Of a stretch of 44,649 nucleotides of DNA, positions 1 through 44,649 are shown piece by piece. The DNA comes from Pilibacter termitis. Lineage in GTDB: Bacteria > Bacillota > Bacilli > Lactobacillales > Streptococcaceae. The notes beneath the pieces are model-generated. The model was not told where the DNA came from. It saw only the letters and a list, made by a program, of their open reading frames with translations, and did not search any database. The stretch spans positions 1 through 44,649 of the forward strand of contig NZ_FUXI01000008.1 in the NCBI RefSeq assembly GCF_900167335.1, in the 5' to 3' direction. A program made the position numbers and the translations under genes. Positions within the stretch are counted from its first letter, which is position 1, and the number at the start of each line of letters is the position of its first letter.

Positions 1-91
1 CAGTGAGCCGTGCCATTTACTTGCCTGAAGCAGAGCTTCAGGTGGCACTGCGAACAGCCACCAGACCTCAGCACTTCGTAGCTAGACAAAG
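1..91 (+). repeat. Dispersed hairpin unit, copy A (left-truncated by window edge)
   Basis: This is the right part of a roughly 120-bp dispersed unit found at least eight times in the window. It contains the apical stem CTGAAGC...GCTTCAG (about 27-44), the right arm with CAGACCTCAGCACTTC, and the fixed right end GTAGCTAGACAAAG (78-91). The left arm lies outside the window. The other window end also cuts a copy, so the window probably corresponds to a contig bounded by this repeat. Confidence 0.8.
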
Positions 92-110
92 AAAACTTTC
101 CATACACCAA

Positions 111-142
111 AAGAACGTACAACCGTTACATTGTACGTTCTT
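111..142. terminator. Bidirectional intrinsic terminator
   Basis: A perfect 12-bp stem, AAGAACGTACAA (111-122) with TTGTACGTTCTT (131-142), closes on an 8-base loop. A T-rich run follows on the plus strand and a shorter one on the minus strand. It sits eight bases beyond the stop codon of the hexosaminidase gene on the minus strand, so it most likely ends that transcript. Confidence 0.75.
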
Positions 143-150
143 TGTTGTTT

Positions 151-1561
151 TTATTTTTCCAAAAACGCACTCACCACACGTTTTGTTTGCTCGAAAATCT
201 CACTATCCGAAAACTCTTTTGCCTCCTCTCCCCAAATTGAAACGGCACTCCCAACTACATTGTCAAGACTGTTCAATTTCTCGTTAGTATTTAACTCAAA
301 TTCATCTATCTCCCAATGGGTCAAAAGATCATTTATCGTATAATGCAACGCCTCATCACTCAACACTTTCTCGCTCGGCACAAGGTAATTATAGTAAGCA
401 TTGAAATTCAACAATCGAAACCCTGCATTTGAAATTTCCTGAGCGGTCGCTTTATATTCCTTTGAACGCAACGATTTTTCGCTCACATCATCCTTATCCG
501 CAATCCCTGTCAAACTCCAATAAGTAACTTCCAAATTCTTATCAAAACTCGACAAATCCGCTTTAGTAAACCCGTCATTCCAAATTCTTGTAGTAAATCC
601 TTTTTTATTCAAAAAACGATTGAGCTGATTCATAAAATTTACAAATTCAACATTTGACTTCTCAGGCAAAACGTAAAATTCATCGCCTCCAATATGGAAA
701 ATCTTTCGCTCCTGCTCCGCAAAAATCGGCAAATACTCTTGATACAATTTTTCCACAAAATCAAGCGTATTTTTATTCGTATAATCAAGCGTATTATGCC
801 CTTTTTCACCCGACAACGCAAGAGCTTCCGCAACAGACGACTCTTTTTTTCGATAAAGATTGAGCAAAGCTGTCGCATGACTTGGCACATCTATCTCTGG
901 CACAAGTGCGACACCTTTTTTCCTTAGCATAACTCACTAACTCACGAAGTTGCTCTTTACTCAAAAACGACTTCCCTGTCGCAATATTTTTATACACTCC
1001 ATTTAAAAATGTAGCATTTTCCACCATTTGCCCAAGCAATTCACTCTCAACAGCAAAATTCTCATCATCAGAAATATGTAATTGCAAAAAAGAATGTTCT
1101 TTTCCACTCAAAAGATCTATGTACTGCTTTATCACATCTGGCGAATAAAATTTCCGTGCTATATCTAGCATTACACCATTTTCAATTTTCTCTGTCGCCA
1201 CACGTTTCATCGGCACGTCCAACACCCACGTTTTTCCGTTCTCTTTAAGATATTTCAAATCATCAAGCACTACTTGATAATTTTTCAATTTTTCATTCAC
1301 ATAACGCCAATATTCTGGTGCATATTGCTCTGTATCAATCTTCATGCCAACTTCCACCTCACCAATTTCAATAGGGTCAGCAATCCAATCCCACGTATTC
1401 TCATCTCGGAAAATAATTTTCCCGACTACTCCACTCTTTTCACTCATTTTCACACCAGATTTTCTCATTTCTTCCGCATACGTCTGAAAAAGTGTCACAC
1501 CCAATCCCAACAACATCAGGAACGCAAGCAACGCAAACAATTTTTTTCTACTAAAAGCCAT
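151..1561 (-). pseudogene. Secreted GH20 beta-N-acetylhexosaminidase, frameshifted
   Basis: Glycoside hydrolase family 20 enzymes remove terminal N-acetylhexosamine from glycans. The start at 1561 follows GAGGG at 5-base spacing and gives a signal peptide or N-terminal anchor (AFSRKKLFALLAFLMLLGLGV...). The reading frame runs to about 921 and then enters a different frame; the second half (to 151) holds PEIDVPSHA and the catalytic HIGGDE motif (Asp-Glu codons at 684-679), both hallmarks of GH20. The two frames join if one base is removed from a T6 run at 916-921 (A6 on the coding strand), giving a continuous protein of about 469 residues. Either the gene is inactivated, it phase-varies by slippage, or the base is a sequencing error. 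A +1 shift or transcriptional slippage on A6 could also restore it. Family call is firm; functionality is doubtful. Confidence 0.85.
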
Positions 1562-1716
1562 AACTTCCCTCTTTTCTATCTTTAATTTCATTATATACAC
1601 ATTTTAATCTAATGTAAATATTAGTTTACAAAACTTTCCTATCGCTTAATGATTTCTTTAGGTTTTGTTTGGTGTAAAAACGAAAAAAAGCCAACTCTCA
1701 AATAAAATTTGCAACA

Positions 1717-1940
1717 ATGCAATTTAGCATAAATACCAAAAAATCGGACGTTCCAGAAAACATCAAAATTTTATTTATTCTACCATATACACCTGAGATG
1801 AATCCGATTGAACAAGTGTGGGCGAAAATAAGAGAGAGCGGATTTTTAACTTCTTAGAGGGAGTGACGGAACAAGTTTGTGAGGCGATAAAGAATTCAAG
1901 AATTTTCTGGACTTTTTCTATGAAAAAGGGTATTATATAA
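1717..1940 (+). pseudogene. IS630-family transposase C-terminal relic
   Basis: An open frame from 1717 to 1857 encodes a segment ending ILPYTPEMNPIEQVWAKIR. The pattern LP.YTPE.NPIEQVW is the conserved C-terminal stretch of IS630/Tc1-type DDE transposases, including the last catalytic acidic residue region. A stop at 1855-1857 interrupts it; homology appears to resume one frame over from about 1851 (FLEGVTEQVCEAI), as expected for the family's C-terminal helix. The N-terminal catalytic part is missing, and no intact inverted repeats were recognised. This is a dead fragment. Confidence 0.8.
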
Positions 1941-2164
1941 TATAGGTGTTCTAAGCCTATCCTATTGCTGAATTTAAGAATTTTTAAGAAAATAATTCTA
2001 GTATCTTTCCACTTAAAACGGTATCATATAAAGTGATTGAATTATGTACTTATTAATTTTTGAACGAAGAAATAGACGTTTGTACTTGTTTTTGTGACGT
2101 TGTTGTAAGGGAACTTGACAAATTTAAGAAGTAAGAGAAAATTAATAAGGAGAGCATATGCTTA

Positions 2165-2287
2165 AAGGCATCTCTAAAAACTCCGATTAATACCAAATTA
2201 GATAGTTTTTCGTTTTTCGAGGCAATTGACGAAGAAAAACAGAAAACTAGCAGTTTAGGATAAGTGTGAATTTTTAGAGGTACCCTT
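2165..2287. mobile_element. MITE-like element, copy 1
   Basis: The 123-bp segment begins AAGGCATCTCTAAAAACTC and ends GAATTTTTAGAGGTACCCTT, which are imperfect inverted copies of each other. The interior is shared with a second copy at 13498-13774 (ACCAAATTAGATAGTTTTTCG..., GACGAAGAAAA..., AACTAGCA.TTT.GGATAAG). It has no coding capacity, so it would need a transposase supplied elsewhere. It ends 28 bases before the permease start codon and therefore forms most of that gene's upstream region. Confidence 0.75.
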
Positions 2288-2314
2288 AAATTAAACAAAA
2301 CGGAGGAGAAGTAA

Positions 2315-3790
2315 ATGAACTTTGCAAAACGTGCGTTACGTAGCGTAACACGACAGAAAGGGAAAACAATTATCTTGTTTGCGATATTGTTTGTCCTTGG
2401 AAATTTAATTGCTGGAGCAACATCTATTCAGCAGGCGACTGGAAATGTCGAAAAAGAAACAAAACGAAAATTAGGGGCAACTGCTACGGCTGAAATTGAC
2501 TATGAAAAATATGCAGACAAACTGAATAGTTCAGAAGTCGATGTGAAACCGTTAAAAGTGGATACTATCAAAAAAATCGGGGAATTAAAATATGTAAAAT
2601 ACTATGATTATTCATTCCCCGGAAACTTTATGACGGAAAAACTCAAATCTGTCCCTGAAGAACAACCAGAGGGTGAAGAAGTGATCAATTCTGTCGGTGG
2701 AGATATGCCGTCAAACTTCTTCTTTGTTCGTGGAATTGGAAGTGAAAAATTCCTTCCTGTTCAACAAAAGGAAATTTCACTTAAAAGTGGACGTGTATTC
2801 ACTGCAGAAGAATTAGAAAAAGGAAAAGACGTTGCGGTTGTTTCTGCAAAATTTGCTGAACTCAATAATTTATCTGTCGGCAAACAAATGATTATTGACA
2901 ATACACTTATGCTTGGTTCTGATGGCGGAGAAAAGAAAACAAATGATATTCCTGTGGAAATCGTAGGTATTTTTGAACCTGCGAAACTAGAAACAAACAA
3001 AAAATCCAAAGAACAAGATTTTAATCAAATGATGCAAATGAACGAGCAAAACAATACGTTCTATATGCCAAATAATTCAGTTAAAGCACATGTGACGAAA
3101 ATGATGGAGCAATTTCAAGAAGCGAACAAAGCGGCAGGTGCAGCTGCTCCCGGAAGTATGGAGGATTATTATGTTCCTACTTTTGTCTTGAACTCTCCTG
3201 ATGAAGTGGAGGCATTCAAACAAGAAGCAAAACCACTTTTACCAAAATACTATGCGATTATGGCATCAACTGACCAATATGATTCTATCGGTGGCTCTTT
3301 GAAAACTTTGAACAAAATTTCTGGCTATGTAGTCATCATCGCTGTTGCCTCAACAGTCTTGATTGTCTCACTCCTTGTTCTACTCTTCACACGTGACAGA
3401 AAAAAAGAACTGGGTATCTATCTTTCTATCGGTGAAAAACGTACGAAAATTATCGGACAAGTGATTCTTGAGATTTTAACGATTAGTGCAGTTGCACTCA
3501 TTCTTTCCTTGATAACAGGAAACTTTATCGGTAGCGGTGTGTCTGATGTATTATTAAGAAGCGACTTACTTGAACAACAAAAAAGTTTGAACGACTTTGG
3601 ATATACTTTATCTCAAGCATGGCAGCGAACGACACTTACAAGTGAGGAAGTACAAAAAGCATATAAAATCACATTCTCCTCTACTTATATCTTGAGTTTC
3701 CTAACAATCGGTCTTGGCACGGTGCTACTTTCTGCCATTTTACCGCTTGTCTATATTCTTAGACTAAACCCTAAGAAAATCATGTTATAA
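2315..3790 (+). CDS. ABC transporter permease, FtsX/MacB-like
   Basis: This 491-residue protein is the membrane subunit of an ABC exporter of the MacB/FtsX permease type. It has one membrane segment near residues 18-37, a large outside domain (about 40-330) and three more segments in the C-terminal third (about 336-360, 378-405, 455-485), the usual four-helix FtsX topology. The start follows GGAGGAGAAGTAA. The ATPase begins 48 bases after its stop and the PASTA gene follows, so the three form one operon. Family members export peptides or lipids, or transmit force to wall hydrolases; the substrate cannot be told from sequence. The linked PASTA protein suggests a wall-related role, which is an inference. 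Confidence 0.85.
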   Translation: MNFAKRALRSVTRQKGKTIILFAILFVLGNLIAGATSIQQATGNVEKETKRKLGATATAEIDYEKYADKLNSSEVDVKPLKVDTIKKIGELKYVKYYDYSFPGNFMTEKLKSVPEEQPEGEEVINSVGGDMPSNFFFVRGIGSEKFLPVQQKEISLKSGRVFTAEELEKGKDVAVVSAKFAELNNLSVGKQMIIDNTLMLGSDGGEKKTNDIPVEIVGIFEPAKLETNKKSKEQDFNQMMQMNEQNNTFYMPNNSVKAHVTKMMEQFQEANKAAGAAAPGSMEDYYVPTFVLNSPDEVEAFKQEAKPLLPKYYAIMASTDQYDSIGGSLKTLNKISGYVVIIAVASTVLIVSLLVLLFTRDRKKELGIYLSIGEKRTKIIGQVILEILTISAVALILSLITGNFIGSGVSDVLLRSDLLEQQKSLNDFGYTLSQAWQRTTLTSEEVQKAYKITFSSTYILSFLTIGLGTVLLSAILPLVYILRLNPKKIML

Positions 3791-3838
3791 GAGTGGTTTG
3801 ACTAAAGTTATGCTAAAATTTACGAACGGAGAAGAAAT

Positions 3839-4510
3839 ATGAGTCTACAAACAAAAGATTTAAGTTATTATTACCAAGACGGTGACTCTCGCCGATATAT
3901 TTTAAAAGATGTCAATGTTTCATTTGAAAAAGGGAAGTTTTATACCATTTTAGGACAATCTGGTTCTGGAAAAACAACGCTACTTTCTATTCTTGGTGCT
4001 TTGGATAAAGCAAAAGAAGGGCAAGTGTTACTTGATGAACAAGATATTCAAGCAATTGGTTTTGAAAACTATCGCCGAAACAATATCGGAATGATTTTCC
4101 AAAGTTACAACCTCGTTCCATACTTGACAGCCGTTGAAAACGTGCTGGTGGCAATGAACGTGACGGATAATGAAATTCCAAGCGACCATGAAAAAGTTGC
4201 CTATAACTTACTTGATTTCATCGGAATTACTCAAGAAAAGGCAAATCGTTTGGTCAATCAGCTTTCTGGTGGAGAGCAACAGCGTGTGGCGATTGCACGA
4301 GCTTTGGCGACAAACGTTGACATCATCCTAGCAGATGAACCAACTGGAAATCTGGATGAAGAGCGTGAACAAGAAATCGTAGACATTTTTAAACGACTTG
4401 CAGACGAATACAATAAATGTGTGATTGTTGTTACCCACTCACAAGAAATCGCAAGTCAATCTGAGGAGGTTTATCTTCTGAAAAAGGGGGCGTTAGTCAA
4501 GCATGAGTGA
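3839..4510 (+). CDS. ABC transporter ATP-binding protein, MacB/LolD type
   Basis: This 223-residue cytoplasmic ATPase has Walker [10 protein letters not shown] (about 39-47), Q-loop within [13 protein letters not shown], signature LSGGEQQR and Walker [12 protein letters not shown], followed by the switch histidine in VVTHS. Length and the [12 protein letters not shown] stretch match the LolD/MacB/YtrE class that partners FtsX-type permeases. It lies directly downstream of such a permease and overlaps the next gene by 8 bases (ATG at 4503, TGA at 4508-4510), so translation of the PASTA protein is probably coupled. The predicted pair is a permease dimer with two copies of this subunit. Confidence 0.93.
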
Positions 4511-5990
4511 TTTTTTATCCAATTTTAGCGGTGATAAATATCAAAAGTCTCAACCAAAACCAAATACGAGCGAGAAGAAAAAAACGCCTGAGCCTAAACC
4601 TGAGCCTGTAAAAGAAGAAAAGAAAGAAACTACAAAAGAAGAAAAACTTCCCGTTCAAAAAGGAAGTCGTCTTGAGCAAATCAGAAATAAGATTTCTTCT
4701 TCTATCGAAGAGTTCGAACACCAAGAGGCACAAACACAAGAAAAAACGGTTGAGCCAAAAAAACAACTCGCTAAAAAACACGTTGCAGAGGAGGAAAAAG
4801 AGTTCACTTCACCAGATGAATTGTATGAAAAAGACCCCGATTATCATAACAAACGGAAGAAAAAATTCATACTCATCGGTGTTGTCTCTGCACTACTTAT
4901 TCTTCTACTTAGCATTGCGATTTACAACATGACTCACGTCAACGTGCCAAATTTTACAGGAAAAGACCTTTCTACTGCAAGAGAGTGGGCGGTGGAAAAC
5001 GGTGTAAAAATTGACGTCAAACAAAAATACGACTTTGATATTGAGGTCAACAAAGTCATTTCGCAAAGCATAAAAGAAAAGAAAATAAAAAAAGGGAACA
5101 CGCTAAACGTCACTGCAAGTCTTGGGCCAGATGAAAAAGAAAAAATCAAACTACCAGATTTTGCAATTTTAACACTTAGTGATGCGAAAAAATGGATTGA
5201 AAAGCAAAAAGCCGATAATGTGACGATTGTCGAAAATTATAGTGAAACAGTCGAAAAGAACAAATATTTGAGAATGGATTTTCCAGATAAGGAAGTAACT
5301 GCAGAAAATTATCGTCGCCGTGATCGATTAAACGTCTACTATTCCAAAGGAAAAGAAGTGTATCAAAAAGACATTACGGTGCCAAATTTTGCAGGAAAAC
5401 CTGTCGAGGAAGTCGATGATTGGGCGAAGAAAAACGAAATCGTTGTAGCAAAAGAAGAAAAACCGTCCGATAAAGTCGAAGTCAAGAAAGTAATTTCACA
5501 ATCTGTTGCCGCCAACGAAAAAATGGCGAAAAAAGAAAAATTGACCATTACCCTTTCACTAGGAAAAGCGGTCAAAGTTCCTGACTTCTCTGGACTTACC
5601 GTTGCAGAAGCGGAAGAATACCAAGGTGCTTTTGAGACTGTTATCAAGCGTGTCTATCATGATAACGTAGCCTACGGTCACTTAATCTCGCAATCTGTCG
5701 AGGCAGACAAAGAATATTACGAAGGACAAGGAAAACCAAAAATCACGCTTAGCTACTCACTAGGCAAACCTTATTTGAAAGATTTGCGTGAAAGCACACA
5801 AGAAGGCGACCTTGCCAAATTCTTCTACGAGGAATTTGAATCCAAAGGTGCAAACGTGACGTTCTCAACCTACTATGTCAACTCTGACAAGCCAAAAGGA
5901 ACTGTCGTTGCAATGAGCCGATTTAGCGAATTTATCCCAACAAAATACAATGTGAGCATTGGCATTAGTTTGGGAAATATTAAAAATTAA
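4503..5990 (+). CDS. Membrane-anchored PASTA-repeat protein without kinase domain
   Basis: This 495-residue protein has a charged Lys/Glu-rich cytoplasmic N-terminus (1-119), one membrane helix (about 120-141, FILIGVVSALLILLLSIAIY) and four PASTA repeats outside (about 145-205, 212-280, 291-352, 355-425), with a diverged fifth unit at the C-terminus. Repeat starts are recognisable as VPNFTGK, LPDFAIL, VPNFAGK and VPDFSGL, each ending in a LG or SKG strand. PASTA units bind muropeptides or beta-lactams in PknB-type kinases and some PBPs; here no kinase or transpeptidase is attached. Its gene overlaps the ABC ATPase gene, so it probably works with the exporter, perhaps as a wall sensor or scaffold. 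That role is inference. Confidence 0.85.
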   Translation: MSDFLSNFSGDKYQKSQPKPNTSEKKKTPEPKPEPVKEEKKETTKEEKLPVQKGSRLEQIRNKISSSIEEFEHQEAQTQEKTVEPKKQLAKKHVAEEEKEFTSPDELYEKDPDYHNKRKKKFILIGVVSALLILLLSIAIYNMTHVNVPNFTGKDLSTAREWAVENGVKIDVKQKYDFDIEVNKVISQSIKEKKIKKGNTLNVTASLGPDEKEKIKLPDFAILTLSDAKKWIEKQKADNVTIVENYSETVEKNKYLRMDFPDKEVTAENYRRRDRLNVYYSKGKEVYQKDITVPNFAGKPVEEVDDWAKKNEIVVAKEEKPSDKVEVKKVISQSVAANEKMAKKEKLTITLSLGKAVKVPDFSGLTVAEAEEYQGAFETVIKRVYHDNVAYGHLISQSVEADKEYYEGQGKPKITLSYSLGKPYLKDLRESTQEGDLAKFFYEEFESKGANVTFSTYYVNSDKPKGTVVAMSRFSEFIPTKYNVSIGISLGNIKN

Positions 5991-5997
5991 AAATGGA

Positions 5998-6072
5998 GGC
6001 TGTGGCAAAACTCTGGATGCTCTTTGTGCAATCATTGCATGAAAAACGTCAGAATTTGCCACAGCCTTTTTA
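5998..6072. terminator. Bidirectional terminator between convergent genes
   Basis: GGCTGTGGCAAA (5999-6009 region) pairs perfectly with TTTGCCACAGCC (about 6055-6066) and is followed by TTTTTATT on the plus strand. The loop is about 45 bases and holds a smaller stem (TGCAATCATTGCA). It separates the PASTA gene from the convergent helicase gene, whose stop codon overlaps its end. Confidence 0.8.
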
Positions 6073-8031
6073 TTCACTCCCTCTCAGTCTCCTCGCCAAG
6101 CGTTCACTCACCAATCTCAAACTACTCTCCTCCACTCCAGCAGAGTCAAAGAAAACTAAACTTCCATACCAACAACTTCGATTATCTATCACACAAATAC
6201 TCTGTCGAATGACCTCAGCATAAGAAATTTCCACTTGCCCTTTCGTTAATTCTGCAAGCAACTGCTTATCTACTTCTCCTTTTTTCGTCAAAATTTCGAT
6301 TTCTACCCCTTTTTCTTTCAATGGTAAAAGTACATGAACGATTTCTTTTGTGATTTTTGGCACTTGTAAAAATAGTGTTTCTTTCATCTCTTGCAAATCT
6401 TGCTTAAACCTCGCAAGATAAGTTTTTCCATCGTATAAATAGGCTTGATATTTTCTAGTTTCCGCATCTTCAGCGAGTTCATAATGGTTATTTTTATACA
6501 CTCGAAAACGTTTTTGATACATTTGGGCAAACGAATTATCTGCAATGTCCACATAATCATACACTCGCAACTCATCTTTTTCCTCAATATTCCTCTCCAA
6601 ACGACCTAAATATTGCTTTTGATTGCCTTTCCATGAAAATGGCAACGTGAAAAACAATGTGTCTAACTGTGGCAAATCAAACCCCTCACCTACATATTTA
6701 GACGTTGCAAATAAAACAAACGCTTGCTCACTTTTTTTCAAAGATGAAATCATTTCCTTATTCGACTTTCTTTTTCCTTTCCCTGTCAAAACAAACAGCT
6801 GTTGCTCTGAAATTTTCTCCTTTACTTGCTCAAATAAAGCGTGAAGATGTTCCACTCTTTCACTCAATACCAAACTTGTTCTGCCAATCTGAAAATTTTC
6901 TACTACATCATGTGCAATTTGAGTATTCCGCTCTTGTGAAAGTGATAACTTCGCCAATTTCCCTGCATATGTCAGCTCCTCAAAATTTTCTTCTAACTCA
7001 CCGATAGAGGTAAATCTCGGATATAAATAACGATGCAACAACACATTTTCACTCTGCTGAGCATTACTTGTAAAAGAAATTTCGCCACATCTCATGAAAA
7101 TAATCGGTGAAAGCCCGTCTTTTCGCTCTGGCGTTGCACTCAATCCTAAAATATACCTGCTCGTCACATTTTTCATCACACGCTCAAAACTACTTGCTGC
7201 CACGTGATGCACCTCATCAACAATCACCAAACCATAATCTTCCAAAAACGAAGTCAAATCTTCTGCGGACATTTTGGAAAGTTTTTGAATGGTCACAACA
7301 TCAACCAACTTTGTCTGTTGCACACTAGAGCCTGTGATTTTCCCAATTTTTCCTTTTTTCTTCACCCTCCCTGTTTTCGTCCACTCCTTAAACGGTTCAC
7401 TTTGAATCGCTAAAAATCGACTCAACGACTCATGCCATTGTTCTACAAGCGTTTGTTTTTCAACCAAAACAAGTGTGCTTACTTTCCTTTTCGCAATATA
7501 ATTTGCTCCAACAACTGTTTTTCCAAATGCAGTTCTTGCTGAAAGCACACTCATTTCATGCTTTTGAATAGCCTTTAACGCCTCTTTTTGCTCTTGTTTT
7601 AACGTACCTAAAAACTCCACTTCTATTTTATGACCCTTTATTGTTTTCTCAACCCACTCAATTTCTTCGATTTTCGACTGTAATTTTTTCTCCACACCAC
7701 GTGGAAGGTAGAGAAATTCACTATCCTCGTTTGCACAAGAAATCATTCTAGGTGTATTCCAAAGTCTTGCACGCATTTTTTGTTTCTTAAAATACTCGGG
7801 ATTATGAAAAGTCGCCAAGTACATTAGCTGAATTTGTTCTTTCCTAGTCAAATTTTTCTTTGAAATTTTTAGCTCACTTCCTCTTTCCACTTTGATTTTT
7901 TTCGGAAAATAAAGCGAGGTTTTCGAATGTTTTTGATATTCTTCAAGCACTATTTCTTTACTTAGCACCTCTAAAAATCCCGTTACTTCGTCCAGTGAAT
8001 ACCTTGGAATGAGCGATAAATGTTGCCACAA
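6070..8031 (-). CDS. SF2 helicase with degenerate PLD-like C-terminus (3' half of split AEP-helicase gene)
   Basis: The 653-residue frame starts at a TTG and has no convincing start signal of its own, because it continues the frame broken at 8078-8081. Superfamily 2 motifs are clear: SARTAFGKT (164-172), VDEVHH (271-276), LSATPERKDG (298-306), YVGEGFDLP (446-453) and QYLGRLER (473-480). Residues about 565-645 resemble the second half of a PLD-type nuclease unit: D616 and WYGS (621-624), followed by EESSLRL. The HxK pair that should precede the aspartate reads RQSI, so the nuclease site looks dead. Together with the upstream AEP frame this is the helicase part of a TOTE-type primase-helicase protein. 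ATP-driven DNA unwinding is the expected activity; a role in defence is inferred from the family. Confidence 0.8.
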   Translation of the reverse strand: MWQHLSLIPRYSLDEVTGFLEVLSKEIVLEEYQKHSKTSLYFPKKIKVERGSELKISKKNLTRKEQIQLMYLATFHNPEYFKKQKMRARLWNTPRMISCANEDSEFLYLPRGVEKKLQSKIEEIEWVEKTIKGHKIEVEFLGTLKQEQKEALKAIQKHEMSVLSARTAFGKTVVGANYIAKRKVSTLVLVEKQTLVEQWHESLSRFLAIQSEPFKEWTKTGRVKKKGKIGKITGSSVQQTKLVDVVTIQKLSKMSAEDLTSFLEDYGLVIVDEVHHVAASSFERVMKNVTSRYILGLSATPERKDGLSPIIFMRCGEISFTSNAQQSENVLLHRYLYPRFTSIGELEENFEELTYAGKLAKLSLSQERNTQIAHDVVENFQIGRTSLVLSERVEHLHALFEQVKEKISEQQLFVLTGKGKRKSNKEMISSLKKSEQAFVLFATSKYVGEGFDLPQLDTLFFTLPFSWKGNQKQYLGRLERNIEEKDELRVYDYVDIADNSFAQMYQKRFRVYKNNHYELAEDAETRKYQAYLYDGKTYLARFKQDLQEMKETLFLQVPKITKEIVHVLLPLKEKGVEIEILTKKGEVDKQLLAELTKGQVEISYAEVIRQSICVIDNRSCWYGSLVFFDSAGVEESSLRLVSERLARRLRGSE

Positions 8032-8063
8032 TAACGACGGAGAAACCTCATTTAGCTGTTCAT

Positions 8064-8852
8064 CTAAAAAAGTAGAGCCCCGTTTTGAACATTCTGATAT
8101 TTCAACGGCAATGCAATCAAATTCCCAAAACCTTTTTTCAAATGTCTATCTTGTGCTGGAATCATACGGTCATAAGCTGTAAAATTCATTTTCTCGCTCA
8201 ACGTCATAGCAAACGTCAACAAATAAAAACCTAATTTTCTTGCTAAATGTGCAGGAATTGCTTGAGAAAAGAATAACCAAACATGAATCCCTTTCCCCGA
8301 TTGCGAACATTCAATCAACGGCTGAACTCCAAAGTTTTTACAAGAAGCAATCACCGATTGAGCCTCTTCCCTGGCAAACTCCTTATCAAAATCAAGCACG
8401 AGCAAATGCGTCGTATCATCTGCCAAAAGTGGATAAATACCATAAAAATACTTTTCATCTTTTGTGATGTGTTCACGCACATTCTCTGACGTAAAAGGAA
8501 CAAACTGCCGAACGCTACAATCCTCACACTTAAACTTACTATTCACCGTTTTCGGACAATGAGCTGCCATATTCCATTCAATCGCACAATACGGACTATA
8601 TCCTTTTCCATTATTCCAACGTTTTGCAAAAACATCCTTTCGCCCTTGAAAATAACGCATAAAAAGTGCCAATTTCTCATTTTTTGTAAATTTTTCTTTC
8701 ACACGCAATTCATCAAGCTGAACTTTACTCACCACATACTTCTCTCCTGAACTTTCTTGCACGATAAGATCTTGATGATTCGTCGCTAAATTTCGTATAT
8801 ACTCTACAATTTTTACTTTTCGGTTATTTTTTAACAAAATATATTCACTCAT
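8064..8852 (-). CDS. AEP primase-polymerase domain, TOTE type (5' half of split gene)
   Basis: The start at 8852 follows AAGGAG with 6-base spacing. Of 262 residues, about 68-115 form a zinc-binding region (RKDVFAKRWNNGKGYSP; cysteines 89, 99, 109, 112). The archaeo-eukaryotic primase core follows: LLVLDFDKE (150-158, metal-binding Asp154/Asp156), SQSGKGIHVW (183-192, His190) and FGNLIALPL (242-250). This arrangement is that of the AEP domain named after TOTE conflict systems, where it is fused to a helicase. The frame stops at 8064; adding one base to the C4 run at 8078-8081 (G4 on the coding strand) would read on as NGGSTFLDEQLNEVSPSLLW into the helicase frame, giving one protein of about 927 residues. 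So this is either a recent mutation or a sequencing error. Sequence identity of the fold is firm; biological role is inferred. Confidence 0.82.
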   Translation of the reverse strand: MSEYILLKNNRKVKIVEYIRNLATNHQDLIVQESSGEKYVVSKVQLDELRVKEKFTKNEKLALFMRYFQGRKDVFAKRWNNGKGYSPYCAIEWNMAAHCPKTVNSKFKCEDCSVRQFVPFTSENVREHITKDEKYFYGIYPLLADDTTHLLVLDFDKEFAREEAQSVIASCKNFGVQPLIECSQSGKGIHVWLFFSQAIPAHLARKLGFYLLTFAMTLSEKMNFTAYDRMIPAQDRHLKKGFGNLIALPLKYQNVQNGALLF

Positions 8853-9010
8853 ATCTCTCTCCTTTTCATTATTTTTCACAATTTCCGTTCTTAATTAAAA
8901 ATATAACGTTTTTTAAAAGAATTGTCTATGAAAAAGCGAAGAAAACATAATATATTTTTATAGATGTTTGGGAAATAGAAAGTTTTATAAGTTTGCAGAT
9001 TTAACCTTGA

Positions 9011-9050
9011 GAAAAAAAAGCACCTCTCGAACAATCTCGAAAAGTGCTTG
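9011..9050 (-). terminator. Intrinsic terminator after rpsI
   Basis: On the minus strand AAGCACTTTTCGAG pairs with CTCGAGAGGTGCTT-type bases across a short loop and runs into eight T residues. It lies about 20 bases beyond the rpsI stop codon and ends the rplM-rpsI transcript. Confidence 0.8.
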
Positions 9051-9071
9051 AAACGTTGATAAACAATAATA

Positions 9072-9464
9072 TTAACGTTTTGAAAACTGACTAGCTTTAC
9101 GGGCTTTTTTAAGACCTGGTTTTTTACGTTCAACCATACGTGCATCACGTGTAAGAAGTCCTGCACGTTTAAGTGAAAGACGGAAGTCTGGATCTACTTG
9201 AAGTAGGGCACGTGCGATACCATGACGGATAGCACCTGCTTGACCAGCATATCCTCCACCGTTTACGTTGACCATTACATCGTAGCTACCAGCTGTTTCT
9301 GTTACAGCGAAAGGTTGGTTGATAACTAAACGCAAATCAGCGTGTGGAATGTATTCTTCCACTGGTTTTGTATTTACAGTAATTTTTCCTGTTCCCGGTG
9401 TTAAAAATACGCGTGCTACGGCATTTTTACGACGACCAGTTCCAAGGTATTGTACTTTAGCCAT
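9072..9464 (-). CDS. rpsI: 30S ribosomal protein S9
   Basis: The 130-residue protein shows the S9 landmarks: [16 protein letters not shown] at the N-terminus, [19 protein letters not shown] in the middle and the basic tail [18 protein letters not shown] that reaches the ribosomal P site tRNA. Length is standard. It starts 16 bases after the rplM stop with GGAGGAGATTTCACAC before the ATG, so the two genes are co-transcribed in the order usual for Firmicutes and share the L13 leader upstream. Confidence 0.98.
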
Positions 9465-9480
9465 GTGTGAAATCTCCTCC

Positions 9481-9927
9481 TTAAATTAATCCTGTAATAT
9501 CTAATACTTCTGGTTGTTGAGCTTCATGTTTATGCTCGCTACCTGAGTAAACATGCAACTTCATTCCTTGTTTGCGACCCAAAGTGTTTTTAGGAAGCAT
9601 ACCTTTTACAGAAGTTTCGATTAAGCGAACTGCATTTTTCTCACGCAATTCACCAGCAGAGATAGATTTCAAACCACCTGGATACATTGAATGACGGTAG
9701 TAAATTTTATCACTTGCTTTTTTACCAGTAAGCTTGATTTTACCTGCATTGATCACAACTACAAAATCACCTGTATCTACGTGCGGTGTGAAAGTTGGTT
9801 TGTTTTTTCCACGTAAAATTGACGCTACTACCGCTGACAAACGTCCAAGCGGAATATCTGTTGCATCAATTACATACCATTTACGTTCTACTTCATTTGG
9901 CTTAGCCATATACGTTGTACGCATCAT
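9481..9927 (-). CDS. rplM: 50S ribosomal protein L13
   Basis: L13 is an early-assembly protein of the large subunit. The sequence has [36 protein letters not shown], the [12 protein letters not shown] motif and [12 protein letters not shown], all typical, and the C-terminus [12 protein letters not shown]. Two adjacent ATG codons are possible (9927 and 9924); AAGGAG lies 11 or 14 bases upstream, favouring the first, while relatives usually begin MRTTYMAK, i.e. the second. A vegetative promoter and an L13-leader-like RNA precede it. Confidence 0.97.
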
Positions 9928-9934
9928 GAGTCTT

Positions 9935-10012
9935 TAATCTCCTTTAGTTTTCCTGTTTACATTTCATTTTTCGGTTTCCGGGGCCTTAAAATGGGGTAAA
10001 CAATACCGACTA
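9935..10012 (-). ncRNA. L13 leader (ribosomal protein autoregulatory RNA)
   Basis: The untranslated leader between the promoter and rplM can fold with GTTTAC pairing to GTAAAC at the base, CATTT with AAATG next, and a GC-rich GGCCCCGG apical part. Position, size and this outline fit the L13 leader motif known in Firmicutes, which is thought to bind L13 and repress its own operon. I matched it by eye, not with a covariance model. Confidence 0.65.
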
Positions 10013-10014
10013 CT

Positions 10015-10043
10015 ATATTACTTGTTTTTTACACGGTTGTCAA
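10015..10043 (-). promoter_or_regulatory. Sigma-A promoter of rplM-rpsI
   Basis: On the minus strand TTGACA (10038-10043) and TAATAT (10015-10020) are separated by exactly 17 bases. This is a near-consensus vegetative promoter, as expected for a ribosomal protein operon. Confidence 0.85.
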
Positions 10044-10110
10044 TGAAAACTTATTTCTTTTTTATATCATTTAACTCCCCCTATCCTCCAACAAAACAAA
10101 AAAACACCCC

Positions 10111-10758
10111 TTAAATAACAAAACCTAAAAAAATTAACAAGTAAGAAACATAAGTATTTTTCCGTGTAAAGAGATAAATAACACCAAAGAGAAGTGCATC
10201 GACGGCTACAATTCCAGCAGAAATACTGCCTTTTGTCAAAATGTGAGGTAAACCCCAAAGAATTGCAGTGACAATTCCGCCCCATGGAATTTTTCCTGTT
10301 TTTGAAAAAATACTTTCGCCTGCCTCTTGTCCGAACGCTACCATTAGCAATACAAGAACTGTTTCAAAGACATAATAAACATATTGAAAAATAAATTTTA
10401 CTCCTCCATTATGTGCTAATTCAATTGCGGGTTTAAATCCTTGCCAATCCCAAAATCCCACAACTATGCAAATCGCAAGAGCGACCAACGCAAAAATCCA
10501 TTGTGATTTTGATAACCTCTCTCTTTGGTTCAATAAATCTAACCCCCATTTTTTGAGGGAATAGCGTAACAGTAAGAAACTTACCATTCCCCAAAGGAAA
10601 GATGTTATCAGCCAGTGCAAAATCATCTGAACAATACTCCACTCGTCCATTGCTCTACCATACAGAGGTGGTTCTACTCCAAAACCAACTACTGCCTCTA
10701 ATGCTAGTCCGAAAAAAACTAATACTGATAATAATAAAAATGATACTCCTCTTTTCAT
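10111..10758 (-). CDS. Polytopic membrane protein, possibly CPBP-like
   Basis: The start at 10758 follows GGAGGG with 7-base spacing. The 215-residue protein has about six or seven hydrophobic helices. The stretch FGQEAGE followed by WGLPHILTKGS recalls the Glu-rich and His motifs of CPBP (CAAX-type) intramembrane proteases, but the canonical EExxxR is not present, so protease activity is doubtful. It is the last gene of the TetR-controlled operon, 40 bases after the dehydrogenase. Such proteins are often linked to bacteriocin immunity or membrane maintenance; no specific role can be assigned. Confidence 0.6.
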   Translation of the reverse strand: MKRGVSFLLLSVLVFFGLALEAVVGFGVEPPLYGRAMDEWSIVQMILHWLITSFLWGMVSFLLLRYSLKKWGLDLLNQRERLSKSQWIFALVALAICIVVGFWDWQGFKPAIELAHNGGVKFIFQYVYYVFETVLVLLMVAFGQEAGESIFSKTGKIPWGGIVTAILWGLPHILTKGSISAGIVAVDALLFGVIYLFTRKNTYVSYLLIFLGFVI

Positions 10759-10799
10759 ATAAAATCCCTCCATAATTTGTAATTTTTAATAAAATCCTT

Positions 10800-11576
10800 T
10801 TACTCTACATTCATCATTTTCTTGCTCGCCATTTGAACAACTTTTTTTGGCAATATTTTTGTAAATATGACTAATAGTTTGTTATACAAACCGATAATAT
10901 GAGTAGACTTACCTTTCATCAAATCACGATAGGCAACTTGTGCGACTTTCTTTGCTTCCATTACACCAATTTTAAATAATAACGCCTCTTCAAGATTTGC
11001 TTTTTCTGCAAAAGACGTTTTCACTGCTCCCGGAGAAATTGCTGTAACAGTAATTCCACTCCCTTTTAATTCAATGTCAAGAGCCTTTGAAAACGACAAA
11101 AGATAACTTTTCGTTGCCGCATAGACCACATTATACGGACAAGGAATGTAAGAGCCTGTTGAACAAATGTTCAAGATTTTCCCGTATTTTCTCTCTTGCA
11201 TTTCTATTAAAAGTAACTTGGTCAATTCTGTTGTGAATACAATATGTAGTTGTATCATATCCAACTCCTTTGCAATATCCGTCTTTGCAAACTCTCCAAC
11301 TTCATTAAACCCAGCATTATTGACGAGAAAGGAAATCACAATTTTCCACTTTCTCAGCTGTTCTTTTATTTGCTCAACAGCATTTTTTTCAAGCAAATCC
11401 ACCCGAATACTTTTCACATCAACGTTGTATTTCGACAATAATTCATGCTCTAACGCTTGTAATTTGTCTTCATTTCGACCAACAATGACTATATCATGCT
11501 GATTTTTAGCAAATTCATAAGTTAACTCACGCCCTATCCCGCTTGTTGCTCCTGTAATCAATGCGTACTGTCTCAT
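10800..11576 (-). CDS. Short-chain dehydrogenase/reductase
   Basis: Starting at 11576 (AGGAGG at 8-base spacing; an upstream ATG at 11582 is only 2 bases from it), the protein has 258 residues. It shows the NAD(P)-binding TGATSGIG at the N-terminus, NNAG, a catalytic Ser in ICSTGSY and YAATKS with the Tyr/Lys pair, and the C-terminal ISPGAVKTSF. The Arg in VGRNEDK suggests NADP preference. The longer C-terminal tail with a hydrophobic segment fits the classical DltE/YqjQ-like group rather than FabG. Its 5' end overlaps the TetR gene by 50 bases, so both are translated from one message. Substrate unknown. Confidence 0.85.
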   Translation of the reverse strand: MRQYALITGATSGIGRELTYEFAKNQHDIVIVGRNEDKLQALEHELLSKYNVDVKSIRVDLLEKNAVEQIKEQLRKWKIVISFLVNNAGFNEVGEFAKTDIAKELDMIQLHIVFTTELTKLLLIEMQERKYGKILNICSTGSYIPCPYNVVYAATKSYLLSFSKALDIELKGSGITVTAISPGAVKTSFAEKANLEEALLFKIGVMEAKKVAQVAYRDLMKGKSTHIIGLYNKLLVIFTKILPKKVVQMASKKMMNVE

Positions 11577-12192
11577 TTTCATCTCCTCCTGTTTCTTCTT
11601 CCCAAGACAAATACACCGACAAAAATGAATGGATATGCTTTTCCAATAGATTCACCGCACGTTGTTTGTCTTGTTTGTTTGTGTATAAATTCATTATCAA
11701 ATGCAATGGAGCAATATATTCTAAAGCTAATACTTCTACATCTACTTCTTGATGATTGCTCATGCGTGCAAGTTCTTGAATGAACATTTGCGTATAATCG
11801 ACAACTCCACCTGTCAAATATTGCCAAAGTAAATCTGCCATTTTTGTGTTTCTAAATTGCTCAATGATAAGCATTTTCTTAAAATTCGAGGCAAATTCAT
11901 TTTCCGTCCAAAAAACAAATTGAGAAATCGTGAAATCTTTGATTGTCTTTATCATTTCATTTCTATTTAAATCTTCAATTGAAACCTCAAATTTTTCCGC
12001 CTCTTCATTTGCTACTTCCTCCATTCTACTGACAATACTATCGAATATCGCCTGTTTGTTTGGATAATGCCTGTAAATCGCTCCTTTCGTTACACCAACA
12101 GAAGAGGCAATTTCCCTAATTGACACCCCTTCATAGCCGTCATGAGCAAACAGCAGTAACGCCTCTTGTAATATTCTCTCTTTCGTTCCCAT
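11527..12192 (-). CDS. TetR/AcrR-family transcriptional repressor
   Basis: The start at 12192 follows GGAGG with 5-base spacing and gives 221 residues. The N-terminal HTH is typical: ILQEALLLFAHDGYEGVSIREIASSVGVTKGAIYRHYPNKQAIF, with the recognition helix around VTKGAIYRHY. The C-terminal ligand-binding and dimerisation part is diverged, as usual. Two palindromic operators lie in the operon promoter at 12391-12441, so it very likely represses itself and the two downstream genes until an effector binds. The effector is unknown. Confidence 0.9.
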   Translation of the reverse strand: MGTKERILQEALLLFAHDGYEGVSIREIASSVGVTKGAIYRHYPNKQAIFDSIVSRMEEVANEEAEKFEVSIEDLNRNEMIKTIKDFTISQFVFWTENEFASNFKKMLIIEQFRNTKMADLLWQYLTGGVVDYTQMFIQELARMSNHQEVDVEVLALEYIAPLHLIMNLYTNKQDKQRAVNLLEKHIHSFLSVYLSWEEETGGDENETVRIDYRSNKRDRA

Positions 12193-12204
12193 GGTAGCCT
12201 CCAA

Positions 12205-12354
12205 TTATTCAAATATCGCTTGTTTATTAGGAAAATGCCGATAAACTGTTCCTTTCATTAAACCTGCAAAAATTGCAAACTCTCCAACTGCAACCTGCTC
12301 TTCATGTGCAAAAAGTATCATGTTTTCATGAAATAATCGCTTTTTTATCCTCAT
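12205..12354 (-). pseudogene. Truncated TetR-type HTH fragment
   Basis: A 49-residue frame starts at 12354 after AGAGGGAATGTT and ends directly before the intact TetR gene. It aligns with that protein's N-terminus: IKKRLFHENMILFAHEEQ..VGEFAIFAGLMKGTVYRHFPNKQAIFE against the same HTH and the same PNKQAIF ending. It has no ligand-binding domain. The simplest reading is a tandem duplication whose first copy has been cut after the HTH and has diverged. It keeps a good start signal, so a DNA-binding mini-protein might still be made. Confidence 0.75.
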
Positions 12355-12390
12355 AACATTCCCTCTTTCTTTGTATTTATTGATAAACAA

Positions 12391-12446
12391 AGTAAACGAA
12401 CGTTCACTTTTAATTTTATTTTAGTAAACGAACGTTTACTTGTCAA
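12391..12446 (-). promoter_or_regulatory. TetR operon promoter with two operators
   Basis: The minus-strand promoter has TTGACA (12441-12446) and TAAAAT (12418-12423) with a 17-base spacer. That spacer is itself the palindrome GTAAACGAACGTTTAC (12424-12440). A second copy, GTAAACGAACGTTCAC, lies at 12392-12407 downstream of the -10. Repressor bound to the first would cover the polymerase site; the second may act as a roadblock or stabilise binding. Confidence 0.88.
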
Positions 12447-12515
12447 GTGTTATCATACGAAAGAATTTTCATGAAAAAAGTTTGCACCCCTCCACAAAAA
12501 CTGTTACACTTCCTT

Positions 12516-12543
12516 TTGGATAGTTTGAGAATCAAAATATTAT
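12516..12543 (+). promoter_or_regulatory. Possible promoter of the alpha/beta hydrolase gene
   Basis: TTGGAT (12516-12521) and TATTAT (12538-12543) are 16 bases apart, about 20 bases before the start codon of the hydrolase. The short leader and the -35 mismatches make this a moderate call. Confidence 0.4.
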
Positions 12544-12563
12544 GTAAACGAGGACAACCATAT

Positions 12564-13493
12564 ATGAAGAAAAAAATATTAATTGCGTTAACCGCAATTC
12601 TCTCTGTTATCATTATCACACTCATTGCAGCGGGCTGTTATTTTTTCCATGTTGCACAAGTGCGGAGCAAAAAAGACTTTGTCAATAGCGAACCGATTGC
12701 CAAAACGAATCCGATTTATCCAGAAAGAGAATCATTTTTAAAAGCTAAAAAAGAAAAATGGTATTTGACAAGCAATGACGGGTTAAAACTTGATGCTTAC
12801 TATTTATCTGCAGAGAAAAAGACGGATAAAACTGTTATTGTGGCACATGGTTTTGCCAATAGTAAGGAGGGCATGGCACAATATGCTTGGCTGTTCCACG
12901 AATTGGGCTACAATGTGCTAGTCCCAGATGACAGGGCTCATGGTGAAAGCGAGGGGGATTTGATTGGCTTTGGCTGGAAAGATAAAGACGATTATGTCAA
13001 ATGGATTCAGCAAGTCATCGAAAAAAACGGGAAAAATGAAAAAATCGCTCTCTTTGGGCTTTCCATGGGAGCTGCGACGGTTATGATGACAAGTGGTGAA
13101 AATTTACCTGAAAATGTAAAAGCAATCATTGAAGATTGCGGATATGACACTGTTTGGAACGAGCTAGTCTACCAAGCAAAAGATATGTATAATCTGCCCG
13201 CTTTTCCAATTCTTTACGAAGTCAGTTTCATTAGCCAACTTCGTGCAGGGTGGAATTACAAAGAGGCATCAAGCATCACCCAACTTGCAAAAAATAAACG
13301 TCCAATGCTCTTCATTCACGGAGATAAAGACGACTTCGTCCCAACGAGCATGGTCTATAAAAACTACGAGGCTACAAAAGGCGAGAAAGAACTTTTAATC
13401 GTCAAAGGAGCCAAGCACGCTGAAAGTTTTCAAACGGATAAAAAATTATATAAAGAAAGTATTGAGAAGTTTTTAAGTAAGTATTTTGATTAA
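12564..13493 (+). CDS. Membrane-anchored alpha/beta hydrolase
   Basis: I chose the ATG at 12564 (GAGGA at 9-base spacing; KKKILIALTAIL signal/anchor follows), not the longer upstream frame. The 309-residue protein has an N-terminal hydrophobic segment (5-28) and an alpha/beta hydrolase domain. The oxyanion region is HGFANSKEG (95-103), the nucleophile Ser167 lies in GLSMGA, the acid is Asp256 in HGDKDDFVP, and the histidine is His285 in GAKHAES. PDDRAHGESEG (121-131) is typical of the YqkD/YfhR group of extracellular-side hydrolases. Substrate is unknown; esterase or peptidase activity is possible. It is transcribed away from the TetR operon. Confidence 0.85.
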   Translation: MKKKILIALTAILSVIIITLIAAGCYFFHVAQVRSKKDFVNSEPIAKTNPIYPERESFLKAKKEKWYLTSNDGLKLDAYYLSAEKKTDKTVIVAHGFANSKEGMAQYAWLFHELGYNVLVPDDRAHGESEGDLIGFGWKDKDDYVKWIQQVIEKNGKNEKIALFGLSMGAATVMMTSGENLPENVKAIIEDCGYDTVWNELVYQAKDMYNLPAFPILYEVSFISQLRAGWNYKEASSITQLAKNKRPMLFIHGDKDDFVPTSMVYKNYEATKGEKELLIVKGAKHAESFQTDKKLYKESIEKFLSKYFD

Positions 13494-13497
13494 ATAA

Positions 13498-13774
13498 GGG
13501 CACCTCTAAAAACTCCGGTTAAGCCAAAATTAGATAGTTTTTCGATTTTCGAGGAAATCGACGAAAGCTATGTGGTTCATAGAAAAGCTAAGAGGGGCGG
13601 TCAGGAGTTTGTCGTAGTGAGCCACAGCATTTATTTACTGGAAACGAAGTTTCAAGTAGCATTGCGAACTGCGACCCAACTCCTGCCCCTCGTAGCTAGA
13701 CAAGGTTGAGGAGACTGACGAAGAAAATCGGGAAACTAGCAATTTTGGATAAGCGTGAGTTTTTATAGGTGCCC
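13498..13774. mobile_element. MITE-like element, copy 2, interrupted by a hairpin unit
   Basis: The ends are GGGCACCTCTAAAAACTC and GAGTTTTTATAGGTGCCC, inverted copies with one mismatch. Outer parts match copy 1 at 2165-2287. At about 13567 the match breaks, a hairpin unit (13583-13705) follows, and the match resumes in GACGAAGAAAATCGGGAAACTAGCA. The short sequence GAGGAAATCGACGAA before the insertion recurs as GAGGAGACTGACGAA after it, resembling a target duplication. An inverted half-end (GGTACCTATA) follows at 13780. Confidence 0.78.
13583..13705 (+). repeat. Dispersed hairpin unit, copy B
   Basis: The unit starts AAAAGC and ends GTAGCTAGACAAG. The left arm AGAGGGGCGGTCAGGAGTT pairs with the right arm AACTCCTGCCCCTC, and a central GAAACGAAGTTTC stem forms the tip. 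It lies inside a MITE-like element, showing that this family moved after that element had settled. Confidence 0.8.
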
Positions 13775-13795
13775 ATAAAGGTACCTATAAGCAAA

Positions 13796-13830
13796 CAAGC
13801 ATGAGAGTCGTTTCCCATGCTTGTTTATTT
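13796..13830. terminator. Hairpin between hydrolase repeat region and pgsA
   Basis: AAACAAGCATG and CATGCTTGTTT form an 11-bp stem around a 13-base loop, followed on the plus strand by ATTTGC and on the minus strand by GCTTATAG. The tails are only partly T-rich, so efficiency is uncertain. It lies between convergent genes and probably ends pgsA transcription. Confidence 0.55.
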
Positions 13831-13851
13831 GCAAAAGAGTTGAGAATAAAA

Positions 13852-14403
13852 TCACATACTCCCTTTAAACACATCAGCATTTTTCGCAAAATAATCCACT
13901 CCCGAGTAAACTGTCGCAATCAAGCAAATGTAGAGCAAAATCGCACCAATTATCTCAAAATGTAAAAAGAGGAAAATAATCGCAAGCATTTGAGTAGCTG
14001 TTTTTATTTTGCCGGGCCAAGCGGCTGCTAAAACTTCACCGTTTTCTTCGACAAGCAGCAAGCGTAAACCTGTTACTGCAAGCTCACGACAAATGATAAT
14101 CGCCACCACCCAAGCAGGAGAAAAATCAAGTGCAACAAGCACCACAAAAGCTGCCATTACAAGCATTTTATCCGCAAGAGGATCGGCAAATTTGCCAAAA
14201 TTTGTGACCATTTTCCATTTTCTCGCAAGAAAACCGTCTAACCAATCTGTCACGCTTGCAAGTGCAAAAACAACTGCACCCACAAGATGAACGAGTGGAA
14301 TATCGCCCACATTCCCCCAACTATTCGTTGGAAGTGAAACAATGAGCAAGAAAAGTGGAATCATAAAGATTCTTAATACTGTTAGTTTGTTGGGTAAATT
14401 CAT
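13852..14403 (-). CDS. pgsA: CDP-diacylglycerol--glycerol-3-phosphate 3-phosphatidyltransferase
   Basis: PgsA makes phosphatidylglycerol phosphate, the committed step to phosphatidylglycerol. The start at 14403 (AAAGGA at 6-base spacing, protein MNLPNKLTVLRIF) is the family's usual beginning; the frame remains open upstream only because it runs into a repeat array. The 183-residue membrane protein carries the CDP-alcohol phosphotransferase motif D..DG..AR........G...D...D as DWLDGFLARKW...GKFADPLADK. Gene order rodZ-pgsA is standard in Firmicutes, but here a 95-bp tandem array of 740 bases separates the two, so read-through or a separate promoter is needed. Confidence 0.96.
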   Translation of the reverse strand: MNLPNKLTVLRIFMIPLFLLIVSLPTNSWGNVGDIPLVHLVGAVVFALASVTDWLDGFLARKWKMVTNFGKFADPLADKMLVMAAFVVLVALDFSPAWVVAIIICRELAVTGLRLLLVEENGEVLAAAWPGKIKTATQMLAIIFLFLHFEIIGAILLYICLIATVYSGVDYFAKNADVFKGSM

Positions 14404-14419
14404 TTTCTGTCCTTTCTTC

Positions 14420-15160
14420 GAAATCACTTTGTGATTTCTTGAAACTTGACTTACGCTTCGCTCCAGCCAAGCGGGGTCATTCGCGAACTTAAGTCCGCTC
14501 AAAGTCTTTTCTGCGAAATCTCTTCGGGATTTCTTGAAACTTGACTTACGCTTCGCTCCAGCCAAGCGGGGTCATTCGCGAACTTAAGTCCGCTCAAAGT
14601 CTTTTCTGCGAAATCTCTTCGGGATTTCTTGAAACTTGACTTACGCTTCGCTCCAGCCAAGCGGGGTCATTCGCGAACTTAAGTCCGCTCAAAGTCTTTT
14701 CTGCGAAATCTCTTCGGGATTTCTTGAAACTTGACTTACGCTATCGCTCCAGCCAAGCGAGGTCACTCGCGAACTTAAGTCCGCTCGAAGTCTTTTCTGC
14801 GAAATCACTTCGGGATTTCTTGAAACTTGACTTCCACTATCGCTCCAGCCAAGCGGGGTCATTCGCGAACTAAAGTCCGCTCAAAGTCTTTTCTGCGAAA
14901 TCTCTTCGGGATTTCTTGAAACTTGACTTACGCTTCGCTCCAGCCAAGCGGGGTCATTTGCGAACTAAAGTCCGCTCAAAGTCCTTTCTGCGAAATCACT
15001 TCGTGATTTCTTGAAACTTGACTTACGCTTCGCTCCAGCCAAGCGGGGTCACTCGCGAACTTAAGTCCGCTCGAAGTCTTTTCTGCGAAATCACTTCAGG
15101 ATTTCTTGAAACTTGACTTACGCTATCGATACAGACAAGCGGGAGCATTCGTGAGTTTCT
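14420..15160. repeat. 95-bp tandem repeat array (about 7.8 copies)
   Basis: Units begin at 14420, 14515, 14610, 14705, 14801, 14897, 14992 and 15087, a spacing of 95 or 96 bases. The last is partial and diverged. Each begins GAAATC..CTTCG..GATTTC, which in several copies is a perfect 7-bp hairpin (GAAATCA-CTTCG-TGATTTC), followed by TTGAAACTTGACTTACGCTTCG, CCAAGCGGGGTCA and GCGAACTTAAGTCCGC, the last a near-palindrome around ACTTAAGT. Since 95 is not a multiple of three, it is not a repeat-protein gene. Copies are 90% or more alike, so the array is young or kept uniform by recombination, and copy number probably varies between strains. Confidence 0.92.
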
Positions 15161-15192
15161 ACCTCACTTCGTCTCCATATCTCGCCACACGC

Positions 15193-16137
15193 TTACTCTA
15201 AAATATTCTCTATGGTCACATTTACCGTCATTTGACCTAATTGTGTAATTTGCGTTAAATCAATTTTTTCGCCGTTCAATGTCATTTTTACATTGTCTTC
15301 ACTGTGTTCTACATAATACCTCGTAGCAGAGTTGTAGACTTCAAATTTAATCGAAAAGACTTTGCTTTTTTCAAGTTGTTCCTTATTCAGCACAAGCTCT
15401 CCTGTTGTTCCTTTGATTGCTGTGCTACCATTTGGATAGTTTGCCACACTTGTACTTGGTGGACTTGCCACATAGGCTAAGGCAACGCCTTGTTTCGTTT
15501 CAATCGAAAGTTTCAATGGAAGTTTGACGTTTTTCGCAGTCATATCCATCTCAAGAGGCGTTACATTGTCAACATTCAATGAAAAAGGCTCTGCTTGTGT
15601 TGAGGATGTTGTCGAACTGCTTGATGATGTACTTTCCGTTGTCTCGCTTGAAGTTTCGCTACTCGATGAAGAAGTCGAAATCAAATTATCCACTTTAAAA
15701 GAGGAATTTGTAAACGAGGAGGAATTATTGTTGCTAGACACCATGATATAAATCACGCCACCCAAGATTGAAATTGCCAAAAAGGACAAAATAATCAACG
15801 GTAAAAAATTCGATTTTCCCTCATGTTTCCCTCCACGTTTTGTGGTTACTTCTTGGAAAACAGGCTCTTCCTCAGCTATTTCTTCTACTTCTCTCTCTGG
15901 AGCTTTTCCTTCAAAAATATCTACCATTTCTTGAGCGTTAAGCCCTACGGCATTGGCGTATTGTCGGATAAATGCCTTGGCATAAAACAACCCCGGCAAC
16001 GCATCATAATCATCTATTTCCAACGCCTCTAAAAAGCGTACTTGTACTTTTGAAATTTGCTGAACTTCCATCAGCGACATACCACGCTCTAAGCGTGCTT
16101 GTTGTAATCTTTCTCCCACAGTAAGATTATTTCTCAC
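15193..16137 (-). CDS. rodZ: RodZ/YmfM-like HTH membrane protein
   Basis: The protein begins at a GTG and has 314 residues. An N-terminal Xre-type HTH occupies about 1-75 (LTVGERLQQARLERGMSLMEVQQISKVQVRFLEALE), a membrane helix lies near 112-134 (FLPLIILSFLAISILGGVIYIMV), a Ser/Thr-rich linker follows (about 135-185), and the C-terminal DUF4115-type beta domain ends the protein. This is the RodZ architecture: a cytoplasmic domain that contacts the MreB cytoskeleton and an outside domain, involved in cell elongation. Many Lactobacillales are ovoid and lack MreB, so the partner here is uncertain. Neighbours ymfI, ymfH and ymfF agree with the usual order. Confidence 0.9.
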   Translation of the reverse strand: MRNNLTVGERLQQARLERGMSLMEVQQISKVQVRFLEALEIDDYDALPGLFYAKAFIRQYANAVGLNAQEMVDIFEGKAPEREVEEIAEEEPVFQEVTTKRGGKHEGKSNFLPLIILSFLAISILGGVIYIMVSSNNNSSSFTNSSFKVDNLISTSSSSSETSSETTESTSSSSSTTSSTQAEPFSLNVDNVTPLEMDMTAKNVKLPLKLSIETKQGVALAYVASPPSTSVANYPNGSTAIKGTTGELVLNKEQLEKSKVFSIKFEVYNSATRYYVEHSEDNVKMTLNGEKIDLTQITQLGQMTVNVTIENILE

Positions 16138-16176
16138 GTTCTCACACTCTCTTATCTATTTTCCACACAGGGAACA

Positions 16177-16896
16177 TTACCATCCACCATTGATGTCCAA
16201 TGTCGCTCCTGTAATATACTCGGCATCATCTGTCGTTAAAAAATAGACCAACGAGGCAATTTCTTCTGCTTTTGCTAATCGCCCCTTTGGGATTTCCATT
16301 TTCAACTCATGTATTTCTTCTTCTGTAAATTCTTCATTCATCTTCGTTGCAACTGCACCAGCTGCCACAACATTTACGGTAATATTCCGTGAGGCAATTT
16401 CTTTGGCATAGCTTTTGGCAAATCCAGACTGTCCCGCTTTCATCGCACTATATACCGTCTCCATTGCACTTCCCTTGCTGCCGTAAATACTCCCGATGAA
16501 AACAATTCTTCCCGACCCATTTTGAGCAAGTTTGTCCTCTAACTTTTGGCATAGTAGCATAGGTGTTTTCAAATGCACCTGCCACAACTCATTCATTTGG
16601 TCACTTGTCACATTTTGCAACAAATTGTAATGCGTGCATCCACTTGCAAATACAAGTACATCCACTTGAAAAAGGTGGCTTAAAAATCCTGCTATTTCTT
16701 CTTCATTACACATATCTAAGCATACCATAAAAAAGTCTTGTTTGGGGTACTTCTTTTGAACTTCTTCAATGATTTTTAAAACTTTTTTTTCGTTACGACG
16801 ATAATGCAGAACAACCGAGTATCCTTGGTGAGCAAATTTACGAACAATCGCACTTCCTATGTCTCCACTTGCCCCCATGACGAGTGCTGTTTTCAT
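16177..16896 (-). CDS. ymfI: SDR oxidoreductase, YmfI-like (EF-P 5-aminopentanone reductase)
   Basis: The 239-residue protein is a classical short-chain dehydrogenase: VMGASGDIG (6-14), Ser136 in FIGSIYGSKG, Tyr149/Lys153 in YSAMK, and a C-terminal ITGATLDINGGW. It is FabG-like in sequence, but its position after ymfH and before rodZ identifies it with Bacillus subtilis YmfI, reported to reduce the 5-aminopentanone group on elongation factor P. Substrate assignment rests on this gene order. The start overlaps the stop of ymfH in ATGA. Confidence 0.85.
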   Translation of the reverse strand: MKTALVMGASGDIGSAIVRKFAHQGYSVVLHYRRNEKKVLKIIEEVQKKYPKQDFFMVCLDMCNEEEIAGFLSHLFQVDVLVFASGCTHYNLLQNVTSDQMNELWQVHLKTPMLLCQKLEDKLAQNGSGRIVFIGSIYGSKGSAMETVYSAMKAGQSGFAKSYAKEIASRNITVNVVAAGAVATKMNEEFTEEEIHELKMEIPKGRLAKAEEIASLVYFLTTDDAEYITGATLDINGGW

Positions 16897-18206
16897 TTTC
16901 TATCACCTCGTGGCAATATTACAAAACTCGTGAAATACTCTGGATTTAAAAAGGCTTTTCCATATTTTTCCACGTCTGCAAGCGTCAATTCTTCGATAAC
17001 TTCTGGCAAATCAAAAAGCGTAATTTCACCAAAAAGGCTTTGTGAAAATTGGTTGGCGATAAACTCAAGCGAATTAAGTGATTGGAAATATTTCCCTAAC
17101 ATCCTTTTCTTCAAAAGAGCCAATTTTTCCTCGGTAAATTCTGGACTTTCGTCAAAATGCTCAAAAATTCTCTGCACTTCTTGGATTGCTTTGTGATAAT
17201 TTTCGCTATCGCCTGATACAGAAAAGAAATGAAACCCTCTATCTAGGCTAAATTCTTCATCAAACGTATCATCAATAATCCCCGCCTCGTAAAGATGTAA
17301 ATAATGCTCGGAAGAATGGCTGAAAAGCAATTGCCCAATCGCTGAAATCGAAAGTTTGTACTTCAAAAGTTCTCGTTCACATTCTGGCAGATTATCCACA
17401 CCTTTTTGCCCGAAAATAAACTTAGGACGAACGACTTCCATTTCAATTTCACGATGAGAAAGAACTTCGCTCGTTTCATTTATCTCACTACGCAAAATTT
17501 CTTTCTGCTGAATAAATGATTTTTCCGCTTGATTTTCACGAATGAAATGGAGCATTTCGTTTTCATCAAAATTCCCTACGACAAACAACGTCATGTTGCT
17601 TGGGTGGTAAAATGTTTCATAGCATTTATACAAATCATCAGCTGTAATTTCTTGAATACTTGCAACGGTTCCTGCAATATCAATGGAAATCGACGTTTCT
17701 GGATAAAGATTTTGCAATAAGCCAAAAAATAATCGCCAGTTTGCATCATCTTGATACATTTGAATTTCTTGTGCAATAATTCCTTTTTCCTTATCCACAC
17801 TTTCTTTCGTAAAATAAGGAGTTTGCACAAAATCCAACAATAGCTTCAAATTTTCATAGACATTGCTCGTAGCATGGAACAAATAGCTCGTTTTTGAGAA
17901 CGTTGTAAACGCATTGCTGCTCGCTCCTTGCATGGAAAATTTTTGGAAAACATCTCCGTCCTCTTTTTCAAATAACTTATGCTCCAAAAAATGTGCAATT
18001 CCGTCTGGTACACGTTCCATTTCCGTTGAAGTAAGTGGCACAAATTCATTGTCAATTGATCCATAATTTGTCGTGAATACCGCATAAACCTTGTGAAAAT
18101 CACGTTTTGGCAAGAAATACACTTGCAACCCATTCTCAAATTTTTCTACGAATAATACCTCATTAATTTTTTTATAACTCTTACTCTCCAAGTCCTTCGC
18201 CCTCAC
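16893..18206 (-). CDS. ymfH: M16-family zinc peptidase, YmfH-like
   Basis: This 437-residue protein is a pitrilysin-type peptidase half with the inverted zinc motif HFLEH (about residues 92-96) followed by EKEDGDVFQKFSM, and the distal Glu expected about 75 residues on. The N-terminal segment (ENGLQVYFLPKRDFHKVYAVFTTNYGS) and C-terminal M16 domain are typical. It overlaps ymfF by 26 bases. The GTG start at 18206 has AAGGAA immediately before it; a TTG nine bases to the right in the gene (18194) has a better-spaced GAGGG, so the exact start is open. It probably forms a heterodimer with YmfF. Confidence 0.9.
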   Translation of the reverse strand: MRAKDLESKSYKKINEVLFVEKFENGLQVYFLPKRDFHKVYAVFTTNYGSIDNEFVPLTSTEMERVPDGIAHFLEHKLFEKEDGDVFQKFSMQGASSNAFTTFSKTSYLFHATSNVYENLKLLLDFVQTPYFTKESVDKEKGIIAQEIQMYQDDANWRLFFGLLQNLYPETSISIDIAGTVASIQEITADDLYKCYETFYHPSNMTLFVVGNFDENEMLHFIRENQAEKSFIQQKEILRSEINETSEVLSHREIEMEVVRPKFIFGQKGVDNLPECERELLKYKLSISAIGQLLFSHSSEHYLHLYEAGIIDDTFDEEFSLDRGFHFFSVSGDSENYHKAIQEVQRIFEHFDESPEFTEEKLALLKKRMLGKYFQSLNSLEFIANQFSQSLFGEITLFDLPEVIEELTLADVEKYGKAFLNPEYFTSFVILPRGDRK

Positions 18207-19458
18207 TTCCTTCTAAAAAGAATATCGCTGATAATTTCAATGCTCTTGCGATTTCAACAACCATTTCTTTACTTACCGCATCAATTTGCGTTAGCCATTG
18301 TTCTTTCTCTCGATTGACAAACGGCATTTTTCTCTTCATAAATGCTTCTTCTATCAATGTTGAAGACGAGTCTTGACTGAGTAAAAAGGCATTTTTTAGC
18401 ATTTCCTTTGTCTGCAATAATTCAAGGTCGCCAACATTTCCAAGTTTGATGCTCTCAAGTTCTTTGTGAATGAGATGTAGCACCTTTTTCCGATTTTTCC
18501 CGTCAATTCCCGTTTGAATGGTAAATAAACCACGGAAACTGTCAAAACTCGAGCTTGCATAGTACGCCATGCTCTCTTTTTCACGAATATTTAAAAACAA
18601 CCTAGAATGTGCGAAACCGCCAAAAATCCCGTTAAACACTTGTAGAGCATAATACTCCTTGCTGTCAAATTTGACAGGCATACGATAGGCAAGATTGAGT
18701 TTGCTTTGTGAAAGTTTTTCTTGCTTTGCCCCTTCACGTATGATATTGCTCTCTTCTGGCGAAAAATAAAGAGACACTGGTGTGAGCAAACGGTCAACAA
18801 AAGGCATTTTGGAAAATGCTTGAATCATCTCATTTTCTTCGACGTCACCTGCGACAATAATATCCACCTCATCTGTGGAGAGCATTTCACGATAGTAAGA
18901 AAACATCTCCTCACTCGTCAATTTTTCCAAATCTTCACTTCTGCCAATACTTGACATTGCCTGCTCGCCTGCATTGTGAAAAAATAGCTCGTTAAGTTTG
19001 AGACTGGCGAAATATTGCTTGTCCTCACGCATGGAATCCAAATATTGCATTAAGTTTTGCTTTTCAATTTCAAAAGTTTTTTCGTCAAATTTTCCATTAT
19101 ATGCGTTCGGTTTGAAAAGTAATTCTTGCAAAAATGCAAGAGCATCTTCCAATACACCTTTTTCTTCCAAATATTTATCATTGACAACAGATAATGCTAC
19201 GTTGAAAAAATGCAATTGACCTTTTCTAGTCACGTACATATTGATACTCGCACCGTATAGCGATGATAACTTTTGAGCAATCGCCGTCTGTGTAGGGTAA
19301 TTTTTGCTATTCGTTTCAAGCAAACTTGTCAATAACGCACGCTTGCTCACCACTTCTTCCGTCAATTTCGTTTGAAAACGAAGTAAAATACGAATCGTTT
19401 TAAATTTTTGTGTCGGCACAACCGATAAATAAATTCCATTTCTTAATTGAATACTCAT
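18181..19458 (-). CDS. ymfF: M16-family inactive peptidase-like protein, YmfF-like
   Basis: The 425-residue protein shares the two-domain M16 fold with its neighbour (SRLFLNIREKESMAYYASSSFDSFRGLFTIQTGI is the characteristic C-domain stretch) but has no HxxEH, so it should be the non-catalytic partner. M16B proteases commonly pair an active and an inactive subunit. It is the first gene of the ymfF-ymfH-ymfI-rodZ group. In related bacteria such pairs process small peptides; here no peptide gene is adjacent. Confidence 0.88.
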   Translation of the reverse strand: MSIQLRNGIYLSVVPTQKFKTIRILLRFQTKLTEEVVSKRALLTSLLETNSKNYPTQTAIAQKLSSLYGASINMYVTRKGQLHFFNVALSVVNDKYLEEKGVLEDALAFLQELLFKPNAYNGKFDEKTFEIEKQNLMQYLDSMREDKQYFASLKLNELFFHNAGEQAMSSIGRSEDLEKLTSEEMFSYYREMLSTDEVDIIVAGDVEENEMIQAFSKMPFVDRLLTPVSLYFSPEESNIIREGAKQEKLSQSKLNLAYRMPVKFDSKEYYALQVFNGIFGGFAHSRLFLNIREKESMAYYASSSFDSFRGLFTIQTGIDGKNRKKVLHLIHKELESIKLGNVGDLELLQTKEMLKNAFLLSQDSSSTLIEEAFMKRKMPFVNREKEQWLTQIDAVSKEMVVEIARALKLSAIFFLEGSEGEGLGE

Positions 19459-19615
19459 AATTTCACGCCTCTCAAGAATGCTCTTGTCCTTTTCATATGG
19501 TTCTTCTGAAATAATTTTTTAGAGAACCTCTTTATTCATTATACTGTTTTTTCCTCAAAAAACACATTCTAAGGGGAAGAAATTCATAATATTTTTCTCT
19601 GAGGAAAATGTTTTA

Positions 19616-19621
19616 TATAAT
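19616..19621 (+). promoter_or_regulatory. -10 element of mscL
   Basis: A perfect TATAAT lies 67 bases before the mscL start codon. The -35 position (19593-19598) reads TTTCTC, a weak match, so the promoter may be modest or assisted. Confidence 0.5.
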
Positions 19622-19687
19622 AGAATTAGCTAGAAAATAAACGGAGGGTTTTTAATCCTTCTCTACCAATATTTTGGAGGTATTCAA

Positions 19688-20095
19688 ATGATTAAAGAGT
19701 TTAAAGAATTTATTATGCGTGGAAATGTCGTTGACTTGGCAATTGGGGTGGTCATTGGTGGTGCTTTTACAGCCATTGTGAAATCTATTGTGGACGGATT
19801 GATTACACCGCTTGTCGCTCTTGTTATCAAAGCATTTACAGGTAGTAAAGATACGAATTTTACTGGTTTGAATGTGAAAATAAATGGAATTGATTTTAAT
19901 TTTGGAAGTGTGGTAAGTGCCATTCTTACATTTTTGATTACAGGAATTGTTTTATTTTTCATTGTGAAATCTATCAACAAACTCAAAGCTCTCTCAAGCA
20001 AGGAAGAAGAAGAGGCAACACTTGCTCGCAATGAACTAGACTACTTAGAAGAAATTCGTGATTTACTCGCACAAAATATAGAGAAAAAAGATTAA
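19688..20095 (+). CDS. mscL: Large-conductance mechanosensitive channel
   Basis: MscL opens under membrane tension to release solutes during osmotic downshock. The 135-residue protein has the family N-terminus IKEFKEFIMRGNVVDLAIGVVIGGAF, first helix with the gate region, a loop with GLNVKINGIDFNFG, the second helix (about 75-97) and the cytoplasmic coiled tail with LEEIRDLL. The start follows TTGGAGG at good spacing. It stands alone, with its own promoter and a terminator downstream. Confidence 0.97.
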   Translation: MIKEFKEFIMRGNVVDLAIGVVIGGAFTAIVKSIVDGLITPLVALVIKAFTGSKDTNFTGLNVKINGIDFNFGSVVSAILTFLITGIVLFFIVKSINKLKALSSKEEEEATLARNELDYLEEIRDLLAQNIEKKD

Positions 20096-20122
20096 GGATA
20101 CTTCTAAAACTAAGAATATCTT

Positions 20123-20192
20123 GAAGTTCTGCAAATTGTGGAGCAATTGCAGTATACAAGGAAAAACGCAGAACTTCCTGCGTTTTCTTTTT
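20123..20192 (+). terminator. mscL terminator with competing upstream stem
   Basis: AAAACGCAG (20163-20171) pairs with CTGCGTTTT (20178-20186) and runs into TCTTTTTT: an intrinsic terminator. An alternative stem, GAAGTTCTGC (20123-20132) with GCAGAACTTC (20168-20177), uses part of the same sequence, so the two cannot coexist. No plus-strand gene follows closely, so a regulatory role is uncertain. Confidence 0.75.
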
Positions 20193-20318
20193 TCATCGGA
20201 GCATGGGTAATCATGCTCTTTTCGATTTCCGAATGCTACCTCTCAATGAATTTCTTGCATTTTCTTTTTTAGCAGAGCATGAAAAAACAAACGGTTCCTA
20301 CTTTCTTTTCAAATACAT

Positions 20319-20344
20319 AGAGAGCAGACTTTCATCTGCTCTCT
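20319..20344 (-). terminator. Terminator-like hairpin after the WxL operon
   Basis: AGAGAGCAGA (20319-20328) and TCTGCTCTCT (20335-20344) form a perfect 10-bp stem with a 6-base loop, about 55 bases beyond the stop codon of the last WxL gene. The minus-strand tail (ATGTATTTG) is weakly T-rich. An additional hairpin, GAGCATG...CATGCTC, lies near 20199-20220. Confidence 0.6.
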
Positions 20345-20397
20345 AACCCCATTTTATTGCCCAACACAATACCCAGCTTGTCACTGGCATTTATACC

Positions 20398-23001
20398 TTA
20401 CGGCACTATATTCAAATGCCACTCAAGCTCTCCTTGATAATCTCCGTATTCAGGTAGAGTTCTACCGTCAAATTCCATACGGAAAGTGTTTTTGTTGTTC
20501 TTCCAAAGATTTGATAAGTTCCATTCATTTTGTGGCGGAGTAGTTGTGCTCCATCTAGTGCTTTCTAGCACTTTAGAATTTCCATACTGAATGTCTACTT
20601 CCTGATTTGAACTATTCGTTAAAACGAGCGTTGGAGATAGTTCTTTCCCTCTATTATTGGTAAATTTCTTGCTCAACGAAACGGTCAAATTCCATCCTCG
20701 TGTATTAATTTGTGTATCACTAATAATTAAGTTATCTTTGATTGTATCAATTGGTGCTTTCACTTTCGCCGCACTTACTTCAACTGTCCCAAAGTCAAAA
20801 GTCGGTACTTCTTTAATCGTCAATGCCCCTTGGAAAATGTAATAAACGTCTCTATAATTTGGTAAGACTTCTACTAGATTTTCATCTAAGGTGTTGGCAG
20901 AAAGATTTGCTCCGTCTTTAAAGACTGGCACTCTGTAATATTGATTGACAATGCGGTTTACAGTTTGAGAAATATCAACATTGGAATCATTGTTGGCATT
21001 CTTCATGCTGATTCTATCCCCAACTTTATGAGTAATCTTAATTGGAGCGTGCAAGTCATTTCCTAATTCATCAATAAAGTGTACTCTAACTTCACCCGTT
21101 GTCACTTTCCATTTTGCATAAAGATCCATTGTCCCGGGAGTGCTATTGTTCATGGTGTATTGCTGATTTGGAAGATAGTCTTGACCTGACCCGTTAGCTT
21201 GAGTGTTCCAACAAACGAATGTGTATCCTGTTCTTTGCAAAGTCCCTTGACCTGCCATAGTATAAGTCGTTCCATAGCTTATTTGCTGATCTGCAGGAGC
21301 ATTTCCTGAAGTTGCATTATTTCCGTGATACTTAATCAGCACTTGAATTGGTGTCCAGACTGCATAAAGTGTTACATTTGTCGCAGTCTCTTGCCATGTC
21401 GCTTGTTGACCTGCTTGATAACTTCTACCACTGCCGTCTCTTGCCGTATTCCAACCAGTGAAATTGTAACCTGTTTTACTCCAACTTGGTGAACCACTTG
21501 GTGAAACAAAGATTGAGCCAAATGTCGCTGTGTTTGGATTGGTCGGTGCGTTTCCTGAACCACCGTTGAGGTCATACGTGATAGCACTTCTCACTGGTGC
21601 CCACTGGGCATAGAGCGTTACATTTCCTGCTTTCTCTTGCCATGTCGCTTGTTGAGCAGCTTGATAGTTTCTACCGCTACCGTCTCTTGCCGTATTCCAA
21701 CCGGTGAGAGTATAACCTGTCTTACTGATATTGTTGCTATTTGGCGACACAAAGATTGAACCATATGTCGCTGAACTTGGAGCGGTCGGTGTCCTTCCTG
21801 TCCCGCCGTTGAGGTCATACGTGATATTACTTACTACTGGTTTCCACTTCGCATAAAGTGTAACGGCAGAACTACTATTTGTCCATATAATCGAGCTACC
21901 AGCAGAATAATTTGTTCCTGTTCCAGCATTATTTGTATTCCAGCCGTCAAATTGATAGCCATCTTTCACTAGACTCCCTTGATTTGGGAAAGTAAAGGAT
22001 GAATTGAGCGTTGCCGTTTGAGCAGACGGTGCATTCCCAGAAGTCTGTCCATTTCCGTCAAAAGTTACTCTAGTCGTTGGCGGTGGATTGTTACTCCAAA
22101 TCGCATAGAGCGTTACCGTATCCTGTGTCATTGGGAAACTTACCGTTTGGTTTTGCTCAAAATAATATCCTCTATCGTTACTTTCAGTCGCCCAACGTTT
22201 GAAATATTTCCCAGCTGGTGGGGTGAAAGTATTCATCGGTGGAGTAAAGTTTTGACCATAGTTTGCCGTTGTCGGTCCTGTCGGCCCATTTCCTGAACCA
22301 CCATTGGCATCATAGGTAATTCGAGTCGGGTCGTTTATCCCTCTAAATTTCGCCATAAGAACAATAACACTTTGACGATTATGAGGATTTACCAATTGTG
22401 CAGCCGTACTACCGTTGGTATAACCTTTAAATGAATCTGGGTGAAACATTTGTTTATCAATATAGAAGTCTACCCCTCTACCTCTATCCATATTGTAGTC
22501 ATAGTAAATGGTTTCCCCGTCCTGAAGTTTAACCCATGAAGCAAGTCCAGAAGGCAATGACCAATGAGAGAATTTTTGACCTGCTGGAGCCTTATTACTA
22601 GGGTAAGTTTGTAAGACATAACTTGATCCGATAGCAGGAGTAACACCATTTATACTCAATTGTTCATGTTGCTCAGCACGGTGCAAGACATTCCCATTTC
22701 TATCTTCTGCATAGTAAAGTACCCAAAAATCTCCACTCATCGCTCTCGGACGAGGTCGCATGGCTCTGTCTTTCTTTGGTCCAATTATTTGCGGTTCTTC
22801 TTGAGCCATTAACTGCTCAGCAAGCGTTAGCTGTTCTGTTTGACCAATTTCTTGCACTGGCGGAGTGGCTAAATCGTCAGCTTGTACGCTCGTTGATTTT
22901 GCGAATAAAAAGATATTCAACAACAGTGAGAAGAACAGAACTGCTCCTATCTTCTTTCCCGTTTGTATCTTCTTTTCCCTTTCCCTTTTGTAGCTCCACA
23001 T
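20398..23001 (-). CDS. Large WxL-domain surface protein with InlB-type repeats
   Basis: This 867-residue exported protein has a signal peptide (basic start, hydrophobic 18-34, cleavage near QADD), a repeat region and a C-terminal WxL domain. Five Listeria-Bacteroides (InlB B/Flg_new) repeats of about 75-80 residues lie at about 228-305, 309-386, 390-468, 470-550 and 553-632, each with YD.NGG or similar, GY.F.GWNT and VTLYA.W; a diverged unit precedes them. A MucBP-like domain follows (about 633-725). The WxL domain (about 728-867) has GWNLTVSLS and ends LEWHLNIVP. WxL domains bind peptidoglycan non-covalently. It is the last gene of the locus and overlaps the preceding gene by 55 bases. An adhesion role is likely. 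Confidence 0.9.
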   Translation of the reverse strand: MWSYKREREKKIQTGKKIGAVLFFSLLLNIFLFAKSTSVQADDLATPPVQEIGQTEQLTLAEQLMAQEEPQIIGPKKDRAMRPRPRAMSGDFWVLYYAEDRNGNVLHRAEQHEQLSINGVTPAIGSSYVLQTYPSNKAPAGQKFSHWSLPSGLASWVKLQDGETIYYDYNMDRGRGVDFYIDKQMFHPDSFKGYTNGSTAAQLVNPHNRQSVIVLMAKFRGINDPTRITYDANGGSGNGPTGPTTANYGQNFTPPMNTFTPPAGKYFKRWATESNDRGYYFEQNQTVSFPMTQDTVTLYAIWSNNPPPTTRVTFDGNGQTSGNAPSAQTATLNSSFTFPNQGSLVKDGYQFDGWNTNNAGTGTNYSAGSSIIWTNSSSAVTLYAKWKPVVSNITYDLNGGTGRTPTAPSSATYGSIFVSPNSNNISKTGYTLTGWNTARDGSGRNYQAAQQATWQEKAGNVTLYAQWAPVRSAITYDLNGGSGNAPTNPNTATFGSIFVSPSGSPSWSKTGYNFTGWNTARDGSGRSYQAGQQATWQETATNVTLYAVWTPIQVLIKYHGNNATSGNAPADQQISYGTTYTMAGQGTLQRTGYTFVCWNTQANGSGQDYLPNQQYTMNNSTPGTMDLYAKWKVTTGEVRVHFIDELGNDLHAPIKITHKVGDRISMKNANNDSNVDISQTVNRIVNQYYRVPVFKDGANLSANTLDENLVEVLPNYRDVYYIFQGALTIKEVPTFDFGTVEVSAAKVKAPIDTIKDNLIISDTQINTRGWNLTVSLSKKFTNNRGKELSPTLVLTNSSNQEVDIQYGNSKVLESTRWSTTTPPQNEWNLSNLWKNNKNTFRMEFDGRTLPEYGDYQGELEWHLNIVP

Positions 23002-24035
23002 TTTCTTTCACTCTCCTTACGTTTTTTTATTCTTCCTACTATGAATAGCAGGAAAGAAAATATCCCTATTCCTAAAACAATTGGATAAAGAATTTGACTT
23101 TTTTTCGTTTTATTCGGAGATTTACGTTCGTCCACCTCCTTTTTTGTTTTTTCTTTTTTCTTATAAACTACAAAATCCTTTGTAAATGTCCATTCTTTTC
23201 TTTCTTCCTCATTGCTAGGTGTTGTTACTTTGAGGTTATACGTGTAAACCCCCTCAGTTAGCTGTTCATCTAGCTTGAGCAATAAATCATAATATGAATT
23301 AGGGGCAAGTCGTTTTTTCTTTTGGCTAATCTGATAGAGAGGCTCTTGGCTATCTTTTTTCGTTATATACCCCTCATATTCCACGTCTTCGACTATCATA
23401 GGCTGGTCATTTTGAACCTTTGCAATCACACCTTCTGGATAAGTAGGATTTAACCAAACGTCTAGCAAGTTTACATTCACTTCTTCGCATTTCTCGTCAA
23501 CGGTAATCTTGATTCCTTGTGTAATCGTATAGATCGAGCCAATGCCTTCTTGTTTCTTTTTCGAGCGAACTTTAAACTGCCAGCTCCCCAAAATTTCTCC
23601 GCTTGGAATGTCTTTTGGCAAAGTAATTTCAGCAGCTACAACCACCTTAGATTCTTTAGGAATTTTGACTTCTTTTGAAGAAGTTTTTATAACGTCCGTC
23701 AGCTTAACCTTTAAACTTTCATCATAACTTTCTGCGTTCGCATTGTATTCTATTTCACCATTGCGATTGGTGTAGGCGGTGAAAAATTCACTCGTTAAAT
23801 GAAGGTCTTCCTTTGCGGGATTGAATAATTCTAGCTTAATTTCTCTTTTCTCCTCCGGAGACATTAATAAATCAAAATACCCTTCTTCTTCATTTACCTC
23901 TTCGCCTGCTTCCGCTTTGCGAATGGTGAACATTGCTTGTTTATTGGCTAGTGTGATACTCGGGCGAAAAATCATCGACCCGAATATAAGAAACACTAGC
24001 ACCAGCATAAACGAAGACTTTCGTTTTATAAACAT
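22947..24035 (-). CDS. DUF916/DUF3324 (WxL-interacting) membrane protein
   Basis: The 362-residue protein has a signal peptide (1-31), a DUF916 region (about 35-155, FTIRKAEAGEEVNEEEGYFDLLMSPEEKREIKLELFNP), a DUF3324 region (about 160-290, with VQNDQPMIVEDVEYEGYIT) and a C-terminal membrane helix (about 318-337) followed by a basic tail. This is the arrangement of the WxL-locus proteins shown in enterococci to bind WxL domains and host or wall ligands. It overlaps both neighbours (10 bases with the LPXTG gene, 55 with the large WxL gene), implying coupled translation. It is a paralogue of the protein at 24369-25418. Confidence 0.92.
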   Translation of the reverse strand: MFIKRKSSFMLVLVFLIFGSMIFRPSITLANKQAMFTIRKAEAGEEVNEEEGYFDLLMSPEEKREIKLELFNPAKEDLHLTSEFFTAYTNRNGEIEYNANAESYDESLKVKLTDVIKTSSKEVKIPKESKVVVAAEITLPKDIPSGEILGSWQFKVRSKKKQEGIGSIYTITQGIKITVDEKCEEVNVNLLDVWLNPTYPEGVIAKVQNDQPMIVEDVEYEGYITKKDSQEPLYQISQKKKRLAPNSYYDLLLKLDEQLTEGVYTYNLKVTTPSNEEERKEWTFTKDFVVYKKKEKTKKEVDERKSPNKTKKSQILYPIVLGIGIFSFLLFIVGRIKKRKESERKCGATKGKGKRRYKRERR

Positions 24036-24367
24036 TTTTCCTTGTTCTTCTTCCTACTTATATAAACTAAAAAGACAATAAAGAGAATCACCACACCGAC
24101 AATTGTTAAGACCAATCTTCTCGTTTCACCTGTGCTAGGTAAATTTTTTCCAGATGACGCTGTGTTTCCTCCACTTGATGTGGTGCTACTCGAGCTTGAC
24201 GTATTTCCTCCGGAATTGTTTGTTTGTGGAAGTTTTGGTTTGTCCGGTTTTAACGTGCTTTTAAATGTGATATTCCCCGGTGTCGTTTCTGCATTTGTTT
24301 GTGTTACACCCCAAAATAAACAAAATGCAAGTCCAATCAAACCTATGGTTTTCAACACTTTTTTCAT
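24026..24367 (-). CDS. Small LPXTG cell-wall-anchored protein
   Basis: The 113-residue precursor has a signal peptide (1-27), a short region with NITFKSTLKPDKPKLPQTN, a Ser/Gly/Thr-rich stalk, the sortase motif LPSTGE (about 76-81), a hydrophobic helix and a basic tail (RKKNKEK). Sortase A would link it to peptidoglycan. A small LPXTG protein between WxL and DUF916 genes is a regular member of such loci. Start follows CGGAGGGAATAAA. Confidence 0.9.
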   Translation of the reverse strand: MKKVLKTIGLIGLAFCLFWGVTQTNAETTPGNITFKSTLKPDKPKLPQTNNSGGNTSSSSSTTSSGGNTASSGKNLPSTGETRRLVLTIVGVVILFIVFLVYISRKKNKEKCL

Positions 24368-24368
24368 T

Positions 24369-25418
24369 TTATTCCCTCCGTTTTCGTTTCTTGGATACTA
24401 TAATGTAAACAAGTAAAGAAACAAATCCTAAACCAAATACGGTTAATAGTACAATCAGCCACACCGGAATCGTTTCCTCTGGTTTTGGATCATTCAAACT
24501 TTCTTTGTTTATCTTCTCCGCTTCCTCTTTTGTAATGGTGAAGTCCTTTTCCCAACGCCAATTTTTGCTTTCCCATTTAGGATCTTCGCTTATCACTTCT
24601 AAACTATACGTGTACTCACCTGCTTGGGCTTGCTTTTCGTTTAGATGTACTGGAAATTGGTAGTTAGAATTAGGTGCCATGCTTCTTCCAGACATTTCGT
24701 TTTTAAATAGCACCTCGTCGCTCCCTTTTTTCGTTACTTTCGCTAAAAAGGTCAACTTCGTCATCAATGCAGGTTGATCATTTTGTACTCGTCCTAGATA
24801 AGACTTTTTAAAGTAATCCATACCCGCTTGTATGTCAACTAAATTCAGATTGGGTTCGGGAATTTCATTTCCTACCGTGATTTTGATTGGCAATGAAAAA
24901 GCGATTTGTGTTTTTACACCCATTCCTTTTTTAGTAGATTTCGCTACTTGATCGTCTTTTAGAAAATACCATGAGCCAAGTAGAATACCTGTTGGCACAT
25001 CTTTTGGTAATTTTATTGTTGCTGTCAATTCTTTCTCACTTTGTTTGTCAAGTTTAACTTTTCCCTCTTCTTTCAAAGTGATGATTTCATGCAATTTCAC
25101 TTTCAAACTTTTATCATATTCTTTTGCAAGTGAGGTATAATCTGCCTCACCATTTGTATTCGTGTGAGAGGTGAAAATTGACTGATTTACGCCGATTTCC
25201 TTGTCGGTATTGTTTTTTAAGATTACCGTAATTTCTCTCGTTTCACCCGGTGTCATTTTTAAATCATAATATCCTGTTTTCGGATTGATTTCTTCGCCAG
25301 CTTTCCCTTTCGTTACTGAGTAGCCACCCATTTGCTTTTCATCTGCTCGTGTTCCTTGAGCCGTCAAAGCACTCCCAAATAATAGTGTAAAAATAACGCC
25401 GATTTTCAGTAGTTTCAA
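24369..25418 (-). CDS. DUF916/DUF3324 (WxL-interacting) membrane protein
   Basis: I place the start at the TTG codon at 25418, six bases after GGAGGA, giving 349 residues beginning with the signal peptide KLLKIGVIFTLLFGSALTAQG; the frame upstream runs into the intergenic hairpin and is not a plausible leader. DUF916 (YSVTKGKAGEEINPKTGYYDLKMTPGETREI) and DUF3324 (VQNDQPALMTKLTFLAKVT) domains are followed by a membrane helix (VWLIVLLTVFGLGFVSLLVYIIV) and KKRKRR. It probably forms a complex with WxL proteins at the cell surface. One base separates it from the LPXTG gene downstream. Confidence 0.9.
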   Translation of the reverse strand: MKLLKIGVIFTLLFGSALTAQGTRADEKQMGGYSVTKGKAGEEINPKTGYYDLKMTPGETREITVILKNNTDKEIGVNQSIFTSHTNTNGEADYTSLAKEYDKSLKVKLHEIITLKEEGKVKLDKQSEKELTATIKLPKDVPTGILLGSWYFLKDDQVAKSTKKGMGVKTQIAFSLPIKITVGNEIPEPNLNLVDIQAGMDYFKKSYLGRVQNDQPALMTKLTFLAKVTKKGSDEVLFKNEMSGRSMAPNSNYQFPVHLNEKQAQAGEYTYSLEVISEDPKWESKNWRWEKDFTITKEEAEKINKESLNDPKPEETIPVWLIVLLTVFGLGFVSLLVYIIVSKKRKRRE

Positions 25419-25440
25419 TTTTCTTCCTCCGATTATGTAA

Positions 25441-25493
25441 TCAACAACATTAGTGGAGCCAAAAGGGGAAGTCGCCTCCACTAATGTTGTCTA
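25441..25493 (-). promoter_or_regulatory. Strong intercistronic hairpin in the WxL operon
   Basis: ACAACATTAGTGGAG pairs with CTCCACTAATGTTGT over 15 bp around a loop of about 18 bases, between the stop of one WxL gene and the start of the DUF916 gene. No T-run follows on the minus strand; the T-run lies on the plus-strand side. It is therefore more likely a 3'-end stabiliser or partial terminator that lets the first genes be expressed more strongly. Confidence 0.65.
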
Positions 25494-25501
25494 TTTTTTT
25501 G

Positions 25502-26206
25502 TTACGGTAATACGCTTGGTGATAAAGTGAACGTAATAGTAGAGCTGTAAGTTCCTTCTTCAAATGATTGAGCAGGTACTTCTAACTCAACGTCAGCTTC
25601 TTTAATTTGGTAAGTTGAGAACAATTTCGCAACGTTCCCTGCTTCTACACCGATTAAGTCTGCTGCTACGCCGTCCATTTTAATTGTTTGGTTTTTGTCA
25701 GTAACTTTTGCGTTAGGTGCTGTATCATCTAAAGCAATAGTTGCTGCTGGCAAGTTAAGCTGTGCACCAACGTAAGATTTTGTAGTGCTTGGTGTAGCTG
25801 TTGTGTTACCAGAAAGTTGAGTTGCTTGAGCTGATACTTTCCAGTTTTCACCTGTTGCTGACAAACGTCCGTCATAAACGATAAGGTAACGGTCTGCTTC
25901 AGCCAAAGCACCAGTTTTTGGTGTAGCTTTTACTTTCAAACCATTACGGTCATGTGAAGCGTCGATTTGAGCTTCAAAGTCAAAGTCGTTCAATCCACGG
26001 TAAAATCCTAATTCATTTGCAAGTGGTGGGTTGATTGGGCCAGGGCCAGGACCAGGACCAGGAGGTACTACTGGACCGTTGTTTGTTGTGAATTTCGCAT
26101 TCACTTGTGAGTCTGTTGAAGTTACTGCTGCGTTTGCTACGCTCGCACTAAGTGTTACGCCTAAGCTAAGAAGTGCGACTGCTGAAAATAATGTTGATTT
26201 TTTCAT
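25502..26206 (-). CDS. WxL-domain surface protein
   Basis: The 234-residue protein has a signal peptide (1-26, cleavage near ANAA), a Pro-Gly linker (VVPPGPGPGPGPINPP, about 45-61) and a WxL domain over the rest. The first WxL motif is in GENWKVSAQAT; the second is STITFTLSPS, with Phe in place of Trp. Start follows AGGAGG at 10-base spacing. Such proteins bind peptidoglycan and mediate surface attachment with DUF916 partners. The strong start signal and the hairpin after the gene suggest that it is the most abundant product of the operon. Confidence 0.92.
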   Translation of the reverse strand: MKKSTLFSAVALLSLGVTLSASVANAAVTSTDSQVNAKFTTNNGPVVPPGPGPGPGPINPPLANELGFYRGLNDFDFEAQIDASHDRNGLKVKATPKTGALAEADRYLIVYDGRLSATGENWKVSAQATQLSGNTTATPSTTKSYVGAQLNLPAATIALDDTAPNAKVTDKNQTIKMDGVAADLIGVEAGNVAKLFSTYQIKEADVELEVPAQSFEEGTYSSTITFTLSPSVLP

Positions 26207-26292
26207 TTGGATTACTCCTCCTAAGTTTTTTTATATTTTCTACTAGATATTCAATCTAGGGAAAACCAAATGGATAATAAATTTTCCGCCCT

Positions 26293-27057
26293 CTACTTGT
26301 CGGGCTGTGTGACCAATGTCCAGCGAATCGCAAAGGAATAATTTTTTTCCTTGGCTAATTGAGCTGGCACTTGTAATGAAATATCTTTTGTTGCCCAAGT
26401 AATTGTGCTGACTCCTTTACCTCGCAAGCGATCACTTGCGATCGTTTCAGCAATTGTTGTAGGTGCTTCGTCATTAATTCCTTGAGCAAATGTTGCGATA
26501 TTCTTTGTATCTTCTTGTGCTGGATTGTCTGTTAAGGAATTTCTTGCAATTCCTTTTGGCAAAAGAAGTTTTACACCTACTAATTGATGTTTTTCCTCAT
26601 CTGTACTGACGAGTTTGTCTATAAACTGTGCTTGCAATTTCCAGCCTGTATCACGACTGCTACGATTGTCAGTCAATTGCACGAACATTTTCTCTTGCTC
26701 GTAAAATGCTGGATTTCCGATTACAGTATAAGTATCAATTCCGTCCTTTTCTGTAACATCACCAAAGTCAAATTCTGTGATGACATGATCCAAAGCAAAA
26801 GGGCCTTTGTTGCCTGTGCCGATTAGTATTGGTTTGTCTTTATCAGCTTTTCCTCTGTCGCTTTCTGGAGAAAATTCGACTTTTTTTCCATTGTCCTCAA
26901 ATGGCTGAGATGGATTTTCTGGATTTACAGGCTTAGTGGGTGTCCTATCAATTGCAAAGCTAACATTTACTTCATTCGTTGTTTCGTCTGTATTTGCACT
27001 TACAACGGTTGCTTGAATTAATGGAAGGACTAGTAGCCCCAAAAATACTTTCTTCAT
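26293..27057 (-). CDS. WxL-domain surface protein
   Basis: The 254-residue exported protein starts with a signal peptide (1-21), followed by the acidic N-terminal region common to WxL proteins and a Pro-rich stretch (RTPTKPVNPENPSQPF). WxL motifs appear as DTGWKLQAQF and, near the C-terminus, AIRWTLVTQP. It is the first gene of the locus, with AGGAGG before the ATG. Together with the other WxL and DUF916 genes it should form a wall-associated complex. Confidence 0.92.
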   Translation of the reverse strand: MKKVFLGLLVLPLIQATVVSANTDETTNEVNVSFAIDRTPTKPVNPENPSQPFEDNGKKVEFSPESDRGKADKDKPILIGTGNKGPFALDHVITEFDFGDVTEKDGIDTYTVIGNPAFYEQEKMFVQLTDNRSSRDTGWKLQAQFIDKLVSTDEEKHQLVGVKLLLPKGIARNSLTDNPAQEDTKNIATFAQGINDEAPTTIAETIASDRLRGKGVSTITWATKDISLQVPAQLAKEKNYSFAIRWTLVTQPDK

Positions 27058-27463
27058 CTCTTTTTACGTCCTCCTAACTTGTACATACCTAAACCTTGAA
27101 TTTACGCTTAAACTCAAGGTTTAGCTATGAGCTAAATTTTTAGCTTCTCCTCTTCCTAATAACCCTTGATATTGAAACCCTTTTAAACCCCATAACTTCG
27201 CTAAGAACAGGTGTTTCTTAACTTGTGATAAGTATAATTCAAAATGCATGAAAAAACATTGCCTATTTTTTGTCGTACCGTTGTTTTTTTTGTTTTTCAG
27301 TTGTCATTTTTTACCGAAACCATTGTCTTTTTCTGATTTTGATGTTAAAAAAATTATAAAAACAAATTTTTCTCTTGATAATCAATGTTTATTCATTTAT
27401 ATTATTAATTGTTGATTTTATATATATAATCAATTTAACTTTAAGTTGGGAGAAAAAGAAGAG
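27058..27463. promoter_or_regulatory. Divergent control region of the WxL operon and its regulator
   Basis: Two hairpins lie just in front of the WxL operon: AAACCTTGA...TCAAGGTTT (27091-27122) and TTTAGCTATGAGCTAAA with an alternative GAGCTAAA/TTTAGCTTC stem (27118-27147). A minus-strand TATACT near 27230 has no good -35, as is common for activator-dependent promoters. For the regulator, TTGATA (27375-27380) and TATATT (27398-27403) with 17-base spacing form a promoter on the plus strand. The rest is very AT-rich and holds no gene. Confidence 0.6.
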
Positions 27464-28348
27464 ATGAATAAAAAAATTGTACTATTAGAAAAATGGGAAA
27501 AAGAATTATCAAAACTCACTGGGGTGACAATTTCTATTATTTTAAATGACGGAAGTATTTTGTTGCCCGGTGAAATTTCAACAGAATTTTGTACGAAAAT
27601 GCAGTCGCAACTCCATATTGGGTTGGGCTGTCAGTGGAATCGACTGCTTGCGATTACCCATTTTCATTTTAACCGCACGCCGATTCGCTATCTTTGTCCG
27701 TTTGGTATGGTGAGTGTGGCTATTCCAATTTTGGACCAAAATGACCATTTGATTGCTATTTTATTTGCAGGGCAACGACGTGTGTCAAAAGAATATGAGA
27801 GTGAATTGCCGTATCTTACAAAAAAAGCGGGAGGTTTTCCTGATAAGGAATTTGAAAAATTATATGAAAAAGTGCCAATCGTTGATCAAGAGCATATAGA
27901 CAACATTATGCCGATACTAGAATTATTTGCAGAGGCGATTGGCGAGAGAATCACGGAAGACGAGATAAAAAATCTCAATCAAAGTGTAACAAATCATATT
28001 TCAGATGATGAATTGATGAATTTGATTGATTTACAACTAAAAAATGAAGCGAAATATTATTTTAACTTGGACGATCTTGAGCAAATTTTTAAACGGAAAA
28101 AGAAAGAAATTAGCAGAGTAATCAAGAAGTATCGAAATTCGACTTTTGTGCCGTATTATCAAAGGATAAAAGTGCAGCAAGCAAATCATTTGCTTGTGAC
28201 GACGGATTATCCTGTAACGAAAATTAGCGAATACTTGGGATTTGTGGATAATGCTCGCTTTTGTAAAGTGTTTAAGCAGGAAACTGGATTGACCCCGAGT
28301 GCTTATCGGAGTAAGTATTGTATGAAAAAGAATCGACCATTTGCATAG
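27464..28348 (+). CDS. PocR-type sensor / AraC-family transcriptional regulator
   Basis: The ATG at 27464 gives 294 residues. The N-terminal half (about 5-165) resembles the PocR ligand-binding domain: a Cys in FCTKMQSQLHIGLGCQW, RYLCPFGMVSVAIPI and IAILFAGQRRV. The C-terminal part carries an AraC HTH pair: SRVIKKYRNSTFVPYYQRIKVQQANHLL, then PVTKISEYLGFVDNARFCKVFKQETGLTPSAYR. PocR domains are thought to bind small ligands such as hydrocarbon derivatives (propanediol in PocR itself). It is transcribed away from the WxL operon and is the obvious candidate for its activator. The ligand is unknown. Confidence 0.85.
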   Translation: MNKKIVLLEKWEKELSKLTGVTISIILNDGSILLPGEISTEFCTKMQSQLHIGLGCQWNRLLAITHFHFNRTPIRYLCPFGMVSVAIPILDQNDHLIAILFAGQRRVSKEYESELPYLTKKAGGFPDKEFEKLYEKVPIVDQEHIDNIMPILELFAEAIGERITEDEIKNLNQSVTNHISDDELMNLIDLQLKNEAKYYFNLDDLEQIFKRKKKEISRVIKKYRNSTFVPYYQRIKVQQANHLLVTTDYPVTKISEYLGFVDNARFCKVFKQETGLTPSAYRSKYCMKKNRPFA

Positions 28349-28350
28349 CT

Positions 28351-28386
28351 AAAAAACTCGCATGAAATCATCATGCGAGCTTTTTA
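28351..28386. terminator. Bidirectional terminator
   Basis: CTCGCATG (28357-28364) and CATGCGAG (28372-28379), extended by AAAAA and CTTTTT on the outside, form a symmetrical terminator between the convergent regulator and ileS genes. Confidence 0.85.
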
Positions 28387-28400
28387 GGTACTCTTAACTA

Positions 28401-31187
28401 TTATTCTTCAAAGCCAGACATTACTTCTTCTGCAAAGTTTTCTTTTAAAATCTCTGCACATTTATGGCAAACGTCTTTCAAATGCGGATTTTCGTCGTCT
28501 CCTACTGTTGTACTTGTTGCACGACAGCGAACACAAACTTCACCTGTTGCGTGTGTAACGCTTAGTTTTGTATCGCCAAATGTTTGAGTATCATTGTTTG
28601 CATCTGTTGACAATTCAAACTCTGAGACAATCAATAATTGAGCAATATCAGCATTGAGACTTTCAAGCAAGACTTTTTGAGCTTCTGTGGCAAAAACTGT
28701 CACTTTCGCCTCAAGAGATTTCCCGATAACTTTTTCGTTTCGTGCGTTTTCTAGCCCTTTTAGGACATCATCACGAAAATCAAGGAAAGCATTCCATTGT
28801 TCCAAAATTGCTTGTTCATCTGCAAACGAGCGAGCTGTTGGAAATTCAGAAAGCTGAACAAATTCTTCCTCTTCTTTCGTCTCTTTCCAGATTTCCTCTG
28901 CGGTGTGTGGCAAAATTGGTGCAAGTAATTTTGTCAAGGCAACCAACGTTTCGTACATGACTGTCTGCATTGCACGGCGAGAATGTGCGTTTTCCGCCTC
29001 GATGTAAACCACATCTTTTGCGAAATCCAAGTAGAATTGTGACAAGTCAACGGTGAGGAAGTTGACAATTGTTTTGTAAATGTGAATAAAGTTGTATTTG
29101 TCATACCCTTTTTCACGAACGGAGCGAATAACTTCGTTTAAGCGAATCATCATGTATTTGTCAACTGAACGCAATTCTTCAAAAGGAACGGCATTCGTGT
29201 TTGGTGTGAAGTCACTTGTGTTGGCAATCAAGAAACGCATTGTATTGCGGATTTTGCGGTAAACTTCAGCAACTTGTGTCAAAATATCCATAGATACACG
29301 CACATCTGCCTCGCTATCCACACTTGCCACCCAAAGACGTAAAATGTCTGCTCCAAATTGTTTGACCACTTTTTCTGGCAAAATGACGTTGCCTAGTGAT
29401 TTACTCATTTTGCGACCTTCACCGTCAAGGACAAATCCTTGTGAAAGAACTGCCTTGTATGGTGCCACACCGTTAATTGCGACACTTGTTGTGATACTTG
29501 AGTTGAACCAACCACGGTATTGGTCACTTCCCTCAAGGTACAAATCAGCTGGGAAACTTAATTCTTCACGCTGACGTAACACTGCCTCATGACTACTTCC
29601 AGAGTCAAACCAAACGTCCATGATGTCTTTTTCTTTGGTAAAAATTCCATTTGGGCTACCTGCGTGAGTAAAGCCTTCTGGCAATAAATCTTTCGCTTCA
29701 CGATTCCACCAAATAATCGAACCATGCTCGCTAAACAGTTGTGCAACGTGAGCAATTGTTTCTGGGGTGATAATTTCTTCCCCATTTTCAGCGTAAAAAA
29801 TCGGAAGTGGCACACCCCACGCACGTTGACGAGAAATCACCCAATCACCACGGTCACGTACCATGTTGTAGAGGCGAGTTTTCCCCCAAGGGATAATCCA
29901 GTCCACTTTTTCCACTTCGTCTAAAATATTTTGACGGAATTTGTCAATAGAGGCAAACCACTGCGGTGTCGCTCTAAAAATAACAGGTTTTTTCGTCCGC
30001 CAATCGTGTGGATAGCTATGCGTGAAGAAATCTAGCTTGAGCAACGCTCCAGACTTCTCTAGCATTTCTGTAATCATTGGATTTGCTTTGTCATAAAACA
30101 TTCCTGTAAACAATGGTGCTTCATCGGTGTAAACTCCACGTGAATCAACAGGAGAAAGAATAGCTAAGCCATATTTTTTCCCTACATGATAGTCGTCCTC
30201 ACCATGCCCCGGTGCTGTATGCACAAGTCCAGTACCTGCCTCGTCTGTCACGTGATCTCCCACCATTACAAGACTTGTACGGTCGTAAAACGGATGTTGA
30301 GCTGTCATGTATTCCATGTCAAGACCTTTGAGTGTTTGAACAATTTCAAATTCCGTCCAGCCAATCTCGTTTGCTACTTTTTCTAGCATAACTTGTGCAA
30401 TGACGAATTTGCGGTTGTCTACTTTAACTACGGCATAGTCAAAATCAGGATTTACTGAAATACCAAGATTTGCAGGCAATGTCCACGGTGTTGTCGTCCA
30501 GATGACCATTTCAACATCATCAGACAAAATGCCTTTTCCGTCTACCACTTTGAAAGCAACGTAGATACTTGGGCTTTTCACGTCCTTGTACTCGATCTCT
30601 GCCTCGGCAAGCGAACTTTCAGATGACGGCGACCAATAAATTGGTTTCAATCCTTTATAAATATAGCCATTTTCAGCCATTTTCCCAAACACACGAATTT
30701 GAGCCGCCTCATATTCTGGGTTGAGGGTGATGTATGGATTTTCCCAATCACCTGTCACACCTAGACGTTTAAAATCTGCACGTTGTGTGTCAACTTGTGA
30801 AAGAGCGTATTTTCTACATTCTTCCAGATACGCTGAAAGCTCCATTTCTTTGCGGTTAATTTTTTTGTTGGTCAACACTTGTTCAATTGGCAAACCGTGT
30901 GTATCCCACCCCGGCACGTAAGGAGTGCGGAAACCTGACATAGATTTGCTACGAACAATAATGTCTTTTGAGATTTTGTTCAACGAATGACCTAAATGAA
31001 TATTCCCATTTGCGTATGGAGGGCCGTCATGCAGGATAAATGTTGGTTTCCCTTCGTTTAATTGTTGACGTTTCGCGTAAACTTCTGACGTTTCCCATTC
31101 CTCTTGCCATGCAACTTCTCTATTTGGTAAATTTGCACGCATTGGAAAAGCTGTTTTTCCTAGATTGAGTGTTTCTTTCATTTTCAT
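28401..31187 (-). CDS. ileS: Isoleucyl-tRNA synthetase
   Basis: The 928-residue class I synthetase attaches isoleucine to tRNA-Ile and edits valine. HIGH motif is HLGHS (about residues 63-67, after PPYANGNI), the editing domain contains [18 protein letters not shown] is present as KMSKSLGN, and the C-terminal zinc site is CVRCR...CHKCAEIL. Length matches bacterial IleS type 1, which is generally mupirocin-sensitive. The ATG follows AAGGAG at 8-base spacing. The leader contains a T-box and three tandem hairpin units, so control is by uncharged tRNA-Ile and possibly by the repeats. Confidence 0.98.
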
Positions 31188-31203
31188 GATTTGTTCTCCT
31201 TTT

Positions 31204-31324
31204 TCTAGCTACGAGGGGCAGGAGTTGGGCGACTGCTCGCAATGTCGCTTGAAGCTAACGCTTCAAGTGAATGAACGACATAGTTCGCTGTCGCAAACTC
31301 CTGAACGCCCCTCTACGCTTTTAT
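31204..31324 (-). repeat. Dispersed hairpin unit, copy C (ileS leader)
   Basis: Read on the minus strand, arms GAGGGGC/GCCCCTC, AGGAGTT/AACTCCT, GTCGC/GCGAC, a TGTCG/CGACA segment and a CTTGAAGCG/CGCTTCAAG-type tip stack into one long hairpin. The fixed end TAGCTAGA touches AAAAGGAG, the ribosome binding site of ileS. Confidence 0.88.
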
Positions 31325-31327
31325 TTT

Positions 31328-31448
31328 TCTAGCTACATGGTGCTGAAGTCTGGCAACTGTTCGCAACAGCACTGGAAACTTACGTTTCCAGCAAGTAAAT
31401 GCTGTGGCTCACTGTTGCAGACTTCAGAACGCACCATTACGCTTTTAT
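31328..31448 (-). repeat. Dispersed hairpin unit, copy D (ileS leader)
   Basis: Same layout as copy C but with different arms that still pair: ATGGTGC/GCACCAT, CTGAAGTCTG/CAGACTTCAG, CAACAGCA-type/TGCTGT and tip CTGGAAAC/GTTTCCAG. Fixed ends AAAAGCG and TAGCTAGA are kept. Confidence 0.88.
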
Positions 31449-31451
31449 TTG

Positions 31452-31571
31452 TCTAGCTATGAGGGGCAGGAGTTGGGCGCCTGCTCTCAACGTCGCTCGA
31501 AACTGACGTTTCGAGTAAATAAACGACGTGGTTCGCTGTCGCAAACTCCTGAACGCCCCTCTACGCTTTTA
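31452..31571 (-). repeat. Dispersed hairpin unit, copy E (ileS leader)
   Basis: Arms match copy C at the base (GAGGGGC/GCCCCTC, AGGAGTT/AACTCCT) with a tip of its own (CTCGAAAC/GTTTCGAG). It is the unit nearest the T-box terminator. Confidence 0.88.
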
Positions 31572-31589
31572 TTTTTTTCTAATATAAAC

Positions 31590-31790
31590 AAAAACCCTAG
31601 TCATAGGACTAGGGACGAATTTTTTTCGTGGTGCCACCTTAGCTTTGCATAAAAACAATATGCCTCTAAGATGAATATCGACATCAACCGTTCATTATGA
31701 GTATAGCTGATTTTTCCTTATGGTAGGGAATGCGAAACTTGCACTGTCTTTCGCTCGCTTGAAATATATCATAAGGCTTTTTTGGTCTAT
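31590..31790 (-). ncRNA. T-box riboswitch (tRNA-Ile) of ileS
   Basis: On the minus strand the leader contains the T-box sequence AAGGTGGCACCACG (31627-31640), the following TTCGTCCC, and a terminator CCCTAGTC/GACTAGGG (31595-31614) with TTTTTGTTT. TTCGTCCCTAG can alternatively pair in the antiterminator. Upstream, a Stem I-like region holds an ATC triplet followed by A (31709-31711), a likely isoleucine specifier. Uncharged tRNA-Ile should favour read-through into ileS. The terminator is separated from ileS by about 390 bases filled with three hairpin units. Confidence 0.92.
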
Positions 31791-31806
31791 ACTAATGAAT
31801 GTATTT

Positions 31807-32550
31807 TTACCCTTCAGTAGAAAGTGCGTCTGAAGTGATTTCATCTTCCAATTTTGGTGCCGCATCAAAAATTGCTTGTGCTTTGGCAATTGGGTCTAAT
31901 GGTTCTGCTTGTATTTCTGGCTCTACTATGCTCTCTAGTTCTTTTTCAACAGTTTCTTGCGTGTCATTTTCTTTCAAGACTTCTTTTAAAACTGTATGCT
32001 CGTCAACATAACTTGAGAATGGTTTGAGCAAGTCGTCCCATTCGTTTGATTTGACTGTTTGAAGTTGACTTTCTAACATTAAGCTCAAGCGTTGGTGGAA
32101 ACCACGTGTTTTTTTCTTCAAATCTTCTGTTTCACGTGCTAATTGCTTGGCATTATTTGCTGATTCTGTAATCATTTCTGTCGCCTTACTTCTAGCGTCA
32201 GCCAAAATTCTATCTGCTTTTGCTTGAGCGGCAGTAATGGTTTCTTCTGCGTGCTGGTTAGCTGATTTCACAATGACTTCTGCCTCGTTTGACGCATTTG
32301 ATTTCACTTTATTGGCTGTATCTTGGGCAACGATAATTGACTCGTTCAATGAATCTTTCAATTCATCAAAATAGCCCAATTTTTCACGAGAGTGTTTTAA
32401 ATCTTTCTCTAATTCACGATTTTTTTGTATTACATCTTCATAATCATGAACAATTTGATCCAAGAAGTCATCTACTTCATCAGGGTCAAATCCTCCGAAT
32501 TTTTTCTTTTGAAATGTTTTGTTTTGAATGTCTAGTGATGTTAATGTCAT
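31807..32550 (-). CDS. divIVA: Cell division protein DivIVA
   Basis: DivIVA binds negatively curved membrane at septum and poles and recruits division and wall proteins. The ATG at 32550 (AGAGGA nine bases upstream) starts TLTSLDIQNKTFQKKKFGGFDPDEVDDFLDQIVHDYE, the conserved lipid-binding N-terminus, followed by a long coiled coil (about 35-165) and an acidic C-terminus. Length is 247 residues. It closes the ftsZ-linked ylm group, before ileS, as in streptococci and enterococci. Confidence 0.95.
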   Translation of the reverse strand: MTLTSLDIQNKTFQKKKFGGFDPDEVDDFLDQIVHDYEDVIQKNRELEKDLKHSREKLGYFDELKDSLNESIIVAQDTANKVKSNASNEAEVIVKSANQHAEETITAAQAKADRILADARSKATEMITESANNAKQLARETEDLKKKTRGFHQRLSLMLESQLQTVKSNEWDDLLKPFSSYVDEHTVLKEVLKENDTQETVEKELESIVEPEIQAEPLDPIAKAQAIFDAAPKLEDEITSDALSTEG

Positions 32551-32566
32551 ATTCCACAATCCTCTC

Positions 32567-33349
32567 TTATTTTCTTAATACTCCGAGCGTCACACGAATT
32601 TTTTCTTTTTTCGTCTTTCCCTCAATTCCTCTTAATTGTATTCTACCATGACCACGTACACTTATCACGTCCATAAGCTCAATTTGTGTATCACTTCGAG
32701 ACTCTTCGCTCCAGTTGAGTTTCACCTTCCCTGAATCAACCAACTGCTTTGCACGTGTCCTAGAAATATTATACACGTTTGAAATAAAATTATCCAAACG
32801 TAAGCTACTAAGTGTCGTCATCTCTTCTTCCCAGTCTTCCTTAGGAAGAAGAAGTTGGGTGTAATCCTGCTCCGTTAGTCGAACAGAAATTTTACCGATT
32901 TGTTCAATTTGCGTTGCTACATAATGTTTTGTTTCATTTGCAAGAAAAATTTGCCAACGTTCTCCGTCTGTTATAATATCTCCAAAGTATTCACGTTTTA
33001 CACCAATAGAAAGAAGTGTGCCTAAAATCTTACTATGTGAAAGTGTAGCAAATTTTATCGGATAGTGAATCTCAAAAATCGAAATTTCAAAATCCTCTTG
33101 TCTCGGAGAATAGTAAGCAGGATAAATCATCGCTCGTTTTCGTTCAGCTGTTTCGTAGCCACCAAAAAATTGATAATTTAAATCCCCATTTTTCCTGACA
33201 AGCACTTCTAGGATATAACACTCTCTTGGATCAAGAAATTCGGTAAGTTCTGGAGCATAGTAGGTTTCCGCTCGCTCCATTTTTTCACTTACCATGTCAA
33301 TAAAAGAGCGTTCCTCCCTCCTGAAATGTTGATAAACATTTTCATTCAT
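32567..33349 (-). CDS. ylmH: YlmH, S4-domain RNA-binding protein
   Basis: The 260-residue protein has the YlmH N-terminal domain (about 5-170; FLDPRECYILEVL, HSKILGTLLSIGVKREYFGDI) and a C-terminal S4 RNA-binding domain (about 181-240; LRLDNFISNVYNISRTRAKQLVDSGKVKLNW). It has been linked to ribosome rescue and to division through gene position. It sits between ylmG and divIVA in one transcript. Confidence 0.95.
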   Translation of the reverse strand: MNENVYQHFRREERSFIDMVSEKMERAETYYAPELTEFLDPRECYILEVLVRKNGDLNYQFFGGYETAERKRAMIYPAYYSPRQEDFEISIFEIHYPIKFATLSHSKILGTLLSIGVKREYFGDIITDGERWQIFLANETKHYVATQIEQIGKISVRLTEQDYTQLLLPKEDWEEEMTTLSSLRLDNFISNVYNISRTRAKQLVDSGKVKLNWSEESRSDTQIELMDVISVRGHGRIQLRGIEGKTKKEKIRVTLGVLRK

Positions 33350-33382
33350 GATTCCTCGCTCCTTTAATCTAAAGTTTTTCTG

Positions 33383-33661
33383 TTAGTACATCATATATAA
33401 CAAATTCATTATTACAATTTCAAATCCTTGGCGTGCAAGTTGCAAGACGAAAATTGCAATCCACGGAGAAAAATCAATGCCAAAAAATTGTAGAGGTAAT
33501 TTGCTAAATTTTGACATATACGGCTCTGCCAGTTTGATGATAAGTCGTCCAAATGTCGTGTTGTAGGCATTTGGCATCCAACTTAGCAGACAGTAAACCA
33601 AGCAGACAAGCGAATAAATTTGAAAAAACTTGTCTCCTATTTGATAAACGAGTAAGAACAT
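33383..33661 (-). CDS. ylmG: YlmG/YggT-family membrane protein
   Basis: The 92-residue protein has two membrane helices (about 8-30 and 63-85) and the family signature CLLSWMPNAYNTTFGRLIIKLAEPYMSKFSKLP. YggT proteins are small membrane factors connected to division and nucleoid distribution; mechanism unknown. Position between sepF and ylmH is the standard one. Confidence 0.93.
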   Translation of the reverse strand: MFLLVYQIGDKFFQIYSLVCLVYCLLSWMPNAYNTTFGRLIIKLAEPYMSKFSKLPLQFFGIDFSPWIAIFVLQLARQGFEIVIMNLLYMMY

Positions 33662-33679
33662 TTATTCACCTATCTTTCA

Positions 33680-34372
33680 TTAAAAATCAAAATTGTGCTG
33701 ATGTAATAGACTGCGTGCTGTATCTCCGTCAATAATTAAGTTTGACGGTGTGCAAAGGAAAATTTCATTTCCCACACGCTGAATGTCTCCGTCACTTGCA
33801 AAGACAATTCCTGTCAAGAAATCAATCACACGACGTGCAGCAGATTCTTCCATTAGGTGAAAGTTAATCAATACTGCTTCGCCTGCAAGCAATAAGCGAC
33901 CAATATCCATTGCCTCAGAGTACACTCGTGGCTCTTTAATGGCAATTTTTTGTGAGGACGGTGGACGTTTTTGCGATTTTTGCATTCCTTGATTCATGCT
34001 CACCACTTTTTCCTCTTTGCGAGTTTGTGTAGGTCTTGGTCGTTCCTGTTTCGGACGTTCCACACGTGCGTAAGTATTGTTTACCGTTGGCGAAGAGGCA
34101 GTTGGTGCTACATATGCTCTTGGTTGTGAATAATTTGTTCTTGTTTGTGGTGCTCTTTGTTGCATTTGACTACTCGTTGGTGCGGGGTTGCTTCTCATTG
34201 CACGCATTTGAGTTTGTGAGGATGGTGATTGCTGTTGTGGTTGTTGCTGTACGGGTGCTTGCTTTTGCATAGCAGGAGCCTCTTGTGTAGAGACACCATC
34301 CTCGTAGTCGTCATAATCATCATCATTCAAGCCGAAAAAACTTGAAAAATTTATTTTATCTAGTAAGCCCAT
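33680..34372 (-). CDS. sepF: Cell division protein SepF
   Basis: SepF anchors FtsZ to the membrane and aligns its filaments. The ATG at 34372 (AGGAGG with 6-base spacing) gives 230 residues starting GLLDKINFSSFFGL, the amphipathic membrane-binding helix. A long Gln/Pro/Thr-rich linker (about 25-135) is followed by the SepF domain (about 145-230; YSEAMDIGRLLLAGEAVLINFHLMEESAARRVIDFLTGIVFASDGDIQRVGNEIFLCTPSN). The linker is longer than in Bacillus. It overlaps ylmE by 17 bases. Confidence 0.95.
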   Translation of the reverse strand: MGLLDKINFSSFFGLNDDDYDDYEDGVSTQEAPAMQKQAPVQQQPQQQSPSSQTQMRAMRSNPAPTSSQMQQRAPQTRTNYSQPRAYVAPTASSPTVNNTYARVERPKQERPRPTQTRKEEKVVSMNQGMQKSQKRPPSSQKIAIKEPRVYSEAMDIGRLLLAGEAVLINFHLMEESAARRVIDFLTGIVFASDGDIQRVGNEIFLCTPSNLIIDGDTARSLLHQHNFDF

Positions 34373-35054
34373 CGAAATCCTCCTCATGTTCTTTGAAAAA
34401 AGCAGAACCTATTCGTACAAAAGTAGAGCCTTCTTCAAGGGCAATAGAAAAGTCCTGACTCATTCCCGCACTCATTTCATTTAGTGGGGCATTGGGAATA
34501 TTTTCTTTTTTTAGTTGCTGTGTAAGCTCATAAAGTTTGCGAAATGTGGTGTGTAGTTCTTCTTCGTTGGCATTTTTTTCTGCCATTGTCATAAGTCCTA
34601 CCACGAGAATATTTTTGAAGTCGCTAATTTCCTTTAAAAAGGGTAGCACATCTTCTGGCAAAAGTCCATGTTTACTTTCTTCACCAGTAATGTTGACTTC
34701 TACAAAACATTTTAACGGACTTGTGCGACGTTTGTCTATCTCGCTTGCCAATTTCAAACTATCAAGTGCGTGAAAATAATCAATTTCGTTGATTACTTTC
34801 CGAACTTTTTTCGTTTGCAAATTGCCAATAAAGTGCCAAACTACTTTTTCTTCTATCGCAGAATGTTTTTCAAGAAAACTTGGCAGTCGATTTTCACCAA
34901 AATGTCGAACGCCTCTTGCGACTAATTCCTTGACCGTTTTTGTATCCACATATTTGCTTACGCAAACAATCACTGCTTCATTTGCTTCTCTTCCAGCTTT
35001 TTCAAGAGCATTTTTTACCTGCTCTTGAATTTGTTGAATATTTTTCTCTAACAT
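34356..35054 (-). CDS. ylmE: YlmE, YggS-family PLP-binding protein
   Basis: I start it at the ATG at 35054, one base after the ftsZ stop; the longer frame overlaps ftsZ and has no family similarity. The 232-residue protein is a PLP-homeostasis protein with the cofactor lysine in CVSKYV, then HFGENRL, WHFIGNLQTKKV, VNITGEESKHG and MSAGMSQDFSIALEEGSTFVRIGSAFF. It carries PLP but no known reaction. The start signal is poor, so translation is probably coupled to ftsZ. Confidence 0.93.
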   Translation of the reverse strand: MLEKNIQQIQEQVKNALEKAGREANEAVIVCVSKYVDTKTVKELVARGVRHFGENRLPSFLEKHSAIEEKVVWHFIGNLQTKKVRKVINEIDYFHALDSLKLASEIDKRRTSPLKCFVEVNITGEESKHGLLPEDVLPFLKEISDFKNILVVGLMTMAEKNANEEELHTTFRKLYELTQQLKKENIPNAPLNEMSAGMSQDFSIALEEGSTFVRIGSAFFKEHEEDFDGLTR

Positions 35055-35055
35055 C

Positions 35056-36342
35056 TTATCGTTTTGAACGGCGGAAGAACGGTGGCGTTTGTGGCTCGTC
35101 TTCCAACGCTTTTGACGTATCAACTCTTTGGAAACGATCCAAATGTGCGTTGTCAGGTGCAGTTAGAGTTGACTCCTCAATCGGCTGACGAACGCTTGGT
35201 TCACGGCGAATATCCCATTTACCAAATGCGTCATTTTCTTCAGGTTGAGGGGTTGCTTCTTCTACTGGCTCAAACGTACGTGTTTGTTGTTGAATTAAAT
35301 CACGTTTCACACTTGTTTGTGTCGTGCGAGATTGTGCAGAAGTACGGTTTCCACCACGGTTCGATTTTTTCCCTTGTTGAGTGCTGCTCAAACCTGTTGC
35401 AACGACTGTCACACGAATTTCGTCTCCCATGTTTTCATCAAAGTTTGTACCAAGAATAATGTTGACATCTGTTCCAGCTGCTGCCATAACAATCTCTGAG
35501 GCATCTTGTGCCTCTGTAAGACCCATGTCGTATCCACCTGTTACGTTTAATAGCACATTGCTTGCTCCCTCAATTTGTGTTTCAAGAAGAGGGGAGGCAA
35601 TTGCACGACGAGTTGCCTCGATTACACGATCTTCACCGCTTGCTGTACCGATACCCATAAGAGCATCACCTTGGTTTTCCATGATTGTTTTCACATCCGC
35701 AAAGTCAAGGTTGATCAATCCCGGACGAGTAATCAAGTCAGTAATTCCTTGTACACCTTGACGTAAGACGTTATCCGCCTCGTGTAATGCCTCAATCATC
35801 GGCGTACGTTTGTCAACGATTTGCAATAAGTTGTTGTTAGAAATAATGAGCAATGTATCTACATTTTCTTTTAATTCGCTAATTCCTTCGCTGGCAGAAA
35901 GTCCACGCTGTGGTCCTTCAAATGAGAATGGACGAGTCACGACACCTACGGTCAATGCTCCCATGCTCCGAGAAATTCCTGCTACAACAGGTGCCGCACC
36001 AGTACCCGTTCCGCCACCCATACCTGCGGTAACGAATACCATATCTGCACCTTTTAGTGCCTCGGTAATTTCTGGTTCACTTTCTTCAGCTGCTTTTTTT
36101 CCAATCTCTGGTTTTGCACCTGCACCTAGTCCACCTGTTAATTTAGGTCCAAGTTGAATAATCGTTTCTGCTTGGCTTGCCTCAAGTGCTTGAACATCTG
36201 TATTTGCAGCGATAAATTCCACACCTTGCACGCCTTCTTCAATCATGCGGTTGATTGCATTGCCACCACCGCCACCGACGCCGATTACTTTAATCACAGC
36301 ACCAGATTTAAAATTTGTGTCAAATGACATCTTTGTTGTCAT
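35056..36342 (-). CDS. ftsZ: Cell division protein FtsZ
   Basis: FtsZ is the tubulin homologue that forms the division ring. The 428-residue protein has [15 protein letters not shown] (about 20-34), the GTP-binding [12 protein letters not shown] (about 107-118), the T7 synergy region around [19 protein letters not shown], and the conserved C-terminal peptide [10 protein letters not shown] that binds FtsA and SepF. A Gln/Arg-rich linker (about 325-405) precedes it. Start follows AGAGGAGGATACAAAG. It is 20 bases downstream of ftsA. Confidence 0.98.
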
Positions 36343-36362
36343 ATCTTTGTATCCTCCTCTAA

Positions 36363-37757
36363 TTAATCGAACATTTCATTGATTAGACCACGTGCTTTGC
36401 CAAGTATTCCCTTGCCTTTGCCTTTTGCTTTTGGCTCGTCATCGTAGTAGTAATCATCTTCATAATCTGGTTTTTGCATTTCTACTTGTTGCATTGGCGG
36501 AAGCTCTTGTGTTTTACCACCAAAGAACCCGCTCGATTGCTGTGGCACTTCTGGCATACGGCTTGGCATATATTCTCCGCCATAAATTGCACCTTTTGCA
36601 ATGCCATAAATTTCATCAAGTCCAGCTGCATATTCTGCAATAGCAATTACATTTGAGAATACTGGATTTCTCAACCCCATTTGATTTGGTACATATTGCT
36701 CAACTGGGACATTGTTTCCATAAACTTCGCTTGCTAAATCTTTCACACTTGGAACACTTGATGCTCCGCCTGTTAACACAATCCCACCTTGTAAATCAAG
36801 AGCATCATGATTGGCTAAAAATTCACGTGAGTTTTGGAAAATTTGAGCGTATCTTGCCTCGATGATTTGAGAAAGGTAATGCTCGTCAACTTCTACTGGC
36901 TCTGCTTGTCCAATCACGTCTACTGGGAATTTTTCATATTCGCTGGCTCTCGTAGAATCTGCAAGTCCGTAGTTAATTTTCAATGCCTCTGCATTTTTTT
37001 GTGATGTTTTCAAGTAATTTGAAATGTCACCTGTCACATTTTCTCCACCTTCAGGGTCAACAAATGTCAAGTGCAATTCTCCGTTACTAAAGACAGAAGT
37101 AGTTGTTTGTCCTCCACCAAGGTCAACGACAACTGTTCCAAATGAACTTTGCCCTTCACCTAAAATGTTTTCCCCAAGTGCAAGTGGTAAAACAACAAAA
37201 TCATCAATCACAAGTCCCGCTTTTTCAACGGCTGATTGGATATTGTGAATAATTGTTTTTGGTCCTGTGTAGAGAAGACCTGTCATTTCAAGTCTCACTC
37301 CGATCATACCACGTGGGTCTTGAATCGAATCAAAGCCGTCCACTACAAAATTTTGCGGAACGACACTAATAATTTGACGTTCTGGCAAGATTGCACGCAC
37401 AAGTGCAGCACTTGCTACATTATGCACATCTTCATCTGTGATTTCTTTTGCCTGTGCATGAATCGCAATCATTCCTTGACATACTTCTACGTCAAGCTGA
37501 TTGGCAGGAATCCCAACATTCACGTTGCGAATTTGAATCCCTGCTTTCTCCTCTGCTTGCGAAACGGCACGTTTGATTGATTCTACTGCTTTGTCAATAT
37601 TAATGATAAATCCTTTTTTCAGTCCTTCGGATTTTGCGTTACCTACTCCAATAACGTTCATCTGACCGTCAACATACTCGGCTACTACGACTTTTATTGA
37701 TGTCGTTCCGATATCAAGGGCGGCGTAAAGACCTGTTTTCGTCTTTGTTTTGTCCAT
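36363..37757 (-). CDS. ftsA: Cell division protein FtsA
   Basis: FtsA is an actin-like ATPase that tethers FtsZ to the membrane. The 464-residue protein shows [17 protein letters not shown] (phosphate 1), the SHS2 region near [21 protein letters not shown] (phosphate 2), and [14 protein letters not shown] (adenosine). The C-terminus [18 protein letters not shown] is the amphipathic membrane anchor, preceded by an Asp/Tyr-rich stretch ([12 protein letters not shown]). AGGAGGGA precedes the start. A gap of 197 bases to divIB leaves room for its own promoter. Confidence 0.97.
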
Positions 37758-37954
37758 GAAAGGAAGTCCCTCCTAATATTTTTTCTATTATTTCATTCAT
37801 TTCGCTTATAAAATATTTCAACTCATTTTAGTCTAACACAAATCATGAATTTCATAAACGATTTTTTTGATTCGTTCACAACTTTTTCAAAAAAACTTTA
37901 ACCTTCTACCATTTTCAAACGAAAATCTAAAGGAAATTTAGTTTTTTCTACTCT

Positions 37955-38992
37955 TTACTCTGAAGAAGAAGTCGTTGTTGTAGAAGTTTCAGAAGTTTTT
38001 TCTTTCTCTTTTTTCTCCTGTTCTTCTTTTTCTAGTGAAAATGGATAGCTGTAAACACCCACTTCCATGTCAACAATTCCTTTTTCTTTCATTTCCTTGC
38101 TTACTTGTGGATAAAGTGGAAGTTTGCTTGGTATATCTTCGATAGAAATTTTGACAAAATTTCCGTCGTTCATCGCAATTGTCACCAAATCTGGATTGCT
38201 CTTACTAGGTGTGAGCGTAAATCTTGTAATCGCACTTTTCATTCCTTCTTCAAGTTTTTCATATTCTTGAATCAAATTCATCATTTGCTTTTCATGCTTG
38301 GTGAATTTTTCAAGAATCGGGAAACTCTTGTTCGGATTTTTTTCTTCTTCATTCGTCAGACAAACGCCACTTTCCAAAATAGGAAGATATTTCGTCTCCT
38401 CTAGCTCATAGGCGACAATCGGAAATTCTTTGATTTGAATTTGAAAAGTATTGATCCCGTTCAAGGTAATATCCACACTTTTCACCCGCTCATTTTTGGT
38501 TATGATATTTTTTTCATTTGTCTTACGGGAAAAATATTGCTCCCAAAGTGTATCGCCCAACTTCAATCCACTTGTCTTGAGAATGGTTTCTTTTTTGAGA
38601 TGTTCTCCTCCGACAATTTTGATTGCCTCTAATTTGCTTAGCGGAGAAACCCAGTAAACCAATATCAAAATCGCTGTTAAAGCAATCCCACTAATCACCG
38701 CAAGGCGACGCATTAATAATTTATTTCGCTGCTTTTTCAACTTTGGTAATTCCGTTGAAAAACTTTTATATTCAACCTCTGGAAATTCTTCTTCTGCCTC
38801 TTCTAGCTCAGTTTCCAAATATTCCTCCTCATCTTCCTGTCTCGGACGATGATTTTGGAAAACAGGGTCGCCGTCTGCGTCCACACTTGTTTGCACCTCT
38901 TCGCTCGCCTGAGTTTCCGCTTCTTGCTGTGCCAAGTAGGCTCGATTATTTTTCTCCCAAGGGGTCAATTTTTCTTCTGTGTCTTTATTCAT
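37955..38992 (-). CDS. divIB: Cell division protein DivIB/FtsQ
   Basis: The 345-residue protein has a charged cytoplasmic tail (1-90), one membrane helix (about 93-113, LAVISGIALTAILILVYWVSP), a POTRA domain (about 115-185, LEAIKIVGGEHLKKETILKTSGLKLGD) and the beta domain, with an acidic/Ser-Thr tail. It stabilises the FtsL-DivIC complex at the septum. It directly follows murG without a gap (murG stop and divIB start adjoin), as usual in Lactobacillales. Confidence 0.93.
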   Translation of the reverse strand: MNKDTEEKLTPWEKNNRAYLAQQEAETQASEEVQTSVDADGDPVFQNHRPRQEDEEEYLETELEEAEEEFPEVEYKSFSTELPKLKKQRNKLLMRRLAVISGIALTAILILVYWVSPLSKLEAIKIVGGEHLKKETILKTSGLKLGDTLWEQYFSRKTNEKNIITKNERVKSVDITLNGINTFQIQIKEFPIVAYELEETKYLPILESGVCLTNEEEKNPNKSFPILEKFTKHEKQMMNLIQEYEKLEEGMKSAITRFTLTPSKSNPDLVTIAMNDGNFVKISIEDIPSKLPLYPQVSKEMKEKGIVDMEVGVYSYPFSLEKEEQEKKEKEKTSETSTTTTSSSE

Positions 38993-40093
38993 TTATTTTC
39001 CTCTTGTGATTTCTTCAACCAAATGCAACAAGCGAACGCTCGCATCTGGCACGCCTTCTTTTAGAGATGCCGCACTCATTTCGCTCAAGTGCTTACGGTT
39101 GAGTAAAATCTCATCCATTTTTTTCACCAACAACTCGCCTGTCAAATCAACATCTGCAACCAATTCTGCCGCTCCAACTTCTACAAGGGTTTGAGCGTTT
39201 TTCGTTTGGTGGTCATTGGTAACATACGGGCTTGGAATTAAAATAGCAGGCAAACCTAACGCCGTCATTTCCGCCAAACTCGTGGCACCACTTCTTCCAA
39301 CCAATAATGTTGCACTTGCTAATACTTCTGGCATTTCATTAATATATGGAAAAACACGAACATTCTCCATTTCTTTTTGTGCCTTGATAAATTCTTTCTC
39401 GTATTTTTCAAAGTAACGCACACCTGAAGCATACAATACTTGATAGTCTTTCTCCTTGAACAATGGAAGTGCCTCAAGCATTGCCTGATTAATTTTCAAC
39501 GCTCCTTGACTACCGCCAAATACCACAGCTGTCGGAGTGTGCAACTTCAAACCATAATTTGATAAAATATCGCTTTGCTCGATTTCCGCTACTTCTTGAG
39601 CTCGTGGATTGCCTGTATAGACGACTTTTGCTTTTGGGAAATATTTTTCCACCCCGTGAAAACTCGTTGCCACCACATTGGCATATCGTGATAAAAATTT
39701 ATTCGTGACACCCGGCACACTATTTTGCTCGTGAACGAGTGTCGGAATGTTCATCTTTGCTGCCGCATAAACGACACTTCCAGAAACATATCCGCCTGTA
39801 CCAATCACCACATCCGGCTGAAAGTCACGGAGTAATCGTTTCGCCTTGCGAATAGATTGTAAAAACAATTTGACTGTTTTCAAATTCTCCAGCGAAAGTG
39901 AACGTTTAAAACCTTGTATTTCAATTGCCTCAAATGGAATATTTGCCTGTGGCACTATTTTACCCTCAAGACCTCTTTTACTTCCAATATAAAGCACTTG
40001 AGTATCTGGCTGAATTTCCTTTAAATAACGGACGAACGCAAGAGCTGGGTAGATATGTCCGCCTGTTCCACCACCTGTTACGACAACACGCAT
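38993..40093 (-). CDS. murG: UDP-GlcNAc transferase MurG (lipid II synthesis)
   Basis: MurG adds GlcNAc to lipid I, making lipid II, on the inner face of the membrane. The 366-residue GT28 enzyme has [48 protein letters not shown] and the donor-binding [21 protein letters not shown]. It overlaps murD by one base at 40093. Length and motifs are complete. Confidence 0.98.
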
Positions 40094-41478
40094 TACTCTG
40101 CACCTACTTCCTCAGCCAACTGTTTCACCGCTTGCACAAATTTTTCCCCACGAACTTCAAAATTTGGATACTGATCCCACGAGGCATTTGCTGGCGAAAG
40201 TAAAATAACATCTCCCGCACTACTCATTTCATATGCCAAACGCACCGCAACTTCTGCGTTTTCCGTCATCAACACTTCACCAACGTTCGCCTCTTCAGCA
40301 GTCAGCATGAGTTTTTCAGCTGTTTCGCCAAACGTCACCATGCCCTTTAGTCCGTAAATAGCAGGGAGCAATTCATCAAAATCATTGCCACGATCCAAAC
40401 CACCTGCTAATAAAATCACACGATCGTTTTCAAAACCAGACAATGCCATTTTCGTTGCCAAAATATTGGTCGCTTTTGAGTCGTTATAAAATTTTCGCTC
40501 GTTGATACTTCCGACAAATTGTGTCCGATGTTCAACACCGTGGAAATTCCTCAACACTTCGCAAATCGCCTCATTCTCTACGCCACGCAATTTCGCTGCG
40601 GTCACTGCTGCCAACGCATTTTCCACATTGTGCATTCCCACAATCGCCATTTCATCAATGGAAAGAATCATCTCTTCGCCATAAAAAATCGTATTCTCCA
40701 AAAGGTAAGCACCATTTGTTTTTTCTTCCGTGGAAAAGGTGACTACATGAGCTTTCGTGTTTTGTGCTAATTCACGTAGTTCCGCTTGGTTTCCGTTAAG
40801 AATTAAAATATCTTCGCTCGTCATATTTTCCTGAATACGCCATTTTGCCTTCACATATTCCTCACGTGAGCCATGGTAGTCCAAATGTGCGGAATAGATA
40901 TTGGTAATCACCGCAATTTTTGGACGGAAAGTGCGAATGCCTAAAAGCTGAAAACTCGAAAGTTCCGTTACAAGCTCATCTTCGCTTGTTGCCTCTTGAG
41001 CAACGCTACTTGCTGGAAATCCGATATTTCCTGCAAGATAGGCTTTTCCATTATTTTCACGAGTGTAATTTAACATTTCAGCAATCATTGTTGTCGTGGT
41101 CGTCTTGCCATTTGTTCCCGTAATACCGATAATATCCGCCTCACTAATTTGATAAGCAAGCTCCACTTCGGTAATAATTGGAATTTGTTTATTTACAGCT
41201 GCTACAAGCATTGGATTAGAATACAAAATCCCGGGATTTTTCACGATAAGCTCAAAATCTTCATCTAAAAGTTCCACAGGATGTCCTCCTGTAATCACAC
41301 GAATCCCTTCATCTAAAAGAAGTTGTGCCTCAGGATTTTCATCGAAATTTTTAAAATCATTGACTGTAACAATTGCACCAAGTTTGTCCAAAAGACGTGC
41401 TGCACTTACCCCACTTCGTGCTAAACCTAGCACCAATACCTTTTTATTCTCATAATCAGAAATCTTTTTCAAGTTCAT
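40093..41478 (-). CDS. murD: UDP-MurNAc-L-Ala--D-Glu ligase
   Basis: MurD adds D-glutamate to UDP-MurNAc-L-alanine using ATP. The 461-residue Mur ligase has the N-terminal [20 protein letters not shown]-binding [19 protein letters not shown] (about 110-128), the HLDYHGS motif, [16 protein letters not shown] and the C-terminal [12 protein letters not shown]. It is the first gene of the division cluster here; mraY, which normally precedes it, is missing, and ccpA lies upstream instead. A promoter is present at 41532-41560. Confidence 0.98.
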
Positions 41479-41531
41479 TCACCATTTTCTTCTCTATCAG
41501 TATATGGTTGCCCATATCTACACACTCTTTA

Positions 41532-41560
41532 AAAATACCACTTATGGAGGGAAATTTCAA
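41532..41560 (-). promoter_or_regulatory. Promoter of murD and the division cluster
   Basis: On the minus strand TTGAAA (41555-41560) and TATTTT (41532-41537) have a 17-base spacer. It lies about 55 bases before the murD start codon and after the ccpA terminator, so the cluster has its own promoter here. Confidence 0.6.
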
Positions 41561-41620
41561 TTTTCAGGCTGAATTTTATAAAAAAAATCATATAGACAAC
41601 ATATTTGTAAGCGATTTGTC

Positions 41621-41654
41621 ACAAAAAAACCTCACACTTGTGCATGAGGCTTTC
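41621..41654 (-). terminator. Intrinsic terminator after ccpA
   Basis: On the minus strand GCCTCATGCACAAGTGTGAGG forms a stem (CCTCA/TGAGG extended by pairs around CAC) followed by seven T residues. It lies just beyond the ccpA stop codon. Confidence 0.75.
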
Positions 41655-41658
41655 ATTT

Positions 41659-42660
41659 TTATTTCGTTGAATCTTTCTCATCAATCCCGAATGGTAAGAT
41701 GATGTTTTTTTCTTCGATTTCTTCGTGGTTCATCATTTTCGTAAGCAAACGCATAGCAACTGCCCCTAAATCGTATAATGGTTGAGAAACAGAAGTTAAA
41801 CGTGGGCGAACCATATTCGTAATTTGTGAATTGTTGCTCGTTACGATTTCAAATTCGCTCGGCACTTTGACACCTAAATCAAGTAAACCGTCAAGTAAAC
41901 CTACCGCTAAATCATCATTAACCACAAATGCTGCGGTTGCTCCACTTGTTTTCACACGTTCTGTAATTTTCAACCCTTCTTCAAAGCTATAATGCGACTC
42001 AAACACAAGTCCTTCGTTGTACTCAATCCCATTTTCTTCAAGTGCTTCACGGTACCCTTGCAAACGTGCTTGACCGTTGATTGGGTCAAGCAATGCTCCT
42101 GTTAAAAAGGCGATTTTTTTATTGCCATTTTTTGCTAAAAGATTGATTGCATCTTTTGTTGCTTGTTTGTAGTCGATATTTACAGACCCAACTTGTTCGT
42201 CTGGATCAATAGAGCCAGCTAGTACAATCGGTGTTCTGCTACGTGAAAATTCCGCACGGATTCGATCGGTAATTCTATGCCCCATAAAAATAACGCCGTC
42301 AACTTGTTTCGCAAATAGTGTGTTTAATACATTGATTTCTTTCACATCATCGCCGTCTGAATTTGCCAAGATGATGTTGTATTTATACATGGTTGCCACG
42401 TCATCAATCCCACGAGCAAGGCTTGAGAAGTAAACATTTGAAATGTCGGGTATAATTACCCCAACCGTTGTTGTTTTCTTAGAGGCAAGTCCTCGTGCCA
42501 CGGCATTTGGGCGATAATCTAAGCGTTCGATTACTTCCAATACTTTTTTTCGTGTAACTGGCTTTACATTTTGATTGCCATTGACAACACGTGAAACAGT
42601 TGCCATTGACACGTTTGCCTCACGTGCCACGTCGTAAATTGTAATTGTTTGTTTGTCCAT
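41659..42660 (-). CDS. ccpA: Catabolite control protein A
   Basis: CcpA is the LacI-type master regulator of carbon catabolite control, working with HPr-Ser-P at cre sites. The 333-residue protein has the HTH and hinge ITIYDVAREANVSMATVSRVVNGNQNVKPVTRKKVLEVIERLDYRPNAVARGLASKKTTTVGVIIPDISNVYFSSLARGIDD, which is closely CcpA-like, and the periplasmic-binding-like C-terminal domain. The divergent pepQ neighbour confirms identity. A truncated hairpin unit lies directly before its ribosome binding site. Confidence 0.97.
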   Translation of the reverse strand: MDKQTITIYDVAREANVSMATVSRVVNGNQNVKPVTRKKVLEVIERLDYRPNAVARGLASKKTTTVGVIIPDISNVYFSSLARGIDDVATMYKYNIILANSDGDDVKEINVLNTLFAKQVDGVIFMGHRITDRIRAEFSRSRTPIVLAGSIDPDEQVGSVNIDYKQATKDAINLLAKNGNKKIAFLTGALLDPINGQARLQGYREALEENGIEYNEGLVFESHYSFEEGLKITERVKTSGATAAFVVNDDLAVGLLDGLLDLGVKVPSEFEIVTSNNSQITNMVRPRLTSVSQPLYDLGAVAMRLLTKMMNHEEIEEKNIILPFGIDEKDSTK

Positions 42661-43043
42661 TTTTTTCTCCTTTTTCTAGCTATACAGTGCCGAAGTTTCA
42701 CTCAGTGACAAACTCCTTGACACACCATACACTTTTGCTTATATGATGGTGACTGCGAACGTTTTTTTCAGTCTCTCATACTTTCATTTTGAAAGAGCGT
42801 TTTCAACATTGATATGATAACAAGTTTTCAATTTCTTTTCAAGAGAAATGCTTTGTTTTCTGAAAATGACTCCCTTACTTAACTTTATCTTATCATTTAC
42901 TTAAAAAATATGCTCGTATTTTTATAAAAAAACACAATTTACCGAAAAAATTCTACTTCCACTCTTAGACTTTTTCCTAGGAAAAGTGTAGAATTGTAGC
43001 AAAGTACGAAATCAATGAAATTCACGAAAACGAGGAAAAAAGA
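42661..43043. promoter_or_regulatory. ccpA-pepQ intergenic control region
   Basis: The region holds a shortened hairpin unit next to ccpA (42675-42740), a cre-like palindrome TTGAAAGAGCGTTTTCAA (about 42788-42806, half-sites two bases further apart than in consensus), and near pepQ TTAGAC, a perfect palindrome TTTTCCTAGGAAAA (42972-42985) and TAGAAT (42989-42994 area), i.e. a likely pepQ promoter with an operator between its boxes. CcpA control of one or both genes is plausible. Confidence 0.5.
42675..42740 (-). repeat. Shortened dispersed hairpin unit, copy F (ccpA leader)
   Basis: TAGCTA end, GTGCCGAAGTTT and AAACTCCTTGACACAC arms and the ACACTTTTGC end correspond to the family, but the middle is reduced to CACTCAGTGA. 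The sequence TAGCTAGAAAAAGGAGAA that joins the unit to the ccpA start signal is identical to that before ileS. Confidence 0.7.
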
Positions 43044-44150
43044 ATGAATAAAACAAAATTAGTTGAACTAAAAAAATGGATGGAAACTCAACAAGTAGAT
43101 TGTGCGTATTTGTCTGACACGACACATATCGCTTATTTTACAGGATATGCGAGCGACCCACATGAGCGTGTGCTTGCGTTATTTATTCCACTTGAGGCGG
43201 AGGCGTTTCTTTTCACTCCTGCTCTTGAAGTAGAGGATGCACAAAATTCTTCTTGGAGCGGAGATGTATTTGGCTATCTCGATAGCGAAAATCCTTGGGA
43301 GAAAATTGCTGAGATTTTGAAGAAACGTTTGCCTGTTTCTGCGAAAAATTTTGCCGTAGAAAAAGGACATTTAGTTGTGGAACGTATGGAAGAAATGCGT
43401 TCTGCTTTCCCAAACATGGAGTTTTCAAAAGATTTGACACCACTCGTTCAACGTTTGCAACTTATCAAAACGGAAGACGAAATTAAGAAATTATATGAGG
43501 CTGGCACGTGGGCTGATGTTGCTTTTGAAACTGGTTTTAAAGCCGTTCACGAGGGGGCAAGCGAGCAAGAAGTCATCGCTGAAATCGAATATGAATTGAA
43601 AAAACGTGGCGTTAGCCAAATGAGTTTTGACACAATGGTGCTTACAGGGAAAAATGCTGCAAGTCCGCACGGTGAGCCAGGACTTAGCAAAATTCAAAAG
43701 CACGAACTTGTACTCTTTGACCTTGGCGTTGTTTGGAATGGATACAATTCTGATGCGACTCGAACAATTTCCTTCCACCAACCAACTGAATTTGATGAAA
43801 AAATTTATCAAATTGTCCTTGAGGCTCAACTTGCTGCTCAGGATTTTGTAAAACCAGGGGTAACTGCAGAAGAAATTGACAAAGTGGCTCGTGATGTCAT
43901 TACTGGCTATGGTTACGGAGAATATTTCAATCACCGCCTAGGGCATGGGATTGGCACAACCGTTCATGAGTTTCCGTCGCTCGTTGAGGGAAATGATTTG
44001 GTGATTGAGGAAGGAATGTGCTTTTCTATTGAACCGGGAATTTATATTCCTGAAAAAGTTGGCGTGCGTATCGAAGATTGCGTTCACGTGACGAAAAATG
44101 GCTGTCTACCGTTTACGAATACAACAAAAGAATTGCAGGTGATTATTTAG
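43044..44150 (+). CDS. pepQ: Xaa-Pro dipeptidase
   Basis: The 368-residue M24 metallopeptidase cleaves X-Pro dipeptides. Metal ligands are visible: the two Asp in FDLGVVWNGYNSDATR, His in HRLGHGIGTTVHEFP, Glu in CFSIEPGIYI and Glu in GVRIEDCVHVT. The N-terminal creatinase-like domain (about 1-125) is standard. Divergent pepQ/ccpA is a conserved Lactobacillales arrangement. AGGAAAAAAGA precedes the ATG. A small membrane gene overlaps its stop. Confidence 0.96.
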   Translation: MNKTKLVELKKWMETQQVDCAYLSDTTHIAYFTGYASDPHERVLALFIPLEAEAFLFTPALEVEDAQNSSWSGDVFGYLDSENPWEKIAEILKKRLPVSAKNFAVEKGHLVVERMEEMRSAFPNMEFSKDLTPLVQRLQLIKTEDEIKKLYEAGTWADVAFETGFKAVHEGASEQEVIAEIEYELKKRGVSQMSFDTMVLTGKNAASPHGEPGLSKIQKHELVLFDLGVVWNGYNSDATRTISFHQPTEFDEKIYQIVLEAQLAAQDFVKPGVTAEEIDKVARDVITGYGYGEYFNHRLGHGIGTTVHEFPSLVEGNDLVIEEGMCFSIEPGIYIPEKVGVRIEDCVHVTKNGCLPFTNTTKELQVII

Positions 44151-44434
44151 TGGCAGTTTTACTAGCAATCCTTGCAGGAATAGGGTCATTTTTCATTTAC
44201 AGTTTTTGGCAAGTGCCAGAACTTTTGGGAAATCTAGGACTGTTCATTGCTCAAATTGTTATGTTTTTATTTGCACTAGTGGCTGTATTTTCCTATAAAG
44301 GAAAACGATTTTCAAAAATGTATTTCCTTGACAACACACACGTTTTTACTATCCGTTTTCTGATTTGCCTTATCTCTTTACTTGGAAGTGGGAGCATTTT
44401 GGTAGTAATGGCACTCTTTATATTGGGGAATTAG
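44150..44434 (+). CDS. Small membrane protein, unknown function
   Basis: I start it at the GTG that overlaps the pepQ stop (TAGTG, 44148-44152); AGGTGA lies seven bases upstream. The longer frame beginning inside pepQ is unlikely. The 94-residue product has three hydrophobic segments (about 1-20, 25-48, 66-90) separated by a basic loop (YKGKRFSKMYF). I recognise no family. Tight coupling with pepQ suggests co-expression only. A hairpin unit begins immediately after its stop codon. Confidence 0.65.
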   Translation: MAVLLAILAGIGSFFIYSFWQVPELLGNLGLFIAQIVMFLFALVAVFSYKGKRFSKMYFLDNTHVFTIRFLICLISLLGSGSILVVMALFILGN

Positions 44435-44556
44435 AAAAGCGGAGAGGGCGGTTAGGGGATTGTCGCAGTGAGCCTTGCCATTTACTTGCCTGAAGCAGAG
44501 CTTCAGGTGGCATTGCGAACAGCGACCAGACTTCAGCACTTCGTAGCTAGACACAG
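44435..44556 (+). repeat. Dispersed hairpin unit, copy G
   Basis: The unit runs from AAAAGCGG to GTAGCTAGACACAG and abuts the stop codon of the preceding gene. The tip stem CTGAAGC/GCTTCAG is intact, but the left arm (GAGGGCGGTTAGGGGATTG) does not pair with the right arm (CAGACTTCAGCACTTC) except at GTCGC/GCGAC. It looks recombinant. Confidence 0.8.
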
Positions 44557-44649
44557 AAAAGCGAAGTGGGGCGGTCTGAAGTTTGCAACAGTGAGCCATG
44601 CCATTCACTTGCTTGAAACGAAGTTTCAAGTGGCATTGCGAACAGTTGC
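44557..44649 (+). repeat. Dispersed hairpin unit, copy H (right-truncated by window edge)
   Basis: The unit starts AAAAGCGAAGTGGGGCGGTCTGAAG directly after copy G and is cut in the middle of its right half. Its left arm would pair with the right arm of copy G. The tip is CTTGAAAC/GTTTCAAG. Confidence 0.8.

Follow-up and report, generated by a model that had tools for sequence, protein, structure and literature searches.

A tandem repeat array before pgsA of Pilibacter termitis belongs to an interspersed repeat family seated in Shine-Dalgarno sequences

The window, by which we mean the whole 44,649-nucleotide stretch of Pilibacter termitis DNA analyzed here, carries a tandem array between a rodZ-like gene and pgsA (Table 1). 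TRF calls it at 14409-15151 with a period of 95, 7.8 copies, 94% matches and a score of 1277, and a covariance model resolves eight units, in keeping with the near-identical 95/96-bp tandem units of the original prediction, which had also rightly described the array as non-coding and free of unique spacers; the pgsA leader contains it. Both structures described earlier, a hairpin (GAAATC/GATTTC) and a stem (CGCTT/AAGCG), are present in the sequence, but the palindrome ACTTAAGT does not occur in every unit, as the units starting at 14790 and 14886 have ACTAAAGT. The pgsA start had been placed 17 bases from the first unit; in fact its ATG (14401-14403) is only 5 nt from the array edge, and the Shine-Dalgarno sequence (SD) of the gene lies inside the last unit, a feature that had been overlooked. 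The internal junctions of the array read AGAAAAGAC in six of seven cases and AGAAAGGAC in the remaining one. Most units differ by substitutions, but those at 14504-14598 and 14599-14693 are identical and the source assembly is a draft (59 contigs, 98.67% complete), so the exact number of units before pgsA is not certain. The two flanking genes are normally a tight pair, as had been assumed: the rodZ-like and pgsA matches are neighbors on the same strand in all three relatives examined (L056, L057, L058), and a genome of the same genus (G001) has a gap of 22 nt between the end of rodZ and the start of pgsA.

Table 1. Coordinates of the features of the window
Feature	Position	Strand	Basis
Further family C unit, window end	1-86		
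Ribosomal protein L13 leader (RF00555), ordinary	9950-10007		
MITE-like element, ~280 bp, inverted ends ~50 bp, containing a family C unit; matched 108 times in the genome	13500-13790		
pgsA, SD seated in the array	13852-14403	(-)	ORF; TIGR00560 above curated cut-off
SD of pgsA, AGAAAGGAC; GGA to ATG 6 nt	14409-14417	(-)	sequence
Family A tandem array, eight units of 95/96 bp, reading towards pgsA	14408-15176	(-)	TRF and covariance model
Units 1-4 by coordinate	14408-14509, 14503-14604, 14598-14699, 14693-14795	(-)	covariance model
Units 5-8 by coordinate	14789-14891, 14885-14986, 14980-15081, 15075-15176	(-)	covariance model
Terminal unit adjoining pgsA, SD in its 3' end	14408-14509	(-)	covariance model, 111.2 bits; sequence
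Eighth unit, degenerate, farthest upstream in the array	15075-15176	(-)	covariance model, 60.4 bits
rodZ-like gene, upstream of the array	15193-16137	(-)	ORF; NF041534, E 1.8e-36, below its cut-off
ileS	28401-31187	(-)	TIGR00392 above cut-off
Family C tandem array, three 124-bp units, unrelated to family A, ending at the ileS SD	31200-31574	(-)	TRF; sequence
Further family C units, window end	44443-44649		

The array is the longest seen of an interspersed family, here called family A, which is not specific to rodZ and pgsA. Units elsewhere in the genome, for which the original prediction had suggested a search, were found at 31 places by BLAST, and a covariance model derived from an alignment of 66 units gave 55 matches forming 35 arrays. 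A single further genus of Streptococcaceae accounts for another 148 model matches, spread over six genomes that include L. raffinolactis NBRC 100932, L. laudensis DSM 28961, L. chungangensis DSM 22330 and L. reticulitermitis Rs-Y01; in the same genus, genome G067 has one match and G017 none. With the stricter filters used for model searches spanning more than 40 genomes, the family was detected in 7 of 335 Streptococcaceae genomes, the source genome included, and a sample of 395 genomes from the order added none to these. An exact-pattern scan of a species genome collection returned 25 stretches, from the four Lactococcus species and one Streptococcaceae MAG, and phage, plasmid and viral-contig collections, from which records near the source genome may be excluded, gave no family A match. 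Single units account for 132 of the 157 arrays scored below. In one stretch (G068:C4:116811-120566), five copies stand about 0.85-1.05 kb apart, as if there were one for each gene in a row of neighbors.

To define the position of the arrays we used a rule that requires, after the 3' end of the array, a purine-rich SD and a start codon that begins an open frame in the orientation of the array. The 203 model matches, 202 of which were entered (G061 C12:98609 was left out), form 158 arrays, at least two arrays of the source genome being split by N gaps in this count, and 157 were scored (G064:C1:232732 was left out). The rule was passed by 146 of the 157, and by the same number when loosened, compared with 1/157 for a control that used the opposite array end and the opposite strand and 329 of 5707 random positions of the same loci (5.8%). 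Most of the 11 failures have individual features: two arrays end in N gaps (L015 C10:62644 and L016 C44:43029); one model match overran its SD (L242); one array has an SD and ATG with a short frame (L244), another is interrupted by family C, a second repeat family described below, with the SD behind it (L246), in a third the SD comes further on (L157), and two precede the SD and ATG of a 45-codon frame (L319) or a remnant followed by SD and ATG (L306). The other three have no clear start (L241, L291, L311). Two arrays outside the count also fail, giving 146/159 with them: in one the next start is 44 nt on (L305), and in the other a repeat remnant is followed by GAAAGAGG and ATG (L097).

The genes that follow the arrays, recognized by eye from their N-termini except for pgsA, the only one covered by the family-library test, include in the source genome pgsA, hemW-like and dapA-like genes and genes for a PP2C-like phosphatase, transport proteins and lipoproteins, and in the lactococci trmFO-, pstB-, rbfA-, nifJ-, galE-, ccpA- and ctsR-like genes. 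Comparison of the N-termini after 31 arrays here with those after 87 in the other genus revealed one weak match in common (33% over 70 aa). Because 29 of the 35 arrays in this genome pass the SD test before genes of such unrelated kinds, the role particular to rodZ and pgsA that had been envisaged for the array is unsupported, as is the notion of a device dedicated to this gene pair. Tuning of pgsA by unit number is possible, and variability of that number, also proposed earlier, is supported at orthologous Lactococcus sites, where one gene has 2, 6, 3 and 0 units in four species.

Comparison of related lactococci revealed sites with and without the repeat. We compared 98 upstream regions, among the matches listed, of 28 genes chosen because a fetched locus carries family A; orthology was taken from best protein matches, and paralogues and nearly all rows of G067 and G017 were dropped. 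Among the 21 genes readable in four species, family A is present in all four for 2, in one to three for 18 and in none for 1. At the nifJ-like gene, three species have the empty site ATCACAGAAAGAGGTAAACATG (L202-L204), and L. reticulitermitis (L206) has the same flank with one unit within, its junctions reading ATCACAGAAA/GACTTTGAG on the left and ATCACAGAAA/GAGGTAAACATG on the right. Empty and filled sites were likewise found at a pstB-like gene (empty in L160, filled in L158 and L161), at the gene of L030 (empty in L155, filled in L154 and L157), at a trmFO-like gene (empty in L207 and L208, filled with three units in L209 and one in L210) and at the gene of L098 (empty in L220 and L221, filled in L222). 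In L222, from L. reticulitermitis, the insertion is in an SD located, as judged by eye, within the upstream gene at its 3' end, so that the frame of this gene now seems to run into the unit. Left flanks are A-rich and end in AAG, with A 84, A 81 and G 82 at the last three positions of the 89 arrays with a readable left end. In the source genome the left end is AAAAG in 20 of 23 arrays, so nearly constant that the boundary between unit and target is ambiguous, as AAAAG may belong to the unit. The sequence common to both flanks differs by site, being only AAAG at trmFO and eleven bases at the nifJ-like gene. Taken together, the empty and filled sites and their flanks indicate that the unit enters the SD at AAA(G)|GG, disrupting its left part and supplying AGAAA(G) on the right.

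From these observations, the feature is most likely a mobile repeat and not a device serving the rodZ-pgsA pair. We consider it probable that the array is the local expansion of a non-autonomous mobile repeat that inserts in SDs and rebuilds the SD it interrupts. According to this model, a unit of about 95 bp would insert in one orientation inside the SD, between AAA(G) and GG(A); its 3' end, consisting of a hairpin and GCAGAAA(G), would then join the remaining GG(A) of the target, so that an SD is rebuilt beside the hairpin. The insertion would be tolerated because the gene still has its ribosome-binding site. A recombinase would move the unit, perhaps acting on a folded single strand, and local duplication would subsequently enlarge the arrays. 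Observed in favor of the model are the number of copies, their position and orientation, the empty and filled sites and, as described below, the covarying sense-strand structure and the greater likeness of units within arrays; that the rebuilt SD works, that its tolerance accounts for the distribution, whether or not there is true targeting, and that a recombinase is involved is inferred. The model is weakened by the fact that the source genome has no Y1, RVT_1 or IS110 match, by a flank duplication that is inconsistent between sites, by the ambiguous boundary of unit and target noted above, by the pairing of the GGA in the full-leader fold described below, by the indirect nature of presence and absence between species as evidence of insertion, and by the 11 of 157 arrays, plus the two outside the count, that fail the SD rule.

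The strongest competitor holds that an ordinary small repeat enters any AAAGG and that only the copies in SDs survive, in which case the seat would reflect purifying selection, not targeting. Such sites are indeed common: outside the array, the window has AAAGGA in 5 SDs, at 8 further places between genes and at 43 in coding sequence, and family C is also found at CAA|GG within a MITE-like element, away from an SD. The same counts show that the hexamer alone cannot explain the seat, as it is far commoner than its SD-seated form, and almost no array is found at the intergenic AAAGGA outside SDs, even though these outnumber the SDs. We regard survival alone as a real possibility, if rather less than an even one.

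The unit has a covarying structure. A 28-pair structure, evaluated on 66 distinct units, has 90.7% of its cells paired and double-sided changes in 17 pairs, amounting to 126 cells against 29.4 in shuffles, and slid versions of it all scored far lower. Helix P1, near the left end, covaries in 7 of 9 pairs and P3, at the right end, in all 7, its two arms changing together, which puts palindromes close to both ends; the base of P1 has a tandem G.A step in 46 of 66 units and Watson-Crick-compatible letters in 14. In helix 4, UUC pairs with the GAA of the right end in 99.5% of cells. The excess of G-T over A-C cells (41 versus 18 in variable pairs, 227 versus 19 overall) indicates that the sense strand is the folded one, as RNA or single-stranded DNA. 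The middle domain has two conserved and mutually exclusive pairings, P2a with some covariation support and P2b with none, the latter nevertheless appearing in the minimum-energy fold. The 3' hairpin is paired in 95.1% of cells in terminal units and 91.0% in internal ones. When the last unit is folded together with the beginning of pgsA, the SD GGA and the ATG are predicted to be unpaired (z -2.36), whereas the full 813-nt leader, of a length at which folds are uncertain, has the ATG open but the GGA paired upstream in its minimum-energy structure, which counts against a plainly open SD.

Some of these features would also be expected of a single-strand, PATE-like member of the IS200/IS605 group moved by a Y1 HUH transposase, with the UUC/GAA pairing of helix 4 corresponding to a guide TTC that pairs with the right-end GAA; hairpins near both ends, a short target that recurs at the right end, and the fixed orientation all fit. 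No match to such an enzyme, however, was found in the source genome, a draft that is 98.67% complete: Y1 transposases (PF01797) were found in two of nine genomes searched, one each in G061 and G064, with no family A sequence in their surroundings. We regard this origin as unlikely, although it deserves some weight. Considered as terminal inverted repeats (a MITE criterion), the ends CTTTgAGCG and CTTTcTGCG agree at 7/9 positions, a weak similarity judged by eye. IS110 had no match in the source genome, G069 alone passing the cut-off. Retro-copying was considered because many first units are 5'-truncated and was rejected, as the source genome has no reverse transcriptase match (PF00078; found in one of nine genomes searched, G061).

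A structured unit kept beside the SD for translational control, its copies having spread as a regulon, would be a cis-regulatory RNA, a reading favored by the strong covariation, the sense-strand fold, the mutually exclusive pairings and the better-paired 3' hairpin of terminal units. Against this, the downstream genes have no common theme and their sets differ between the genera, presence varies among sister species, up to eight units stand in tandem and the array has no Rfam match above the cut-off: at the curated score, the window and ten loci yielded only the L13 leader and a tRNA, both outside the array, and a search of the array at E up to 10 gave two chance matches. We find a regulatory origin improbable.

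How the repeat came to be tandem is indicated by the unit identities, which average 94.4% within the window array (21 pairs, seven units) and 80.7% between arrays (314 pairs). If arrays arose mainly by re-insertion at the regenerated SD, terminal units would be expected to be the more alike, but their identity between arrays is barely higher than that of internal units (0.820 versus 0.807), and this origin was rejected as the main source. The high likeness within arrays and the small advantage of terminal units make local duplication the preferred route by which arrays would mainly grow. That the unit number is an artefact of assembly, given the draft status, the N gaps within other family A arrays (L004, L014, L015, L016) and the two identical units, is very improbable, as substitutions distinguish most units and multi-unit arrays occur in independently assembled genomes; absence of the repeat elsewhere, which the original prediction had linked to such an artefact, is not what we observed for the family.

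The array of a second tandem family, family C, ends in the window at an SD as well, GTAGCTAGAAAAAGGAGAACAAATCATG, where ileS starts. Just upstream of this array, near 31600-31650, lies a sequence that we take by eye to be T-box-like, for which Rfam at its cut-off makes no T-box call. Among loci obtained for other reasons, and thus a sample rather than a census, family C copies end at or near SDs in L012, L016, L018, L019 and L246, stand directly before family A arrays in L010, L013 and L244, and lie inside the MITE-like element at CAA|GG in L019 and L051-L054; the end is not readable or out of view in L005, L014, L015, L052 and at both window ends. A set of 40 lactococcal loci (245,583 bp) contained no copy. 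In L014, L018 and L052, some units are split at the same point by an insert with its own hairpin (AAGAATCAAAGATTCTT). It is conceivable, though on balance somewhat doubtful, that at least two unrelated families, of 95 and 124 bp, use the SD as a home site and rebuild it, with a common AA(A)|GG junction and adjoining positions at the same genes (L010, L013, L244), and that one mover serves both, maybe via folded single strands.

Family A is unusual in being seated in the SD and in rebuilding this signal. A comparison for such elements is provided by tRNA-targeting integrases, which rebuild the tRNA end on insertion. If the mobile-repeat model is true, a family that settles almost only at SDs and recreates the site with its own end would represent a safe-haven strategy for translation signals; dozens of genes would acquire one common structured leader in which the unit number is free to vary, and the seat makes the effect of such insertions on translation testable. 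In the open-licence literature searched, we found no report of an SD-seated mobile repeat. Small mobile repeats as such are widely known, and those compared here are not reported as living in ribosome-binding sites.

Family A resembles PATEs and other IS200/IS605-type elements in being too short for a transposase, in having a short targeting sequence and, with P1 and P3, in carrying palindromes near both ends; PATEs have no obvious terminal inverted repeats, and the ends of family A show the weak similarity at 7/9 positions given above. It differs in that PATE palindromes resemble those of IS605-type transposons, none of which, nor a transposase, was found for family A, and in its SD seat, which does not feature in the portions of the PATE descriptions used here (PMC3119063). 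Guide sequences are described for IS200/IS605-type elements in a source that also covers REP/BIME elements with TnpA-REP (PMC8266576); these are multicopy, palindromic, sometimes tandem and thought to be moved as single strands, as family A may be, but REPs are 20-50 nt long and preceded by GTAG, whereas family A consists of 95-nt units at SDs in a genome without TnpA-REP (Y1). BOX elements of pneumococcus and S. suis (PMC3049150) are likewise small, interspersed repeats of Streptococcaceae with a variable-number tandem module, folded once transcribed and probably mobilized in trans. They are composites of the form boxA-boxB(n)-boxC and are found more often than expected between convergent genes (Table 1 of that report), whereas in family A only one kind of unit was seen, ending in 146 of 157 arrays in the SD of a co-oriented gene. 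The TAACTGA direct repeats of Beggiatoaceae (PMC4679880) precede, like family A, a large number of unrelated start codons, for the most part in a single orientation, and are presumed to act in translation; their heptamers overlap the expected SD position and only 15 regions (~10%) also have an SD, whereas the end of family A itself forms the SD.
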